62,033 nt of DNA. It comes from Burkholderia sp. lig30. Its GTDB lineage: Bacteria; Pseudomonadota; Gammaproteobacteria; Burkholderiales; Burkholderiaceae. This document shows positions 1 to 62,033 of the stretch, one piece after another; the stretch's first letter is position 1; the number at the start of each line of letters is the position of its first letter. The stretch lies in NCBI RefSeq assembly GCF_000687455.2, contig NZ_JGVW01000033.1, forward strand, positions 1-62,033, written 5' to 3'. The position numbers and the translations under genes were made by a program. The notes under the pieces were generated by a model. That model saw only the letters and a list, made by a program, of their open reading frames with translations, was not told the origin of the DNA and did no database searches.

Positions 1-23
1 TAGAGGTGCGCGCCGGCGCGCGG

Positions 24-37
24 TTGACCCACATCAA
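24..37. promoter_or_regulatory. FNR/Crp-type palindrome, copy 1
   Basis: TTGACCCACATCAA fits the FNR/Anr half-site pattern TTGAY-N4-RTCAA. It is nearly the mirror image (13 of 14 bases) of the copy 36 bases further on. Both lie upstream of the gene starting at 206. That this is a binding site is inferred from the pattern. Confidence 0.55.
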
Positions 38-59
38 CGGACTCGTCCCGGCCGTGCGC

Positions 60-73
60 TTGACGTGGGTCAA
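60..73. promoter_or_regulatory. FNR/Crp-type palindrome, copy 2
   Basis: TTGACGTGGGTCAA is a perfect TTGAC-N4-GTCAA palindrome centred at 66.5. A class II FNR-type promoter with this site at -41.5 would start transcription near 108, leaving a leader of about 100 bases before the ATG at 206. A gene lying off the left edge could also be the target. Confidence 0.55.
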
Positions 74-205
74 CGCGCCGGCCGCGCCGCGGCCCAATAG
101 TGAACGACCGCCCGCGGCCGCACGCCGGCGGATCGCGCGACGCGCGCGCTTGCCCCGAGCACGCCCCGCACTCGACACACGGGGTATCGCATAACGGAAT
201 GAATC

Positions 206-652
206 ATGGCCCTGATAGCGAATCTGGACGGCGCGCGCGACCAGTACCGGCTGTGCTTCGTGCGCGCGCCGTGGGCGTATTTCACGTGCCTGCCGCTCGA
301 CGAGCAATGCGGCGAGAGCTGGGCGGCGGTTCCGTACCAGGACGTCGCGAAGCCGCCTTACAGCGACTCGCGCACGCAGATCCTCAAGGTCGCGTTCGAC
401 GGGCCGCTGCTGCCGCCCGAAGCCGGCCGCCTCGCCTGTTCGTGCAGCGTCGAGCAGATCAACAACGGCGCGGCGCCGTGGCTGCGCAGCGAGAATTTCT
501 TCGACGGCCGCTTGCTCGTCGTGATGGGCGGCGCGACGCTGCAGACGTTCGTCGAAACGATCGAGTCGGCGGGCGGAAGCGTGTACGGGCCGCTCGGCTG
601 GGCCGAGTTGCCGCCGTGGGTCCCGCCGGACGCCCCGGGCGACCCGGATTAG
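206..652 (+). CDS. hypothetical protein (148 aa)
   Basis: An intact reading frame starts with ATG at 206 and shows typical Burkholderia codon use. The product is predicted to be soluble: no signal peptide or membrane segment is visible. It has four scattered cysteines, with a C-x-C pair in the middle (LACSCSVEQ), and a Pro/Asp-rich C-terminus. I do not recognise the family. The gene sits alone, converging on the nodT-type gene, and is preceded by two FNR-like palindromes, so oxygen-responsive expression is possible. No function is assigned. Confidence 0.75.
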   Translation: MALIANLDGARDQYRLCFVRAPWAYFTCLPLDEQCGESWAAVPYQDVAKPPYSDSRTQILKVAFDGPLLPPEAGRLACSCSVEQINNGAAPWLRSENFFDGRLLVVMGGATLQTFVETIESAGGSVYGPLGWAELPPWVPPDAPGDPD

Positions 653-709
653 CGGCCGGCGCGACCTCTCCCGCGACAACGCCCGGCCTCGCGCTGCGCA
701 GCCGTCCCC

Positions 710-2200
710 TCAACCGCCGTCGCCCCATCCGCCGCCGAGCGCGACGTAGAACGCGACGGTGTCCTGCAGCCGCTGCGCGACCGCCTGCAGCCATGCGAGA
801 CGCGCCTGGTGGTACTGGCTGTCGGCGACCAGCAACGGGATGTAGCCGGTGATGCCGGCGCGATACCCGGCGTCGGCGAGCTTGAGCGCATCGGCGGCCG
901 CGGCGAGCGCGCGGGTTTGCGCATCGAGCGCGGCCGCGTCGTTCGCGAGCGCGCGCAGCGTGTCGGCGACCTGCGAGAACGCCGACAGCACCACCTGCCG
1001 GTAGGCGGCGCCGGCTTCGTCGTAGGCGTCCTGCGCGGCGCGCCGCTGATACCAGAGCGTGCCGCCGTGAAACAGCGGCGCGGTGAGCCCCGCGCCCACG
1101 CTCCACGTCTTGCTGCCTGCCGCGAACAGGTTGCTCGCGACCGTGCTGTCGAAGCCGCCGGACGCGGACAGCGTGATGCTCGGAAACAGCGCTGCCGTCG
1201 CGACGCCCACCTGCGCGCTCGCCGCGTGCAGCTGCGCCTCCGCCTGCAGGATGTCGGGACGGCGCCGCACCAGCGTCGACGGCGCGGTGTCCGGCAGGTT
1301 CGCCGGCAGCGCGATGTGCGCCAGCGACACGGCCGGCGCCTGCCAGTCGGCCGGATACCGCCCGGCGAGCAGCGCGAGCAGGTCGTCCGCCTGCGCGCGC
1401 TTCTGCGCGAGCGCGGGCAGCGTCGCCTGCAGCGACGCGAGCTGCGTCTCGAGCGTCAGCACGGCCGCGTACGCGGTCGCGCCGGCTGTCACCTGCGCGC
1501 GCGTCAGGCGGACCTGCTCCTGCAGCAGCGCGACCATCTCGCGCGTCGCGTCGATCTCGTCGCTGTACGCGGCCCGCGCGATCATCGTGTTGACGACGTT
1601 GGCGCTCAGCATCAGGTACGCGCCCGCCAGCGCCTGGCGCTGCGCGTCGACGTTCGCGGCAAGCCCCTCGACCTGGCGCCGCTCGCCGCCCCAGATGTCG
1701 AGCGTGTAGCTGACGGTCGCGGACAGCGTGAACAGGTTGAAGATCGTCGGCGGCAGGCCCTGCCCGGTGCGCTGCGGCGAATATTGCTGGCGCGACGCGC
1801 CCGCCTGCGCGTCTACCTGCGGAAAGAAGATCCCCGCGCCGGCGCGCAACGCGTGCTCGCTGCGGCGCAGGGTGGCGTGCGCGCCGGCGAGCGTCGCGCT
1901 GCCGACGAGCGCGTCGTCGACGGCCGCGTCGATCGCGCGATTGCCGAATTGTGTCCACCAGTCGCGTGTCAGCGCGGCGCCTTCGGCCAGCGCCTGCGTC
2001 TGGCCGCCGCCGCGCCATGCCGTCCCGGCCGCGTCGCCGTCGGGTACGTAGCGCGACACGGATGGCGGCGGTGGCCGCGAGAAATCCGGCCCGACCGCGC
2101 AGCCCGCAAGCAACGCGGCGAGCGCCAGCGCGCCTGCGCCGAACCTGGCGGACGCGGCCCGGCGCATACGCGCGCCGCTACTTGCCGGCGATGTAGACAT
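710..2200 (-). CDS. efflux outer-membrane lipoprotein, NodT/OprM family
   Basis: Outer-membrane factor of a tripartite efflux system, forming the exit duct across periplasm and outer membrane. The start at 2200 gives 496 residues with a lipoprotein signal ending in the lipobox LLAGC (Cys34), followed by AVGPDF, the usual NodT/OprM N-terminus. Two long helical repeats follow (for example QVRLTRAQVTAGATAYAAVL). A start at 2167 (MRRAAS) is equally possible and would lie just past the stop of the upstream fusion-protein gene. It is the last gene of the leftward operon that begins at 5319. Substrate unknown. Confidence 0.9.
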   Translation of the reverse strand: MSTSPASSGARMRRAASARFGAGALALAALLAGCAVGPDFSRPPPPSVSRYVPDGDAAGTAWRGGGQTQALAEGAALTRDWWTQFGNRAIDAAVDDALVGSATLAGAHATLRRSEHALRAGAGIFFPQVDAQAGASRQQYSPQRTGQGLPPTIFNLFTLSATVSYTLDIWGGERRQVEGLAANVDAQRQALAGAYLMLSANVVNTMIARAAYSDEIDATREMVALLQEQVRLTRAQVTAGATAYAAVLTLETQLASLQATLPALAQKRAQADDLLALLAGRYPADWQAPAVSLAHIALPANLPDTAPSTLVRRRPDILQAEAQLHAASAQVGVATAALFPSITLSASGGFDSTVASNLFAAGSKTWSVGAGLTAPLFHGGTLWYQRRAAQDAYDEAGAAYRQVVLSAFSQVADTLRALANDAAALDAQTRALAAAADALKLADAGYRAGITGYIPLLVADSQYHQARLAWLQAVAQRLQDTVAFYVALGGGWGDGG

Positions 2201-3263
2201 CGACGATCTGCCCCGGGAAAAGCCGCACGTCCTTGCGCGGCACCACACGGAAAATCACCGGCAGCACCCGCACGTCGACGCGCTCGGTGCGCTGGTCGGA
2301 CAGCTGGATCTTCGGCGTGACGTACGGCTGCACCCGGTCGAACGCGAGATCGGCCTCGACCGACGTGCCGCGCACCTGCATGTGCGCCTTCAGCGACTTC
2401 GGGTCCGGCAACTGGTGGATCAGGATCTCGTCGACATAGCAGCGCACCTGCAGGCGGTCGCCCGGCGTGCCGAGCACGATGGCGGGCGCGTTGCCCTGCG
2501 AATAGGTGTCGTGGACGCCCTGCGACGTCAGGTACGAGCCGAGCGCCGCGTTCATCGCGAGCACGACGCCGTCGGCCGGCGCGCGCAGCGTATAGCGGGC
2601 GAGCAGCGCGGCGGACGCATCGGCCGCCTTGCGCAGCGCGATGGCCTGCGCCTCCTGGTTGCGCACGTCGTAGCTCCACGCGCCAGCGCGGGTGAGCTGG
2701 AACTGGCGCGTCACGACCTCGAGGTTCGTCGCCGCGACGCGCACGTTGTTCGCGGCGGTATCGAGCGTGTCGCGGCTCACCGCCTTCGGGTCGATGTCGA
2801 ACGCGCGGCGCTGCTTGTCGTATTGATCCTGAGCCAGCTTCAGGCTTGCCTGCGCGGCCTTCACCTGCGCGCTCGCGACGTCGAGCACCTCGCGGCGCGG
2901 CTGCGCCTTCAGCTCGGCGAGCAGCGCGGCGGCGGCATCCGCCTGCGCGGCAAGTTGCGCGGCGGTCGCCCGCTGCACGGCGTCGTCGATCGTCAGCAGC
3001 GCCTGCCCCGCCTTCACCGCGTCGCCGTCATGCGCCAGGATTCCCGTCACCGCGCCCGTCACGTCCGGATAGACGTTGACGTTCTCGCCCGCGGGCTGCG
3101 CGCTCTCGACGATCCCGATCGCATAGACGCCGCGCGCGTACGGATTGGCGGCCGGCCGGAACACCGGCGGCTGCGGCGGCTCACGCCGGCTGTACACCCA
3201 CGCGGCGCCGAGGCTCGCGAGAAAGCCGATGAACGCGATCACGAACACGAGCTTCTGCTTCAT
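2178..3263 (-). CDS. HlyD/DevB-type membrane fusion protein
   Basis: Periplasmic adaptor linking the ABC pump to the outer-membrane factor. The 361-residue product has one N-terminal membrane anchor (LVFVIAFIGFLASLGAAWVY), then a biotinyl-lipoyl half-motif (GDAVKAGQALLTIDD), a helical hairpin, a second lipoyl half (LRAPADGVVLAMNA), and C-terminal barrel domains ending LFPGQIVDVYIAGK. The ATG at 3263 overlaps the TGA of the ATPase gene (ATGA), implying translational coupling. The upstream part of the same open frame is a shadow of the ATPase gene. Confidence 0.92.
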   Translation of the reverse strand: MKQKLVFVIAFIGFLASLGAAWVYSRREPPQPPVFRPAANPYARGVYAIGIVESAQPAGENVNVYPDVTGAVTGILAHDGDAVKAGQALLTIDDAVQRATAAQLAAQADAAAALLAELKAQPRREVLDVASAQVKAAQASLKLAQDQYDKQRRAFDIDPKAVSRDTLDTAANNVRVAATNLEVVTRQFQLTRAGAWSYDVRNQEAQAIALRKAADASAALLARYTLRAPADGVVLAMNAALGSYLTSQGVHDTYSQGNAPAIVLGTPGDRLQVRCYVDEILIHQLPDPKSLKAHMQVRGTSVEADLAFDRVQPYVTPKIQLSDQRTERVDVRVLPVIFRVVPRKDVRLFPGQIVDVYIAGK

Positions 3264-3964
3264 CGCACGCCTCCGCGGTCGATGCCGTTCAGCTTGCCGT
3301 CCTCCATCCGCAGGATCCGGTCCGCGTACTCGAAGATCCGGCTGTCGTGCGTGACGATCACGATGCAGCGCTTGTCGTTCAGCACGTCGTGCTTGACGAA
3401 ATCGATGATCACGCGGCCGGTGTCGCCGTCGAGCGACGCCGTCGGCTCGTCGAGGATCAGCAGGTCGGGCTGGCTGACGATCGCGCGCGCGATCGCGACG
3501 CGCTGCTGCTCGCCGCCCGACAGCTTTACCGGCGGCAACCCCGCGCGATTCTTCAGGCCGACGATGTCCAGGTAGGTCAGCGCCTCGGCGATCGCATCGT
3601 CCCACGGGCGGCGCCGCAGGATCAGCGGGATCGCGACGTTCTCCACCGTCGTCAGGCGCGGAAACAGGTGATAGTCCTGGAACACGAAGCCGATCCGGTT
3701 CAGGCGGAATTCGGCGATCGCGTCGTTCGGCTGCTGCCACAGGTCGACGCCTTCGATCGATACCGTGCCGGATTCGGGGCGCAGGATTCCCGATATCACG
3801 CTGAGCAGCGTCGTCTTGCCGCTGCCGGACGGCCCGACGATCAGCAGCATCTCGCCGAAGCGCGCCTGCATCGACACGTCGCGCAGCGCCTGCGTGCGCG
3901 CGTCGCCTTCGCCGAACCACTTGTTGACGCCGCGCGCGTCGATCGCGATGCCGCCCACGCTCAC
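3260..3964 (-). CDS. ABC exporter ATP-binding protein (MacB/DevA-type)
   Basis: Energises the exporter. The product is 234 residues with Walker A GPSGSGKTT, Q-loop (FVFQDYHLF), signature LSGGEQQ, Walker B LLILDEPTAS and H-loop IVTHD, all intact. The start is chosen as GTG at 3964, whose GTGA overlaps the stop of the permease gene; this gives the normal length for the family, whereas the first ATG in frame lies deep inside the permease gene. The stop overlaps the next start, so permease, ATPase and fusion protein look translationally coupled. Confidence 0.92.
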   Translation of the reverse strand: MSVGGIAIDARGVNKWFGEGDARTQALRDVSMQARFGEMLLIVGPSGSGKTTLLSVISGILRPESGTVSIEGVDLWQQPNDAIAEFRLNRIGFVFQDYHLFPRLTTVENVAIPLILRRRPWDDAIAEALTYLDIVGLKNRAGLPPVKLSGGEQQRVAIARAIVSQPDLLILDEPTASLDGDTGRVIIDFVKHDVLNDKRCIVIVTHDSRIFEYADRILRMEDGKLNGIDRGGVR

Positions 3965-5097
3965 CCCCGGAAGATGTCGAACGGCTCGATGCGCAACACG
4001 CGCCGAACGCCCATGTAGCTCGACAGCGCCGCGATCACGACCACCATCGCGAACGCGAGCCAGAGATTGCCGTACGTGATCAGCGCCGCGTAGTCCGGAA
4101 TGCGCAGCTTGGCGAGCGTGATCAGCATGACGCACAGGCCGACGCCGAGGCCATAGCCGGTGAGCGCGGTGAAGGTTGCCTGGAACAGGATCATCGCGAC
4201 CAGCTCGCGATTTTTTGCGCCGATCGCCTTCAGCGCACCGAATTTCTCCAGATTCTCGAGAATGAACGTGTAGAACGTCTGCCCGGAAATCGACAGGCCG
4301 ATGATGAAACTGATCGTCGTCATCAGCAGGATGTTGGTGCCGAGACCGGTTTCGTACTTGTAGAAACGCGAGATGCGCTCGACGAACTCCTCGCGCGTGT
4401 AGGCCGCGTAGCCGAGCGCATTGACCACCGCCTTGATGTGCGGGATCGCGGCCGCCGATTTCGGCTCGACGAGGATGTACGACGTGGTGAAGCGCGTCGA
4501 CGGGATGTACTGCACTGCGCGCGTGTAGGTGGTGTAGAGCGTGGGCGTGCCGAACAGCCCGCTGCTCGCGACCTTCGCGATCCCGACGATCACGCCGCGA
4601 TGGTCGTTCAGCTCGAAATCGGTGCCGAGCTTCGGGTATTCGAGCTTGCGGAACTCGGTGTCTTCGATCGCGATGAAGCCGTTTTCCGCGTAGATGTCCT
4701 CGATGCGCCCCTGCAGCATCGTCGGGCGCCCGAGCAGGCTGGCGTCGTCGAGGCCGATCACCGTCACCGCCTGATACGTGCCGCTGCGCAACTTCACGAG
4801 CGCCACACCCGAATACAGCGGCACCGCGTACTTGACGCCCTCCGTGCTGCGCACCGCGTCGAGCACGTAATCCGGCATGCCGATGCTGTTGGCGATCGTC
4901 TGGACGGCCGGGTCCATCACCCAGACCTTCGCGCCGATGTTGATCACCGTCGACGACGATTTGTTCAGGATTCCGGAGAACAGCGAGGTCATTTCGACCA
5001 TCAGCAGCACCGCGAACGTGATCCCGACGATCAACGCGGTGAACTTGGCGCTGTCATTCACGAGCAGCTTGAACGCAAGCCGCAGGATGCCTTTCAT
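3961..5097 (-). CDS. ABC exporter permease, FtsX/DevC family
   Basis: Inner-membrane subunit of the exporter. It has one N-terminal membrane segment (FTALIVGITFAVLLMVEMTS), a large periplasmic domain of about 220 residues, and three C-terminal segments with the FtsX signature around EKFGALKAIGAKNRELV. This is the four-helix layout of MacB/DevC half-transporters, but with the ATPase encoded separately. The start MKGILRLAF (5097) is preferred; an in-frame ATG lies five codons upstream at 5112. Together with its neighbours it resembles DevBCA plus a TolC-like partner. Substrate unknown. Confidence 0.9.
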   Translation of the reverse strand: MKGILRLAFKLLVNDSAKFTALIVGITFAVLLMVEMTSLFSGILNKSSSTVINIGAKVWVMDPAVQTIANSIGMPDYVLDAVRSTEGVKYAVPLYSGVALVKLRSGTYQAVTVIGLDDASLLGRPTMLQGRIEDIYAENGFIAIEDTEFRKLEYPKLGTDFELNDHRGVIVGIAKVASSGLFGTPTLYTTYTRAVQYIPSTRFTTSYILVEPKSAAAIPHIKAVVNALGYAAYTREEFVERISRFYKYETGLGTNILLMTTISFIIGLSISGQTFYTFILENLEKFGALKAIGAKNRELVAMILFQATFTALTGYGLGVGLCVMLITLAKLRIPDYAALITYGNLWLAFAMVVVIAALSSYMGVRRVLRIEPFDIFRG

Positions 5098-5127
5098 GAT
5101 CGCCCCGCGCAAACGGGACGGCGCGTG

Positions 5128-5319
5128 TCAGCGCTCGTCTTTGGCAGTGGGATTGAGCAATGCGACGAACGCGGTAATGCCCGCCGCAAGCGCGATAACA
5201 GCGTACTTGAACACACGCTGGTTGTCGAACAGGAGGCCGTGCACCGCGCCGCCAAGCGCCCCGAGGGCGATAAATACGCTCACCGCAGCGAGCACGATCC
5301 GGTATTGCTTTCGTATCAT
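5128..5319 (-). CDS. small two-helix membrane protein, DUF2964-like
   Basis: A 63-residue protein made almost entirely of two membrane segments (RIVLAAVSVFIALGALGGAV and FKYAVIALAAGITAFVALL) joined by a short loop. The start at 5319 is supported by a Shine-Dalgarno GGAGA five bases upstream; an ATG four codons earlier lies on top of that site. It is the first gene of the leftward exporter operon, 30 bases before the permease. Resemblance to Burkholderia DUF2964 proteins is from memory. Its role is unknown; it may be an accessory subunit. Confidence 0.75.
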   Translation of the reverse strand: MIRKQYRIVLAAVSVFIALGALGGAVHGLLFDNQRVFKYAVIALAAGITAFVALLNPTAKDER

Positions 5320-5436
5320 CAAGGTCTCCATCCAGACGGCCGGCGGTCGCTGCCCGATGTCTTGAAGGCGACGGGGGGCGTTCCGGTGCGACTGCCGGAG
5401 GCAGATGTCATGATCGCTGCTTGGGCTGACGGGGCG

Positions 5437-5450
5437 TTGACATGGGTCAA
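5437..5450. promoter_or_regulatory. FNR/Crp-type palindrome, copy 3
   Basis: TTGACATGGGTCAA, a TTGAC-N4-GTCAA palindrome centred 124 bases upstream of the first ATG of the exporter operon (5319, leftward). Its spacer bases also match copy 2 closely, which suggests one dedicated regulator rather than chance. Confidence 0.55.
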
Positions 5451-5598
5451 TTGCGGGGGATCGGCCCTGGTTCGGGAACACGGGATGGCGCGAGGATGCG
5501 GGGGGCTGCGGCCGGGATGCCGCGTCGTGCGCGGCGGAGGCGGGATGCGGCCCGTGCGCGGGGGCGCCGGACGGCAGCCCGTGCGCGGAGGCTGGCGC

Positions 5599-5997
5599 TT
5601 ACGCCGTGCCGGGCTCGACCGCCGCGCCCCGCTCCGCGAGCAGTTCGCGCAGGATGCTGCGGTGGCAACGCCGCTCGTCGTCGCAGTAGCAGCCGATCGA
5701 GAAATGCGTGGTGGCGGACAGCGCGGCCAGCACGTCCAGCACCTTCGCCGGATCGCCATGGTTCATTTCCGCGCGGAACTTGCGGGCGAACGCGCGCCAG
5801 TCCGCATCGGTCTCGGCGGCCTGGGCCTGCGTGACCAGCTCGGGGCTCGGAGAGAGCGTCGGCAGCCATACGTCGTAGTAGTCGCGCGACGCGAACTCGG
5901 TTTTCGGCACGCCACGCGGCGGCCGCCGCACGGTGCCGATCCGCAGGCCCTCGTCGGGCGCGCGAGGCGAGCCCAGTTGCACGATTCGAATGGTCAT
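5599..5997 (-). CDS. DUF488 family protein
   Basis: A 132-residue soluble protein matching the DUF488 family in its N-terminal strand (MTIRIVQLGSPR), a central WLPTLSPSPEL segment, and the C-terminal signature GCYCDDERRCHRSIL with its paired cysteines. The start at 5997 has GGAG ten bases upstream. The gene is probably monocistronic: the exporter operon promoter region lies downstream of its stop. The biochemical role of DUF488 proteins is not established. Confidence 0.88.
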   Translation of the reverse strand: MTIRIVQLGSPRAPDEGLRIGTVRRPPRGVPKTEFASRDYYDVWLPTLSPSPELVTQAQAAETDADWRAFARKFRAEMNHGDPAKVLDVLAALSATTHFSIGCYCDDERRCHRSILRELLAERGAAVEPGTA

Positions 5998-6308
5998 TTG
6001 CGGTGCGCTCCTTCGACTTGAGGTTTTCGTCGCACATCGTACCGCGGCGCGGGCGGGCGCGACAGGCGTGCCGCACGCAGGGTGGGGGTGACCATCCCAT
6101 TGAGTATTCGTCGTTGCGGTCCATGCCTTTGGAGATTCTGCGCCCGCTTACTCCGATTGTTCGGGTGATCCTGCCAGTCAATTCGTGCAAGGCTGCTTTA
6201 TCGCAGCGGCACGGATCGCTACATTCTGGCTCATCGCCGGCCGATTGCTTTGTGGAGGTCAAGACGCCGGTTCCAATCGACAGTGCGATTTACGCTGAGG
6301 GAAACATC
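5998..6308. other. intergenic region between DUF488 and SDR genes
   Basis: This is the divergent promoter region for the DUF488 gene (left) and the SDR gene (right). It contains the Shine-Dalgarno sites of both. I see no small gene, hairpin or clear operator in it. Confidence 0.5.
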
Positions 6309-7055
6309 ATGGGCAAACTTGCAGGAAAGGTAGCCGTTGTCACGGGCGCGTCGAAAGGTATCGGTGCCGCTATCGCGAAGGCGCTCGCGGCCGAAGGGGC
6401 TTCGGTGGTCGTCAACTACGCGAGCAGCAAGGCGGGTGCGGACGCGGTCGTGTCCGCGATTGCTACGGCCGGAGGGAATGCGGTTGCCGTAGGCGGCGAC
6501 GTGTCGAAGGCCGCCGATGCGCAAGGTATTGTCGACAAGGCGATCGAAACTTACGGTCGCCTCGACATACTCGTCAACAACTCTGGCGTCTACGAGTTCG
6601 CGCCGATCGAAGAGATCACGGAGACGCAATACCGCAGGCAGTTCGATACGAACGTGCTCGGCGTGCTGCTCACCACGCAGGCGGCCGTCAAGCATCTTGG
6701 CGAGGGCGCGAGCATCATCAACGTCAGTTCGGTCGTGACGACCGTTACGCCACCGGCGAGCGCCGTCTATAGCGGTACGAAGGGCGCAGTGGATGCGATT
6801 ACCGGTGTGCTCGCACGCGAGCTGGGACCGAGGAAGATCCGCGTGAACGCGATCAATCCCGGCGTGGTGGCGACCGAGGGTACGCACAGTGCCGGGGTCA
6901 TCGGATCGGATTTCGAGGCCGTTGCGGTCGGCCAGACGCCACTCGGCCGCGTGGGACAGCCGGATGATATTGCGTCGGCCGTCGTTTTTCTTGCATCGGA
7001 CGATGCTCGATGGCTGACGGGGGAGCATATCGTCGCCAGTGGGGGAATGCGGTAA
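6309..7055 (+). CDS. SDR family oxidoreductase (FabG-like)
   Basis: NAD(P)-dependent short-chain dehydrogenase/reductase, 248 residues. The cofactor motif TGASKGIG is at residues 12-19, NNSG replaces the common NNAG, the catalytic serine is in INVSSVV, and the YxxxK pair is in YSGTKG. The C-terminus GEHIVASGGMR is typical of classical 3-ketoacyl-reductase-like SDRs. The start MGKLAGKVAVVTG (6309) follows AGGGA; the frame is open further upstream but that part is not conserved-looking. It stands alone, so the substrate cannot be inferred. Confidence 0.9.
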   Translation: MGKLAGKVAVVTGASKGIGAAIAKALAAEGASVVVNYASSKAGADAVVSAIATAGGNAVAVGGDVSKAADAQGIVDKAIETYGRLDILVNNSGVYEFAPIEEITETQYRRQFDTNVLGVLLTTQAAVKHLGEGASIINVSSVVTTVTPPASAVYSGTKGAVDAITGVLARELGPRKIRVNAINPGVVATEGTHSAGVIGSDFEAVAVGQTPLGRVGQPDDIASAVVFLASDDARWLTGEHIVASGGMR

Positions 7056-7094
7056 CGCGGGTTGGCGGAACTCGCCCCTGGGTCAGGCGCCCAG

Positions 7095-8762
7095 CTACGA
7101 GCTTGACGCAAAAGTACCGGCGCGCATTACGCTGCCTGCCTGTATGGCGAAACGCGCGTCGTCGTCAATCACTTCGTGCCGCGCGTTGCTGTGCGCACTG
7201 GCGACGTTGAACACCGCCACCGCCTCGCGCAGGCCGCCTGCGCCGCCAGCCAGCGTTTGCGCGGCGCCGGCCACCTGCTCGACGAGCGCTGCGTTGCGCT
7301 GCGTCGCCTCGTCCATTTCCGTCACGGCGCGATTGACCTGTTCGATATCGCTCTTCTGGGCGGCACACGCAGTCGCGATATTGCCCATGATGTCGGTGAG
7401 TTCATGCACCGAGCGCACGAGTCCCGAGATGCTCTCGCCCGCATCCGCAACGAGGCGGGACCCCGCCTCGACATGCCCGACCGATTCACCGACCAGCGCC
7501 CTGACCTCCTTCGCCGCATCCGCGCTACGCTGGGCCAGCGTGCGCACCTCGCCGGCCACCACGGCGAAGCCACGCCCCTCGGCGCCGGCACGCGCTGCTT
7601 CGACCGCCGCATTGAGCGCGAGGATGTTGGTCTGAAACGCAATGCCCTCGATGACGCCGATGATCTCCGCGACACGCGCCGAGCTTCCCGCAATGTCCTC
7701 CATGGTCGATACCACGCGCCCGACCACCTCGCCGCCCCTCCCCGCCGCTTCACAAGCGGCACGGGCGATGCTGCTGGCATGCGCCGCATCGGCCGAGTTT
7801 TGCGTCACGGCGGCGGTCAGTTCGGCCATGCTGGCCGCGGCCTGTTCAAGCGCTGCGCCCTGCTCGTCGGTGCGCTGCGAAAGATCCGTATTGCCGGCCG
7901 CGATCTCGCCTGCGCGCACCGCGATTGATTCCGCCGAGGTCTTGATCTGTCCGACGATCGACATGAGCTGCAAGCGCATCGATTCGAGCGAGGCCATCAG
8001 ACTGCGACTGTCGTTCGGCCGAAGCGCCACCGCCACCGCGAGGTTTCCGCCAGCGATTTCGCCGGCGAGACGCTGCGCGTCGCCCGGATCGGCGCCGAGC
8101 TGCCTCAAGATGCTGCGCGTAATCAGGATCGCAGCCGCCACGCCCGCGCAGAGCGCCGCTATCACGGCGGCCACTGTGACCACCGCAAGACGCGACCACG
8201 TCGCGGACGCGGCATCCGCCGCATCGCGCGCGCGGCCCTGCTCAAGCGCGAGCAACTGGTCCAGCGTGGACAGCCATGCGACCTGCTTCGGCCTCACTTC
8301 GTGCACGAGCACTTTTAATGCCGCATCCTGATCATTGGCAAGCGCCCAGTTCATCGCCTCCTTCTCGACGAGCGGCAATGTCTGCGCCTCCTGGTCACGC
8401 AGCGCGGCGAAAAGGCGGCGCTCTTCCCCGGTGGTGAGCGGCGAGGCGTCAAACAGACGACCCAGCGCGCGATAGTTTTCAGCATAGGAAGCCTCCTGCG
8501 CCTTGATCGCCGACTGTTCCGCCGTGACATCGCTTTCATTGGTCATCACAGCCATGTTGCGGATGGCGATGGCGATACCGCTCACCGCACTGCGCAGGTT
8601 CGTCGCGCGCATCGTCTCGGCGTCGTGGATGAGCACGATGTCGTCCAGCTTGCTGCGAATGCTGGCCATGCCGGCCATGCCGACCACGGACAGGGCGACG
8701 AGCATGGCGAGCACGACGCCGAAACCGGCTGCCAGCCGGGTAATAACGCGGGTTTGAGCCAT
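7095..8762 (-). CDS. methyl-accepting chemotaxis protein
   Basis: Transmembrane chemoreceptor of 555 residues. Order: N-terminal membrane helix (about 10-32), a periplasmic four-helix-bundle sensor (about 33-190) including EERRLFAAL, a second membrane helix ([20 protein letters not shown]), a HAMP domain, and a cytoplasmic signalling domain with the conserved hairpin [20 protein letters not shown]. No C-terminal CheB/CheR-binding pentapeptide is seen (the end is GTFASSS). The start MAQTRVITR (8762) is chosen because the upstream extension is basic and unlike the family. It converges with the SDR gene. Ligand unknown. Confidence 0.93.
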
Positions 8763-9691
8763 TTTGATCACCGTAGCGTTCAGAGCCGCGGAGGCGCGTC
8801 GGGCCGTCCGGCGCCGCCGACCTGTGTTGGGCCCCGCATCGCAGATCGCCCGGAAAAAGCAAATCTGCATGCAACGCGAGAGATTGAATGAGAATCGGGA
8901 TTCAGCCTGCGCGACTCAATGCGCAATTGCCGGCCCTGCAAGGGCGCCCCCGCATGCGCAAACAATTCTTCTAATGGTTTTCGGAATCACGAATGGCCTG
9001 CTTGTTGCGCCGGTTCTCATTATTGCCCCGAGTATTCGAAGACCGCGCATCGCGATGCGGTGCTGCGTCCATTGTTCTTGAGGGCTCATGCTATTGCAGG
9101 CCATGCAGTGGAAATTAATGTATTTTTTTTGTTTTCAGTCGTTCAGACCGGCACTCCCCGATTTTCGATACCGTGAACCCGAGTCCGGCAACGCATTGAT
9201 TTTCAGCGAGAAGCGACAGCCTGAAAAACCGCTTAAGTCGATTCGAGTCCAGATGGCGCCCCAACGCGTAAAGAAAAATCCCTGAAATTCGTCGGGGCTC
9301 TTTTCCCTTGGCACTCGACGGTCTCTGGAATCAAGTGCAACGTTTCGCTGATCCGGCGGCCGCCAATTCCATGGCCATGGCCTCCCAAGGTGTTTTCCAA
9401 CACGACACAGCCTGCTACGCAACCGACCTTCGTCACGCTTTCGTCGGGAAGATTGCTGTCTATACAACAAGACCGTCGACACGCATTCCATTTTTCCCAG
9501 CCAGACCCCGCCTCACCCGCATCCATCGCCAGCATTGGCGCTCCCCGACTCATCCTCAGCGAAAACCCTACTTCCTCCCAATATTTTGATTCCGTATCTT
9601 GTATATACAACTCGCAGGCACAGCACCTCGTGTTGAACCCGCCACCGTCCTCCTCGGCGGCACCCAACCACCCTTCGGGAACCTTACGTCA
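8763..9691. other. 929-base gene-free stretch
   Basis: This is the divergent region between the chemoreceptor and the amino-acid binding protein. GC is visibly lower than in the flanking genes, and there is a T-rich tract near 9120-9136 (TATTTTTTTTG). Open frames here have non-coding codon patterns and no recognisable product. It may hold long leaders, an unannotated small RNA or decayed sequence; nothing more specific can be supported. Confidence 0.4.
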
Positions 9692-10468
9692 ATGAAGAAA
9701 CTTGCCCTGTGCATGGCGATCCTGGCGATCGCAACCTCCGCCTCCGCGAAGGACTGGTCCACCGTCCGGTTCGGTGTCGATGCGAGCTACCCCCCGTTTG
9801 AATCGAAGAGCGCGGACGGCAAGCTGGTCGGCTTCGACATCGACGTGGGCAACGAGATCTGCAAGCGCCTGAACGCGAAATGCGTCTGGGTCGAAAGCGC
9901 GTTCGACGGCATGATCCCGGCGCTGAAGGCACGGAAGTTCGACGGCGTGCTGTCGTCGATGTCGATGACGCCGCAGCGTGAAGCGCAGATCGCGTTCTCG
10001 GCGAGACTGTTCCACACGCCGACTCGCCTCGTCGCGAAGAAGGGCTCGACTGCCCAGCCGACCGCTGATGCGCTGAAAGGCAAGACGGTCGGCGTCGAGC
10101 AGGGCTCGATCCAGGAAACCTATGCGAAGACCAGCTGGGCGCCGAATGGCGTGAAGGTCGTGTCCTACCAGGACCAGGACCAGGTCTATGGGGACCTGAT
10201 CGCGGGCCGTCTGGACGCGGCGCTGCAAGACGCCGTGCAGGCGGACATGGGCTTCCTGAAGACCGCGCGCGGCGCAGGCTTCGAGTTCACGGGCGGCGAC
10301 CTGAGCGACCCGAAAGGGACGCTCGGCCACGGCGCCGCCATCGGCCTGCGCAAGGAAGACACCGACCTGAAGACGAAGATCGACAAGGCGATCGCCGACA
10401 TGATCAAGGACGGCACCTACAAGAAGATCGAAGGCAAGTACTTCTCGTTCGACGTGTACGGCTCCTGA
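9692..10468 (+). CDS. cationic amino-acid ABC transporter substrate-binding protein
   Basis: Periplasmic binding protein of the HisJ/ArgT (Lys-Arg-Orn-His) family, 258 residues. It has a signal peptide MKKLALCMAILAIATSASA, then the family pattern VRFGVDASYPPFESK, LVGFDIDVGNEICKRLNAKC and the hinge/ligand region DGVLSSMSMTPQRE. The start MKKLAL (9692) is chosen because it gives a normal signal peptide; the open frame extends upstream without one. It is followed 16 bases later by an AstE-like gene, suggesting shared transcription. No permease or ATPase genes are adjacent. Confidence 0.92.
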   Translation: MKKLALCMAILAIATSASAKDWSTVRFGVDASYPPFESKSADGKLVGFDIDVGNEICKRLNAKCVWVESAFDGMIPALKARKFDGVLSSMSMTPQREAQIAFSARLFHTPTRLVAKKGSTAQPTADALKGKTVGVEQGSIQETYAKTSWAPNGVKVVSYQDQDQVYGDLIAGRLDAALQDAVQADMGFLKTARGAGFEFTGGDLSDPKGTLGHGAAIGLRKEDTDLKTKIDKAIADMIKDGTYKKIEGKYFSFDVYGS

Positions 10469-10484
10469 CAGCCAACGAGCCATC

Positions 10485-11600
10485 ATGCAAACCCAGACCC
10501 ATCCGTTGATTTCCCCGACGCTCGGCACCGAGCGTCACTTGACCAGCTTCCACTACGGCCCGGCCGGCGGGCAGAAGATCTACATCCAGTCGTCGCTCCA
10601 CGCCGACGAGCTGCCGGGCATGCTGGTCGCATGGGAGCTCCGCAAGCGCCTCGACGCGCTCGAGGCGGCAGGCAGGCTGCGCGGCGAAATCGTCGTCGTG
10701 CCGGTACCCAATCCGATCGGCCTCAACCAGCGGCTGCTCGGCCAGCTGATCGGCCGCTTCGAAACAGGCACCGCGGCCAACTTCAACCGCAACTTCCACG
10801 ATCTGGCCGAGCTCGTGATCCCGCGCATCGAGCCTCGCCTGACCGGCGACGCGCAACAGAACCTGCTCGCCGTGCGCGCCGCCATGCGCGAGGCGCTCGA
10901 CGAGCAGACGCCGGCCACCGAGCTCGAATCGCAGCGCCTCGCGCTGCAGCGTCTGTCGTACGACGCCGATGTCGTGCTCGACCTGCACTGCGACTTCGAA
11001 GCCGCGATGCATCTGTTCACGAACCCCGACTTGTGGCCCGATGTCGAGCCGCTCGCGCGCTATCTCGACGCGAAGGCCTCGCTGTTCGCGCTCAATTCGA
11101 TCGGCAATCCATTCGACGAGATTCACAGCTTCTGCTGGTCCGAGCTGCGTGCGCGCTACGGCGAGCGCTATCCGATTCCGAACGGCTCGATCTCGGTGAC
11201 GATCGAGCTGCGCGGCCAGTCGGACGTGACCTACGCGTATGCCGAGCGCGACGCGAACGCGATCGTCGAATACCTGACGTACCGGGGCGTCATCGACGGT
11301 ACGCCGGCCCCCTTGCCGCCACTCGAGTTCGCGGCCACGCCGTTCGCCGGCACCGAGTCGCTCCGCGCGCCGATGTCCGGCGTGCTCGTGTTCCGCACGC
11401 CGCTCGGCGTCCGGGTCGAGCCCGGCCAGGAGATCGCCGATGTCGTCGACCCGCTGACCGGGCGCGTCGCCACGATCAGGAGCGCCATCGTCGGCGTGCT
11501 GTATGCGCGGCACCGCACGCGCTTCGCCACGGCGGGGATGGAGGTCGCGTCCATCGCCGGGGCCAAGCCGATTCGAAGCGGCTCGCTGCTGCCGAGCTGA
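10485..11600 (+). CDS. succinylglutamate desuccinylase/aspartoacylase family protein
   Basis: Zinc-dependent M14-like deacylase of 371 residues. Metal ligands are visible in HADELPG (H-x-x-E, residues 39-42) and LDLHCDFE, with FNRNFHDL in the substrate-binding region. The C-terminal part (RAPMSGVLVFRTPLGVRVEPGQEIADVVDP) has the barrel-like fold typical of AstE-like proteins. It follows the cationic amino-acid binding protein by 16 bases, so a role in deacylating a derivative of arginine, ornithine or lysine is plausible. Because the ast operon is absent, the exact substrate is open. Confidence 0.87.
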   Translation: MQTQTHPLISPTLGTERHLTSFHYGPAGGQKIYIQSSLHADELPGMLVAWELRKRLDALEAAGRLRGEIVVVPVPNPIGLNQRLLGQLIGRFETGTAANFNRNFHDLAELVIPRIEPRLTGDAQQNLLAVRAAMREALDEQTPATELESQRLALQRLSYDADVVLDLHCDFEAAMHLFTNPDLWPDVEPLARYLDAKASLFALNSIGNPFDEIHSFCWSELRARYGERYPIPNGSISVTIELRGQSDVTYAYAERDANAIVEYLTYRGVIDGTPAPLPPLEFAATPFAGTESLRAPMSGVLVFRTPLGVRVEPGQEIADVVDPLTGRVATIRSAIVGVLYARHRTRFATAGMEVASIAGAKPIRSGSLLPS

Positions 11601-11615
11601 GCGCTTCGCCGGCCG

Positions 11616-11921
11616 TCAGGTCGAGGTCGGCGAAGCGGTTTCTTTTCGCCGGATCGGAACGAAACCCACTTGCAGGCCGAAAAGCTTCGCAATGCTGTTG
11701 AGCGAATCGACGGTCGGATTGCCGGTCCCGCGCTCGATGTCCTGGATGACCCGACGGCTCACGCCCCGGTGCGCGGCGAATTCCTCCTGTGTCAGGCCGG
11801 TCATTCCGCGCATCGCCTTCAAGGCCTCGGGAATGCTCATGTCGCCCCGCTCGATCCTTTCATAGAAGGCGCGGCGCAGGGTGTTCTGCTCGTCACGGGT
11901 CAGCGGGTTCCGACGGGGCAT
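11616..11921 (-). CDS. XRE-family regulator, HipB-like antitoxin
   Basis: A 101-residue DNA-binding protein with a helix-turn-helix of the XRE type (GLTQEEFAAHRGVSRRVIQDIERGTGNPTVDSL, residues about 44-76). It lies 16 bases downstream of the hipA-like gene on the same strand, so the pair is probably a toxin-antitoxin operon with the antitoxin second. Classical hipBA has the reverse order. It probably binds the palindrome over the hipA ribosome-binding site, but this is inferred. Confidence 0.85.
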   Translation of the reverse strand: MPRRNPLTRDEQNTLRRAFYERIERGDMSIPEALKAMRGMTGLTQEEFAAHRGVSRRVIQDIERGTGNPTVDSLNSIAKLFGLQVGFVPIRRKETASPTST

Positions 11922-11937
11922 GATGGGGCTCTGGCGG

Positions 11938-13200
11938 TTAAAGGGCGTTCAGTTGTCGGACCTGCGCATCGATGGACTGTGTCAGGAACGCGATGATGTC
12001 GCGGTCGACGCCCTGCTCTTCCATGATGTCGGGCAGGCGTTCGATCTGCGCGCCGAATTGACTCATTCCGAGCGCGAGCATCCGGCGTTCGTGGTCAGGT
12101 ACAGGCAATGCCGCAAGCACGTCGCCCCAGTCCGTCAGCTCAACCCGGGTATCGGGGTGATACCACCTGAGCGTTCGGGGCACGCCTTCCGGGTCCAGGT
12201 ACATCGGCGCGAAGTCGAACAGGGGCGTGAGCCGGACCTCGCCGTCGATGAGTTGCACGGCCGTATTGCGCGCGTGATTGTCGGTGTTGCGCATGGCAAG
12301 ATTGAGCACGTCGCGCTTGATGAATTCGAGCGTTTCGGCGACGGGATCGGTCACGACCTGGCGAATCCCGGCGACCACCTCGAAAAGACTTGGGCGCCGA
12401 TCGAAGCCGGACAGCCGCAGAATCGACGCCACGCTTTCCTGATGGAGTCGCACGACTTTCCCGTCGCGCGCGATCCGGTCGAAGCGCGGAATCAGCAGAA
12501 CGTCCCCGTGAAGGGTCGGCAAATCCGCATGCGTGCGAATACCGAGCGCAGCGGCCACCCGCATATACGCCGCTTCATTGCGCAGAACCTTCTCGTCGGC
12601 CGCACTCTTCCCGCGCGGCAGTTTCGCGATCAGATGCCGGGTAGCATCGGCATCGGGCAGAACCGCATCGCCGTGCAGCAGGCCCGCCCGATCCCGCGTC
12701 AGGAGATATTTCGGCGCAGCGCCCTGGACACCCGTGGTGCCTGTGCCCAGCATCCCGTGCAAGCGCATCCTTTCCGTGAATTCCGCGCTGCGCCCGGTGA
12801 CATCGTCGATCGTCATGCCGGGCAGGCCGCGCGCGTCCGGGTGCCGCGCGACGTGCGCCTCAAAGTAGTCGACCGCTTCTGCGACCCGAATGCGGCCGAC
12901 CGGATTGAAGGCGCCCGCGCAGATCAACGGAAAGTCCGCTTCAGGACCGTCCGGAAGTTGCAGCTCGCCCAGCAGGAATCGGCGACCGCCCCCCTGCGGG
13001 ACGAGATCGTAGAGGAAGGCTGGCATGGTCCGCGCCGTGCGGATGTCCATATCGACTGGCTCGGCCAACGATAGCGGCGCGTCCATATGCTCGACGGCAT
13101 ACATCACCTGGAAATTCCATTGGCAAAGTCCACCGTCGAATTCGATCTGGGCGCAGTCGACCCAGCGATCGTCCAGAAAGATCTGTAGGGTGCAATCCAT
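11938..13200 (-). CDS. hipA: HipA-family serine/threonine kinase toxin
   Basis: A 420-residue HipA-like kinase. It has the N-terminal HipA domain (residues about 10-105), the nucleotide-binding loop TTGVQGAAPKYLL, and the catalytic and metal-binding motifs NTDNHARN and LFDFAPMY. In E. coli, HipA phosphorylates glutamyl-tRNA synthetase; the target here is unknown. The start at 13200 has AAGGAG six bases upstream. It is co-transcribed with the XRE gene that follows. The loop carries Thr where E. coli HipA has its autophosphorylated Ser region, but the alignment there is approximate. Confidence 0.9.
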   Translation of the reverse strand: MDCTLQIFLDDRWVDCAQIEFDGGLCQWNFQVMYAVEHMDAPLSLAEPVDMDIRTARTMPAFLYDLVPQGGGRRFLLGELQLPDGPEADFPLICAGAFNPVGRIRVAEAVDYFEAHVARHPDARGLPGMTIDDVTGRSAEFTERMRLHGMLGTGTTGVQGAAPKYLLTRDRAGLLHGDAVLPDADATRHLIAKLPRGKSAADEKVLRNEAAYMRVAAALGIRTHADLPTLHGDVLLIPRFDRIARDGKVVRLHQESVASILRLSGFDRRPSLFEVVAGIRQVVTDPVAETLEFIKRDVLNLAMRNTDNHARNTAVQLIDGEVRLTPLFDFAPMYLDPEGVPRTLRWYHPDTRVELTDWGDVLAALPVPDHERRMLALGMSQFGAQIERLPDIMEEQGVDRDIIAFLTQSIDAQVRQLNAL

Positions 13201-13211
13201 GAGGCGTCTCC

Positions 13212-13241
13212 TTGTGCCTCATAAATGTAGCACAATGAGGC
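13212..13241. promoter_or_regulatory. interleaved palindromes upstream of hipA
   Basis: Two inverted repeats overlap: TTGTGC-N12-GCACAA (13212-13235) and GCCTCAT-N12-ATGAGGC (13216-13241). They sit directly on and upstream of the hipA Shine-Dalgarno sequence. They are the natural candidate operator for autorepression by the XRE partner. Confidence 0.5.
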
Positions 13242-13335
13242 GGCGAAGTGCCCATATGCTTCTTATAAGCGCTTTTTTGAGGTTCATCCATGTGCGGGCA
13301 TCCTGGCGCGTGCGGAAGATCCTCGGGTTCAGCGC

Positions 13336-14634
13336 CTACTCACCATCCGCGACATATCGGGCCACAAGCGTCATCGGCCCGGTTTCCCCGATATCGACCC
13401 GCACCGTGTGGCCACTGCCGGGCGCGACATCGCAGGCTTGCCCTTCCATGTTGTCCATGCGAGTCAAGGTCACGTCGCGCGGGCCGTCCGGCGTCACGAT
13501 CTCCAGCACGTCGCCAACGGCAAAACGATTCTTCACGTCGAGCGTCGTCAGCCCGGTCGCCGCGTCATAAGCCAGCCATTCGCCGACGAACTGCTGACGC
13601 GCGTTACCCGAGGATCCGCTGGCGTAGTTCTGATAATCCTCGGAGCGATGCCGCTGCAGGAAGCCGTCGGTGTAGCCACGATTGGCGAGGCCGTCGAGGC
13701 GGCCAATGAGCCCCGCGTCGAACGGGCGGCCGGCGACCGCGTCGTCGATGGCGCGCGCATAGAGCTGTGCGGTACGCGCGACATAGTAATGCGACTTGGT
13801 GCGACCTTCGATTTTCAGGCAATCGACGCCGATATCGACCAGTCGCTGCACATGCTCGATCGCACGCAGGTCACGCGAATTCATCAGATACGTGCCGTGT
13901 TCGTCCTCGGACAGCTCCATCCATTCGCCGCCGCGGCGCGCTTCTTCTTCCAGCAGATACACGCGATCCGCTGCCGCGTGGCGCGGCACGTGTTCGCCTT
14001 CAGCCGTCAGTTCCGATTCGGTCATGCGATAGCTCCAGCGGCACGCGTTGGTGCAGGTGCCCTGATTCGAGTCGCGGTGATTGAAGTAGCCGGAGAGCAG
14101 GCAGCGGCCGGAATATGCGATGCACAACGCACCGTGCACGAAGACTTCGAGTTCCGTATCGGGGCAGCGTTGGCGGATATCGGCGATCTCGTCGAGCGAG
14201 AGTTCGCGCGACAGGATCACCCGCGATACGCCGATCGAATTCCAGAAACGGACGCTGGCGTAGTTGACGGTGTTGGCCTGCACGGAAAGGTGGACCGGCA
14301 TGTCGGGCCACGTCTCGCGGACCATCATGATCAGCCCGGGGTCGGCCATGATCAGCGCATCCGGGCCAAGGGCCACCGCATCGCTCAAGTCCCTGATGAA
14401 GGTGTCGACCTTGCGGTTGTGCGCCATCAGATTGACGGTCAGGTAGAAGCGCTTGCCGGCGGCCCGGCAGGCTTCGATGCCTTCGCCGAGGAAGCCCGTG
14501 TTGCGGAACTCGTTGTTGCGCGCGCGCAGGCTGTAGCGTGGCAGGCCCGCGTACACCGCATCGGCGCCGTATGCGAGAGCGTAGTTCAAGGCGCGCAGCG
14601 AGCCGGCGGGGCTGAGGAGTGTTGGGCGCTTCAT
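13336..14634 (-). CDS. trhP: tRNA hydroxylation protein TrhP (peptidase U32 family, YegQ)
   Basis: YegQ/TrhP-type U32 protein of 432 residues, needed for prephenate-dependent 5-hydroxyuridine formation at tRNA position 34 in E. coli. The match runs the full length: LLSPAGSLRALNYALAYGAD, VHLSVQANTVNYASVRFW, and the cysteine region FVHGALCIAYSGRCLLSGY with QGTCTNACRW, which holds the conserved cysteines of the family. The start MKRPTLLSPAG (14634) matches the E. coli N-terminus; the longer open frame upstream is not conserved. It is transcribed toward hipA but probably independently (135-base gap). Confidence 0.93.
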   Translation of the reverse strand: MKRPTLLSPAGSLRALNYALAYGADAVYAGLPRYSLRARNNEFRNTGFLGEGIEACRAAGKRFYLTVNLMAHNRKVDTFIRDLSDAVALGPDALIMADPGLIMMVRETWPDMPVHLSVQANTVNYASVRFWNSIGVSRVILSRELSLDEIADIRQRCPDTELEVFVHGALCIAYSGRCLLSGYFNHRDSNQGTCTNACRWSYRMTESELTAEGEHVPRHAAADRVYLLEEEARRGGEWMELSEDEHGTYLMNSRDLRAIEHVQRLVDIGVDCLKIEGRTKSHYYVARTAQLYARAIDDAVAGRPFDAGLIGRLDGLANRGYTDGFLQRHRSEDYQNYASGSSGNARQQFVGEWLAYDAATGLTTLDVKNRFAVGDVLEIVTPDGPRDVTLTRMDNMEGQACDVAPGSGHTVRVDIGETGPMTLVARYVADGE

Positions 14635-15115
14635 GGCGTAGGTTTGCGGAACAAAACCCGTAAAAATACCAGCGCTTTGTCGGGCACTCTTTGCGCTAGC
14701 GCATGCTGGCGCGTTGTTTTCGGCGCGTCGCGGAGATCGGATCGGCCCCGCCTGCAAGCGCTGCAGTTAAAGCGGGCTATCGGCCACATCCGCTCGTCCG
14801 CCGCCGCGCATGGACGGGCACTCAAGCGACCGCTCTACCTCGGGAGCGGCATTCGGGTTATCGCAACTGCGTATGACCGTAAAGGTCAGGTGCAGCCGCC
14901 CACGCCGGACGGCAGTCGGCCATGACGAGCCCTTATCCCGCGCGACGGCCTGCCGATTTCTGCCTGGCTCGTTTGCGGCATTGCACTCAATCGGCACTAA
15001 AGCACCTACCTACTCGCGGCAAATACGCACGACCGTCAAATCTCCCAGCAACATGGTTGTATCGCGCAACCATATTGTTGTACGATGCAACCATATCGAT
15101 GAGGAGATTCCGCAA
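14635..15115. other. intergenic region between trhP and the MarR-GNAT gene
   Basis: This is the divergent promoter region. Its left and middle parts hold fragments of low coding potential (around 14800-14925) that look like intergenic repeat relics. Its right end holds the tandem palindromes described separately and a Shine-Dalgarno GAGGAG for the gene at 15116. Confidence 0.5.
15053..15094. promoter_or_regulatory. tandem 21-base palindromes, likely MarR operator
   Basis: Two adjacent 21-base inverted repeats, ATGGTTG-N7-CAACCAT (15053-15073) and ATTGTTG-N7-CAACCAT (15074-15094), lie in exact tandem just upstream of the ribosome-binding site of the MarR-GNAT gene. Two full helical turns per unit would put two dimers on one DNA face. 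This strongly suggests an autoregulatory operator. Confidence 0.7.
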
Positions 15116-16078
15116 ATGAGCACCGATCCATCCCTAATTGAAGAAATTCGTGCAGCATCGCGCATGATGGTCCGCGAATTGGGGTTCATGCAGGCTACCT
15201 TGGCGGGCACCGACTATTCTCCTTCGGCAGTACATGCGTTGCTGGAAATCGGGGCAAGCGGTTCCATGACGGCGGCTCAACTCGTGCAGGTTCTGGGGCT
15301 CGAAAAATCCAGTGTCAGCCGGATGGTGGGCAAGCTCATCCAGGCCGGGGAACTGGGGGAAGCTGCCGGTGATGATGATGGCCGCGTCAAACAGTTATTC
15401 CTGACAGAACAAGGTAAACACACGGTTGCGGAGATTCACGCCTACGGCCGAATGCAGGTCACAACCGCGCTTGAGCAGTTGAACCCGTCGCAGCGGCAAG
15501 CGGTGGCCCAAGGGCTAAGTGCATACGCTCAAGCCCTGACGGCCTGTCGCCTCGGAACGGCTGAGGCCTCACCTCGTTCGATTCAGGTCAGCTCGGGTTA
15601 CCGGCCGGGACTGGTCGGGCGCGTGGCCGAAATGCACGCCGCGTTCTATTCCCGGCACTCCGGTTTCGGGCAGTTTTTCGAATGCCAAGTGGCCAGTGGC
15701 GTAGCCGAGTTTGTCGGCCGCCTTGACGAGCCGTGTAATGAAATCTGGGCGGCGACTCAAAATGACCGGATTGTCGGCTCCATCGCCATCGACGGGCAGG
15801 ACTTGGGCAACAACCAGAGCCATCTGCGCTGGTTCATTCTGGACGATGGCTGCCGTGGAAGCGGAGTGGGTCGCCAGCTGCTGGCAGAGGCCGTGGCCTT
15901 TTGCGACAGGCAACGATTCGCTGCCACCCAACTCTGGACGTTCAAGGGGCTGGATGCCGCACGGCGGCTTTACGAATCTTTCGGTTTTGAGCTGGCGCAC
16001 GAGGAGCCGGGCAATCAGTGGGGAAGCACGGTGATCGAACAGCAGTTCATTCGCCGGGGAACCCGGGCTTCCTCATAA
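15116..16078 (+). CDS. MarR regulator fused to GNAT acetyltransferase
   Basis: A 320-residue two-domain protein. Residues about 1-145 form a MarR winged helix (ALLEIGASGSMTAAQLVQVL, then KSSVSRMVGKLIQAG as recognition region). Residues about 160-315 form a GNAT domain with the acetyl-CoA loop GCRGSGVGRQLL and the C-terminal signature RRLYESFGFE. The start at 15116 follows GAGGAG; the longer open frame upstream would read through the operator. Tandem palindromes directly upstream suggest autoregulation. The acetylated substrate is unknown; such fusions may sense and modify a toxic small molecule. Confidence 0.9.
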   Translation: MSTDPSLIEEIRAASRMMVRELGFMQATLAGTDYSPSAVHALLEIGASGSMTAAQLVQVLGLEKSSVSRMVGKLIQAGELGEAAGDDDGRVKQLFLTEQGKHTVAEIHAYGRMQVTTALEQLNPSQRQAVAQGLSAYAQALTACRLGTAEASPRSIQVSSGYRPGLVGRVAEMHAAFYSRHSGFGQFFECQVASGVAEFVGRLDEPCNEIWAATQNDRIVGSIAIDGQDLGNNQSHLRWFILDDGCRGSGVGRQLLAEAVAFCDRQRFAATQLWTFKGLDAARRLYESFGFELAHEEPGNQWGSTVIEQQFIRRGTRASS

Positions 16079-16314
16079 CGGTGGTCTGGCTGGATATAGA
16101 TACTCGAGCAAGATTCTGCCGCGCTACGCGAAGGTTTGGGAACTTGGAGTTTCTCCATGTCAACGATCCATTCAGGGTTCATGTCTGCGGTCCGGGCCCC
16201 GGACGGTCGCCCGAGTAGGTCCAACGGCATCGTGGGTCCGGATGCGGCCAGTTTGGGACATTCGACACCGCCTCCTATATCGTCGACAATCACACTCGCG
16301 CATGAGGGGGAACA

Positions 16315-16626
16315 GTGAATCGATTGGGACGTGATGAGCCGCTGCCACAGCAAATGCAGGGTCGCTGGGTAAGTGCCGATGATCTGCATTCAGCACTAGT
16401 TGTCGACGGAGGCGAGATTACCTGTTTCGGGGCGGTTGTGAACTATGATCACAAGGTGGTAATCGAGGAAAACGGTGCCTTTAATGTGAGCCTTGGTATC
16501 AACGATGAATCGCGTCTTGACGACTTTCAGCGCGAGAATATTGCTGGCCTCCTCATAACGCCCGAAGGACGCTTCCTTGCCTACAACGTGAGATTCGGGC
16601 TGGAATTTGTGCGTCCGAGTTGCTGA
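16315..16626 (+). CDS. hypothetical protein (103 aa)
   Basis: Starts with GTG at 16315 after a strong purine tract (GAGGGGGAACA). The product looks like a small, mostly beta soluble domain (GRWVSADDLHSALVVDGGEI, then KVVIEENGAFNVSLGI). I do not recognise the family. GC is lower than in the core genes. It heads a row of small unlinked genes (16315-17608) that looks like an accessory cargo cluster. It could be an orphan immunity-type protein, but nothing proves that. Confidence 0.65.
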   Translation: MNRLGRDEPLPQQMQGRWVSADDLHSALVVDGGEITCFGAVVNYDHKVVIEENGAFNVSLGINDESRLDDFQRENIAGLLITPEGRFLAYNVRFGLEFVRPSC

Positions 16627-16774
16627 GTGACAGATGTCCTCGGCCCCTCGCTTCTGCGCGGAAACGGCGCGCGGCATCGGGCGCCGGGCGGTGAGCTTTG
16701 ACCATTCGACCTCGTCAACTCCACTGCGTTCGGATTGAGCTTCGCTATACGGAACAGCCGATTAAGGGGTATCA

Positions 16775-17092
16775 ATGACCTCAGAAGTTGAAGTACTTGC
16801 CGAGATGCTTCGCGAAGCGGAAAAATTGCTGCGCTTGTACGGCCAAATTCATTGGGCAGATTGGTTGGCCAAAGATGCGAGGCTCATTCTCCTCCATGAT
16901 GGCTACGGCGTGGAACACCTACTGTCGGCATACGGGGGGATGGGCAGCCTCAACGATGTTGTCCTTCAGCGGACCAGCGACGAGACCGGAGTGTTGGTCC
17001 CCCACGACGACAATGAGCGCTTCGACGAACTTCGATGCGAGATTTATGACCTTGCGAGAAGACTCAATAAATGGGTGAATGCCAGTGACTGA
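16775..17092 (+). CDS. DUF6966-like hypothetical protein
   Basis: A 105-residue protein with an N-terminal helix (EVLAEMLREAEKLLRLYG) followed by WADWLAKDARLILLHDGYG and the distinctive HLLSAYGGMGSLNDVVLQ, which I associate from memory with DUF6966. Its 3' end overlaps the next gene by 14 bases. Small proteins of this kind often sit in polymorphic-toxin immunity arrays or genomic islands; no toxin gene is visible here. Confidence 0.75.
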   Translation: MTSEVEVLAEMLREAEKLLRLYGQIHWADWLAKDARLILLHDGYGVEHLLSAYGGMGSLNDVVLQRTSDETGVLVPHDDNERFDELRCEIYDLARRLNKWVNASD

Positions 17093-17297
17093 ACGCTACA
17101 GTCCGGACACCCTGCGAAGAACGGCGACGCTTATCCAAGAGCGATTTAATATCTCGACCGCCCGCTCGAACCAACTGGCTGCCAAAGCGCTGAACGGGAT
17201 TGATGCACATGGACTCGATCCTGACGATTGGGATACGGTGGTGGCCACTGTCGATGTCGTCGTTCGAGCCTGGATTTCCAGCGGCGCTGGTCGGTAG
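17079..17297 (+). CDS. small hypothetical protein (72 aa)
   Basis: Starts with ATG at 17079 inside the end of the preceding gene (14-base overlap), suggesting translational coupling. The product is an acidic, helical, soluble domain (TLRRTATLIQERFNISTARS, then DPDDWDTVVATVDVVVRAWI). No family is recognised. It converges on the leftward gene at 17303-17608 with six bases between the stops. Confidence 0.6.
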   Translation: MPVTERYSPDTLRRTATLIQERFNISTARSNQLAAKALNGIDAHGLDPDDWDTVVATVDVVVRAWISSGAGR

Positions 17298-17302
17298 GCA
17301 AT

Positions 17303-17608
17303 TCATTGGCGAAAGACGACTAGGTCAACAGCGCGGATCAAATCATCCACTTGACCAAGTTCCGTATCGGGAATCTCTGTACGACGATCTGCTCGCAATG
17401 CTCGTAAGGCTTCACGAAGTGCACCCCAATCGTCGGTTAGGCCACTCGTCAGTGGCCATGCTGAGAGTAAATGTCGCAAAGGGCGAACAGCACGACGTTC
17501 GCACCACGCATCAAACAGCTCGGAGCATCCTGCATTGATTTCGTCTGGCGACATTGACTTGTACGCAATCAGCCGGGGTTGTTGACTACGCTGCCAATGA
17601 TGCAACAT
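17303..17608 (-). CDS. hypothetical protein (about 101 aa)
   Basis: A leftward gene with good amino-acid composition: WCERRAVRPLRHLLSAWPL, LTDDWGALREALRALRADR, then DDLIRAVDLVVF. The open frame extends to 17686, but that part overlaps sequence resembling intergenic repeat relics, so MLHHWQ (17608) is preferred; MSPDEIN (17554) is also possible and neither has a clear Shine-Dalgarno site. The protein is all-helical by appearance and of unknown function. Confidence 0.6.
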   Translation of the reverse strand: MLHHWQRSQQPRLIAYKSMSPDEINAGCSELFDAWCERRAVRPLRHLLSAWPLTSGLTDDWGALREALRALRADRRTEIPDTELGQVDDLIRAVDLVVFRQ

Positions 17609-17686
17609 TTTGAACGACCGCTGTTGGGCGAGTTGAAGGTCCCTTACGGGTCGACTACGGAAATTCGAGGCCGAGTCGCGAAGCAT

Positions 17687-18153
17687 GATCGTCGTCGGAC
17701 GACGAACTTCCGGGTTCGGCCATCTATGGACATCTGACCGCGCGCTCAGGCGGACATTCGAACGTCGGCTTCACTCAGGTACCGGACCGCTCCTCCGATG
17801 ATCATGTTTGTCGCGTCATCGGCCTTGCTGGCCTTCGGGTATCGGTGCTGGTCAGGCCGCGTCAGGTCGCTTTCAGGACATTCGGGACTTCGACGCCATG
17901 GACGAGCATGTGCTTCCCGCCCGTCGCGTTTCTCTGCTGAAACGCTTTTGACGCGAGTTGGAGGCCGAAAATCCGGAATCCTTGAGTCGGCGGCCATGGT
18001 GTGATTCATGCTTGTATCGAAATCGCTTGGCCGGTGAGCCAACGATCCAGCCGGGGCTTGCGTCGATACATTAGTTGTTGCCCCGCCCACACCACCGAAT
18101 TCGCCTTCTCGGCTACCGGGCGAGTAGCGCGATTCTGCCCGAAGGAGTGGGCA
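17687..18153. other. gene-poor stretch with repeat relics
   Basis: 467 bases without a convincing gene. It contains copy A of a 51-base diverged repeat (17716-17766), and the Shine-Dalgarno AAGGAG of the next gene lies at its right end. The leftward frame at 17746-18090 is proline- and arginine-rich with no domain and is not credited. Confidence 0.45.
17716..17766 (+). repeat. diverged 51-base intergenic repeat, copy A
   Basis: Aligns without gaps to 20043-20093 in the same orientation, with 37 of 51 positions identical. The shared parts are TCGGCCATCTA at the left, GCGCTCA in the middle and CGGACA with AACGT at the right. Both copies are intergenic in the accessory stretch. Confidence 0.5.
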
Positions 18154-18570
18154 ATGCCATCCGAATGCAAGCGATCCGGCGTGGGTTATTGCATTTCCCG
18201 CGCCGTGATGATCTTCGCCCTGATATCTTTTCAGGCCTGCCAGCCGGCCTCGGCCTACGCGCTTGCCATACAGGATCTGGGTACGCCTTCTGGTGGGGAC
18301 TACAGTTCTGCTGGCGCGATCAACGATAGCGACCAGGTGGTCGGCGAATCGGCTTCCGCGGTCGACTATACCCGCGCATTCCTGTATCAGGACAGAAACA
18401 TGATCATGGGCGCAGGAATCGGCGCCGCAACAAAACTCTTCCGGGTGAACCCACGGACAGGAAATCGGGTCGTTTTAGGTGACTCCGGTAATCCGGCACA
18501 GGGGCCTGCGTTTAGCGCGATTGATTACCTTGTAGTCGTACCCGACAAGGCAGGTGAAGAGGCACCCTGA
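18154..18570 (+). CDS. HAF-repeat secreted protein, short or remnant
   Basis: A 138-residue protein beginning at ATG 18154 with AAGGAG seven bases upstream. A signal peptide is likely (VMIFALISFQACQPASAYA). One HAF-type repeat follows (LGTPSGGDYSSAGAINDSDQVVG, then AFLYQD). The second half (LFRVNPRTGNRVVLGDSGNPAQGP) looks instead like the start of a blade from a SMP-30/NHL-type propeller. HAF proteins normally carry many repeats, so this looks like a truncated and joined remnant of two secreted proteins. Confidence 0.6.
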   Translation: MPSECKRSGVGYCISRAVMIFALISFQACQPASAYALAIQDLGTPSGGDYSSAGAINDSDQVVGESASAVDYTRAFLYQDRNMIMGAGIGAATKLFRVNPRTGNRVVLGDSGNPAQGPAFSAIDYLVVVPDKAGEEAP

Positions 18571-18750
18571 ATCATATCGATCCCGATTTTCTTAATCTTC
18601 ATGATGACGCCGCCTCTCGTTCAGGTGGTGGCTTTGACACTTCCACTTTGGTACATCGATGCCGTTTTAGGTGGGGGCGTCCATACCATTAGACGCCAGC
18701 ATTAACTCTACATACATAGTAGTTCCCGCACCAACAAAAAGGAGTTTGCC

Positions 18751-19866
18751 ATGCCAAAAGACACCAGGATTGTAACGCTGACAATCAGCGTGCTGCTCGC
18801 AATGGCGCTTGAGTTCGGCCATAGCCCTCCATCACATGCCCAAGACTCTTTGTATATTGGCGATAACGGTGACAGTACCGTGAAACGCTTTCGCTCCACC
18901 GACGGTCAGTACCAGGGAACCTTTGTGAAACAGTCGGTAGGCGGTTTGCGCGGGCCTATGGGACTGGTCTTTGCGGGGCTCGGCGAATTGATTGTTTCGG
19001 ACCAGAACGTTAATACCTCAACCAACGGCGACATTCTGGAGTACGACCAGAATGGCCTCGTAAATCGGATCGTCACCAACGGCGACCCGAATGCGCCGGG
19101 CGTGCCGCGCGGCATCATTGTTGGTATCGACAACAGTACCCTGTTCGTGGCCGAGTTCAGCACTGAGTCCCGGCAGTATAAGCCGGTACTCCCTGGACGG
19201 CTGTTGAAATACAAGAATGACGGGACTTTTATCGGCGCCTATGCTCCGCCCGCTGCCACGCCACTTGGGACGTGTAGCCTACCAACCCCGAACTCCCCGG
19301 GTGAGTTCCACCCTCGCGGCGTTGTGGTCGGGCCGGATGCCAGACTTTACGTGTCCAACTATCCCTGCACCGCAACGCGAGTCGGAGGGCAGGTTCTGCG
19401 CTTCACCCTGGACGGTCAATTCGTCGACGTCTTCGTTGACAGCGTAAATGACCTCCAACGCCCAGAAGGGTTGGTATTCGGGCCGGATGGCAACCTCTAC
19501 ATCACCAGTTTCAAATCGGGAGCGACCGGCAACGACAAGATCCTGATTTTCCAAGGTCCTCGCGGGGGCACGCCTGGCGCCTTCGTGGACCAGATTAATC
19601 TCGACCCACCCGGTGTGTCAGACACCGCCCGCTCTTATGCGCAAGCTCTCCTGTTCGGCCCGGACGGCAAGCTTTTCGTGCCGATCACAGGGAACGGGCC
19701 GGATACTGGATCGGTGCGTCGGTACGATGTGAGCACGAAAGCATACGACGTGTTCGTCGCACCGATGGCGAGTGGTGGCCCGCTGCAAACGCCTTACTAC
19801 CTTACCTTTGGCGGGACCAACCGCAGCACCCTCACCTACCCCACCCCTAACCCGCCGGGGCCCTGA
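18751..19866 (+). CDS. secreted NHL/SMP-30-like beta-propeller protein
   Basis: A 371-residue exported protein with a signal peptide ending near SPPSHAQDS. It is built of repeated blades such as LYIGDNGDSTVKRF, GLVFGPDGNLYITSF and ALLFGPDGKLFVPIT, typical of NHL/Vgb/SMP-30 propellers. The start at 18751 has AAAAAGGAG upstream. No catalytic residues can be assigned. The C-terminus (PTPNPPGP) ends in a proline-rich tail with no membrane anchor. Its neighbour at 18154 has a related propeller-like half, so the two may derive from one secreted gene family. Confidence 0.8.
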   Translation: MPKDTRIVTLTISVLLAMALEFGHSPPSHAQDSLYIGDNGDSTVKRFRSTDGQYQGTFVKQSVGGLRGPMGLVFAGLGELIVSDQNVNTSTNGDILEYDQNGLVNRIVTNGDPNAPGVPRGIIVGIDNSTLFVAEFSTESRQYKPVLPGRLLKYKNDGTFIGAYAPPAATPLGTCSLPTPNSPGEFHPRGVVVGPDARLYVSNYPCTATRVGGQVLRFTLDGQFVDVFVDSVNDLQRPEGLVFGPDGNLYITSFKSGATGNDKILIFQGPRGGTPGAFVDQINLDPPGVSDTARSYAQALLFGPDGKLFVPITGNGPDTGSVRRYDVSTKAYDVFVAPMASGGPLQTPYYLTFGGTNRSTLTYPTPNPPGP

Positions 19867-20002
19867 GCCTTTGACAGTAGGCCAAACAGCTTGATGGCCC
19901 CTCCAACCCACGCGCGCCCACTCACTGCGACGACCACCGAACCCACTTCACATTGCGTAGGCAGAAACCCAAAACCCCTTGTTGTTCCCCCACTCCGAAG
20001 GG

Positions 20003-20035
20003 CTGATGCAGGTCGGCTTCGGCCGACCGCATCAG
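20003..20035. repeat. strong hairpin with TTCG tetraloop
   Basis: CTGATGC and GGTCGGC pair with GCCGACC and GCATCAG: a 14-pair stem with one bulged A at 20010 and loop TTCG closed by C-G. No T-run follows, so it is not a standard terminator. It may be part of an intergenic repeat element. Confidence 0.5.
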
Positions 20036-20042
20036 GCGGAAG

Positions 20043-20093
20043 TCGGCCATCTACGGCCCTTCACCAGAGCGCTCATACGGACACTCAAACGTT
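20043..20093 (+). repeat. diverged 51-base intergenic repeat, copy B
   Basis: Second copy of the repeat at 17716-17766, same orientation and ungapped, directly after the TTCG hairpin. It ends in AACGTTAGG. Confidence 0.5.
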
Positions 20094-20210
20094 AGGTCCG
20101 CACTGATAGCGGCCCTTTGCCCGTCAATCATCTACGCCGTGCTACGGTCTGATCCTTGGGTTATGCGGATGGTTTACCTATGATCAATCCAATTACAACG
20201 GGGACACATC

Positions 20211-20363
20211 ATGGCAACGAAATCGACGAAGACGAGCAAAACCGTGAAGCACGCAGCAGGCGAAGCTTTGAGCAAACCCACGAGTGTCACAAAAAAACAA
20301 GTGCAAAAGCTCGCGGGCTCAGTAGAAGCTCATATCCAGCCGCGGAAGAAAACGAAGAAATGA
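20211..20363 (+). CDS. small lysine-rich basic protein (50 aa)
   Basis: A 50-codon gene starting with ATG at 20211 after GGGGACACATC and ending TGA at 20361-20363. The product begins MATKSTKTSKTVKHAAGEAL and ends HIQPRKKTKK. About a quarter of its residues are Lys or Arg and it has no hydrophobic core, so it resembles small histone-like or nucleic-acid-binding proteins. Similar short Lys-rich proteins with an Ala-Gly-Ser centre (KLAGSVEAH) are known in proteobacteria, but I cannot name the family. A competing open frame in another phase lacks coding character. Confidence 0.55.
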   Translation: MATKSTKTSKTVKHAAGEALSKPTSVTKKQVQKLAGSVEAHIQPRKKTKK

Positions 20364-20635
20364 TTTGCGAGTGCAAACCTCTTTGTGCTGGAGACTATGT
20401 AATCAAGCGAATCGCTGAACCCATGGCTGCCGGCATCTCCGGCGCTTCGGTGCCTATCATCCGCGACCGGGGTATCCCCGACGTTGCAGAACAAAGGTTG
20501 CCGGCGATGCGCTATTTTGCGACCGAGGCAGAAGATTGCTTGGAAGGCGCTCGGATTGGCACGGCGCCCTCGTCGTTGTAAGTTCGCTGCGGGGGGGCCT
20601 AAGATAACTGCAATACATATGAATCGGTGAAAAAA

Positions 20636-21472
20636 ATGGCATCTACCCCAAGTGATGTTGATAAGGCGTCGAATGAAAAAGAGCTCGATCGCGTCAAGTG
20701 GGAAGCCGAAAAAGCATTTCGCGATCGTGAAGTTTCCGTGCAGGAAAAAGCTCAGTCGACCCAAGAGGCCCAACTTGACCTGCAAAGGAAGGAACAAGCG
20801 GCGTCACGTTGGCGAAGCCCGTTGGTTGTCGCAATTCTAGCCGCTGCCGCTGCCGCAGGCGGCAACGCCATCCTCGCTTACACTAACGCGCACTTACAAC
20901 GGGCTGCTGATTCGCAGAAGTCGGAGCAGGCCCGAATCCTGGAAATGATCAAAACAGACAATCCTGACAAAGCAGCCGAGAATTTACAGTTTTTGCTTGA
21001 CTCTGGGTTGATTAGCGAGCCCTCTACTGTCGCAAAGCTGAGCACTTATCTCAAGAATCGCAAACAAGGGAGCGGTGCGGCTTTGCCGGCTGCGGGTGGG
21101 GCCGCGCCTCCGGAAACAACCAATCTCATCAATCAGCTTGAAGGTATCACCAGTGCGACCGCTTCGGGCGCCAAATTTGCCGATGAATTGTCGTTGAGGA
21201 CCAAGCTTGCCCGCGCGATCATTACATACGCTGTTGTCCAAGGAGGAATTTCACGCGCTCGGCGTATTGCTGAAATGACCACCGCCAATCTGAAAGGAAG
21301 TCCCGCGACTGGTATCGACGAAAAGACGTGGATAAACGAATACATGAATGTGGAAGCACAGACAGGCTCGGAATTTGTACGCCAAGTGCAATCACGATCC
21401 ATTCTGAAATTCCAGGATCTCGTGCGGAAAAACGACTGGGATCTCAAAAATTACTCACCAGACGCCCCCTGA
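20636..21472 (+). CDS. single-pass membrane protein of unknown function
   Basis: A 278-residue protein. Order: charged coiled-coil-like N-terminus (EKELDRVKWEAEKAFRDRE), one membrane helix (SPLVVAILAAAAAAGGNAILAY), then a helical cytoplasmic or periplasmic domain containing ARILEMIKTDNPDKAAENL and LLDSGLISEP. This middle motif recurs in accessory-region proteins, but I know no function. ATG at 20636 has GGTGA five bases upstream; GTG at 20627 is an alternative start. GC is lower than in the core genes, which fits a transferred gene. Confidence 0.75.
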   Translation: MASTPSDVDKASNEKELDRVKWEAEKAFRDREVSVQEKAQSTQEAQLDLQRKEQAASRWRSPLVVAILAAAAAAGGNAILAYTNAHLQRAADSQKSEQARILEMIKTDNPDKAAENLQFLLDSGLISEPSTVAKLSTYLKNRKQGSGAALPAAGGAAPPETTNLINQLEGITSATASGAKFADELSLRTKLARAIITYAVVQGGISRARRIAEMTTANLKGSPATGIDEKTWINEYMNVEAQTGSEFVRQVQSRSILKFQDLVRKNDWDLKNYSPDAP

Positions 21473-21633
21473 AGCCAGGTTACGTACGGTCACAGCTCGC
21501 TCATGGCCGTCCTCGACATTCTCGTCAGAAAACGAAATCGGAAGGCTGACCGATTATCTGAATGAGCCTGATGGCCGTTCTACCTCGGAAGCTGTCCTAC
21601 GCCTGAGGTGGCAATCAACGGCAGTAATGGGTC

Positions 21634-21792
21634 GATTCTGTTGAAAAACTCCTTTTCTCGTGCCGCGGGACTGGCTCGCGAAAAATCGACCTCTCAGATC
21701 GCCCTACAAGCGCCTCGTGAGCATCGGTTGGGGGTAAGAGGACCCCCAAAAACCTCGCCGTAGCCGTGGTCGAAGAGTTTTTCAACAGAATC
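21634..21792. mobile_element. 159-bp MITE-like element with 18-bp inverted repeats
   Basis: GATTCTGTTGAAAAACTC (21634-21651) is perfectly repeated in inverse orientation at 21775-21792. The element is flanked on both sides by GGTC (21630-21633 and 21793-21796), as expected for a 4-base target duplication. It has no open frame; inside is a small hairpin GGGGGT-ACCCCC (near 21730-21747). The termini resemble those of known IS elements with CTGTTGAAAAA ends, so it may be moved by a transposase encoded elsewhere. Confidence 0.65.
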
Positions 21793-21839
21793 GGTCGACA
21801 AGCGCCTCTCCCCGAAAATCCACGAAAAAAGCCGAAAAA

Positions 21840-21874
21840 AAACCGGCTGCCGTCCCGATGACGGCAGCCGGTTT
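21840..21874. terminator. bidirectional rho-independent terminator
   Basis: A perfect 15-pair stem (AAACCGGCTGCCGTC and its complement) with loop CCGAT, preceded by an A-run (from 21834) and followed by a T-run. It ends tyrB on the minus strand and would also stop rightward transcription from the accessory region. Confidence 0.9.
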
Positions 21875-21915
21875 TTCGCGGCAGGACGCGGGCGGCACAC
21901 TGCCCGCCCCCTCAT

Positions 21916-23118
21916 TCAAACGCCGCTTTTCAGAACCGCAGCGATCGCGTCGGCAACCACCCCGACATTCGCGTCGTTCAGCCCCGCGACACACATCCGC
22001 CCCGAGCGCAGGATATACACGCCATGCTGCTCACGCAGCGCCTCAACCTGCGATTCCGCGAGGCCCGTGTAGGTGAACATCCCCCGCTGCTTCACGTATC
22101 GCGTCAGCGCTTCGCCCCGCACGTGGTCGCGCAGGCCGTCATGAATCGACTGACGCATCTTCGCGATGCGCCGGCACATCGACGCCAGCTCCTGCTCCCA
22201 CGCCTTGCGCAGCTCCGGCGTGTTGAGCACCATCGCGACGATCTTCGCGCCGTGGATCGGCGGGTTGCTGTAGTTCGAACGCACCGCGCCCGCAAGCTGG
22301 CCGAGCACGCGGTCGGCCGCGTCGGCGTCTTCGCAGATCACGCTCAGGCCGCCGACACGCTCGCCGTACAGCGAGAAGTTCTTCGAGAACGAGTTCGCGA
22401 CCAGCGCCGGCAGCCCGCGGCGCGCCAGCTCGCGCACCGCGAACGCGTCCGCGTCGAGGCCCGCGCCGAAGCCCTGATACGCCATGTCGACGAACGGCAG
22501 CAGCTCGCGCGCCTCGAGCACGTCGATCACCTTCAGCCACTGCGCATCATCGAGATCGACGCCGGTCGGATTGTGGCAGCACGCATGCAGCAGCACGATG
22601 CTTCGCCGCGGCAGCGCGTCGATCGCCGCGAGCATCGCGTCGAACTTCAGGCCGCCCGTCGCCTCGTCGTAGTACGGGTACGTGTTCACCGTGAACCCCG
22701 CCCGCTCGAAGATGAAGCGGTGGTTTTCCCAGCTCGGATCGCTCAGCCATACCTGCGCGTCCGGAAAGTAGCGCTTCAGGAAATCCGCGCCGATCTTCAG
22801 CGCGCCCGAGCCGCCGAGCGTCTGCACGGTCGCGATGCGCCCCGACGCGCGCGCCGGGTGGTCGGCGCCGAACACGAGCGCCTGCACCGCGTCGCGATAC
22901 GGCGCCATGCCGACCATCGGCAGGTAAGGCTTCGGGCCGATGTCGCGCTGCAGCGCCGTTTCGGCTTCCCGCACGGCCTGCATGACCGGGATCTTGCCGT
23001 CGGCATCGAAGTAGATGCCGATGCTCAGGTTGACCTTCGCGGTGCGCGGGTCTTTCTGGAAGTTTTCGTTCAGCGTGAGGATCGGGTCGCCGGGATAGGC
23101 GTCGATGTGTTCGAACAT
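21916..23118 (-). CDS. tyrB: aromatic-amino-acid aminotransferase TyrB
   Basis: PLP-dependent class I aminotransferase of 400 residues, converting Tyr/Phe (and Asp) to their keto acids. It shows the family N-terminus MFEHIDAYPGDPILTLNENF, substrate/PLP motif HACCHNPTGVD, DMAYQGFG with the PLP-anchoring Asp and Tyr, the Schiff-base lysine in NSFSKNFSLYGER, and the C-terminal arginine region RSGRMCVAGLN. It is followed by a clear terminator. The aroP gene lies upstream on the same strand (38-base gap), so uptake and transamination of aromatic amino acids are probably co-expressed. Confidence 0.94.
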   Translation of the reverse strand: MFEHIDAYPGDPILTLNENFQKDPRTAKVNLSIGIYFDADGKIPVMQAVREAETALQRDIGPKPYLPMVGMAPYRDAVQALVFGADHPARASGRIATVQTLGGSGALKIGADFLKRYFPDAQVWLSDPSWENHRFIFERAGFTVNTYPYYDEATGGLKFDAMLAAIDALPRRSIVLLHACCHNPTGVDLDDAQWLKVIDVLEARELLPFVDMAYQGFGAGLDADAFAVRELARRGLPALVANSFSKNFSLYGERVGGLSVICEDADAADRVLGQLAGAVRSNYSNPPIHGAKIVAMVLNTPELRKAWEQELASMCRRIAKMRQSIHDGLRDHVRGEALTRYVKQRGMFTYTGLAESQVEALREQHGVYILRSGRMCVAGLNDANVGVVADAIAAVLKSGV

Positions 23119-23156
23119 GGCTTTATCGGACTCAATGAAAAATCGCGTTGACTGCC

Positions 23157-24548
23157 TTACTGCGGCTGGGCCGGCGCACGATCACGCAGCGCGTAGCCGG
23201 CATTCTTCTGGCGGAAGCGATACCCGATGCCGAGCGCCGCGAGCCAGACCGGAATCAGGTAGACCGACAGGCGCAGACCCGGCGTCAGGTACATCACGAC
23301 GAGGATGCCCGCCATGAACACCAGACAGAGGTAATTCGTGAAAGGATAGCCCAGACTCTTGAAGCGCGTCTCCTGTCGATCCGCACGCTTGGCCTGGCGG
23401 AACTTCAGGTGGATCAGGCTGATCATCGCCCAGTTGATGATCAGCGCCGATACGACGAGGCCCATCAGCATCTCGAACGCCTTGCCGGGCATGAAATAGT
23501 TGATCAGCACGCACGCGGCCGTCGCCAGCGCCGACGCGCCGAGCGCCGCGAGCGGGATGCCGCGACGGTTCACGTACAGCAGGCCCTTCGGCGCGTTGCC
23601 CTGCTGCGCGAGGCCGTACAGCATCCGGCTGTTGCAGTACACGCCGCTGTTGTACACCGACAGCGCGGCCGTCAGCACGACGACGTTGAGCACGTTCGCG
23701 ACCACGTCGCTGCTGAGCGCGTGGAAGATCAGCACGAACGGGCTGCCGCCGGACACGACCTTCTCCCACGGATACAGCGACAGCAGCACGCCGAGCGCGC
23801 CGATGTAGAAAATCAGGATGCGGTAGATCACCTGGTTGGTCGCCCGCGGGATGCTGTGCTGCGGATCGTCCGCTTCCGCCGCGGTGATGCCGACCAGCTC
23901 GAGCCCGCCGAACGAGAACATGATGCCCGCCATCGCCATCACCAGGCCGGACACGCCGTTCGGGAAGAACCCGCCGTGCTGCCACAGGTTCGCGACGCCA
24001 GCTTCGGCGCCGGCATGGCCGGACGCCAGCAGGTAGCCGCCGAAGCCGATCATGCCGACGATCGCCACGACCTTGATGATCGAGAACCAGAATTCCGTCT
24101 CGCCGTACGACTTCACGCTGGTCAGGTTGATCGCGTTGATCACGACGAAGAACACCAGCGCGGAGATCCAGGTCGGCACGCCCGGCCACCAGTACTGCAC
24201 GTAGATGCCGACCGCCGACAGTTCGGCCATGCTGACGAGGATGTACAGCACCCAGTAGTTCCAGCCGGACAGGAAGCCGGTGAAATGGCCGCAATACTTG
24301 TCGGCGAAATAGCTGAACGACCCGGCGACCGGCTCGTCGACGACCATCTCGCCGAGCTGACGCATGATGAAAAACGCGACGACGCCGGCCAGCGCGTAGC
24401 CGAGCAGCACCGACGGCCCCGCCATCTTGATCGTCTGCGCGATGCCGAGGAACAGCCCCGTGCCGAGCGCGCCGCCTAGCGCGATCAGCTGGATGTGGCG
24501 ATTCTTCAGCCCGCGCTTCAGGCCGTCGTTCTCTTGTCCAGAAACCAT
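23157..24548 (-). CDS. aroP: aromatic amino-acid permease AroP-like
   Basis: APC-superfamily amino-acid:proton symporter of 463 residues with 12 membrane segments. The N-terminal half is very close to E. coli AroP/PheP: LKRGLKNRHIQLIALGGALG, IMRQLGEMVVDEPVAGSFS, SGWNYWVLYILVSMAEL and VVINAINLTSVKSYGE. It precedes tyrB on the same strand and diverges from an Lrp-type regulator. The upstream CATGCAA-N21-TTGCATG inverted repeat lies between the two divergent genes and could control both. PheP or a broader specificity cannot be excluded. Confidence 0.93.
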   Translation of the reverse strand: MVSGQENDGLKRGLKNRHIQLIALGGALGTGLFLGIAQTIKMAGPSVLLGYALAGVVAFFIMRQLGEMVVDEPVAGSFSYFADKYCGHFTGFLSGWNYWVLYILVSMAELSAVGIYVQYWWPGVPTWISALVFFVVINAINLTSVKSYGETEFWFSIIKVVAIVGMIGFGGYLLASGHAGAEAGVANLWQHGGFFPNGVSGLVMAMAGIMFSFGGLELVGITAAEADDPQHSIPRATNQVIYRILIFYIGALGVLLSLYPWEKVVSGGSPFVLIFHALSSDVVANVLNVVVLTAALSVYNSGVYCNSRMLYGLAQQGNAPKGLLYVNRRGIPLAALGASALATAACVLINYFMPGKAFEMLMGLVVSALIINWAMISLIHLKFRQAKRADRQETRFKSLGYPFTNYLCLVFMAGILVVMYLTPGLRLSVYLIPVWLAALGIGYRFRQKNAGYALRDRAPAQPQ

Positions 24549-24869
24549 GTCTTCTCCACTCTGTCCGCCTCCCGGGGAAGCGGCGCGCCTTCGGTGTGCC
24601 GGGCGCTGTTTTGCTCTGCCAGCGGCCGTTCGTGGGGCCGCCGGGTTGGGGACTGCCGATTCTCATGCCGGGCATCCGCCTCCGCCGTCACGCGCGAACC
24701 CGCCGCCTGACGGGCCGCCGGATGCCGCGCACGCCGCCAGCGGCGGTCGCACACGAAAATCGGCGCCCAGTTTAGCGTTGCCGCGACGAAATCGGGTTTC
24801 GTAAGCCCTTCATGCAAACCCTACATTATGAGATAAGATTGCATGCAGGAGACAGACTAGGAAACAAAA
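24549..24869. promoter_or_regulatory. divergent aroP/Lrp promoter region
   Basis: 321 bases between the divergent starts. The right part is A/T-rich around ACATTATGAGATAAGATT and contains the inverted repeat CATGCAA (24811-24817) and TTGCATG (24839-24845), a likely Lrp-family operator. The left part shows no gene or hairpin of note. Confidence 0.6.
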
Positions 24870-25343
24870 ATGCCTGAAGCCGATCTTGACCGGATCGATC
24901 GCCACTTATTGGCCATCCTGCAGGAAAACGGACGCGCGACGAATCTCGAACTGGCGAAGGCCGTCGGCCTGTCGCCCGCGCAGACGCTGCGGCGCCATCG
25001 CCGCCTCGAGGAAATCGGCGCGATCCGCCGCTACGAGACGCGCCTCGACCCCGACACGCTCGGTTTCGGCGTGACCGCGTTCGTCCACGTGACGATGGAG
25101 CGCGGCCACATCCGCGACCTGTCGAAATTCCAGAAATTCGTGTCGGATCTCGCGCAGATCCAGGAATGTTTCTCGGTAACGGGCGACATCGACTATGTGC
25201 TGAAGGTCGTCGCGCACGACCTGAAAGGGCTGTCGACGTTCTTGCTCGAGACGCTGATGCGCATTCCCGGCGTGAGCGGCGTGCATTCCAGCGTGTGTCT
25301 CGACGAAGTCAAGTGCACCAGCGCGATGCCGGTCGACGCGTGA
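24870..25343 (+). CDS. Lrp/AsnC family transcriptional regulator
   Basis: A 157-residue Lrp-type regulator. It has an N-terminal winged helix (DRIDRHLLAILQENGRATNLELAKAVGLSPAQTLRRHRRLEEIGAI) and a C-terminal RAM ligand-binding domain (VTGDIDYVLKVVAHDLKG). Aromatic amino acids are likely effectors because the divergent neighbours are aroP and tyrB. AGGAG lies upstream of the ATG. Confidence 0.93.
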   Translation: MPEADLDRIDRHLLAILQENGRATNLELAKAVGLSPAQTLRRHRRLEEIGAIRRYETRLDPDTLGFGVTAFVHVTMERGHIRDLSKFQKFVSDLAQIQECFSVTGDIDYVLKVVAHDLKGLSTFLLETLMRIPGVSGVHSSVCLDEVKCTSAMPVDA

Positions 25344-25456
25344 CGCACGCGGGCGCCCGCAACGGGATTGCCGGCGCCGCCGGCCGGCTCGCGCACCGGC
25401 GAAGCCGCATCGGGCGGGCGTGACGCCGCCCCGCGCGGCCACTCCGCGTCAGCGCG

Positions 25457-26731
25457 TCACTGCGTCAGCGACGGATAACTGACGCGCTCCGGTTCGCGCC
25501 GCATGATGACCTCGCCCGCCCGGATCGACAGCATCGCCTTCGCCTGCCGGCGCAGCGCGTCGTAGTCGCTGTCCGCGTCGAGCACGACGAGGTTCGCGGG
25601 CCGCCCGGCCTCGATGCCGTAGCGCTCGCCGAGATGCATCGTCTTCGCGCTGTGGCCGGTCACGAAGTCGAGCGAGCGCCGCAAGTCGTCGTAGCCCATC
25701 ATGTGGCAGATGTGCAGCCCCGCGTCGAGCACGCGCAGGATGTTGCCGTTGCCCAGCGGATACCACGGGTCCGTGATCGAATCCTGCCCGAAGCACACGT
25801 TGATGCCGGCGCGATCCAGCTCCGCGACGCGCGTGACGCCGCGCCGCTTCGGGAAGGTGTCGAAGCGCCCTTGCAGATGGATGCTCTCGGTCGGGCACGA
25901 GACGAAGTTGATCCCGGAGCGCTTGAGCAGGCGGAACAGCTTCGAGCAATACGCGTTGTCGTACGAGCCCATCGCGGTCGTATGGCTCGCGGTCACGCGC
26001 GCGCCCATCCCGCGCACCCGCGCCTCCTCGGCCAGCACCTCCAGAAAGCGCGACTGCGGATCGTCGGTTTCGTCGCAATGCACGTCGACCAGGCAGCCGG
26101 TGCGCTCGGCCAGGTCCATCAGGAAACGGATCGAGCTGACGCCCTGCTCGCGCGTGTTCTCGAAGTGCGGAATGCCGCCGACCACGTCCGCGCCCATCTC
26201 GATCGCCCGCGCCATCAGCGCACGCCCGCCGTCGAACGATTCGATCCCCTCCTGCGGAAACGCGACGATCTGCAGGTCGATCAGCCCGCGCGCCTCTTCC
26301 CTGACCTCCAGCATCGCTTCCAGCGCGGCGAGCGACGGGTCGGTCACGTCGACGTGGGTGCGGACGTGCTGGATGCCGTGGTCGCGCAGCATGCCGATCG
26401 CCGCGTGCGCGCGCGCCTTGGTGTCGTCGCGGGTGATCGTCGCCTTGCGCTCGGCCCATCGCTCGATCCCCTCGAACAGCGTGCCGCTCATGTTCCAGGC
26501 CGGCTCGCCCGCCGTCAGCACCGCGTCCAGATGGATGTGCGGCTCGACGAGCGGCGGGATCACGAGGCGGCCGCCCGCGTCGATGTCCGCGGCGCTCCAC
26601 GGCTGCGCCGCGCCGGCGCCGCCCGGCGTCAGCGGGCCCGGCTGGGCGTCGACCCGGGTAATCGCGCCGGCGGCGGTGGCGATGGTGAACAGGCCGTCAC
26701 GGCCGCGCAGCGTTGCATTGAAGAGGTTCAT
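25457..26731 (-). CDS. codA: cytosine deaminase-like amidohydrolase
   Basis: Metal-dependent amidohydrolase of 424 residues, full-length match to E. coli CodA (VIPPLVEPHIHLD, SGTLFEGIERWAERKA, GIQHVRTHVDVTD, LQIVAFPQEGI, ARVTASHTTAM, FRLLKRSGINFV, HLQGRFDTFPKRRG). Metal and catalytic residues are H65, H67, H218, E221, H250 and D317. Where E. coli has Asp314 after the catalytic Asp, this protein has Ser318, and the preceding His is Gln (FGQDSITDPWYP). No codB transporter is adjacent. The true substrate may be cytosine or a related pyrimidine or purine. Confidence 0.88.
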   Translation of the reverse strand: MNLFNATLRGRDGLFTIATAAGAITRVDAQPGPLTPGGAGAAQPWSAADIDAGGRLVIPPLVEPHIHLDAVLTAGEPAWNMSGTLFEGIERWAERKATITRDDTKARAHAAIGMLRDHGIQHVRTHVDVTDPSLAALEAMLEVREEARGLIDLQIVAFPQEGIESFDGGRALMARAIEMGADVVGGIPHFENTREQGVSSIRFLMDLAERTGCLVDVHCDETDDPQSRFLEVLAEEARVRGMGARVTASHTTAMGSYDNAYCSKLFRLLKRSGINFVSCPTESIHLQGRFDTFPKRRGVTRVAELDRAGINVCFGQDSITDPWYPLGNGNILRVLDAGLHICHMMGYDDLRRSLDFVTGHSAKTMHLGERYGIEAGRPANLVVLDADSDYDALRRQAKAMLSIRAGEVIMRREPERVSYPSLTQ

Positions 26732-26987
26732 GTCCGTTCCCGGCGTCGGATGCGAGGCCCGCGCCGCGCGGTGGGAGCGCCGCGCGGGCCGTCATGTTGA
26801 GTCCGGGCAGATTATCAGGAAACGAATCGACATATTCCGTGGGCGACGCGTGCCGCCAATGTTGTCGGTTCTGGAACGCAGCCTGACGGGAAACGGACTT
26901 TTTGCAGGCCCTGCGGCTCCGTAGACTTTCATCGACCGTTCGAGCGCATCGGCGCAACGAACCGCATCCAATGACTGGAGGAGAGCC

Positions 26988-27302
26988 GTGAAATCGTTTG
27001 TTGCCGCTGCCGCCGCAGCCATGCTGCTTGCCGCGCCGGTCGCCTCGTTCGCGCAATCGTCGGCGCCGCCGGCCACGCGCGCGCAGGTGATCCAGGAGCT
27101 GAAGGATCTCGAATCCGTCGGCTACAACCCCGCGCGCGGCGAGGCAGGCGACTACCCGAACGACCTCATGGCCGCCCGGCAACGCCTCGACGCGAAGCGC
27201 CTCGCGCAGCGCGACAGCGACGAAGCCGCCTACGGGCCGGCCGAGGCAGTGCACGTGGAATCAGGCAGGCCCGCGAACGCGGCCCTCATGCGGGCGCAAT
27301 GA
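26988..27302 (+). CDS. DUF4148 periplasmic protein
   Basis: A 104-residue exported protein with signal peptide MKSFVAAAAAAMLLAAPVASFAQ and the DUF4148 core TRAQVIQELKDLESVGYNPARG, DYPNDLMAARQRL. This family is abundant in Burkholderia, and its members are small secreted proteins of unknown role. ATG at 26988 follows GGAGGAGAG. It converges on the LysR gene. Confidence 0.9.
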   Translation: MKSFVAAAAAAMLLAAPVASFAQSSAPPATRAQVIQELKDLESVGYNPARGEAGDYPNDLMAARQRLDAKRLAQRDSDEAAYGPAEAVHVESGRPANAALMRAQ

Positions 27303-27382
27303 AATGCGGCCCGCCGCCCGTGCGCGAGACCACGCGCGGGGCAGCGGCAGGCCGGAACGAAAAGGCAACGCCGAACGCGCGT

Positions 27383-28366
27383 TCAGCACGAAACGGACAG
27401 TTCGCTTTCCTGCTGCGGAAGCTCGGGTTGAGACTGCGCATCGATCGCCGACAGCATCGCCACGTCGCGCGCGACGACACCCGGCACGTGCGTGCGCAGG
27501 AACTCGACCCAGGTGCGGACTTTCGCGTCGACGAAGCGGCGCGACGGATACAGCGCATAGATGTTCATTTTCTGCAGGGTGTGACCGGGCAGCACGCGCA
27601 CCAGCGTCCCGTCGCACAGCGCGTCGATTGCCGCGTAGAGCGGCAGCATGCCGATGCCGATCCCCTCGCGGATCGCGAGGGCAAGCGATTCCGCGGTATT
27701 GGTCTGCACCGGGCCGCTGACGTGGATCTGCTCGACGCCGCCCGCGCCTTCGAGCAGCCACTCGTGCGTCGGGAACGCCGGTGTCTGCAGCGTCAGGCAG
27801 TCGTGCTCGATCAGCTCCTGCGGGCGCTGCGGCGCGCTGTGGGTCCGCAGGTAATCCGGCGATGCGCACAGGATGCTGAAGGTCGAACCCAGCAGGTGCG
27901 ACACCAGCTCCGAATCCTGCAGCGACGACGCGGTCACGACGGCCATGTCGCTCGTGCCGTCGAACAGGTCGGGCATCCGCTGCGACAGCGTCAGCTCGAC
28001 CGACACGTCAGGGTACTGCTGGCGATAGAGCGTCAGTGCGGGGAGCACGTAATGGTGCCCGACGCTCGCGAAGCTGTGCATGCGCAGCACGCCGGCCGGC
28101 CGCTCGTGCGCGCAGCTCGCCTCCTCCTCCGCCTTGTCGACATCGGCGAGGATCTGGCGGCAGCGCCGCAGATAATTCTCCCCGGCGGACGTCAGCGCCA
28201 GCCGCCGGGTCGAGCGGTTCATCAGGCGGGTCCGCAGCCGTGCCTCGAGTTCCGACACCGCGCGCGACATCGCCCCCGTCGTCGAATTCATCGATTGCGC
28301 GGCAGCGGTGAAACTGCCCGCCTCGACGACGCGCGCGAACACCCGCATGTTCTGAAGCGTATCCAT
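27383..28366 (-). CDS. LysR family transcriptional regulator
   Basis: A 327-residue LysR regulator with the N-terminal helix-turn-helix MRVFARVVEAGSFTAAAQSM and SELEARLRTRLMNRSTRRL, then a substrate-binding domain to about residue 300. It starts at MDTLQN (28366); the open frame continues upstream but that part is not LysR-like. It is divergent from the FUSC gene at 28569, an arrangement typical of LysR-controlled aromatic-acid or fusaric-acid efflux. A small palindrome TTTCT-GAT-AGAAA overlaps its start. Confidence 0.93.
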   Translation of the reverse strand: MDTLQNMRVFARVVEAGSFTAAAQSMNSTTGAMSRAVSELEARLRTRLMNRSTRRLALTSAGENYLRRCRQILADVDKAEEEASCAHERPAGVLRMHSFASVGHHYVLPALTLYRQQYPDVSVELTLSQRMPDLFDGTSDMAVVTASSLQDSELVSHLLGSTFSILCASPDYLRTHSAPQRPQELIEHDCLTLQTPAFPTHEWLLEGAGGVEQIHVSGPVQTNTAESLALAIREGIGIGMLPLYAAIDALCDGTLVRVLPGHTLQKMNIYALYPSRRFVDAKVRTWVEFLRTHVPGVVARDVAMLSAIDAQSQPELPQQESELSVSC

Positions 28367-28568
28367 TTCTGATAGAAACCTGCTGTAGAGTCGATATTTT
28401 CCTTCACTCCACGCGTGACATTGTTGCTCTGGCAGAAACTGTCGTTTCCCGGTCGCCACGTTAATGCAAAAGCGGCGCGCTCCTACAATCGGCGCCTCCC
28501 CTGTCGAACCGGTGCGATCGTGCAGGCCAGGCCGCATTGCCGCGCCGCCGTGCGTACCGACCCATTTC

Positions 28569-30749
28569 ATGAAGCCACAGTCCGTGATTGAGCAACATTC
28601 CGTCGAATTGCAACGATGGGCGAAAAGGCTCGATCTTTTCCGGAATCTCGCGCGCGACTGGGCGACGAGCGACGGCCTGATCTGGCTGCACATGTTCAAG
28701 ACGGTCATGGCCGCGCTGATGGCGATGGGCATCGCGATGCGGCTCGAAATGTCCCAGCCGCGGATCGCGATGACCACCGTGTTCGTGCTGATGCAGCCGC
28801 TGAGCGGCATGGTCTTCGCGAAGAGCTTCTACCGTGTGCTCGGCACCTCGGTCGGCCTGGTCGCCGCGCTCGCGCTCGGCGGGCTGTTCGCGCAGCAGCC
28901 CGAGCTGTACATGGCGGGCATCACGCTGTGGATCGGCGGCTGCATCGCGCTGGCCGTGCGTAACCGCCACTTCCGCTGGTACGGCTTCGTGCTCGCCGGC
29001 TATACGGCCGCGCTGATCGGCCTGCCGGCCGTGATGACGCCGAACGCGCTGTTCCAGTCCGCGCTGACCCGCGCCGGCGAAGTCGCGGTCGGGATCTTCT
29101 GCTCCGGCGCCGTGAGCGGGCTGATCCTGCCGCTCAGCTCCGCGAAGGCGCTGATACGCTCGCTGAACGCGCGGCACCTCAAGTTCGCGACGTTCGCGGC
29201 CAGCGCGCTTGCCGGCAATATCGAGCGCGGCATGTTCGAGCGCCAGTTCGCCGATTTCGTCGACCAGATCGTCGGCTTCGAATCCAACCGCGCATTTGCG
29301 TCGTTCGAGGACCCGCACATCCGCGCGCGCAACCGCCGTCTCGCGCGCCTCAACAGCGAATTCATGAACGCGTGTACCCGGCTGCACGCGCTGCACCAGC
29401 TGTCCAAGCGGCTGCGCGCGAACCAGGTCGACGTGGTGCTCGACGCGCTGACGCCGTATGTCGACGAGCTGGCGCAACTGATCGCCGCGTTGCGCGACGA
29501 GCTGAAGAAAGGGCCGGCCCGCCCGGGCGGTGCGCTGGCCGACCTGCGGCAGTTCCACAACGCGCTGCCCAAGCGGGCGCGCGCGTCGCGCCGCGCGATC
29601 GAGGATCACGCGGCGGGCGGCCTGCTCGATTTCGACACCGCGGTCGAGCTGATGTACCGCTTCACCGGGGAATTCCTCGGCTACACCGACACGTATGCGT
29701 CGCTCAGCGAGGACAGCCACGCGTTCGAGCGCTCCGTCACCCAGTACGCGCTGAAGACGAACCGCTATTTCGTCGGCTTCACGTTCCTGCGGACGATCAT
29801 CGCGGTCGGCGCGATGAGCGCATTCTGGATCGCGTCGGAATGGCCGAGCGGCTCGCTCGCTGTGATCGGCACCGCGATCGCGTGCGCGCTCAGCTCGACG
29901 TCGCCGCGCGCGCCGAAGTTCGTCGCGCAGATGGCGGTGGGCGCGGCGGGCGCGACGCTCGTCGGCTATCTGTACCTGTGCTACGTGTACCCGAACATCG
30001 ACGGCTACCCGCTGCTGTGCGCGATGCTCGCACCCACGCTCGGTTTCGGCGCGTTTCTCGCGATGCGGCCGGGCCTGTCCGGCTACGGGGTCGGCTTCGC
30101 GGTGTTCTTCTGCCTGCTCGCGGGCCCCGACAACGTGATCTCGTATACGCCCGACCTGCTGATCAACAACGGCCTCGCGGTGGTGATCGCGATGCTCACC
30201 TCGTCGATCGTGTTCGCGGTGGCGTTCCCAACCCACATGCCGTGGCTGATGGGCAAGATCACGCACGACCTGCGGCGTCAGGTGGCGCTCGCGTGCGACG
30301 GCTCGCTCACAGGCCTCGACCAGCGCTTCCAGTCGAGCACGCACGACCTGATGGCGCAGCTGCGCACGCTGCTCGTCAAGCGTACCCGCCAGCATCGCGA
30401 TGCGCTGAGCTGGATGCTCTCGACGCTCGAAGTCGGCCACGCGGTGATCGACTTGCGCGCGGACCTCGACGCGTTCACGTCCGTGCACCCGGAGCCGACG
30501 CTGCGCTGGGTCGAGGCGATTCATCTCGTGCTGCACACGCTGCCGCAGTTCTTCGACGAGCCGACGCCGAGCCATCACGCGCGCACGCTGAAGTCGGTGA
30601 ACCTCGCGATCCGCGCGGTGCAGCACACCACGCACGAGTGGTACCCGATTCCCGAGGAACGCCACAGGATGCAGCGCATCATCGGCTGCCTGCACTTCAT
30701 CCGCAGCGCGCTGATCGACAAGGACGCACCGTTCAACCGCCGCCGCTGA
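28569..30749 (+). CDS. FUSC family efflux inner-membrane protein (AaeB-like)
   Basis: A 726-residue membrane protein of the fusaric-acid-resistance/AaeB family. Two blocks of membrane helices (residues about 37-180 and 400-550) flank and precede large cytoplasmic segments. Signatures are MTTVFVLMQPLSGMVFAKSF in the first block and the related RTIIAVGAMSAFWIASEWPS in the second. The start MKPQSV (28569) is chosen because the upstream frame is cysteine- and proline-rich shadow. No aaeA-like fusion protein or aaeX is adjacent, so it either works alone or pairs with a partner elsewhere. Divergent LysR gene. Confidence 0.9.
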   Translation: MKPQSVIEQHSVELQRWAKRLDLFRNLARDWATSDGLIWLHMFKTVMAALMAMGIAMRLEMSQPRIAMTTVFVLMQPLSGMVFAKSFYRVLGTSVGLVAALALGGLFAQQPELYMAGITLWIGGCIALAVRNRHFRWYGFVLAGYTAALIGLPAVMTPNALFQSALTRAGEVAVGIFCSGAVSGLILPLSSAKALIRSLNARHLKFATFAASALAGNIERGMFERQFADFVDQIVGFESNRAFASFEDPHIRARNRRLARLNSEFMNACTRLHALHQLSKRLRANQVDVVLDALTPYVDELAQLIAALRDELKKGPARPGGALADLRQFHNALPKRARASRRAIEDHAAGGLLDFDTAVELMYRFTGEFLGYTDTYASLSEDSHAFERSVTQYALKTNRYFVGFTFLRTIIAVGAMSAFWIASEWPSGSLAVIGTAIACALSSTSPRAPKFVAQMAVGAAGATLVGYLYLCYVYPNIDGYPLLCAMLAPTLGFGAFLAMRPGLSGYGVGFAVFFCLLAGPDNVISYTPDLLINNGLAVVIAMLTSSIVFAVAFPTHMPWLMGKITHDLRRQVALACDGSLTGLDQRFQSSTHDLMAQLRTLLVKRTRQHRDALSWMLSTLEVGHAVIDLRADLDAFTSVHPEPTLRWVEAIHLVLHTLPQFFDEPTPSHHARTLKSVNLAIRAVQHTTHEWYPIPEERHRMQRIIGCLHFIRSALIDKDAPFNRRR

Positions 30750-30876
30750 TGCCGCGTACGCGACATCCTTCTTCGGTGAGCAAATAAGCTATCCACTCCA
30801 GGTGATTAATCTTTAGGCAGTGCAAGCCTATAGTTTGATCGCCGCCACCAAGACGGCGTCACCTGGAGAGAATCGA

Positions 30877-31101
30877 ATGAAGCCGCTGCACCTCGCCCTC
30901 GTTGCCCTGTCGCTGTCTGCCGCCGTCGCGCACGCGCAATCGGCTCCCGCGGACAACGCCACGCAACAGGCGAACCGCACTGAGTCCGTCCAACCTGCCC
31001 ACGGCCGCATCGAGCGCCGCCCGTCGGCCCAGTCGAGCAAGGACGATCCGAATGCGTGCGTCGGCCCGGTGAGCTTCTGCAACATCTATTTCGGCAGCTG
31101 A
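30877..31101 (+). CDS. small secreted protein (74 aa)
   Basis: Starts at ATG 30877 with GGAGAG six bases upstream. A signal peptide (MKPLHLALVALSLSAAVAHA) is followed by a short polar mature peptide ending ACVGPVSFCNIYFGS, whose two cysteines could form a disulfide. No family is recognised. It follows the FUSC gene by 127 bases and probably has its own promoter. Confidence 0.75.
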   Translation: MKPLHLALVALSLSAAVAHAQSAPADNATQQANRTESVQPAHGRIERRPSAQSSKDDPNACVGPVSFCNIYFGS

Positions 31102-31290
31102 GCATGACCTCGTTCCGCGACGAGATGGCCCGGAAAGCGCCCACGGGGCTTTCCGGCTTCCGCCGGATCGACACATCCCGCCCGCGCCGCCTCGCCTGAC
31201 GCGGCACCTTTCCGCCTCGCCCCCCGCTCGTCCCGCCGCCCCGGTCGCCCTCCGACCGCCCGCAGTCCATCCAGCAAAGCGTTGTTCCTG

Positions 31291-31366
31291 ATGCGTCGAA
31301 TCGCGTGACGCGCATGCCGCCCCGAGCCTCTCATGCGTCGAACCGCGTGACGCGCACGCCGCCTCG
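31291..31366 (+). repeat. two 34-base direct repeats, period 42
   Basis: 31291-31324 and 31333-31366 share the pattern ATGCGTCGAAYCGCGTGACG followed by CGCAYGCCGCCYCG, with three mismatches in 34 bases. Each copy contains an imperfect inverted repeat (ATGCGTC...GACGCGCAT). Confidence 0.65.
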
Positions 31367-31468
31367 CGCCTGTCCGCGCGCATGACTGGCCAGCACCCGT
31401 AGCCGGATCAGCCGAGCACCACGGCCGCCGCGCCGATGACGCCGCCTCTGGCGTCTTTCCCCCGGCAC

Positions 31469-31562
31469 AACTGCGCTCCCGCCGATTCCGGAGCCGACCC
31501 CGGGAAACTGTGCTCCCGCCGCCTCGGCCTGCTCTGTCCCGTCGGCAACTGTGCTCCTGCCG
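31469..31562 (+). promoter_or_regulatory. three AACTGTGCTCCYGCCG sites upstream of bestrophin-moaA-moaD
   Basis: AACTGCGCTCCCGCCG (31469), AACTGTGCTCCCGCCG (31506) and AACTGTGCTCCTGCCG (31547) are direct repeats, each followed two bases later by a TCGG-like tail. They are spaced 37 and 41 bases apart, and the last lies 160 bases before the bestrophin ATG. The same motif flanks the MocR gene, so a MocR operator is the leading interpretation. Confidence 0.65.
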
Positions 31563-31721
31563 CGTCGGCCGATGTGTGCCTGCCCGCCTGCGTCGAATCC
31601 CCCTAATCTCTGACCATCGCGCACGCCTGCCGTCATCGGCGTCATTCCACACACCGGGCATGGGCTCTGCGCACGGCAGCGCACGCACCGCATCCGAACG
31701 ACTTTATTTCGTCTACCCGCC

Positions 31722-32642
31722 ATGATCGTCAGACCCGCACCCAACTGGTTTCGCATGCTGTTCGTCTGGCGCGGTTCGGTGCTGCAGGCGATCATTCCGC
31801 AACTGGCCTTCATGGCGCTGATCAGCGTGCTCGCGATGTTCACGCACGGCCGCCTGTTCGGCGAGAAAATCCCGCTGAACACCGCGCCGTTTACGCTGTG
31901 CGGCGTCGCGCTGACGATCTTTCTCGCGTTCCGCAACAACGTCAGCTACGAGCGCTTCTGGGAAGCCCGCCGCCTGTGGGGCAACCTGCTGATCTGCTCG
32001 CGTGCGCTGACATCGCAGGTGCTCGCCTACACGCCGGACGATCCGGCCGTGTTCGACCGCGCCGCGTTCGTGCGGCTGATGATCGCCTTCGTCTACGCGT
32101 TCAAGCACCAGCTGCGCGGAACCGACGCGACCGCCGACCTCACGCGACTGCTCGGCCCGTACGCGGCGGCGGCAGCGACCGGCCGCATCTTCACGCCGAT
32201 CGCACTGCTCAACGAAGCACGCCACCGCATCGGCGACCTGAAGCGCAGCGGCGCGCTGTCGGACAGCCAGCTCTGGGCGATCGACACGCAGCTCAACGAA
32301 CTCGGCTCCGCCGTCGGCGGGTGCGAGCGGATCGCATCGACGCCGATTCCGTTCGCGTACGGCGTGCTGCTGCACCGCACCGTCTACGCGTATTGCGCGT
32401 TGCTGCCGTACGGGCTGGTCGACTCGATCGGCTTCGCGACGCCGCTCGTCTGCACGTTCGTGTCCTACACGCTGATCGCGCTCGAAGCGATCGCCAGCGA
32501 GATCGCGCAACCGTTCGGCGTCGCGCCCAACAATCTCGCGCTCGACGCGATGACGCGCAACATCGAGCGCGCGCTCCTCGATCTGTGCGGCGAGACTGCG
32601 CCGCCGGAAACCCGGCCCGATCTGCGCTATCGGCTGACCTGA
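31722..32642 (+). CDS. bestrophin family membrane protein
   Basis: A 306-residue bestrophin-like (UPF0187) anion-channel protein. The family signatures RNNVSYERFWEARRLWGNLL (after the first membrane helices), ERIASTPIPFAYGVLLHRTV and LLPYGLVDSIGFATPLV are clear. Bacterial bestrophins form pentameric channels. The gene is 20 bases upstream of moaA in the same direction, which is unusual and suggests a link to the molybdenum-cofactor unit, perhaps oxyanion or pH balance; this is only an inference. Confidence 0.9.
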   Translation: MIVRPAPNWFRMLFVWRGSVLQAIIPQLAFMALISVLAMFTHGRLFGEKIPLNTAPFTLCGVALTIFLAFRNNVSYERFWEARRLWGNLLICSRALTSQVLAYTPDDPAVFDRAAFVRLMIAFVYAFKHQLRGTDATADLTRLLGPYAAAAATGRIFTPIALLNEARHRIGDLKRSGALSDSQLWAIDTQLNELGSAVGGCERIASTPIPFAYGVLLHRTVYAYCALLPYGLVDSIGFATPLVCTFVSYTLIALEAIASEIAQPFGVAPNNLALDAMTRNIERALLDLCGETAPPETRPDLRYRLT

Positions 32643-32662
32643 CCTGCCCGAAAGGAAATCGC

Positions 32663-33790
32663 ATGCTGACCCGGACCCTCGGACCGATCGTGAACGCCAT
32701 CGCCCCCGCATTACCCGCGGACGCGGCACCCCGTCGCGCCCCGCTCTCCGCCATCGTGAATCCCGCCGACCGGCTCGACCGCCCGCTGCGAGACCTGCGC
32801 CTGTCGGTCATCGACCAGTGCAATTTCCGCTGCACGTACTGCATGCCCCGCGACGTGTTCGACGCCGGCTACCCGTTCCTGCCGTCGTCCGAGCGGCTGT
32901 CGTTCGAGCAGATGGTCCGGACCGCGCAAGCATTCGCGTCGCTCGGCGTCGAAAAAATCCGCATCACCGGCGGCGAGCCGCTGCTGCGGCGCGGGCTCGA
33001 AACGCTGATCGAACGGCTGGCGGCGCTGACGACCGCGAACGGCAAGCCGATGGAAATCGCGCTCACGACGAACGGCACGCTGCTGGCGGAGAAGGCGCGC
33101 GCGCTGCGCGACGCCGGGCTCGGCCGCGTGACGGTGAGCCTCGACGCGGTGGACGACGCGGTGTTCCGGCGCATGACCGACGTCGACGTGCCGGTGTCGC
33201 GCATCCTGCACGGCATCGACGCCGCGCACGCGGCCGGGCTCGCGCCGCTCAAGGTCAACACGGTGATCGAACGCGGCGTGAACGACAGCCAGATCCTGCC
33301 GCTCGTCCGCCTGTTCAAGGGTTCCGGCATCGCGGTGCGGTTCATCGAGTACATGGACGTCGGCGGCGCGAGCTTCTGGTCGAGCGCGAAGGTGCTGACG
33401 GCCGCGCAGACGCGCGACATCGTCGAATCGGCGTTCCCGCTGATCCCGGTCGACACGCCCGAACGTGGCGGCACGTCGGTCAATTACCGGCACGCGGACG
33501 GCTCGGGCGAAGTCGGCTTCATCTCGAGCGTCTCGCAGCCGTTCTGCGGTTCGTGCACGCGGGCGCGCGTGTCGGCCGACGGTCAGCTCTATACGTGCCT
33601 GTTCGCGACACAGGGCACCGACCTGAGGCCGTGGCTGTCCGAGGCCGCATCCGCCGCGCAGCTCGCCGACGCGGTCCGCGCCGTCTGGACCCGCCGCGAC
33701 GACCGCTACTCCGAGCGTCGCGCGACCCGACGCAAGCCCGGGTCGGGCAAGGCTTACCCGACCGTCCGCATGTCGCTGGTGGGCGGCTGA
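32663..33790 (+). CDS. moaA: GTP 3',8-cyclase MoaA
   Basis: Radical-SAM enzyme for the first step of molybdenum-cofactor synthesis (GTP to 3',8-cyclo-dihydro-GTP). The product is 375 residues. The SAM cluster motif CNFRCTYC is at about residues 53-60, the C-terminal second cluster is CGSCTRARVSADGQLYTC, and RITGGEP and SLDAVDD are family motifs. The C-terminus ends MSLVGG with the expected GG-type tail. It has an N-terminal extension of about 40 residues compared with E. coli MoaA. The start follows AAAGGA. It lies between bestrophin and moaD. Confidence 0.95.
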   Translation: MLTRTLGPIVNAIAPALPADAAPRRAPLSAIVNPADRLDRPLRDLRLSVIDQCNFRCTYCMPRDVFDAGYPFLPSSERLSFEQMVRTAQAFASLGVEKIRITGGEPLLRRGLETLIERLAALTTANGKPMEIALTTNGTLLAEKARALRDAGLGRVTVSLDAVDDAVFRRMTDVDVPVSRILHGIDAAHAAGLAPLKVNTVIERGVNDSQILPLVRLFKGSGIAVRFIEYMDVGGASFWSSAKVLTAAQTRDIVESAFPLIPVDTPERGGTSVNYRHADGSGEVGFISSVSQPFCGSCTRARVSADGQLYTCLFATQGTDLRPWLSEAASAAQLADAVRAVWTRRDDRYSERRATRRKPGSGKAYPTVRMSLVGG

Positions 33791-33892
33791 TGGCCGGCGC
33801 GTCCCGCGCGCCATCGCGCGACGAACACACGATGCGGCGATGGGGTTGACGCAGCCTCCGCACGCATCGACATTGACAGCAAGAGGCCCCGC

Positions 33893-34150
33893 ATGAAACT
33901 GACCATCAGATACTTCGCGAGCATTCGCGAACAGCTCGGCATCGCTCAGGAAGTGATGACCATCGACGCGCCGGCGCTGAGCGTAGACTCGCTGCGCACG
34001 CTCCTCGCGTCGAGAGACGCGCGGGCGGCCGATGCGTTGCACCCCGGCCGCCCGGTCCGGACGGCCATCAATCAGGAAATGGTCGCCGGCACGTTCGTGC
34101 TGCGCGATGACTGCGAAGTCGCGTTCTTCCCGCCGGTCACCGGCGGCTGA
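33893..34150 (+). CDS. moaD: molybdopterin synthase small subunit MoaD
   Basis: An 85-residue ubiquitin-like sulfur carrier: IRYFASIREQLG at the N-terminus, AINQEMV and the FFPPVTGG C-terminus whose terminal glycine is activated as a thiocarboxylate. It follows moaA by 102 bases, with no moaE adjacent, so the large subunit must come from elsewhere. Confidence 0.93.
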   Translation: MKLTIRYFASIREQLGIAQEVMTIDAPALSVDSLRTLLASRDARAADALHPGRPVRTAINQEMVAGTFVLRDDCEVAFFPPVTGG

Positions 34151-34212
34151 GACGCGCGCGGCCGGACAGCGGTTCGGCGGTTCGCCGCCCCGCGCCGCAC
34201 GCCTTCCGGGCG

Positions 34213-34515
34213 TCAGCCTGCGCGGCCGGAGCCGGCTCCCGCCACCGTCTCGCAGAGCGCGCGCCCCGGCCCGGTCAGCGTGGCCATCCCGCGCCCTTCC
34301 TCGTCGATGTCGAAGTCGGCCAGGCCGGCCGACTTCAGCATCGTGAGCGTCCGGCGCAGCGTGCTCATCGGCAGCGCGGCGCGCTTTGCGAGCTTCGCCA
34401 GCGTCCACGGCTTGCCGGAACCGTCGGCGGACGCCATCCAGAGTTGCTCCAGAACCACGGCGACGACCGGGTCGAATTCGGCGTCGGCCGCCTGTCCCGA
34501 TTGCGGTTCGTTCAT
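34213..34515 (-). CDS. winged-helix regulator, MarR/IclR-like, small
   Basis: A 100-residue DNA-binding protein consisting of a single winged helix (PWTLAKLAKRAALPMSTLRRTLTMLKSAGLADFDID, then GMATLTGPG as wing). No sensor domain. It points left toward moaD (convergent), and its upstream region holds two copies of the ACTGTGCTC motif, so it is probably part of the same regulon as the moa genes. Confidence 0.82.
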   Translation of the reverse strand: MNEPQSGQAADAEFDPVVAVVLEQLWMASADGSGKPWTLAKLAKRAALPMSTLRRTLTMLKSAGLADFDIDEEGRGMATLTGPGRALCETVAGAGSGRAG

Positions 34516-34600
34516 GTTCGCCCTTCCTGTACAGCAGTTGCGACAGCGCCGATTCTAGCCGCGGCGCGCCGGCCCGCGCCGGCCTGACACGCGATCCGCA

Positions 34601-34641
34601 TACTGTGCTCGCCGCGCTGCCCGCAAGCTGTGCTCCTCCGA
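34601..34641 (+). promoter_or_regulatory. two ACTGTGCTC-type sites upstream of the small regulator
   Basis: TACTGTGCTCGCCGCG (34601) and AGCTGTGCTCCTCCGA (34626) are direct repeats whose TGTGC cores are 25 bases apart. They lie between the start of the leftward winged-helix gene (34515) and the end of the MocR gene (34669). Confidence 0.6.
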
Positions 34642-34668
34642 TCGGGCCGCACACCGGCACGCGCCGCG

Positions 34669-36093
34669 TCAGCCGGCCAGCGTCGAGACCAGTTTGCCGA
34701 CGGTGATCACCGCCTGCTCGATGTCGCCGGACCACGGGCTGCTGTAGTTCAGCCGGATGAAATTCCGGTACGCATCCGAGGTCGAGAACATGTAGCCCGG
34801 CCCGATCGTGATGCCCCGCTCGAGCGCGAGCTGATACAGGCGCATCGAATCGACCTTCGGCGGCAACTCGATCCACAGCACGTAGCCGCCCGCCGGGCAG
34901 GACATGCGGGTGCCGTCGGGAAAGAACCGCGACACCATCGCGCGCATCAGGCTCGCCTGCTGCGCGTAGGCCTTCCTGACCCGCCGCAGCTGATGTTCAT
35001 AGCCGTCCCGTTCGAGGTATTCCGCGATCGCGAGCTGCGGAATCGCCGGCGTCGCGAGGGTGTTCAGGAACTTGAGCTTCTCGACCTGATCGCGATAGCG
35101 GCCCGGCAGCGCCCAGCCGATCCGGTAGGCGGCCGTCAGGCTCTTCGAGAACGATCCGCAATGCAGGACGAGCCCCCGGGTATCGTAGGACTTCAACGTG
35201 CTCGGGTGCGTGTCGCCGAAATACAGCTCGTTGTACACGCCGTTCTCGATGACCGGAACGTCCTTCTTCGTCAGCAGCTCGACCAGCTCGCGCTTGCGCG
35301 CGTCCGGCATCTGAAAGCCGAGCGGGTTCTGGAAGTTCGGCATCACCATGCACGCGGCAACCGGCTGCGATTCCATGATCGCGGCGAGCGCCGCGATGTC
35401 GATGCCGTGCTCCGGATGCGTCGACACTTCGATCGCCTTCATCCCCATCCGCTCGATCGCGTGCAGCATCGCATAGAAGGTCGGCGATTCGACGGCAATC
35501 ACGTCGCCGGGTTTCGCGACCGCCTGCAGGCACAGGTTGATCGCCTCGGTCGCGCCGATCGTGACGACGATCTCGTTCGGATCGACCGGCATGCCGTTTT
35601 CGAGGTAGCGCCGCGCGATCTGGCGCACGAGCGCCGGCGTGCCGGGCGGCAGCGCGTCCGTCACGCACCAGCGCGTCTTGTCGCGGCCGGCCGCGTACGC
35701 GTAGCGGTTCAGTTTTTCGAACGGAAACAGGCTCGGATCGGGATACGGCGAGCCCAGCGGCACCGCATCGTCGGTGCCGATCGCGCGCAAGGTCGACAGC
35801 ACCAGCCGGCTCACGTCGACCGACGACGACGTGGCGATCGGCCTGGTCGGCTGGAGCTCGCGCAACGGGCTTTCGCCGTCGCCGCTTCTCAGGCTGACGA
35901 AATAGCCGGACTGGGGCCGGCTCTCGACCAGGCCGCGGCTCTCCAGCAGCAGATACGCGTGAATCACGGTGGTGATGCTGAGCCGGTGCTGCTGGCTGGT
36001 CTGCCGGACCGACGGCACGCGATCGCCGTAGCTGTACACGCCTTGCCGGATCAGTTTCTCGATATCGTCCGCCAGCTTTTCGTAAAGTTTCAT
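34669..36093 (-). CDS. MocR-type regulator (GntR helix-turn-helix plus aminotransferase domain)
   Basis: A 474-residue MocR protein, YdcR-like. Residues 1-68 are a GntR winged helix (GVYSYGDRVPSVRQTSQQHRLS...TTVIHAYLLLESRGLVESRP); residues about 100-470 are a fold-type I aminotransferase domain with PLP lysine K317 (CGSFSKSLTAAYRIGW). The residue that normally binds the pyridine nitrogen is Asn284 (IENGVYNEL) instead of the Asp of YdcR (EDDVY). The start follows GGAAGGGGGG. Much longer open frames running through here on both strands are shadows. It is divergent from the molybdopterin oxidoreductase, and ACTGTGCTC sites lie between them. Confidence 0.93.
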   Translation of the reverse strand: MKLYEKLADDIEKLIRQGVYSYGDRVPSVRQTSQQHRLSITTVIHAYLLLESRGLVESRPQSGYFVSLRSGDGESPLRELQPTRPIATSSSVDVSRLVLSTLRAIGTDDAVPLGSPYPDPSLFPFEKLNRYAYAAGRDKTRWCVTDALPPGTPALVRQIARRYLENGMPVDPNEIVVTIGATEAINLCLQAVAKPGDVIAVESPTFYAMLHAIERMGMKAIEVSTHPEHGIDIAALAAIMESQPVAACMVMPNFQNPLGFQMPDARKRELVELLTKKDVPVIENGVYNELYFGDTHPSTLKSYDTRGLVLHCGSFSKSLTAAYRIGWALPGRYRDQVEKLKFLNTLATPAIPQLAIAEYLERDGYEHQLRRVRKAYAQQASLMRAMVSRFFPDGTRMSCPAGGYVLWIELPPKVDSMRLYQLALERGITIGPGYMFSTSDAYRNFIRLNYSSPWSGDIEQAVITVGKLVSTLAG

Positions 36094-36182
36094 CGCCCCC
36101 CTTCCCCGCGCGACGGTTCGCAGTCTGGCCTGCTGCGGCGTCCGGTCGCGGCACAGATTCCGCGCCGCCGAGATGCTAACAG

Positions 36183-36215
36183 AACTGTGCTCTTGCGACC
36201 CCGCCGGATGTGTGC
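36183..36215 (+). promoter_or_regulatory. ACTGTGCTC-type site between MocR and oxidoreductase genes
   Basis: AACTGTGCTCTTGCGA (36183-36198) matches the sites at 31469-31562. A weaker TGTGC core follows 25 bases later (36211), the same core spacing as at 34601-34641. The position between divergent starts (36093 and 36322) suits joint control and autoregulation by MocR. Confidence 0.6.
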
Positions 36216-36321
36216 GCCTTCGCGCACCCCGTCTGCGCTTACGATTCCAGCCAGTGAACATTTCGCGCGGCGAGTCCCGGGTGTCGGGGCTTGGCGACGG
36301 GTCGTCAATGGAGCCAACGCC

Positions 36322-38649
36322 ATGGAAAAGGCAAAACCGAAGGGCAAGATCGAGGAATACCACCACCCCGCCGCCGGCTGGGGCGCCCTCAAGTACGTCG
36401 CGATCAACCTGATCAAGGAACGGGTCGCGGGCGGCAACTATCGCACGCTGTTCAGGCAGAACCAGCCGGACGGCTTCGATTGCCCCGGCTGCGCGTGGCC
36501 CGACCGGCAGCACGCGTCGACCTTCGAATTCTGCGAGAACGGCGTGAAGGCGGTCGCCGCCGAGGCGACCAGCAAGCGCGTCACGCCGGCGTTTTTCGAT
36601 GCCCACACCGTCGAGGAACTGATGAAGCAGACGGACTACGAACTCGAGCAGCACGGCCGCCTGACCGAGCCGATGGTATACGACGCCCGCACCGACCGCT
36701 ACCGGCCGATCGCGTGGGACGACGCGTTCGCGCTGATCGCGAAGCACCTGCAGGGGCTCGACTCGCCGCACGACGCGGCGTTCTACACGTCCGGCCGGGC
36801 CAGCAACGAAGCCGCGTTCCTGTACCAGCTGTTCGTGCGCATGTACGGCACCAACAATTTCCCCGATTGCTCGAACATGTGCCACGAAGCGACGAGCCGC
36901 GGCCTGCCGGCCACGGTCGGCATCGGCAAGGGCACGGTCACGCTCGACGATTTCGAGCGGGCGGACACCATCATCATCTTCGGCCAGAACCCCGCGACCA
37001 ACCATCCGCGCATGCTCGGCGAACTGCGGGAGGCGTCGCGCCGCGGCGCGACGATCGTGTCGGTCAATCCGCTGCGCGAGCGCGGGCTCGAACGCTTCGC
37101 GAGCCCGCAGCATCCGCTCGAAATGCTCACGTTCGGCAGCACGAAGATCGCGTCGACGTTCATCCAGCCGAAGCTGGGCGGCGATTTCGCGCTGATCAAG
37201 GGCGTCGCGAAGCATGTGGTCGAGCTCGACGACCGGGCCGTCGCCGAAGGCGGCGAGCGCGTGATCGACGTGGATTTCATCCGCGAGCACACGCTCGGCT
37301 TCGACGCGTTCGCCGACGACCTGCGCGCCGAAAGCTGGCCGCTGCTCGAAGCCGAATCCGGCGTCGCGCGCGAGGACATCGAGGGCCTCGCCCGCATCTA
37401 CGCGAACGGCCAGCGCGTGATCGCGACCTGGGGCATGGGCATCACCCAGCACAAGCACTCGGTGCAGACCGTGCACCTGCTGTCGAACCTGCTGATGATG
37501 CGCGGCAACATCGGCCGCGAAGGCGCGGGGCTCTGCCCGGTGCGCGGGCACTCGAACGTGCAGGGCAACCGCACGGTCGGGATCGAGGAGAAGCCGTCGC
37601 ATGCGTTCCTCGATCGCCTCGGCCGGGTGTTCGGCTTCGAGCCGCCGCGCGGGCACGGGCTCGACGTCGTCGAAACGGTCGCGCACATGATCGAAGGCCG
37701 CGTGAAGGTGTTCATCGGCCTCGGCGGCAACTTCGCGATGGCGACGCCCGACACGCTGCGCACCTTCGACGGCCTGCGCTCGTGCGCGCTGACCGTCCAC
37801 ATCACGACGAAGCTGAACCGCAGCCACCTGGTCCACGGCACCGACGCGCTGATCCTGCCGACCCTCGGCCGCACCGAGATCGACACGCAGGCCGGCGTCG
37901 CACAGGGCGTGACCGTCGAGGACTCGATGAGCATGGTCCACATCTCGTACGGGATGAACAAACCCGCGTCGCCGCACCTGATGTCCGAGACCGCGATCGT
38001 CGCGAACATCGCGCATGCGACGCTCGGCGACGCGAAGGTCGACTGGCTCGGCTACGCGCGCGACTACGCGACGATCCGCGACGCGATCGAACAGGTGGTC
38101 GAAGGCTTCGACGACTACAACGCGCGCATCGCGCATCCGGGCGGCTTCCACCTGCGCGTGGCGTCGCGCGAGCGCGACTGGGCGACGTCGACCGGCAAGG
38201 CGAACTTCGTCGTGCACGCGATCCAGCAGGACACGCCGATCGCGCGCGCGAAGCACATCCACGGCGAGCGCCTGATGACGCTGATGACGACCCGCTCGCA
38301 CGACCAGTACAACACGACCGTCTATGCGCTCGACGACCGCTATCGCGGCGTGTTCGGGCAGCGCCGCGTCGTGTTCATCCATCCGGCCGACATCGCGATG
38401 CTCGGCTTCAAGAATGGCGACTGGGTGGACATGACCACGGTGTGGAACGACGGCGTCGAGCGCCGCGCGAACTATTTCCGGCTGGTCGAGTACGACATTC
38501 CGCGTGGCTGCATCGGCGCGTACTACCCGGAAACCAACCCGCTCGTGCCGCTGTCGAGCGTCGGCGACGTCTGCAACACGCCGACCTCGAAGTCGATACC
38601 GGTGCTGCTGCACCGCTCGTCCGAGCCGGCCGCCGTGCCGGCGTTCTGA
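36322..38649 (+). CDS. FdhF/YdeP family molybdopterin oxidoreductase
   Basis: A 775-residue enzyme of the formate-dehydrogenase-like family, closest in layout to YdeP. The N-terminal region has only part of an iron-sulfur motif (CPGCAWPD plus a later Cys in FEFCENG). Cofactor-binding motifs are FYTSGRASNEAAF, FGQNPATNHPRM, VRGHSNVQGNRTVG and the C-terminal TTRSHDQYNT. NMCHEATS places a Cys where FdhF has its Sec/Cys Mo ligand. The start MEKAKPKG (36322) is chosen over an upstream-extended frame that runs through the MocR gene. Substrate unknown; E. coli YdeP contributes to acid resistance. It needs the cofactor made by the nearby moa genes. Confidence 0.9.
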   Translation: MEKAKPKGKIEEYHHPAAGWGALKYVAINLIKERVAGGNYRTLFRQNQPDGFDCPGCAWPDRQHASTFEFCENGVKAVAAEATSKRVTPAFFDAHTVEELMKQTDYELEQHGRLTEPMVYDARTDRYRPIAWDDAFALIAKHLQGLDSPHDAAFYTSGRASNEAAFLYQLFVRMYGTNNFPDCSNMCHEATSRGLPATVGIGKGTVTLDDFERADTIIIFGQNPATNHPRMLGELREASRRGATIVSVNPLRERGLERFASPQHPLEMLTFGSTKIASTFIQPKLGGDFALIKGVAKHVVELDDRAVAEGGERVIDVDFIREHTLGFDAFADDLRAESWPLLEAESGVAREDIEGLARIYANGQRVIATWGMGITQHKHSVQTVHLLSNLLMMRGNIGREGAGLCPVRGHSNVQGNRTVGIEEKPSHAFLDRLGRVFGFEPPRGHGLDVVETVAHMIEGRVKVFIGLGGNFAMATPDTLRTFDGLRSCALTVHITTKLNRSHLVHGTDALILPTLGRTEIDTQAGVAQGVTVEDSMSMVHISYGMNKPASPHLMSETAIVANIAHATLGDAKVDWLGYARDYATIRDAIEQVVEGFDDYNARIAHPGGFHLRVASRERDWATSTGKANFVVHAIQQDTPIARAKHIHGERLMTLMTTRSHDQYNTTVYALDDRYRGVFGQRRVVFIHPADIAMLGFKNGDWVDMTTVWNDGVERRANYFRLVEYDIPRGCIGAYYPETNPLVPLSSVGDVCNTPTSKSIPVLLHRSSEPAAVPAF

Positions 38650-38772
38650 CGCCCGCGCCAGCCGGGCGCAGGTTCCCGCCGATAGCGGGCTTGCGCGGGC
38701 CGCCGGAAGGCATCGCTCAGGAACGGGGCAACGCGCGTTGCCGGCCGCGTCCGCCCCGGGGACGCGGCCCCG

Positions 38773-38979
38773 TCACTCGAGCTCGATGTCGCCGCCGAAC
38801 GCGACCTTCAGCTTCAGGCCGGCGACTTCCAGCGTGATCGTGGCCGGCAGCGTCTCGCTCCCCGTCACGTCGCCGCTGGCCGCGGCCTGCGCGACCGCGT
38901 GCTCGATCTCGCGCTGCGCGGCGATGCCGAAAGACTTCAGCAGCTTGCGAATGCTCATGTTCAGCGTTTCGTCGTTCAT
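38773..38979 (-). CDS. DUF6494 family protein
   Basis: A 68-residue acidic soluble protein (MNDETLNMSIRKLLKSFGI, then a beta-rich GLKLKVAFGGDIELE). GGGAG lies six bases upstream of the ATG at 38979; an ATG two codons earlier abuts that site. I associate it with DUF6494 from memory; function unknown. It converges on the oxidoreductase. Confidence 0.8.
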   Translation of the reverse strand: MNDETLNMSIRKLLKSFGIAAQREIEHAVAQAAASGDVTGSETLPATITLEVAGLKLKVAFGGDIELE

Positions 38980-39287
38980 GCTCATCTCCCGTTTTCCGTG
39001 AAAGCGCTCGGCATCGCCGGTGCGCGCTTCGATTCTGGCAAACGCGGCGGCGCGCGTCATCGGGAGCATCACGTATGGGGAGCTGCGCGCCTCGCTCTGC
39101 CGGCCCGATCCCGTGCGCCCACCTGGCCCGCGCCATCCATTGATCGGACGATAGCCATGGCCATGCGTGGCGACGGTCGCGCTTCGACGAAAGGCCGTCG
39201 CAGCGACGAAAACCGCCTATGGTTGAGAAGGCGACCGGCGCCGCGCGCGGCCGGCCTCAACGTCGGCCCGAGAACAAGGAGACCATC

Positions 39288-39662
39288 ATGAAAGCCGTGC
39301 TTTTCGCCTGCTCGATCCTGCTGGCCGCCGCATCGGCCAGCGCCGTTGCGCAGGAGACCCCGGCGATGCCCGCCGGCGGCGCGCTCGTCGCCGCGAACGG
39401 CATGACGCTCTACACGTTCGACAAGGACCCGGCCAATGCCGGCACCAGCGCCTGCACCGGCGGATGCCCGAGCCTGTGGCCGCCGTACCGGGCGAGCGCG
39501 ACCGACCATCCCGCCGCGCCCTATTCCGTCGTCCGGCGCGACGACGGCAGCCTGCAATGGGCCTACAAGGGCAAGCCGCTGTATTTCTTCTCGCAGGATC
39601 AGACGAAAGGCGACCGCAAGGGCGACGGCTTCAGGAACATCTGGCACGTCGCGGCGCCCTGA
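39288..39662 (+). CDS. secreted repeat protein (lipoprotein_15/COG4315-like)
   Basis: A 124-residue exported protein. Signal peptide MKAVLFACSILLAAASASAVAQ, then two copies of a repeat: NGMTLYTFDKDPANAGTSAC with CTGGCPSLWPPY, and KGKPLYFFSQDQTKGDRKGD followed by WHVAAP. This matches the secreted-repeat family PF03640. AAGGAGA precedes the start. The family is sometimes found with redox proteins; no precise role is known. Confidence 0.9.
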   Translation: MKAVLFACSILLAAASASAVAQETPAMPAGGALVAANGMTLYTFDKDPANAGTSACTGGCPSLWPPYRASATDHPAAPYSVVRRDDGSLQWAYKGKPLYFFSQDQTKGDRKGDGFRNIWHVAAP

Positions 39663-39693
39663 GCGCATCGCGCGCCCGGACGCCCGACATGCG

Positions 39694-39724
39694 ACGGCCC
39701 GGCCGGATCGCCCGGCCGGGCCGT
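39694..39724. terminator. hairpin terminator between convergent genes
   Basis: A 13-pair stem (ACGGCCCGGCCGG and its complement) with loop ATCGC, placed between the end of the secreted-repeat gene and the end of mmsA. There is no long T-run, but the position between convergent stops supports a bidirectional role. Confidence 0.65.
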
Positions 39725-39791
39725 GTGCCTGCGCGTTGGCGCGCGCGATGCCCGCCGCATGGCGAGCGCCGCGCGCGATCGCGGCCGCGCG

Positions 39792-41309
39792 TCAGCGGCT
39801 CGACGGGAAGCTGAACACCGTCCCTTCGCGCACGCCGGCCGACGGCCAGCGCTGCGTGATCGTCTTGCGCTTCGTGTAGAAGCGCACGCCATCCGGGCCG
39901 TACGCGTGCAGGTCGCCGAACAGCGAGCGCTTCCAGCCGCCGAACGAGTGGTACGCGACCGGCACCGGCAGCGGCACGTTGATGCCGACCATGCCGATCT
40001 GGATGTTGTCGCTGAAGAAGCGCGCCGCCTCGCCGTCGCGCGTGAACAGGCAGGTGCCGTTGCCGTATTCGTGTGCATCGATCAGCGCCATCGCTTCGCC
40101 GAGCGACGCGACGCGCACGACGCCGAGCACCGGCCCGAAGATCTCGTGCTGATAGATCGGCATGCCCGGCTTCACGTGGTCGAACAGGCACGGGCCGAGG
40201 TAGTAGCCGCCGTCGTGGCCCGGCACCTTCACGCCGCGGCCGTCGACCACCAGCGTCGCGCCCGCCGCGACACCCGCCTCGACGAAGCCCGTCACCTTGT
40301 CGAAATGCTGCTGCGTGACGAGCGGCCCCATGTCGACGCCCTGCTCGACGCCCGGGCCGACCTTCATCTTTGCGATTTCGGCCTGGATGCCCGCCACCAC
40401 CGCATCCCCCGTCTCGTCGCCGATCGCGACGACCAGCGGAATCGCCATGCAGCGCTCGCCGCACGAGCCGTACGCCGCGCCCATCAGCGCGTTCACCGCG
40501 TTGCCGATGTCCGCGTCCGGCATCACGACCGCGAAGTTCTTCGCGCCGCCGAGCGCCTGCACGCGCTTGCCGTGCGCGCAGCCGGTCGTGTAGATGTATT
40601 CGGCGATCGGCGTCGAGCCGACGAAGCTCACCGCCTTCACGCGCGCGTCGGTCAGGATCGTGTCGACCGCTTCCTTGTCGCCGTTGACGACGTTCAGCAC
40701 GCCCGGCGGCAGGCCGGCTTCCAGCGCCAGCTCGGCCATCCGCAGCGTCGACGACGGCGTGCGCTCCGACGGCTTCAGCACGAACGTGTTGCCGCACACG
40801 ACGGCCATCGGCCACATCCACAGCGGCACCATGATCGGGAAGTTGAACGGCGTGATCCCGGCGACGACGCCGAGCGCCTGGAACTCGCTCCACGAGTCGA
40901 TCGCGGGGCCGACGTTCTTGCTGTGCTCGCCCTTCAGCAGCTCGGGCGCGTAGCTCGCGTATTCGACGTTCTCGATGCCGCGCTGCAGTTCGCCCATCGC
41001 GTCGGCGAGCACCTTGCCGTGCTCGGCCGTGATCAGCGCGCACAGCTCGTCCGCATGCTCCTCGAGCAGCGTCTTGAAGCGGCTCATCACGCGGGCGCGC
41101 TTCAGCGGCGGCGTGTTGCGCCATGCCGGAAACGCGGCCTGCGCGGACGCGATGGCCGCCTCGACGGTCGGCTTGTCCGCGAGCATGACGCTCTTGTTCG
41201 ATGCGCCCGTGGCCGGATCGAACACCGGCTGGACGCGGCTGCCGCCGTCGACGCGCTTGCCGTCGATCAGGTGGCCGAGAGTGGAGGTGACGTTGCTATC
41301 GTGTTTCAT
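39792..41309 (-). CDS. mmsA: methylmalonate/malonate-semialdehyde dehydrogenase (acylating)
   Basis: CoA-acylating aldehyde dehydrogenase of 505 residues, NAD-dependent, converting malonate or methylmalonate semialdehyde to acetyl- or propionyl-CoA. Signatures are ITPFNFPIMVPLWMWPMAV (NAD site), FVGSTPIAEYIY, and the catalytic Cys287 in GSCGERCMAIP, which fits the MMSDH subgroup. It lies 49 bases downstream of the omega-aminotransferase gene and probably completes beta-alanine degradation. No ribosome-binding site decides the start; MKHDSN (41309) fits the family. Confidence 0.94.
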   Translation of the reverse strand: MKHDSNVTSTLGHLIDGKRVDGGSRVQPVFDPATGASNKSVMLADKPTVEAAIASAQAAFPAWRNTPPLKRARVMSRFKTLLEEHADELCALITAEHGKVLADAMGELQRGIENVEYASYAPELLKGEHSKNVGPAIDSWSEFQALGVVAGITPFNFPIMVPLWMWPMAVVCGNTFVLKPSERTPSSTLRMAELALEAGLPPGVLNVVNGDKEAVDTILTDARVKAVSFVGSTPIAEYIYTTGCAHGKRVQALGGAKNFAVVMPDADIGNAVNALMGAAYGSCGERCMAIPLVVAIGDETGDAVVAGIQAEIAKMKVGPGVEQGVDMGPLVTQQHFDKVTGFVEAGVAAGATLVVDGRGVKVPGHDGGYYLGPCLFDHVKPGMPIYQHEIFGPVLGVVRVASLGEAMALIDAHEYGNGTCLFTRDGEAARFFSDNIQIGMVGINVPLPVPVAYHSFGGWKRSLFGDLHAYGPDGVRFYTKRKTITQRWPSAGVREGTVFSFPSSR

Positions 41310-41358
41310 GATTCGGATTCGCTCGTGATTCGGTAATCGGGGGCGTGCCGCGCACGGC

Positions 41359-42711
41359 TCACTCGACTGCGTTCAGCGCGTCGGAGAGCGCGTTGACCAG
41401 GTTGTCGATCTCGCGCTTTTCCGCGATGAACGGCGGCGCGAGCTGGATCGTGTCGCCGCCGTAGCGGACGTAGAAGCCCTTCTCCCAGCAACGCATCGCG
41501 ATTTCGTACGGACGGCGCGCCGGCTCGCCCGGCGCGGGCGCGATCGTCAGGCCCGCGGCCAGCCCGCAGTTGCGGATGTCGACGATGTGGCGCTGGCCCT
41601 TCAGGCCGTGCACCGCCGCCTCGAAATGCGGCGCGAGCTCGCGCACGCGGCCGATCATGTCTTCCTTCACCAGCACGTCGAGCGCCGCGACGCCCGCCGC
41701 GCATGCGACCGGGTGCGCCGAATACGTGTAGCCGTGCGGGAATTCGAGCATGTATTCCGGGCCGCCCGCCGCCATGAAGGTGTCGTAGATCTCCTTCTTC
41801 GCGATCACCGCGCCGAGCGGCTGCGCGCCGTTCGTCACCTGCTTCGCGACGTTCATGATGTCCGGCGTGACGCCGAACGCCTCGGCGCCCGTCATCGCGC
41901 CCGCGCGGCCGAAGCCCGTGATGACTTCGTCGAAGATCAGCAGGATGTCGTGCGCGGTGCAGATGTCGCGCAGGCGCTGCAGATAGCCCTTCGGCGGAAC
42001 GACCACGCCGGCCGAGCCCGAGAACGGCTCGACGATCACCGCCGCGATGTTCGATGCGTCATGCAGCGCGATCAGGTCGAGCAGGCGGTCGGCCAGCTCG
42101 GCGCCATGCTCCGGCAGGCCGCGCGAGAAACGGTTCTCCGGCAGCTGGGTGTGCGGCAGGAAGTCCGCGTCGATGCCCTGGCCGAACAGCTTGCGGTTCG
42201 GCCCGATGCCGCCGACCGAGATGCCGCCGAAGTTCACGCCGTGGTAGCCCTTCTCGCGGCCGATCAGGCGCGTCTTGGTGCCCTTGCCCTTCGCGCGCCA
42301 GTATGCGCGGGCCATTTTCAGCGAGGTGTCGGCCGATTCCGAGCCGGAGCCGGTGAAGAACACGTAGTCGAGGCCGTCCGGCGTCAGTGCCTTGAGCCGG
42401 TTCGCCAGCTCGAACGACTTCGGATGGCCGAACTGGAACGCCGGCGCGTAGTCGAGCTGCGCGACCTGGCGGCTCACCGCCTCGGTGATCTCGGCGCGGC
42501 CGTGGCCGAGGCCCGTGCACCAGAGGCCCGACAGGCCGTCGAAGATCTTGCGGCCGTCGGCGTCGGTGTAATACGCGCCCTGGCCGGACACGATCATCCG
42601 CGGGTCGGCCTTGAACTGGCGGTTGGCCGTAAACGGCATCCAGTGCGCGTCGAGCCAGGCGGCGTCGGTGCGGAGAGCTTCTTCTTGCTGCGGTGCGGTC
42701 TGAACGGTCAT
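41359..42711 (-). CDS. bauA: beta-alanine:pyruvate aminotransferase (class III)
   Basis: PLP-dependent omega-aminotransferase of about 450 residues, close to P. aeruginosa BauA: AHWMPFTANRQFKADPRMIV, LSGLWCTGLGHGR, FFTGSGSESADTSLKMARAY, GYHGVNFGGISVGGIGPNRK, LIFDEVITGFGR and the PLP lysine in NVAKQVTNGAQPLGAV. It converts beta-alanine and pyruvate to malonate semialdehyde and alanine. MTVQTAPQ (42711) is preferred as start; MRNIF (42756) is possible. It is the first gene of the bauA-mmsA unit, divergent from a LysR gene. Confidence 0.93.
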   Translation of the reverse strand: MTVQTAPQQEEALRTDAAWLDAHWMPFTANRQFKADPRMIVSGQGAYYTDADGRKIFDGLSGLWCTGLGHGRAEITEAVSRQVAQLDYAPAFQFGHPKSFELANRLKALTPDGLDYVFFTGSGSESADTSLKMARAYWRAKGKGTKTRLIGREKGYHGVNFGGISVGGIGPNRKLFGQGIDADFLPHTQLPENRFSRGLPEHGAELADRLLDLIALHDASNIAAVIVEPFSGSAGVVVPPKGYLQRLRDICTAHDILLIFDEVITGFGRAGAMTGAEAFGVTPDIMNVAKQVTNGAQPLGAVIAKKEIYDTFMAAGGPEYMLEFPHGYTYSAHPVACAAGVAALDVLVKEDMIGRVRELAPHFEAAVHGLKGQRHIVDIRNCGLAAGLTIAPAPGEPARRPYEIAMRCWEKGFYVRYGGDTIQLAPPFIAEKREIDNLVNALSDALNAVE

Positions 42712-42814
42712 GTCGGTCGGCGCGGCGCGCCCCTCGTCGATGAAGATGTTGCGCATTGTCGGGACGCCAATTAGTCTTTTGAATATCGCAATATCAATGT
42801 TCACTTGCGCAATC

Positions 42815-43762
42815 ATGCAAGCAAAGAAACCGAAGAGCCGGGCGCTGCTCGGACAGCTCAGCGACATGGACCTGCGGCTGTTGCGGGTCTTCAAGGGCGT
42901 CGTCCAGTGCGGCGGGATGGCGGCGGCCGAGCTGGAGCTGAACATCGGCATCTCGACGATCAGCCGGCACGTGAAGGATCTCGAAACGCGGCTCGGCCTC
43001 GTGCTGTGCCGGCGCGGCCGCGCGGGCTTCACGCTGACGCCCGAGGGGCAGACCGTCTACGAGGAAACGCTGCGGCTGCTCGCGTCGATGGAGGCGTTCC
43101 GCAGCCGGATCGACGGGATTCACGACCGGATGGGCGGCGAGCTGCACGTCGCCGTGTTCGACAAGACGGCGACCAATCCGCACGCGCGCCTCGGCGACGC
43201 GATCCGCCAGTTCGCCGACGAAGCGCCGGACGTCGCGCTGAACCTGCACGTCGCGTCGATCAACGAGGTCGAGCGCGGGATCATCGACGGCAGCTATCAG
43301 GTCGGGATCATTCCGGCCCACCGCAGTTCCGGCAGCCTCGTCTACACCGACCTGTTCGACGAGCGGATGCGGCTGTACTGCGGCACGCAGCACCCGCTGT
43401 TCGACGCGCCGCACGGCCGCCTGACCTGGAGCGCGATCCGCAAGTATCCGTTCGCCGGGCTCGGCTATCACTCGCCAAACATGGAGCTCAGCCACCGCGC
43501 GAAACTGACGCGCAGCGCGACCGCGTCCGACCAGGAATCGATCGCGACGCTGATCCTGTCGGGGCGCTATCTCGGTTTCCTGCCCGATCATTACGCGGAG
43601 AGCTTCGAGCACAAGGGGCTGATGCAGGCGATCGCGCCGCAGCGGTTCCACTATGCGTGCCGGTTCGTCAGCCTGCTGCGGCGCTCGCCGCGGCCGTCGC
43701 GGGCCGCGCTGCTGTTCCAGTCGTGCCTGGATGCGGCGCATGCAGCCGGCAAGCCGGGCTGA
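42815..43762 (+). CDS. LysR family regulator of beta-alanine genes
   Basis: A 315-residue LysR protein: winged helix MDLRLLRVFKGVVQCGGMAA, KDLETRLGLVLCRRGRAGF, and a periplasmic-binding-like effector domain. It starts at MQAKKPKSR (42815) and diverges from bauA, as bauR does in P. aeruginosa. The intergenic gap holds palindromes ATAT-CGCA-ATAT (near 42784-42795) and TTGCGCAA (42805-42812), either of which could be its binding site. Effector presumed to be beta-alanine or a precursor. Confidence 0.9.
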   Translation: MQAKKPKSRALLGQLSDMDLRLLRVFKGVVQCGGMAAAELELNIGISTISRHVKDLETRLGLVLCRRGRAGFTLTPEGQTVYEETLRLLASMEAFRSRIDGIHDRMGGELHVAVFDKTATNPHARLGDAIRQFADEAPDVALNLHVASINEVERGIIDGSYQVGIIPAHRSSGSLVYTDLFDERMRLYCGTQHPLFDAPHGRLTWSAIRKYPFAGLGYHSPNMELSHRAKLTRSATASDQESIATLILSGRYLGFLPDHYAESFEHKGLMQAIAPQRFHYACRFVSLLRRSPRPSRAALLFQSCLDAAHAAGKPG

Positions 43763-43936
43763 TCGGGTGGATCGCGCGCTGCCCGCATCGCCGGGCAATC
43801 CTTGCGCGCGCAATGGTTATCGGGCAGACCGGCGCGGCAACAGGCACAATACAGGCCGATCACGCCGGCCGCACACCCGTTCGACATCCGAACAGGATGA
43901 CGTCGCAGCGCCGGCAGCCGCTCCTCCGATGCCGTC

Positions 43937-45199
43937 ATGAACCACTCGATTCCCGATCCCGCCGTCACTGCCGCGCGCGTGCCGAACTCGCCGCGCTTCC
44001 TGCTGTTCATGATCTGCCTGTTCTCGTCCGCCGGGCAGCTCGCGATCGACATCTACGTGCCCGCGCTGCCCGCGATGGCGCGCTTTTTCACGACGTCGCC
44101 GCAGGCGATCCAGTCGAGCGTGTCCGGCTACATGGCGGCCTATGCGTTCGGCCAGCTCGTGTTCGGGCCGGTTGCCGACGCGTACGGACGCAAGCGCGTG
44201 CTCGCGTTCGGGCTCATCGTCTACACCATCGGCTGCCTGCTGTCGCTCGGCGCGCCGAACCTGGAGACGTTCATCCTCGCGCGCTGCCTGCAGGGCTTCG
44301 GGATCGCCACCACCAACCTGCTCGCGAAGGCGATCATCACCGATTCGTTTTCCGGACAGGCGCTGATGCACGCGTTCACCTACATGTCGATCGCGTGGGG
44401 GCTCGCGCCGATCGTGGCGCCCGTGATCGGCGCGCACCTGCAGACGTGGTTCGGCTGGCAGGCGTGCCTCGTGTTCCTGCTCGTCTACTCGCTCGCGATG
44501 TGGGCCGTGCTGTGGCGCTATCGCGAGACCTTGCGGCGGCCGGTGCGTCTCGAGCCGCGCACGCTGATGACGAATGCCGGAAAGGTGCTGTCGAGCCCGG
44601 TGTTCCAGAGCTGCTTCCTCGCGCAGGGGCTGTGCTACAGCATCCTGCTCGTGTTCAACATCATCGGGCCGTTCATGGTGCAGAACACGCTGCACAAGCC
44701 GCCGACCTACTTCGGCTACCTCGCGCTCGGCATCGGGATGATGTATTTCCTGGGCGGCCTGTCGAACCGCGTGCACGGCCCGCGCCTGCCGTCCGCCGAG
44801 CGGCGGCTGCATGTCCTGACGCGCGTGATGGCCGCCGCGTCGATCGCGATGCTGGTGCTCGCGCTGACGGTCGGCCTGCGCATCTGGACGCTCGCCGCGC
44901 CCGTGCTCGTGATGGGGTTCTGCGCCGGCGCGATGTATCCGACGCTGATGGCCAAGGGCAATTCGCTGTTCCCGCACATCGCGGGCCTGACGAGCGCGAT
45001 CCTCGGCTGCGCGCTGCTGCTCGTGTCGTCGGCGATGATGGGGCTCGCCGGCTTCGTGTCGGTGCAGGTGCTGACGCCGCTCGCGGTGTTCTTCGTGATC
45101 CTCGCGCTCACGGTCGTCGTGATGGTGACGAAGCTGCTGCGGCATCTGGCGCAAACGCAGCCCACGGCCGTCGTGCGCGGCGGCAGCGAGGCGGCGTGA
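43937..45199 (+). CDS. Bcr/CflA-type MFS drug exporter
   Basis: A 420-residue MFS permease with 12 predicted membrane segments. Family motifs: AIDIYVPALPAMARFF in helix 1, YAFGQLVFGPVADAYGRKRV (motif A), and RCLQGFGIATTNLLAKAI. This matches the Bcr/CflA multidrug subfamily. The start at 43937 follows the LysR gene by 174 bases and may be transcribed separately. Substrate unknown. Confidence 0.9.
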   Translation: MNHSIPDPAVTAARVPNSPRFLLFMICLFSSAGQLAIDIYVPALPAMARFFTTSPQAIQSSVSGYMAAYAFGQLVFGPVADAYGRKRVLAFGLIVYTIGCLLSLGAPNLETFILARCLQGFGIATTNLLAKAIITDSFSGQALMHAFTYMSIAWGLAPIVAPVIGAHLQTWFGWQACLVFLLVYSLAMWAVLWRYRETLRRPVRLEPRTLMTNAGKVLSSPVFQSCFLAQGLCYSILLVFNIIGPFMVQNTLHKPPTYFGYLALGIGMMYFLGGLSNRVHGPRLPSAERRLHVLTRVMAAASIAMLVLALTVGLRIWTLAAPVLVMGFCAGAMYPTLMAKGNSLFPHIAGLTSAILGCALLLVSSAMMGLAGFVSVQVLTPLAVFFVILALTVVVMVTKLLRHLAQTQPTAVVRGGSEAA

Positions 45200-45340
45200 G
45201 CGGCGGATTCACCTTGGCGGCGTGACCCGCGTGAGCGGCGGCCAGGCAGCGAAGCGGCATGAGCCCGCCGCCCGCTCGGCATCTATGCGCCGCTCTGCGA
45301 TAATGCCGGCTTCCGCGATCCTCGCCGACTCCTTGCCGCC

Positions 45341-45826
45341 ATGACGTCCGCTCCGTTCCCGACCGACCTGCCACCGATCTCGTGCCTGCCCGGCGACACG
45401 CTGCCGTGGCTGCCGATGAGCCCGGACCTGCCGGGCCTCGCGATCAAGTATCTGCACATCAATGCGGCCGAGGACACGCTCACCGCGCTGCTCAGGATGC
45501 CGGCGGGCGGAACGCTGCCGCGCCACCGCCATGACGGGCAGGTGTTCGTCTACACATTGCAGGGTGCGTGGCGCTATCTCGAATACGACTGGGTCGCGCA
45601 CGCAGGCTCGACGGTGCTCGAACCGGCCGGCTCGGTCCATACACCGGAAGCCCTCGGCGACGCCGGCTCCGACGTGATCACACTCAACGTGATGCGCGGC
45701 GATCTCGTGTTGCTCGACGACGACGGCCAGGAAACCGCACGGGAGAATTGCCGCGTCGCGCTGCTGCGGCAGCGCAAGCATGCGCGCACGGCGCCGGATG
45801 CCGCTGCGCCGTTCATCACGCGCTGA
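45341..45826 (+). CDS. cupin-domain protein, diketone dioxygenase-like
   Basis: A 161-residue single-domain cupin. Metal-binding motif 1 is PRHRHDGQVFVYTLQGAW (H-x-H and E/Q-type position) and motif 2 is EPAGSVHT. It resembles the 2,4'-dihydroxyacetophenone dioxygenase/Dke1 group of Fe(II) C-C bond-cleaving enzymes and ChrR-type cupins. No catabolic partner is adjacent. It converges on the phosphoesterase gene. Confidence 0.85.
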   Translation: MTSAPFPTDLPPISCLPGDTLPWLPMSPDLPGLAIKYLHINAAEDTLTALLRMPAGGTLPRHRHDGQVFVYTLQGAWRYLEYDWVAHAGSTVLEPAGSVHTPEALGDAGSDVITLNVMRGDLVLLDDDGQETARENCRVALLRQRKHARTAPDAAAPFITR

Positions 45827-45970
45827 AAGCGGCGGCGCGCATCGTTCGGCGCGGAATCGCACGCGATACCGGGATGTGTCCGACCGGCGCAAGCTCCGGG
45901 CCCAAGCCGTCGCGCTGCGCGCGCGTGGGCGAGCAGCGCCGCTGCCTCGCCCGCGCATTCGCGCCGTGCG

Positions 45971-48886
45971 TCAGTCGTCCGTGCCGGCCAGCGTCTGACG
46001 GCGAGGCAGCGCCGGATACGGTTTCGCGCCCTTGATGCCGGACCACAGCACTTTGTTGTATCTGGCGGGCGGCACCTGATCGGCCTCGTCGAAGTTGAAG
46101 CCGGCGGTCACGCGATCCCAGTAGGCGGCGTCGTGCGTCGGCCTGACGTCCGGACCCTGCGCGAACCGCACGCTGCCGTCCGGCTCGGACAGCGCCAGCG
46201 TCGTCGTCTTCAGGACGGTCGAGGCGGTCGCGTCGTAGGTCCATGCACCGGACGCGTGGATGTCGAAGACGTCCGTCATCGGCCGCTGATACGCGGTGTT
46301 CAGGTTGATGTGCTGCGTGCCGAGAATGTCTTCGATCGTCCGCAGCACATTGACCTGGCTGTAGCGCGTGCTGACCACCGCGCCTTGCTTCACGTACGGT
46401 CCGACGACATAGCTCGTCGCGCGATGCGAATCCACGTGATCCGGGCCATCCTGGCAATCGTCTTCGGTGACGATGATCAGCGTGTTCGCCGCATACGGGC
46501 TGTGGGCCACGGCCTCGACGAGCCGGCCCACCGCGAGGTCGTCGTCGGCCTGCTGGGTTTCCGGCGTGTTGACGCCGGCGAGCGCGGTGCCGAAGCTGCC
46601 CGTGTGGTCGTGGCTGAAGCGAACCGTCGACAGGCTCGGCAGGTTGCCTTGCGCGACGAACTGGTCGAATTCGCGCTTCCACTCGTTGTAGCGCCAGAGA
46701 TCCGGGTAGTTCTGGTCGTAACCGCGGAAGTAGAGGTCGGTGAGCGCGGCGAGCGACGTGTCGAGCGGCGCGACCTGCACGATGCCCGCGCCGAATGGAT
46801 TCGATACCGGCGCGCTCTGGGTGCCGATGCTGCCGATGTTGTTCACCAGAAAGCCGTAATTGCGCACGGTGCCGCCGGCTTCGAGCACCGCATTGAAGAT
46901 GTAGCCCTTCTGGATGCCGAACGGCGCATCGGAGGACGCATGGTCGCCGGTGCCCGCCAGCAGGTTCGCCGGCCCGCCGGCCAGCCCGCCCGCGCCGCTG
47001 CTGTAGGCGCCGTTGGTCGCGTGGTCGCGGTCCGCGACAGTGGCCAGATTGACCGGCACGTTGCGGTTCGACCCTTCGGACTCGTAGGACAAGCCCCGGT
47101 TCACGGCCGCGTAGTTGATCTGCTGGGTGATCGTTTCGGTATTGGTCACGCGGCCCTGCAACGCCCATGACCAGCCGTCCATGCTGCCGTCGCCGGGGTC
47201 CATGAAATTGTCCAGCGTGACGAAGCCGGTCGCCAGCCGGTGGAAGTTCGGCGTGATGTTCCTGCCGAACATCGCCAGCTTCGGATCGGCATTCGCACCG
47301 TTGTGCAGGTCGCCGAGGATCTGGTCGAACGTGCGGTTTTCCTTGACGATGTAGATGACGTGCTTGATCCGGTTGCGCAGGAACTCGATCTTCCGCTCGC
47401 CGCGCTCGGCCGGGTCGTCCGAATAGAAGTTGTTGCGCGCGACGATCTCCGTCAGCTGGTGGAGCGCGTGCGCGTCGGGCACCCTGGCGCTGACCAGCGA
47501 CGCGCGTTCGAGCTGGAACTGATACTGGTTCGATGCTCTCGCCGCCGCAGCCGCCGCCGCATTGCCGCCCGGGAAGGTGACGCTGGTGACGAGTTCCGTA
47601 TGACCATACAGGTGGCCCGGATTCGCGCCCGTGACGCTCTTGCCGTTCACGATATACATCCAGCTTCCGTCGGCGCTGAACGTAATGTCGTGCGGCTCGT
47701 AGGCCGTCGGGATCAGGCCCGTGACCGTGTTCGCGCTGTGACCGGTCAGCGGGATCACAGCGACCGAGTTCGCGCCGGAATTCACCGCGTAGAGCGTCCT
47801 GCCGTCCCGGGAAAGCGTCACCGCGAAGGTTGCCGCGCCGGTGTACTTCGACCCGCGCAGCAGGTGCGCCGGACCGCGCGCATCGATCTTCGCGGCGACC
47901 GTGTTGCTCGCGGTGTCGATGATCGCGACCTGGTCGGCGTTGTCCTGCGCGACGTACAGCCGGGCTTGCGCGGCATCGAGCGTCATCCCGAGCGGATTGC
48001 CGTCGAGTTTGATGCGCTTGACCAGGTGGCCGGCGGTGGGCGACGAGATGTCGACCACGACGACTTCGCGATCGCGATCGGACGACACGTACGCGGTGCC
48101 GTTGCCCTTCACGACCACCGCGAACGGAAAAGTCCCGCCGGCGCCGCCGTTCGTGCCTTCATTGTTCGCGCGATACGGGCGAAGGTCGTGCTCGTAGCGC
48201 ACTGTCTGCGTGGCGGTGTCGATCACGCTGATCGAATCGTTGTAGTTGTTGGCCACGACCAGCGTCTTGCCGTCGGCGGACAGTCCGAGGCCGCCGGCAT
48301 TGGGTTGCACGCCCAGCCCCAGGCCCAGGCCCGCATGACCCAGCGCGATTTTCGCCGACTGCGACCACGCGCCGCCGGTGCGGCGATACACATACACGGC
48401 ATCGTCGACGCCGCCCGCCGCGTAGAGCGTGCCGCTGTCCGGCGAGAAGGCCAGGCCGACGTGCGCGTTGGCCTGCTTGATCACCTGGGTCAGCACCGGC
48501 CGGGTCTTGTTGGCGCCCTTCACGTCGTACAGGAACAGGTATTGCGTCGAGTTTGCCGTGTCGACGTTGCCGTCGGGCAAATAAAGCGAATTCTGGCCGG
48601 CGCACAGCACCGCGAGCGTCGTGCCGTCGGGGCTGAGCTGCGAGCGCACCGCTTCGCCTGCGACGAAGTTCGGGTACGCGGGCAGGCCCGGGTTGAGCGG
48701 CTGCAGCACCGCGCCGTCGAGATGCCGGGGCGTGATGTACTGCCCCGTCGCCAGCGGTATCCCACGACTGTGTTCCGTGAATCCTCTTTCGTCGTCTGAA
48801 TCGGCACGCGCCCCCTGTATCGCAAGCAATACGGCAGAGGCGACGACGCACAACCTGAATGCGCGTTCGAGCGGATGATTCCTCAT
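45971..48886 (-). CDS. secreted phosphoesterase with N-terminal beta-propeller
   Basis: A 971-residue exported protein. After a signal peptide (CVVASAVLLAIQGARA), residues about 60-450 form a YVTN-type propeller (VGLAFSPDSGTLYAAGGVDD, VVANNYNDSISVIDTATQTV, LYVAQDNADQVAIID, LYAVNSGANSVAVIP). Residues about 540-960 form a phospholipase C/acid phosphatase-like phosphoesterase with KHVIYIVKENRTFDQILGD, NFHRLATGFVTLDNFM, FSHDHTGSF and VTEDDCQDGPDHVDSHR. AAGGAG precedes ATG 48886. Likely a periplasmic or secreted phosphatase; substrate unknown. The propeller may aid binding. Confidence 0.9.
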   Translation of the reverse strand: MRNHPLERAFRLCVVASAVLLAIQGARADSDDERGFTEHSRGIPLATGQYITPRHLDGAVLQPLNPGLPAYPNFVAGEAVRSQLSPDGTTLAVLCAGQNSLYLPDGNVDTANSTQYLFLYDVKGANKTRPVLTQVIKQANAHVGLAFSPDSGTLYAAGGVDDAVYVYRRTGGAWSQSAKIALGHAGLGLGLGVQPNAGGLGLSADGKTLVVANNYNDSISVIDTATQTVRYEHDLRPYRANNEGTNGGAGGTFPFAVVVKGNGTAYVSSDRDREVVVVDISSPTAGHLVKRIKLDGNPLGMTLDAAQARLYVAQDNADQVAIIDTASNTVAAKIDARGPAHLLRGSKYTGAATFAVTLSRDGRTLYAVNSGANSVAVIPLTGHSANTVTGLIPTAYEPHDITFSADGSWMYIVNGKSVTGANPGHLYGHTELVTSVTFPGGNAAAAAAARASNQYQFQLERASLVSARVPDAHALHQLTEIVARNNFYSDDPAERGERKIEFLRNRIKHVIYIVKENRTFDQILGDLHNGANADPKLAMFGRNITPNFHRLATGFVTLDNFMDPGDGSMDGWSWALQGRVTNTETITQQINYAAVNRGLSYESEGSNRNVPVNLATVADRDHATNGAYSSGAGGLAGGPANLLAGTGDHASSDAPFGIQKGYIFNAVLEAGGTVRNYGFLVNNIGSIGTQSAPVSNPFGAGIVQVAPLDTSLAALTDLYFRGYDQNYPDLWRYNEWKREFDQFVAQGNLPSLSTVRFSHDHTGSFGTALAGVNTPETQQADDDLAVGRLVEAVAHSPYAANTLIIVTEDDCQDGPDHVDSHRATSYVVGPYVKQGAVVSTRYSQVNVLRTIEDILGTQHINLNTAYQRPMTDVFDIHASGAWTYDATASTVLKTTTLALSEPDGSVRFAQGPDVRPTHDAAYWDRVTAGFNFDEADQVPPARYNKVLWSGIKGAKPYPALPRRQTLAGTDD

Positions 48887-49289
48887 GACTGCTCCTTGAA
48901 GACGACCGGACGGGGTCGGGGGGCGCGAGATGGCGAGAGGCGGACGGCGTATTACAAGAAATAACAAGCCGTACTGAAAGATAGTGACCGGACATGACGA
49001 CGACGGGACAGCTATGTGTCCGGGTCGAGTCGGTTGAATGAATCCGATGAATAACGTCATTCGATCGACGCGATCGCGACGGAAAGCATGTCACCGCCGC
49101 GCCGCGCCTTCTTTCTGGCCTGCGCCGTGTTCAGCCTCGATCCCCCCTGCGGCGCGAGGGCGTCGACAAGGTGTCTTCCGTGAGCATTCCACTGCGATTG
49201 AAGCGGGGCAGACATCGACCATCTCGTCGATGAATTCCCGTGATGGATGAAAGCGGCGGGCGGCGCCGGCCGCGCCCGCCGCGCTGCAT
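48887..49289. other. 403-base gene-free stretch
   Basis: Upstream region of the phosphoesterase gene and downstream end of the leftward MFS gene. It holds the phosphoesterase Shine-Dalgarno site. AT-rich parts near 48950-48990 may be its promoter. No gene, repeat or terminator hairpin is convincing. Confidence 0.45.
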
Positions 49290-50618
49290 TCAGCGCTGCC
49301 GCGCCGGCTCGCCTTTCACGCCGAGCATCAGCGCCGCGCCGCTCGCGAGCAGCAGTGCAGACAGCAGGTAGACGGCAAGATCCATGCTGCCCGTGCGGGT
49401 GCGGATCAGGCCGATCACCCACGGGCTCACGATCCCGCTCGTGATGCCGATGCTGCTGATGAGCGCGATGCCCGCCGCCGCGGCCTTGCCGGACAGATAG
49501 CCGGTCGGCACGGCCCAGAAAATCGGCAGCGCGGCGAAGATCAGCGTCGCGGCGATCGACAGGCACGCGAGCATCGCGGCGAAGCTGTGCAGATGCAGCG
49601 TCAGCGCGGCGAGCGCGATCCCGCCGCCGACCGTGCAGAACGCGAAGTGCTTGCGGCGCTCGCCGGTGCGGTCCGAGCGGCGCGCGATCACGATCAGGCC
49701 GACCGCGCCGATCGCATTCGGCACCACGGTATAGAGGCTGACGGCCACCACATCGGTGATGCCGAAGTCGCGGATCATCAGCGGCATCCAGAAGTTGAGC
49801 GTCAGCGACGCGCAGGTCAGCGAGAAGTAGATGAACGCGAACAGATAGACGCGCGGGTTCAGCAGCGCGGCAGCAACGCTGCGCGTGTCGTGCGCGTGGT
49901 CGCTGCCCTGCCCTTGCGCGCACAGCGCGGCGATGCGCTCCTTTTCGGCGGACGTGAGCCACGAGGCGTCCTGCGGGCGGTCGACCAGATAGCCGAGCGC
50001 GACGAACGCGAGCACGATCGCGGGCGCGCCTTCGATCGCGAACATCCATTGCCAGCCGTGGAGGCCGAGCACGCCGCTCATGTCGCGCATGATCCAGCCC
50101 GACATCAGCCCGCCGAGCACGCCGGCGACCGCGACGCCCGCGAAGAACACCGAGATCACCGCCGCGCGCCGGCTGGCCGGGAACCAGTAGGTCAGGTACA
50201 GCACGATGCCGGGAAAGAAGCCCGCCTCGAACACGCCGAGCAGGAAGCGCATCGCATAGAAATGCGACGGCGCCGACACGAACATCATCCCGGCCGACGC
50301 GATGCCCCACAGCAGCATGATCCGCGTGAAGGTCCGGCGCGCGCCGAATTTCGCGAGCAGCATGTTGCTCGGCACCTCGCAAAACACGTAGCCGACGTAG
50401 AACACCGCCGCGCCGAGGCCGTACATCGCATCGCTGAAACCGAGATCGTGCTTCATCTGCAGTTGCGCGAAGCCGATGTTGATGCGGTCGAGGAACGACA
50501 CGACGTAACACAGGAAAAGGAACGGGATGATCCGCCAGGCGATCTTGCGGAACATCAGTTGCTCGTCGGACGCGCACGCGGGCGCCACCGCCGGGCCGGC
50601 AGGAATGGATTGGGGCAT
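49290..50618 (-). CDS. MFS transporter, anion:cation symporter (ACS) type
   Basis: A 442-residue permease of 12 membrane segments. ACS-family signatures: RIIPFLFLCYVVSFLDRINIG at helix 1, GYVFCEVPSNMLLAKFGARR, and RFLLGVFEAGFFPGIVLYLT. Such proteins import organic anions (phthalate, tartrate, glucarate). Start MPQSIP (50618) has GGAGAGAG upstream. It lies 125 bases downstream of the metallo-beta-lactamase-fold gene and is probably co-transcribed with it. Confidence 0.92.
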   Translation of the reverse strand: MPQSIPAGPAVAPACASDEQLMFRKIAWRIIPFLFLCYVVSFLDRINIGFAQLQMKHDLGFSDAMYGLGAAVFYVGYVFCEVPSNMLLAKFGARRTFTRIMLLWGIASAGMMFVSAPSHFYAMRFLLGVFEAGFFPGIVLYLTYWFPASRRAAVISVFFAGVAVAGVLGGLMSGWIMRDMSGVLGLHGWQWMFAIEGAPAIVLAFVALGYLVDRPQDASWLTSAEKERIAALCAQGQGSDHAHDTRSVAAALLNPRVYLFAFIYFSLTCASLTLNFWMPLMIRDFGITDVVAVSLYTVVPNAIGAVGLIVIARRSDRTGERRKHFAFCTVGGGIALAALTLHLHSFAAMLACLSIAATLIFAALPIFWAVPTGYLSGKAAAAGIALISSIGITSGIVSPWVIGLIRTRTGSMDLAVYLLSALLLASGAALMLGVKGEPARQR

Positions 50619-50743
50619 GTCTCTCTCCAAACGGGCCGCGCGCGGATCGCGCGGCGGTCTCCGAGGCGTCGTTGCGCCTTCTTGTGAGCGGATCGGGGAA
50701 CCACGACGAGGCGCCCGTGCGGGCGCCTCGCGGCGGGCGCGCG

Positions 50744-51703
50744 TCAGTTTTGCAGCGCGGCCCACATCTCCTTGTCGCGCGCCGCGGTCCAGATGCGCGG
50801 ATGTGCGATGCCGCTCGCTTCGTCATACGCGCGCGACACGTCGAACGGCAGGCAGTGCTCGTAGATGAACACGTGGCCGAACTTCGGGTCCATCGCTTCG
50901 CGCGTCAGCGCCATCGAGCCCTTCAGGTCGAGCTTGCGCTCGACCGCCTTGCGGCCCTGCTCCAGCAGCGTCGTGACGAAATCCTTCGTGTAGTCGAGGC
51001 CCTGGTTCACCTCGGCCGGGTTCAGCAGCGCCGGGCCGCGGCCGGGCACGAGCTTCTCGGCGTTCAGCGCGCGCAGCGCCTCGAGCGTCGCCGGCCACTG
51101 TTCGAGCTGCGCGTCGCCGCAATAGCAGGCCGCGTCGTATTCGACCAGGTCGCCCGAGAACAGCACCTTCTGCGACGGCAGCCAGACGATCGTGTCGCCC
51201 TTCGTGTGGCCCGCGCCGAGATGCATGATCTTCACTTCGAGCTTGCCGAGGAACAGCGTGATCTCGCGCTCGAACACGAGCGTCGGCCAGGTCAGGCCCG
51301 GCACCGTCTCGACGCCCGCGAACAGGCGCGGGAAGCGCTCGATTTCCGACTTCATGTCGGCCTCGCCGCGCTCGACGATCATCTCGTAGGTGCCGCGGCT
51401 CGCGATCACGTTCTGCGCGCCTTCCTCGAAATACGCGGACGCGCCGAGCACGCGCACCGCGTGGTAGTGCGACAGCACGACGTGCTTGATCGGCTTGTCG
51501 GTGACGCTGCGGATCTTCGCGATCAGGTCCTGCGCCATCGCGGGCGTCGCGGTCGTGTCGACGATCAGCACGCTGTCGTCGCCGATGATCACGCCCGAAT
51601 TCGGGTCGCCTTCCGCGGTGTATGCGTAGGCGTTTTCGGAGAGCTGGGTCCAGGTGATTTCTTTCGCTTCGAGATCGGCCTGGGAGGCAAATGCTTTGGA
51701 CAT
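50744..51703 (-). CDS. metallo-beta-lactamase-fold hydrolase with altered metal motif
   Basis: A 319-residue MBL-fold protein. The usual H-x-H-x-D-H motif reads HYHAVR (residues 79-84): both the Asp and the last His are missing. Other positions are kept: H166 in GAGHTKGD and D185 in SGDLVEYD; His161 precedes the former. Thus only one metal site looks complete. It forms an operon with an ACS-type organic-anion transporter and is divergent from the double IclR-type regulator, so it probably acts on an imported ester, lactone or thioester. Confidence 0.88.
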   Translation of the reverse strand: MSKAFASQADLEAKEITWTQLSENAYAYTAEGDPNSGVIIGDDSVLIVDTTATPAMAQDLIAKIRSVTDKPIKHVVLSHYHAVRVLGASAYFEEGAQNVIASRGTYEMIVERGEADMKSEIERFPRLFAGVETVPGLTWPTLVFEREITLFLGKLEVKIMHLGAGHTKGDTIVWLPSQKVLFSGDLVEYDAACYCGDAQLEQWPATLEALRALNAEKLVPGRGPALLNPAEVNQGLDYTKDFVTTLLEQGRKAVERKLDLKGSMALTREAMDPKFGHVFIYEHCLPFDVSRAYDEASGIAHPRIWTAARDKEMWAALQN

Positions 51704-51768
51704 GTTCCGTTCCGTGGCTGCACGCCATGTGTTGGGGGTGAATGGATCATCGTCCCGGGCCTATAATT

Positions 51769-51794
51769 TGTCAATAACAAGTTTGCTTGTTATT
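51769..51794. promoter_or_regulatory. promoter and palindromic operator between MBL and IclR-type genes
   Basis: A perfect inverted repeat AATAACAAG, 4-base loop, CTTGTTATT lies at 51773-51794. On the minus strand, TTGACA (51774-51769) is a consensus -35 box with GATGAT 17 bases further as a possible -10. The palindrome overlaps this -35, so a regulator bound there would block the MBL operon. TATAAT (51762-51767) could serve the rightward gene. Confidence 0.6.
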
Positions 51795-51845
51795 TACTAA
51801 TGCGGGTAAACGCGCGGGCTGGCGCCGATATGGGTGTCGGATACC

Positions 51846-53573
51846 ATGCGGGTGTTTCGATACGGGGTAAGCACATTGTTGAAAGACCAGGAGCGCGCGG
51901 ACCGCGCGGCAGGCGACGCGGCGCAAAAGGCGCAGCGCGGCATCCAGAGCGTCGAGGTGGGCGGCCGCCTGCTCGACGCGCTGGCGCGGCAGCGCAAGCC
52001 GCTCGGCCTGAGCGAGCTGGCGGCGGACGCCGGGCTGTCGACCGCGCAGGCGCACACGTATCTGGTGAGCCTCACCCGCCTCGCGCTGGTGAAGCGCGAC
52101 GCGATCACCGGCAATTACGAGCCGGGGCCGCTGTCGCTGCGGCTCGGCCTGATGTCGATCGAGCGCCAGCCGGCCTACCGCGCCGCGCTGCCGCATGCGG
52201 CGCGGCTCGCCGACGCGATCGGCTTCAGCGTCGCGCTGTGCGTGCCGGGCGCGCTCGGCCCGACGATCGTGCGCTACGAGCGCGGCGGCTATCCGCTGCA
52301 CGTCAACCTTCACGTCGGCTCCGTGATGTCGCTCGACGCCACCGCGACGGGACGCGTGTTCTCGGCGTTCGGCGACCCGCTTCAGCGCGCGGCGATGGCC
52401 GAAGCCCAGGCGGGCGCGCCCGGCGCGCTCGCCGGCGGGAACGGCACACCCGCGGCCGATCCGGATGCCGCGCGTCGATGGCAAGCGCGCATCGACGAGA
52501 TTCGCCGGCGCGGCATCGAGCGCAGCATCGACCTGCCGAGCCCGGGCGTGAGCAGCATGAGCGTGCCGGTGCTCGATGCCGACGGCCGGCTGCAGCTCGC
52601 GCTGACGGTGATCGGCTCGACCGGCTCGATCGACGTGGCGTGGGACGGCCCGGTGGCCGCCGCGCTGCAGGACGCGGCGCGGCAGGCCACGCACGCGCTC
52701 GGCGTGCCCGACGATACGCCGCCGGGCACGCCGGCGGTGGCGCGCTGCCCGCCCGCGCTGGCCGACGACGCGAAGGCGCAGCGCGGCATCAACGCGCTCG
52801 ACAACACCGGCGACCTGTTGCTCGCGCTCGTGTCCGCGGGCCGCGCGCTGCCGTTGCGGGATCTCGCGGCGGCGGCGGGCATGCCGGCCGCCAAGGCGTT
52901 TCCGCACCTCGTCAGCCTGATCAAGATCGGCCTGTTGAGCCGCGACGACGCCGGCTGCTTCGATGCCGGGCCGCTCAGCCGGGAACTCGGGCTGATCGCG
53001 ATGCAGCGCGTGTCGCCGACGCGCGACGCGGAGCCGGAGATCGTCGCGCTGGCGGAGGCGACCGACATGAGCGTCGCGGCGGCGATCCTCGGCCCGCTCG
53101 GGCCGACCGTGATCCGGCTGGAGGAAGCTGCGCGGCCGCAGCATTTCAGCCTGCGCGTCGGCACGGTGATGTCGCTCGTCAACACGGCGATCGGCCGGAC
53201 GTTTGCCGCCTACGTGCCCGAGGACGTGCTCGCCGACCTGCTGCCGGGCGAAGCGGTCCGGCTGGCGGGCCGCATGGCCGAAGGCGACGCGCCCGCCGGC
53301 ACGGGCGATGCCGCGCTGTCGGGCGACGCGTACCGGGCCCGCCTCGCGCGGATTCGCGCCGAAGGCATCGACGACGCGTTCGACGCGCCAGTGCCGGGCA
53401 TCGCGACGCTGGCCGCCCCTGTGTTCGACCACACCGGCAGCGTCCGGCTCGTCATCGCGGTGATCGGCGCGTCGCGCGGCTTTGCGCGCAGCCGCGACAG
53501 CGAGACCGCGCGGCAGCTGCTCGCCGCGACGCAGCGCCTGTCCTGGCGGTTCGGCTGGATCGGCGCGGAATGA
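51846..53573 (+). CDS. tandem double IclR-family regulator
   Basis: About 575 residues, twice the family length, made of two complete IclR units. Unit 1: AQRGIQSVEVGGRLLDAL, helix-turn-helix GLSELAADAGLSTAQAHTYLV, effector domain with GSVMSLDATATGRVFSAF. Unit 2: AQRGINALDNTGDLLLALV, PLRDLAAAAGMPAAKAFPHLV, GTVMSLVNTAIGRTFAAY. ATG 51846 is preferred; GTG 51834 is possible. It is divergent from the MBL/MFS operon. It presumably represses or activates that operon in response to the transported substrate. Confidence 0.9.
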   Translation: MRVFRYGVSTLLKDQERADRAAGDAAQKAQRGIQSVEVGGRLLDALARQRKPLGLSELAADAGLSTAQAHTYLVSLTRLALVKRDAITGNYEPGPLSLRLGLMSIERQPAYRAALPHAARLADAIGFSVALCVPGALGPTIVRYERGGYPLHVNLHVGSVMSLDATATGRVFSAFGDPLQRAAMAEAQAGAPGALAGGNGTPAADPDAARRWQARIDEIRRRGIERSIDLPSPGVSSMSVPVLDADGRLQLALTVIGSTGSIDVAWDGPVAAALQDAARQATHALGVPDDTPPGTPAVARCPPALADDAKAQRGINALDNTGDLLLALVSAGRALPLRDLAAAAGMPAAKAFPHLVSLIKIGLLSRDDAGCFDAGPLSRELGLIAMQRVSPTRDAEPEIVALAEATDMSVAAAILGPLGPTVIRLEEAARPQHFSLRVGTVMSLVNTAIGRTFAAYVPEDVLADLLPGEAVRLAGRMAEGDAPAGTGDAALSGDAYRARLARIRAEGIDDAFDAPVPGIATLAAPVFDHTGSVRLVIAVIGASRGFARSRDSETARQLLAATQRLSWRFGWIGAE

Positions 53574-53659
53574 CGACCCGCGACAATGCAACAAATCGTC
53601 AGATGCTATAGGGTAGCGGCTGGATCGTTGGACAGGCCCGCAGTGCCGGGTACGCTGGA

Positions 53660-54835
53660 ATGAAGCAAGCTGTGACCCGCCTGCGGCGCATCATCGCGTC
53701 GATCGGCCTGCATTGGTACTTCGCCGTCCTGCTCGCGCTCGACGGCTTCATGGTGGTGCGCCCCGTCATCGACCGGGCCGGCCTCACGCTCGACGACACC
53801 TGGCTGGCGAATGCGCTGCGCCTCGTCGACAGCGTGGGCCTCGTCGTGCTGCCGCAAGTGATCGTCGCGGTCGGCCTCGCGACGATGGCGGTCGGCATCC
53901 TGCTGCGCGCCCGAGTGGCCTGGGTGCTGTCGATCGTGCTGCTGGTCGCCGCCGCCGCGATCAGCCTGCTCGGCGGCTACCGCGACCATACCGTCTTCGT
54001 CTATACCGGCGTGCTGGCCGGCGCGCTGCTCTACTACTGGCGCCACTTCGACCGCGCGAGCATCGCGGCCAGCAGCCTGTTCGCGATGCTCAGCATCGCG
54101 TCGCTGCTGATCTATGCGACCTTCGGCACCCTCTATCTCGGCGAGGAGTTCGCGCCGCCGATCCGCGACCTCACCACCGCCGTGTATTTCTCGATCGTGT
54201 CGATGTCGACCGTCGGCTTCGGCGATATCGTGCCGCATACCACTACCGCGCGCCTCTTCACCGCGTCGGTGATCGTGCTCGGCATCACCGTATTCGCGAC
54301 GTCGATCAGCGCGGTCATCGGCCCCGTGATCGGCGGCAACCTCAAACGAATCGTCAAGGGAGGCATTTCGAACGTGATCCGCAAGAATCATTACCTGATC
54401 GTCGGCGCGACGCCCGTCGCGCACAGCGTCCACGACGGCCTGCGCAAGCGCGGCTACGCCGTCACCGTCATCGTGTCCGGCAACACCGAGCACAACTATC
54501 CGGCGGGCACCGACCTGGTCGTCGGCGACGCGACCGACCACACAGTGCTGGAGCGCGCCGGCGCGACGACGGCGCGCGCCGTGCTCGCGCTGCGCTCGGA
54601 CGACGGCGAGAACGCGTTCATCATCCTCGCGATCCATGCGCTGGCGGCGTCGGTGCGAACCGTCGCGCTCGTGAACCACGGGCGGAACCTGGAGCGGCTG
54701 AAGCTGCTCAAGCCCGACATGGTGTTCTCGCCGCAGCAGCTCGCCGGCGAATTGCTCGCGAGTACGCTCAACGACGAAGCGATCGACAAGTCGATGATCT
54801 CGCACCTGCTGTTCAGCACCGCGGACGAGGATTGA
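53660..54835 (+). CDS. kch: voltage-gated potassium channel, Kch-type
   Basis: A 391-residue ion channel. N-terminal block of membrane segments (residues about 10-220) with selectivity filter MSTVGFGDIVP, then a cytoplasmic RCK NAD-binding domain (NHYLIVGATPVAHSVHDGLR, VVGDATDHTVLERAGATTARAVLALRSDDGENAF). Layout and order match E. coli Kch. The filter reads GFG rather than GYG, which is compatible with potassium selectivity. It follows the IclR-type gene by 86 bases and ends before a clear hairpin terminator. Confidence 0.9.
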   Translation: MKQAVTRLRRIIASIGLHWYFAVLLALDGFMVVRPVIDRAGLTLDDTWLANALRLVDSVGLVVLPQVIVAVGLATMAVGILLRARVAWVLSIVLLVAAAAISLLGGYRDHTVFVYTGVLAGALLYYWRHFDRASIAASSLFAMLSIASLLIYATFGTLYLGEEFAPPIRDLTTAVYFSIVSMSTVGFGDIVPHTTTARLFTASVIVLGITVFATSISAVIGPVIGGNLKRIVKGGISNVIRKNHYLIVGATPVAHSVHDGLRKRGYAVTVIVSGNTEHNYPAGTDLVVGDATDHTVLERAGATTARAVLALRSDDGENAFIILAIHALAASVRTVALVNHGRNLERLKLLKPDMVFSPQQLAGELLASTLNDEAIDKSMISHLLFSTADED

Positions 54836-54857
54836 GTTGACGCGCGAGGGTCGCAAC

Positions 54858-54880
54858 GCCTGAGGCTTGATGCCTCAGGC
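54858..54880 (+). terminator. hairpin after kch
   Basis: GCCTGAGGC, loop TTGAT, GCCTCAGGC: a perfect 9-pair stem located 22 bases after the kch stop. No T-run follows, so strength is uncertain. Confidence 0.6.
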
Positions 54881-54881
54881 T

Positions 54882-54968
54882 GGAGGCGCGAGGCGCGAGG
54901 CTGGGGAGCTGGGGAGCTGGGAACTGGGAGCTGGGAGCTGGGAGCCCCGGAGCCCCGGAGCCCCGGAG
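54882..54968 (+). repeat. G/C-rich short tandem repeats
   Basis: Two GAGGCGC-like units, then CTGGGGAG twice, CTGGGAA once, CTGGGAG three times and CCCCGGAG three times, all in one block between kch and the acyl-CoA ligase terminator. Such short repeats are prone to slippage and length variation between strains. Confidence 0.75.
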
Positions 54969-55005
54969 CTGAGACTGGAAAGCTGAGAGCCGACGCAAAT
55001 GCACG

Positions 55006-55052
55006 AACGGCCCGGCCGCCGGAGCGGGATGCTCCCCGGCGGCCGGGCCGTT
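55006..55052. terminator. strong hairpin terminator after the acyl-CoA ligase gene
   Basis: AACGGCCCGGCCGCCGG pairs perfectly with its complement at 55036-55052 (17 pairs); the inner GGAGC/GCTCC can extend the stem. It lies 48 bases past the stop of the leftward ligase gene. Very stable; possibly bidirectional. Confidence 0.8.
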
Positions 55053-55099
55053 CGCGTGTTGCGCCGGGCGGCGGAAAGCCGCCCGGAACGCGGGTGGTA

Positions 55100-56755
55100 T
55101 TACTTCGCCGGATCGCCGGCCAGGTCGATCGCCTTGTCCGAGCCGACTTCCGTGCGCAGCTGGAATTTCTGGATCTTGCCGGTGGACGTCTTCGGCAGCT
55201 CGCCGAAGCGCACGACCTTCGGCAGCTTGTAGCTCGCGAGCAGCAGGCGGCAATGCGCGATGATCTCTTCCTCGGTCGCCTGCATGCCGTCGCGCAGCTC
55301 GACGAACGCGCACGGCACCTCGCCCCACTTCGGGTCGGGCATCGCGACGACCGCCGCCACCGAGACAGCCGGATGCCGGTACAGCGCGTCTTCCACCTCG
55401 ATGCTCGAGATGTTCTCGCCGCCCGAAATGATGATGTCCTTGCGGCGGTCCTTGATGCGGATGTAGCCGTCCGGGCTCAGCACGCCGAGATCGCCGGTGT
55501 GGAACCAGCCGCCGTGGAACGCCTCCTCGGTCGCATGCGGGTTCTTCAGGTAGCCCTTCATGCAGATGTTGCCGCGGAACATGATCTCGCCGAGCGTCTC
55601 GCCGTCGGCGGGCACCGGCGCGAGCGTATCGGGGTCGAGCACCGTCGCGCCCGCCTGCAGGTGGTAGCGCACGCCCTGCCGCGCGTTGACGCGCGCCCGT
55701 TCCTCGTCGGACAGCTGATCCCAGTGCGCCTGCTTCGCGCACACCGACGCCGGGCCGTACACCTCGGTGAGGCCGTACACGTGCAGCAGGTCGAAGCCGA
55801 TCTCCTTCATCTTCGCGATCACGGACGGCGACGGCGCCGCGCCCGCGACCATCGCGTGGACGGTGTGGTCGATCCCTTCGCGCAATTCGGCCGGCGCGTT
55901 CGCGATCGCGCTCTGCACGATCGGCGCGCCGCAGTAGTGGGTGACGCGCTCGTTGCGGATCAGGTCGAACACGGTCTTCGCGTCGAACCGGCGCAGGCAG
56001 ACGTTGACGCCCGCGCGCGCGGCGACCGCCCACGGGAAGCACCAGCCGTTGCAGTGGAACATCGGCAGCGTCCACAGGTAGACGGCATGCTTCGGCATGT
56101 CCCATTCGAGGATGTTGCTGAGCGCGCCGAGGTACGCGCCGCGGTGGTGATAGACGACGCCCTTCGGGTCGCCCGTCGTGCCGGACGTGTAGTTCAGCGC
56201 GATCGCTTCCCATTCGTCGGACGGGCCGACCCATGCGTAATCGGGGTCGCCGCCTTCGAGGAACGCCTCGTAATCGGTCGCGCCCGCGAAGCGGTCGTGG
56301 TCGGCAGGCGCCACGTCGGCGACGCTGACGATCTTCAGGCCCGGCACTTCGAGCGCCGCACGGTGCGCGAAGTCGGCGTACTCGGTGTCGACGATCAGGA
56401 CCTTCGCCTCGCCGTGACGCAGCATGAACAGGATCGACGGGATGTCGAGCCGGGTGTTGAGGGTATTGAGGACGGCGCCCGCCATCGGCACGCCAAAGTG
56501 CGCCTCGACCATCGCCGGGATGTTCGGCAGCAGCGCCGCGACCGTCTCGCCGCGGCCGACGCCGGCCTGCACGAGCGCGCTGGCGAGCCGCCGCGCGCGC
56601 GTATAGGTCTCGCCCCAGGTGCGCCGCACGTCGCCGTGCACGATGGCGAGCCGGTCGCCGTAGACTTCCGCTGCGCGCACCAGGAAGTCGATCGGCGACA
56701 GCGGAACGTAGTTTGCGTCGCGCCGGCCCAGCCCTTCCTCGAACATCTGCGTCAT
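55100..56755 (-). CDS. AMP-forming acyl-CoA ligase
   Basis: A 551-residue adenylate-forming ligase (ATP + acid + CoA to acyl-CoA). Motifs: ATP loop YTSGTTGDPKGV, PMFHCNGWCFPW, YGLTEVYG, GWFHTGDLG, DRRKDIIISGGENI, and the catalytic lysine in KTSTGKIQKF. It belongs to the DmdB-like/medium-chain acyl-CoA synthetase group. The start MTQMFEEG (56755) follows AGGAGACACGATC; the longer frame upstream is a shadow of the Crp/Fnr gene. It is divergent from the Crp/Fnr gene, with a FNR-type palindrome between them. Confidence 0.92.
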   Translation of the reverse strand: MTQMFEEGLGRRDANYVPLSPIDFLVRAAEVYGDRLAIVHGDVRRTWGETYTRARRLASALVQAGVGRGETVAALLPNIPAMVEAHFGVPMAGAVLNTLNTRLDIPSILFMLRHGEAKVLIVDTEYADFAHRAALEVPGLKIVSVADVAPADHDRFAGATDYEAFLEGGDPDYAWVGPSDEWEAIALNYTSGTTGDPKGVVYHHRGAYLGALSNILEWDMPKHAVYLWTLPMFHCNGWCFPWAVAARAGVNVCLRRFDAKTVFDLIRNERVTHYCGAPIVQSAIANAPAELREGIDHTVHAMVAGAAPSPSVIAKMKEIGFDLLHVYGLTEVYGPASVCAKQAHWDQLSDEERARVNARQGVRYHLQAGATVLDPDTLAPVPADGETLGEIMFRGNICMKGYLKNPHATEEAFHGGWFHTGDLGVLSPDGYIRIKDRRKDIIISGGENISSIEVEDALYRHPAVSVAAVVAMPDPKWGEVPCAFVELRDGMQATEEEIIAHCRLLLASYKLPKVVRFGELPKTSTGKIQKFQLRTEVGSDKAIDLAGDPAK

Positions 56756-56793
56756 GATCGTGTCTCCTGCGAGGCGTGAACGCCTCGAATTGG

Positions 56794-56807
56794 TTTGATG
56801 TGGTTCA
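56794..56807. promoter_or_regulatory. FNR/Crp-type palindrome, copy 4
   Basis: TTGATGTGGTTCAA (reverse complement TTGAACCACATCAA) differs by one base from copy 1 at 24-37. It is nested in a larger inverted repeat GAATTG-N13-CAATTC and lies between the divergent starts of the acyl-CoA ligase (56755) and the Crp/Fnr gene (56912), an ideal place for autoregulation. Confidence 0.6.
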
Positions 56808-56911
56808 ATTCGAAATAGCGTACCGGGCGCTATTGTGAGCCGTCTGTCATCGAAACGACAGAGTTGCCCGCACGGCATCCGTGTTATCCCTACCTTCGCC
56901 CACCCGTATCC

Positions 56912-57652
56912 ATGCACGACGACGCTCACGCCCCCCTTGCGACACCTGTCCAGGAGGTGTTTCCCGCCCCCGGCCCGTTGCCTGTCCTGTTCGGCCAGTG
57001 CGCATGGTTCCGCACGCTCGCGCCGGAGCACCAGGCGCTCGTGCTCGCACAATCGCACGCGGAATGCCGCGAGGCGGGCGACTACGTCGCGCGGCGGCTC
57101 GCGCCGTCGGAATACTGGATCGGCGTGCATCAGGGGCTGCTCAAGCTGGCGATCTACAACGCGTCGGGGCGCGGCTGCACGTTTTCCGGGGTGCCGTCGG
57201 GCGGCTGGTTCGGCGAAGGCAGCGTGATCAAGCGCGAGCCGCGCAAGTACGACGTAATCGCGATCCAGCGTTCCGTCGTGCTGCTCGTGCCGACATCGAC
57301 CTTTCATGCGCTGCTCGACGCCAGCCTGCCGTTCAGCCGCTTCGTGATCCATCAGCTGAACAACCGGATGGGCGAATTCATCGCGTCGATCCAGAACAGC
57401 CGGCTGCTCGACGTCGATGCCCGCGTCGCACAGTCGCTCGCGCAACTGTTCAATCCGGATCTGTACCCGGACACCGGCCGCTCGCTCGCGATCTCGCAGG
57501 AGGAGCTGGGCATGCTCGTGGGGGTGTCGCGGCAGCGGATCAACCAGGCGCTGCAGCAGCTGGAACGACTCGGCGTGCTGCGCCTCGCGTACAACCAGAT
57601 CGAGGTGCTGGATCTGGCACGGCTGGCGCGGGTGGGGATGGAGCAGATATAA
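56912..57652 (+). CDS. Crp/Fnr family transcriptional regulator
   Basis: A 246-residue Crp/Fnr protein. N-terminal cyclic-nucleotide-like barrel (LAPEHQALVLAQSHAECREAG, GWFGEGSVIKRE), a dimer helix, and a C-terminal winged helix (ISQEELGMLVGVSRQRINQALQQLERLGVL). FNR-type iron-sulfur cysteines are absent at the N-terminus, and the recognition helix reads SRQRIN rather than the FNR ESxxR type, so it is not a classical oxygen-sensing FNR. The start MHDDAHA (56912) is chosen for its normal length. Divergent from the acyl-CoA ligase. Confidence 0.9.
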   Translation: MHDDAHAPLATPVQEVFPAPGPLPVLFGQCAWFRTLAPEHQALVLAQSHAECREAGDYVARRLAPSEYWIGVHQGLLKLAIYNASGRGCTFSGVPSGGWFGEGSVIKREPRKYDVIAIQRSVVLLVPTSTFHALLDASLPFSRFVIHQLNNRMGEFIASIQNSRLLDVDARVAQSLAQLFNPDLYPDTGRSLAISQEELGMLVGVSRQRINQALQQLERLGVLRLAYNQIEVLDLARLARVGMEQI

Positions 57653-57698
57653 GCCGGGCACGGCGCTCAGGCCCGATCCGGCCGGATGTGCGCCCCCC

Positions 57699-57736
57699 GC
57701 CCCCGGCCGCACCCGCAGGCGTGTGCGGCCGGGGGC
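57699..57736 (+). terminator. hairpin terminator after the Crp/Fnr gene
   Basis: GCCCCCGGCCGCAC pairs perfectly with GTGCGGCCGGGGGC (14 pairs, loop of 10). It separates the Crp/Fnr gene from the RND operon. Confidence 0.7.
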
Positions 57737-57746
57737 GCGCGCGAAC

Positions 57747-57773
57747 CTGACAATTTCGCCAGTTTCGTGTCAG
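57747..57773. promoter_or_regulatory. inverted repeat upstream of the RND operon
   Basis: CTGACA-N15-TGTCAG lies 80 bases upstream of the RND start. It is a candidate operator for the pump; the regulator is not known. Confidence 0.35.
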
Positions 57774-57852
57774 CGATACGCACCCCACGCGCGCCTATCA
57801 TGCGAATGACTTTTACCTTCGTCTGACTGCCGCTCCCCCGCCTGCTCTCTCC

Positions 57853-60800
57853 ATGTGGATCGTCAATCTCGCGCTCAAGCGCCCCTACACGTTCATCGTG
57901 ATGGCCATCATGATCCTGCTGGCCACCCCGCTCGCGCTGATGCGCACCCCCGTCGACGTCCTGCCGTCGATCGACATTCCGGTCATCAGCGTGATCTGGA
58001 ATTACAACGGCCTGTCGGCAAAGGAGATGACGAGCCGCATCACGGCGGTGCATGAGCGCGTGCTGACCACCACCGTCAGCAACATCGCGCACATCGAATC
58101 GACGTCGCTGCCCGGCGTCGCGGTCGTCAAGGTGTTCCTGCAGCCCGGCGCGAACGTGCAGACCGCGATCGCGCAGACCGTCTCGTCGGCGCAGGCGATC
58201 GTGCGCCAGATGCCACAGGGCGCGACGCCGCCGCTCGTGATCACCTATTCCGCGTCGAGCATCCCGGTGATCCAGCTCGGCCTGTCGAGCAAGACGCTCA
58301 GCGAACAGTCGCTCGCGGACATCGCACTGAACTTCCTGCGCCCGCAGCTGATCACGATCCCCGGCGCGCAGGTGCCTTACCCGTATGGCGGCCGCTCGCG
58401 CGTGATCTCGGTCGACCTCGACCCGCACGCGCTGATGTCGAAGGGACTGACGCCGGCCGACATCGTCAGCGCGGTCAACACGCAGAACCTGGTGCTGCCG
58501 ACCGGCACGGCGAAGATGGGCGCGACCGAATACCGGGTCGAGACCAATGCGTCGCCCGACACCGTCGCCGCGCTCAACCGCATCCCGGTTCAGACCGTCA
58601 ACGGCGCGACGACCTACCTCGGCGAAGTCGCGGCCGTGCGCGACGGCTTCTCGCCGCAGACCAACGTGGTGCGCCAGAACGGCCAGCGCGGCGTGCTGGT
58701 GTCGATCCTGAAAAGCGGCGACGCGTCGACGCTCAAGGTCGTGTCCGACCTGAAAGCACTGCTGCCCAAGGTCGAGCCGACGCTGCCCGACGGGCTCACG
58801 ATCGCGCCGCTGTTCGACCAGTCCGTGTTCGTCGATGCCGCGGTGCACGGCGTGATCCACGAGGCGCTGATCGCCGCCGTGCTGACCGCGATGATGATCC
58901 TGCTGTTCCTCGGCAACTGGCGCAGCACGGTGATCATCGCGGTCTCGATCCCGCTGTCGATCTTCACGTCGCTGATCGCGCTGTCCGCGCTCGGCGAGAC
59001 GATCAACATCATGACGCTCGGCGGGCTCGCGCTCGCGGTCGGCATCCTGGTCGACGACGCGACCGTGACCATCGAGAACATCGAGCGCCACCTGCATCTC
59101 GGCACCGGGCTGCGCGAGGCGATCCTCGACGGCGCGGGCGAGATCGCGATTCCGGCGTTCGTGTCGACGCTGTGCATCTGCATCGTGTTCGTGCCGATGT
59201 TCTTCCTGACGGGCGTCGCGCGCTACCTGTTCGTGCCGCTCGCCGAGGCGGTGGTGTTCGCGATGCTCGCGTCGTACGTGCTGTCGCGCACGCTGGTGCC
59301 GACGCTCGCGCTGCTGCTGTTCCGTGCGCCCTCCAATGACGCGGCCTCGCGCCCGCCGTCGGGCTTCGCGCGGCTCTACCATCGTTTCGACCACGCGTTC
59401 GAGCGCCTGCGCGCCGCGTACATGGTGCTGCTGTCCGTGCTGCTCGTGCGCCGCCGCTTCTACGCGTCGTGCTTCCTCGGCTTCTGCGTGCTGTCCACCG
59501 GGCTCGTGTTCGCGCTCGGCCGCGACTTCTTCCCGAACGCCGATTCCGGCAACATCCGCCTGCACATGCGCGCGCCGACCGGCTACCGGATCGAGGAAAC
59601 CGCCCGCCTCGCCGACCAGGTCGAGCGCGTCGTGCGCGAAGTCGTGCCGCCGGGCGAGCTCGGCACGATCGTCGACAATCTCGGCCTGCCGGTCAGCGGC
59701 ATCAACCTGTCGTACAGCAATGCGGGCACGATCGGCACGCTCGACGGCGAGATCATGATCTCGCTGAAGCCCGGCCACGGCCCGACGCAACGCTACGTCG
59801 AGCGGCTGCGCGCGCTGCTGCCGCAGCGCTTCCCGGGCATCGAGTTCTTCTTCCAGCCGTCGGACATCATCACGCAGATCCTCAACTTCGGGCAGCCCGC
59901 GGCGATCGACGTGCAGGTGCTCGGCAACGATCTCGCGAGCAACATGGCCATCGCGAGCCGCCTGATGAAGGAAATCAGGCAGATTCCCGGCGCAGTCGAC
60001 GCGCACATCCTGCAGCGCAACGACGAGCCGACCCTGGTGGCCGACATGGACCGTACGCGCATGCAGCAGCTCAACCTCTCCGCGCAGAACGTCGCGCAGA
60101 ACATGCTGATCTCGCTGTCGGGCAGCTCGCAGACGACGCCCGCGTTCTGGGTCAATCCGAAGACGAGCGTGCAGTACCCGCTCGTGATCCAGACCCCGCA
60201 ATACCAGATCGGCTCGGTCGACGACCTGCTCGGCACGCCGGTCTCCGCGGGCGGACGCAGCGGCGCGCCGCTGCAGCTGCTCGGCAACCTGGTGCAGATG
60301 AGCCCGGGCGTGAACCCGGCCGTCATCAGCCACTACAATATCCGCCCTGAGGTCGACCTTTACGTGAGCGTCGAGGGGCGCGACCTGGGGTCGGTCTCCA
60401 CCGAGATCGAGCGGCTCGTCACCGGCGCGCGCGCGACGCTGCCGCGCGGCACGGAGGTCACGATGCGCGGCCAGATCGACACGATGCGCTCGTCGTACCT
60501 CGGCCTCGGCGCCGGCGTCGCGATGGCGATCGTGCTCGTCTACCTGCTGATCGTCGTGAATTTCCAGTCGTGGCTCGATCCGCTGATCATCGTCAGCGCG
60601 ATGCCCGCCGCGCTCGCCGGCATCGCGTGGATGCTGTTCATCACCGGCACGCACCTGAGCGTGCCGGCACTGACGGGCGCGATCATGACCGTCGGGGTCG
60701 CAACGGCAAACAGCATTCTCGTGGTCTCGTTCGCGCGGGAGCGGCTCGCGGCCGGCGCGCCGCCGCTGACCGCCGCGCTCGAAGCCGGCGCGACCCGGAT

Positions 60801-61017
60801 CCGCCCGGTGCTGATGACGGCGCTCGCGATGATCATCGGCATGGTGCCGATGGCGCTCGGCCTCGGCGAAGGCGCCGAGCAGAACGCGCCGCTCGGCCGC
60901 GCGGTGATCGGCGGGCTGCTGTTCGCGACGGCCTCGACCCTGCTGTTCGTGCCGCTCGTGTTCGGCGGCGTCCATGCGCGCCTCGCGCGGCGCCGCGCAC
61001 GCAAGGCCGGCGCCTGA
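57853..61017 (+). CDS. RND efflux pump permease
   Basis: A 1054-residue resistance-nodulation-division permease of the AcrB/MdtB superfamily with 12 membrane segments in two halves. The key motif in helix 4 is GILVDDATVTIENIERHL (proton-relay Asp pair); GDFF-like FALGRDFFPNADSGNI starts the second half and GVATANSILVVSFARERL lies in the second half's helix 10 region. The start MWIVNLALKRPYTF is typical of this subfamily. It is the first gene of an operon whose membrane fusion protein follows 30 bases later. Substrate unknown. Confidence 0.94.
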   Translation: MWIVNLALKRPYTFIVMAIMILLATPLALMRTPVDVLPSIDIPVISVIWNYNGLSAKEMTSRITAVHERVLTTTVSNIAHIESTSLPGVAVVKVFLQPGANVQTAIAQTVSSAQAIVRQMPQGATPPLVITYSASSIPVIQLGLSSKTLSEQSLADIALNFLRPQLITIPGAQVPYPYGGRSRVISVDLDPHALMSKGLTPADIVSAVNTQNLVLPTGTAKMGATEYRVETNASPDTVAALNRIPVQTVNGATTYLGEVAAVRDGFSPQTNVVRQNGQRGVLVSILKSGDASTLKVVSDLKALLPKVEPTLPDGLTIAPLFDQSVFVDAAVHGVIHEALIAAVLTAMMILLFLGNWRSTVIIAVSIPLSIFTSLIALSALGETINIMTLGGLALAVGILVDDATVTIENIERHLHLGTGLREAILDGAGEIAIPAFVSTLCICIVFVPMFFLTGVARYLFVPLAEAVVFAMLASYVLSRTLVPTLALLLFRAPSNDAASRPPSGFARLYHRFDHAFERLRAAYMVLLSVLLVRRRFYASCFLGFCVLSTGLVFALGRDFFPNADSGNIRLHMRAPTGYRIEETARLADQVERVVREVVPPGELGTIVDNLGLPVSGINLSYSNAGTIGTLDGEIMISLKPGHGPTQRYVERLRALLPQRFPGIEFFFQPSDIITQILNFGQPAAIDVQVLGNDLASNMAIASRLMKEIRQIPGAVDAHILQRNDEPTLVADMDRTRMQQLNLSAQNVAQNMLISLSGSSQTTPAFWVNPKTSVQYPLVIQTPQYQIGSVDDLLGTPVSAGGRSGAPLQLLGNLVQMSPGVNPAVISHYNIRPEVDLYVSVEGRDLGSVSTEIERLVTGARATLPRGTEVTMRGQIDTMRSSYLGLGAGVAMAIVLVYLLIVVNFQSWLDPLIIVSAMPAALAGIAWMLFITGTHLSVPALTGAIMTVGVATANSILVVSFARERLAAGAPPLTAALEAGATRIRPVLMTALAMIIGMVPMALGLGEGAEQNAPLGRAVIGGLLFATASTLLFVPLVFGGVHARLARRRARKAGA

Positions 61018-61047
61018 TCCTGATTCGCTTATTGACCGGTTGATTTC

Positions 61048-62033
61048 ATGGAAGAGAAACATCACAGCTCCGTCGGCATCCACGTGGACGAATCCGGCCT
61101 CGACCTCCCCGCGCGCGCGACGGTGTGGCGGCGCGCGCGGATCGTGCTGCTGGTCGTCGGCGTCCTGCTCGCCGCGGGCGCGGCGCGCACGGTCATCACC
61201 AACGTCGTGAACCGCAACCGCCTCGACGCGATCACCGCGCAGAACGCGCGCCAGTACGTGCTCGTTGCACGGCCGTCGCCGGCGGCGAGCGACGGCGCGC
61301 TGACGCTGCCGGGCACGCTGCGCGGCTTCGTCGAGGCGCCGATCTATGCGCGCGCGAGCGGCTATGTGCTGCGCTGGCAGGCGGACATCGGCGCGCACGT
61401 CAGGCAAGGCCAGCTGCTGGCGGAACTGGATACGCCCGAACTGAACCAGGAACTCGCGCAGGCCAGCGCGCAGCGCCAGCAGGCGCAGGCCGCGCTCGCG
61501 CTCGCGAAGACGTCGTTCGAGCGCGCGCAGCAATTGCGCCAGCGCGACGCGGTCTCGCAACAGGAACTCGATGATCGCCAGGGCGCGTTCAACCAGGGCA
61601 CCGCGAACCTCGCGGCCGCCGACGCGAACGTGCGCCGGCTGACCGAGCTGAAATCGTTCCAGCGCGTCGTCGCGCCGATCGACGGGATCGTCACGCAACG
61701 CAATATCGACGTCGGCGATCTCGTCAACGCGGGCAACGCCGGCGCCGGCCGGTCGCTGTTCACCGTCGTGCAGGCCGACCGGCTGCGCCTGTACGTGCAG
61801 GTGCCGCAGGCGTACGCGCCGCAGGTCAAGACCGGCCAGCACGTGAGCGTCACGCAGGCGGAGCTGCCGGGCCAGCGGTTCGACGGCACGATCACGCGCA
61901 CCGCCGAGGCGATCGACGTCGCGACCCGTTCGCTGCAGATCGAGATCACGCTGCCGAACCCGGACGGCCGGCTGTTGCCCGGCGCATTCGTGCAGGCCGC
62001 GCTGTCGATCGCGCCGGCCGGCCGGCTGTCGAT
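61048..62033 (+). CDS. RND membrane fusion protein, partial (3' end outside window)
   Basis: At least 328 residues, starting at ATG 61048 (MEEKHHSSVGIHVDESG) and running off the right edge. It has an N-terminal membrane anchor (RIVLLVVGVLLAAGAARTVI), lipoyl motif DIGAHVRQGQLLAELDTPEL, a coiled-coil hairpin (LAKTSFERAQQLRQRDAVSQ), a second lipoyl half (VVAPIDGIVTQRNIDVGDLV) and beta-barrel domains. It partners the RND permease; an outer-membrane factor gene would be expected next. Confidence 0.92.
   Translation, partial: MEEKHHSSVGIHVDESGLDLPARATVWRRARIVLLVVGVLLAAGAARTVITNVVNRNRLDAITAQNARQYVLVARPSPAASDGALTLPGTLRGFVEAPIYARASGYVLRWQADIGAHVRQGQLLAELDTPELNQELAQASAQRQQAQAALALAKTSFERAQQLRQRDAVSQQELDDRQGAFNQGTANLAAADANVRRLTELKSFQRVVAPIDGIVTQRNIDVGDLVNAGNAGAGRSLFTVVQADRLRLYVQVPQAYAPQVKTGQHVSVTQAELPGQRFDGTITRTAEAIDVATRSLQIEITLPNPDGRLLPGAFVQAALSIAPAGRLS

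Follow-up and report, generated by a model that had tools for sequence, protein, structure and literature searches.

A Candidate Two-Box Operator Connecting a MocR-Type Regulator with Molybdenum Cofactor and ydeP-like Genes in Burkholderia sp. lig30

Genes and Repeat Copies in the Window

The 62,033-nt stretch of Burkholderia sp. lig30 DNA analyzed here (hereafter, the window) contains a short repeated motif in the intergenic regions around genes of molybdenum cofactor (Moco) synthesis, a small winged-helix gene, and a divergent gene pair encoding a MocR-type regulator and a molybdenum oxidoreductase. An earlier note on this DNA proposed that the motif marks a regulon in which one PLP-binding MocR protein coordinates the Moco genes with a YdeP-like molybdoenzyme. 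This raises the question of which copies, if any, are operators and whether the MocR protein is the regulator that uses them. The genes concerned are as follows:

31722..32642, + strand, bestrophin (PF25539)
32663..33790, + strand, moaA, GTP 3',8-cyclase (TIGR02666, 355 bits, cut-off 284)
33893..34150, + strand, moaD/ThiS-like sulfur carrier (PF02597)
34213..34515, - strand, small winged-helix protein (PF12840)
34669..36093, - strand, MocR-type regulator (GntR winged helix PF00392 and aminotransferase-like domain PF00155; K317)
36322..38649, + strand, ydeP-like molybdenum oxidoreductase of the FdhF/YdeP family (TIGR01701, 960 bits, cut-off 582)

The description of the last protein as a YdeP-like molybdoenzyme agrees with its family match; the score for the narrower YdeP equivalog NF007406 remained below the cut-off (859 of 1473).

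Six copies or near-copies of the motif, compared here as a 16-mer, had been counted in the window. Four of them were found, with one mismatch at 31469, exactly at 31506 and 31547, and with three mismatches at 36183, where the 10-mer AACTGTGCTC is nevertheless exact. The copies placed at 34601 and 34626 deviate from the 16-mer by more than three mismatches, and only the core CTGTGCTC is present there (at 34603 and 34628). The statement that no copy exists elsewhere in the window holds for AACTGTGCTC, which occurs five times in the whole genome, three of these in the window, but not for the core, one further copy of which lies at 40921 within a long ORF on the opposite strand.

By simple counting, the repeat is barely unusual: at least four 16-mer matches were reached in 6 of 100 shuffles, and at least six cores in 3 of 100. 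The suffix CYGCCG is common only to the three copies preceding the bestrophin gene, and the copies at 31506 and 31547 share 22 of 24 bases, which would fit a local duplication. The 16-mer was rejected as the operator, its suffix being a local repeat outside the operator. The motif is more than a chance repeat because of a second box, absent from the earlier note, constant spacing, and conservation.

Definition of the Two-Box Operator

MocR relatives (75–87% identity) were collected from 78 distinct loci, representing the best 80 of 416 candidates. Upstream of mocR in most of these loci stands AACTGTACTC, read as AACTGTGCTC, then 14 bases, then GATGTGTGC or a near form; the conserved unit is thus a two-box operator, AACTGTRCTC-N14-RDTNTGTGY. 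A consensus scan of the 400 bases upstream of mocR, requiring at least 14 of 19 letters, gave matches in 64 of the 78 loci. A matrix of 39 positions was built from these 64 sites, with similar sequences down-weighted (effective number 16.6) and the window sequence excluded.

The three best matrix matches in the window, all on the + strand, start at 36181, 31545, and 34599, the next reaching -2.1 bits and the maximum in the reversed window being 4.5 bits. In 200 Markov-1 sequences as long as the window, the maxima averaged 4.0 bits (highest 17.07); a score of at least 10.56 bits, that of the 34599 site, was reached in six of them, at least 15.18 bits (31545 site) in one, and at least 38.35 bits (36181 site) in none. 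The 36181 site is beyond doubt, the 31545 site is good, and the 34599 site is marginal. The second is strengthened by a -10 hexamer in register and by sites of this class in relatives. The matrix, trained on upstream regions of mocR, also selects this bestrophin site, although the pre-bestrophin/moaA class lay outside the training set. The sites and extra boxes in the window are the following:

31547..31579, + strand, candidate two-box operator before bestrophin-moaA-moaD; box A AACTGTGCTC 31547–31556, box B GATGTGTGC 31571–31579; 0 mismatches, 15.2 bits
36183..36215, + strand, candidate two-box operator in the mocR/ydeP divergent gap, facing ydeP; box A 36183–36192, box B GATGTGTGC 36207–36215; 0 mismatches, 38.4 bits
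34601..34633, + strand, weak operator-like pair (TACTGTGCTC and AAGCTGTGC) upstream of the winged-helix gene; 2 mismatches, 10.6 bits, no -10 at the constant distance
31506..31515, + strand, extra box A (upstream copy of the one at 31547) with no box B in register
31469..31478, + strand, extra diverged box A (AACTGCGCTC) with no box B

The boxes form a direct repeat, but their spacing of 25 nt, or about 2.4 helical turns, departs from the two or three turns given for known MocR direct repeats in the main text of PMC5320631, which counts against the MocR reading.

Promoter Layout

Downstream elements were compared in 190 distinct sites scoring >10 bits, which come from the relatives and the window, are related to each other, and include the training sites. 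In 155 of the 190 sites, a TAnnnT hexamer lies 31 nt from motif position 26; at other distances, the count averages 0.56 and never exceeds 9. Arranged by the gene faced, the hexamer at 31 nt occurs in 5 of 5 sites for bestrophin, 32 of 32 for lysR, 27 of 27 for mocR, 37 of 38 for moaA, 36 of 44 for ydeP, and 12 of 30 for fdhD, with 6 of 14 where no gene was named; this distance is the commonest in each of the six target classes. The pattern persisted in a redundancy check (62 of 83 representatives less than 75% identical; other distances at most 8). At three possible -35 places, no more than 4 of the 190 sites share four letters with TTGACA, and none share more. An operator followed by TAnnnT at one distance, with no -35, points to a predicted activator-dependent promoter. 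The corresponding hexamers in the window, each 31 nt from motif position 26, are:

31604..31609, + strand, predicted -10 hexamer TAATCT of bestrophin-moaA-moaD
36240..36245, + strand, predicted -10 hexamer TACGAT of ydeP

The sites at 31547 and 36183 therefore have all the features of the clade operator, namely, two boxes, constant spacing, and TAnnnT at 31 nt. Toward mocR, 17 of 122 sites show a -10-like hexamer at a distance of 4 nt from box A; in the window, it is TAGCAT at 36173–36178. A reverse-direction -10 at offset 3 (105 of 122 sites) was dropped, as it is box A read backwards.

The pair at 34601, with its two mismatches and no TAnnnT at 31 nt, does not belong to the clade operators. 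Relatives of the winged-helix gene stand near, and often directly behind, an approximately 70%-identical MocR gene in many genomes of the genus. No matrix match was detected beside the gene in 15 genus regions (>4 bits) or in four regions of other genera (>8 bits) that hold it. The winged-helix region was rejected as a regulon site on account of the weak score, the missing hexamer, and the lack of counterparts in relatives; judging from these features, the 34601 site is probably not functional. The regulon proposal is thus narrowed: a candidate operator common to mocR/ydeP and bestrophin-moaA-moaD is retained, whereas the winged-helix region and the exact 16-mer are not.

Distribution of the Operator in Related Genomes

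The motif is not scattered over the 5.5-Mb genome of the strain. With up to two mismatches, the pattern gives four matches, three of them on this contig within the window, and the reversed pattern none; the fourth match (contig C49, locus L087) has a matrix score of -1.1 bits. Around the two non-window copies of AACTGTGCTC, one of which (L004) sits within an ORF, the best matrix scores were -4.6 and 3.2 bits, and no operator was found. Nor was an operator detected in the 3.7–4.5 kb around fdhD or around any of the three cydA genes in this genome.

In the genus, with at most one mismatch, 54 of 65 genomes contain between one and three matches, and none of the 65 matches the reversed pattern. 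The remaining 11 genomes have a matrix match of 12.1–29.7 bits between mocR and ydeP. The operator is thus not missing from relatives in which the MocR gene is retained. Among the matches listed (fragments included), a strict match is present in 50 of 51 genus genomes with a MocR of at least 75% identity versus 4 of the 14 others (Fisher p 5.7e-8, hand count, strict pattern). By matrix, the operator is present in the other 11 genomes as well, so that co-occurrence becomes almost complete and does not separate MocR from other widespread genes. One of the genomes without a strict match (G009) encodes an 82%-identical MocR in a region (L142) with no matrix match.

Of 160 genomes drawn from the family, 55 match the pattern (42 of 144 outside the genus), and one matches its reverse. 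Some of these matches hardly differ within one genus and resemble a conserved coding stretch; a recurrent family-level match in one genus (AACTGTGCTCAGTCTGC...) scored <8 bits in the one region checked (L182). Around three genus-wide outliers of 10.8 to 20.0 bits (L165–L167), no cluster genes were found within 2.5–3.7 kb. Searched at the level of the class, the other 320 of 321 genomes yielded no MocR with an E value of 1e-150 or lower.

An upstream match >8 bits was found for 66 of the 78 mocR relatives, including the 64 training loci; sites from related species are non-independent counts. The 12 loci with no operator share another upstream sequence, and for 10 of them, the organism has a second listed locus that does bear the operator. 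Their MocR proteins (83–84% identical to that of the window) are as near to the window MocR as many operator-bearing ones.

Genes Standing at the Operator in Relatives

In the 78 loci, sites precede mocR, moaA, ydeP, or lysR or lie between fdhD and cydA, with one within a predicted gene (L042). In the locus of Paraburkholderia xenovorans LB400 (L057), a non-pathogenic laboratory strain, the operator stands at mocR/lysR (35.3 bits) and between bestrophin and moaA (30.5 bits). According to Pfam, the neighbors include CydA, CydB, MoaE, MoeA, FdhD, DyP peroxidase, encapsulin, and others. Among 20 chosen genus regions around MocR genes, mocR and ydeP are adjacent in 17, and all 17 have the operator in the gap facing ydeP; in two further regions, it stands at mocR with lysR or moaA, and the last region is L142, which has no operator. 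The winged-helix gene is also present in 15 of the 17 mocR-ydeP loci and the bestrophin gene in 14, indicating that the window cluster is a local version of this arrangement.

Another 20 chosen regions yielded 17 second sites with the gene order moaA, moeA, fdhD, then cydA, cydB, bestrophin; the other three regions are the outliers L165–L167. All 17 carry the operator both at moaA, with 12.7 to 24.4 bits, and between fdhD and cydA, where the best scores were 12.8 to 19.9 bits, and no mocR was found within these 7-kb regions. As for other genera of the family, 14 of 15 chosen regions have a matrix match, each near mocR, ydeP, fdhD, or lysR, the exception being L182. In L177 and L180, the operator still precedes ydeP though mocR is downstream and not divergent, while the DNA around the sites in L168 and L175 holds no mocR.

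The MocR-Type Regulator

The window protein has a GntR winged helix (PF00392, residues 3–66, E 4.5e-12) and an aminotransferase-like domain (PF00155, E 4e-32), and the solved GabR (4n0b) aligns with it over residues 8–402. The winged helix, the fold type I domain, and the PLP-lysine position are thus all present, as in the MocR/GabR subfamily. In an alignment with 92 relatives (66 from loci with the operator, 12 from those without, and 14 of the 17 mocR-ydeP loci), K317 is conserved in all 92 and Y287 in 91; K317, at the PLP position, is the predicted PLP-binding lysine. Residue 284, three before Y287, is asparagine in the window protein (N284) and in 88 relatives, and serine in 4. The best-scoring solved match, 1x0m, has aspartate at this place, which we take to be Asp222 of aspartate aminotransferase, pairing with the PLP ring nitrogen. 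Among the best 25 of 71 NCBIfam families, the protein scored below the cut-offs of PdxR (259 of 320), YczR (238 of 487), EhuR (171 of 480), rhizopine MocR (141 of 650), GabR (98 of 600), and PtsJ (90 of 573).

Proposed Regulon and Alternative Explanations

The conserved sites and their promoter layout suggest that the MocR protein (34669–36093) likely regulates bestrophin-moaA-moaD and ydeP together, as an activator, through two operators. MocR would bind at 31547–31579 and 36183–36215, and bestrophin-moaA-moaD and ydeP would be switched on jointly, cofactor supply rising with the enzyme that needs the cofactor. Box B, at about -43 to -37, could let the MocR dimer recruit RNA polymerase to a promoter without its own -35, PLP or a PLP adduct would set the state of MocR, and mocR may be autoregulated from the gap shared with ydeP.

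That MocR binds these operators is very probable. The view that the copies reflect chance or local duplication without regulatory meaning could draw on the weak simple counts, the duplicate-like copies at 31506 and 31547, and the score of the 34599 site, met in six of 200 random sequences. It is contradicted for the 31547 and 36183 sites by conservation, spacing, the reversed-pattern controls, and the -10 register, and is extremely unlikely as a general explanation; in our reading, it is retained for the 34601 site. It is also very unlikely that another regulator, the winged-helix protein or a LysR protein, owns the operator. Genes of both adjoin sites in many loci, 32 of the 190 sites face lysR, and L175 combines a site with lysR and has no mocR within 15 kb. 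However, tblastn gave no winged-helix gene in any of the 78 loci, 66 of which have the operator, the window holds no member of the lysR cluster, and lysR relatives occur in only 3 of the 20 genus MocR regions. For lysR, the simpler reading is that of a target.

Activation by MocR is somewhat less certain than binding but still probable. The opposite, a MocR that represses from the operators until an effector releases it, seems unlikely: an operator ending at the -35 place, a -10 at one distance, and no -35 are the usual layout of an activated promoter. The TAGCAT hexamer 4 nt from box A would fit repression of mocR itself, and a mutant of the cio-cluster mocR of Pseudomonas pseudoalcaligenes is described, with reference to unpublished data, as making the cio proteins constitutively (text of PMC8567248).

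As for the signal of the activating MocR, a formate-like compound is possible though doubtful, and the choice of formate or another respiratory poison is a guess. The gene set may be read as an order in which Moco is made, sulfurated by FdhD, and used by the FdhF/YdeP enzyme, with relatives respiring via a bd oxidase. The enzyme, served by Moco synthesis and FdhD, would oxidize formate or a related C1 compound, and in relatives the bd-type oxidase would maintain respiration when heme-copper oxidases are poisoned. Heme-copper oxidases are inhibited by both formate and cyanide. A respiratory poison may be the common theme. A still more speculative version, against which we would lean, is a one-protein PLP sensor that reads formate-like or cyanide-like poisons and fires a rescue set (moaA, moaD, moaE, moeA, FdhD, the formate-dehydrogenase-like enzyme, an anion channel, and the poison-resistant bd oxidase) through one promoter layout. 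If true, Moco supply would be linked to a PLP sensor, a connection of a new kind. For a MocR clade found mostly in Burkholderiaceae, the analysis predicts the operator, the promoter layout, and the genes served. It would also tie the FdhF/YdeP enzymes, about whose role little is known, to cofactor supply and, in relatives, to the bd oxidase.

A regulon that answers cyanide, with a PLP-cyanohydrin formed in MocR as the signal, as proposed for MpaR, appears quite improbable, even with bd oxidase genes at the operator in relatives. We know of no part for Moco, FdhD, or FdhF/YdeP genes in cyanide resistance, which counts against it. The pocket lysine and tyrosine are 30 residues apart both here (K317, Y287) and in MpaR (K314, Y284), but the MpaR motif given in the text of PMC10790758, ATCTGAT, differs from the present operator.

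Comparison with Known Systems

The open-access main texts covered contained no description of a MocR-Moco-ydeP-bd oxidase regulon. In the main text of Suvorova and Rodionov (2016, PMC5320631), the targets named for MocR regulators include oxidoreductases and cytochrome oxidases. The present system resembles the regulons of that subfamily in the GntR winged helix with an aminotransferase-like domain, the repeated boxes, and, by prediction, the autoregulated neighbor genes. Unlike here, the terms "molybd", "FdhD", "bestrophin", and "formate" are absent from that main text; its supplements may contain a prediction for this group.

Cyanide-linked respiration genes are under MocR-type control in two Pseudomonas, according to the texts of PMC10790758 and PMC8567248. 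MpaR of Pseudomonas aeruginosa is likewise a MocR-type protein beside respiratory genes; its motif is located 61–62 nt upstream of start sites, and it differs in its targets, ccoN4 and nirA, and its signal, cyanide (parts of PMC10790758 covered). The MocR gene of P. pseudoalcaligenes is divergent from the cyanide-insensitive oxidase cluster, but the protein is reported as a repressor, and "molybd" is absent from the text of PMC8567248.

In Pseudomonas putida, formate induces two FdhF/YdeP genes, fdhD, moaA, moaB-II, and cioAB, much the same genes as the operator-linked set described here; "GntR" is absent from the text of PMC10308882, and no operator is named in the parts covered. Finally, in Pseudomonas fluorescens WH6, moeA1 and moaB1 rise in knockouts of gvgR, which encodes a MocR protein, and of gvgA and gvgC. 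GvgR differs in activating a secondary-metabolite cluster, and its effect on Moco genes is probably indirect since, in the text of PMC8067088, it is common to the non-regulator mutants.

In the alignment of 92 MocR relatives, residue 284 (numbering of the window MocR) is Asn in 88 sequences and Ser in four. In the best-scoring solved aminotransferase match, this position, close to the PLP-ring tyrosine, is occupied by Asp instead of the Asn or Ser of the MocR clade. The MocR pocket is possibly a non-catalytic sensing pocket. In genome G008, the match to a MocR paralogue (contig C3, 1000629-1002038) is interrupted by one internal TAG and may be a pseudogene.

Among the 78 distinct loci retained from the best 80 of 416 candidates, 12 contain no operator upstream of mocR (L016, L018, L021, L031, L034, L038, L044, L046, L048, L051, L053, and L058). 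The mocR upstream regions of these 12 loci share another conserved stretch, AACTGTCACTTACATTCG or a close form of it. A second, operator-bearing locus was found, among the loci listed, in 10 of the 12 organisms concerned.

At locus L037 (2636-4559), a DyP peroxidase gene adjoins an encapsulin gene beside the lysR-mocR pair, and both genes also occur beside this pair at L032, L052, and L057. No operator-matrix match was found for the DyP peroxidase and encapsulin genes of these four loci among the matches listed.

The following gene lies after ydeP in the window:

38773-38979, DUF6494 gene, convergent with ydeP

At locus L168 (G099, contig C35), three predicted operators (22.9 to 29.5 bits) are located around fdhD, all within 4 kb.
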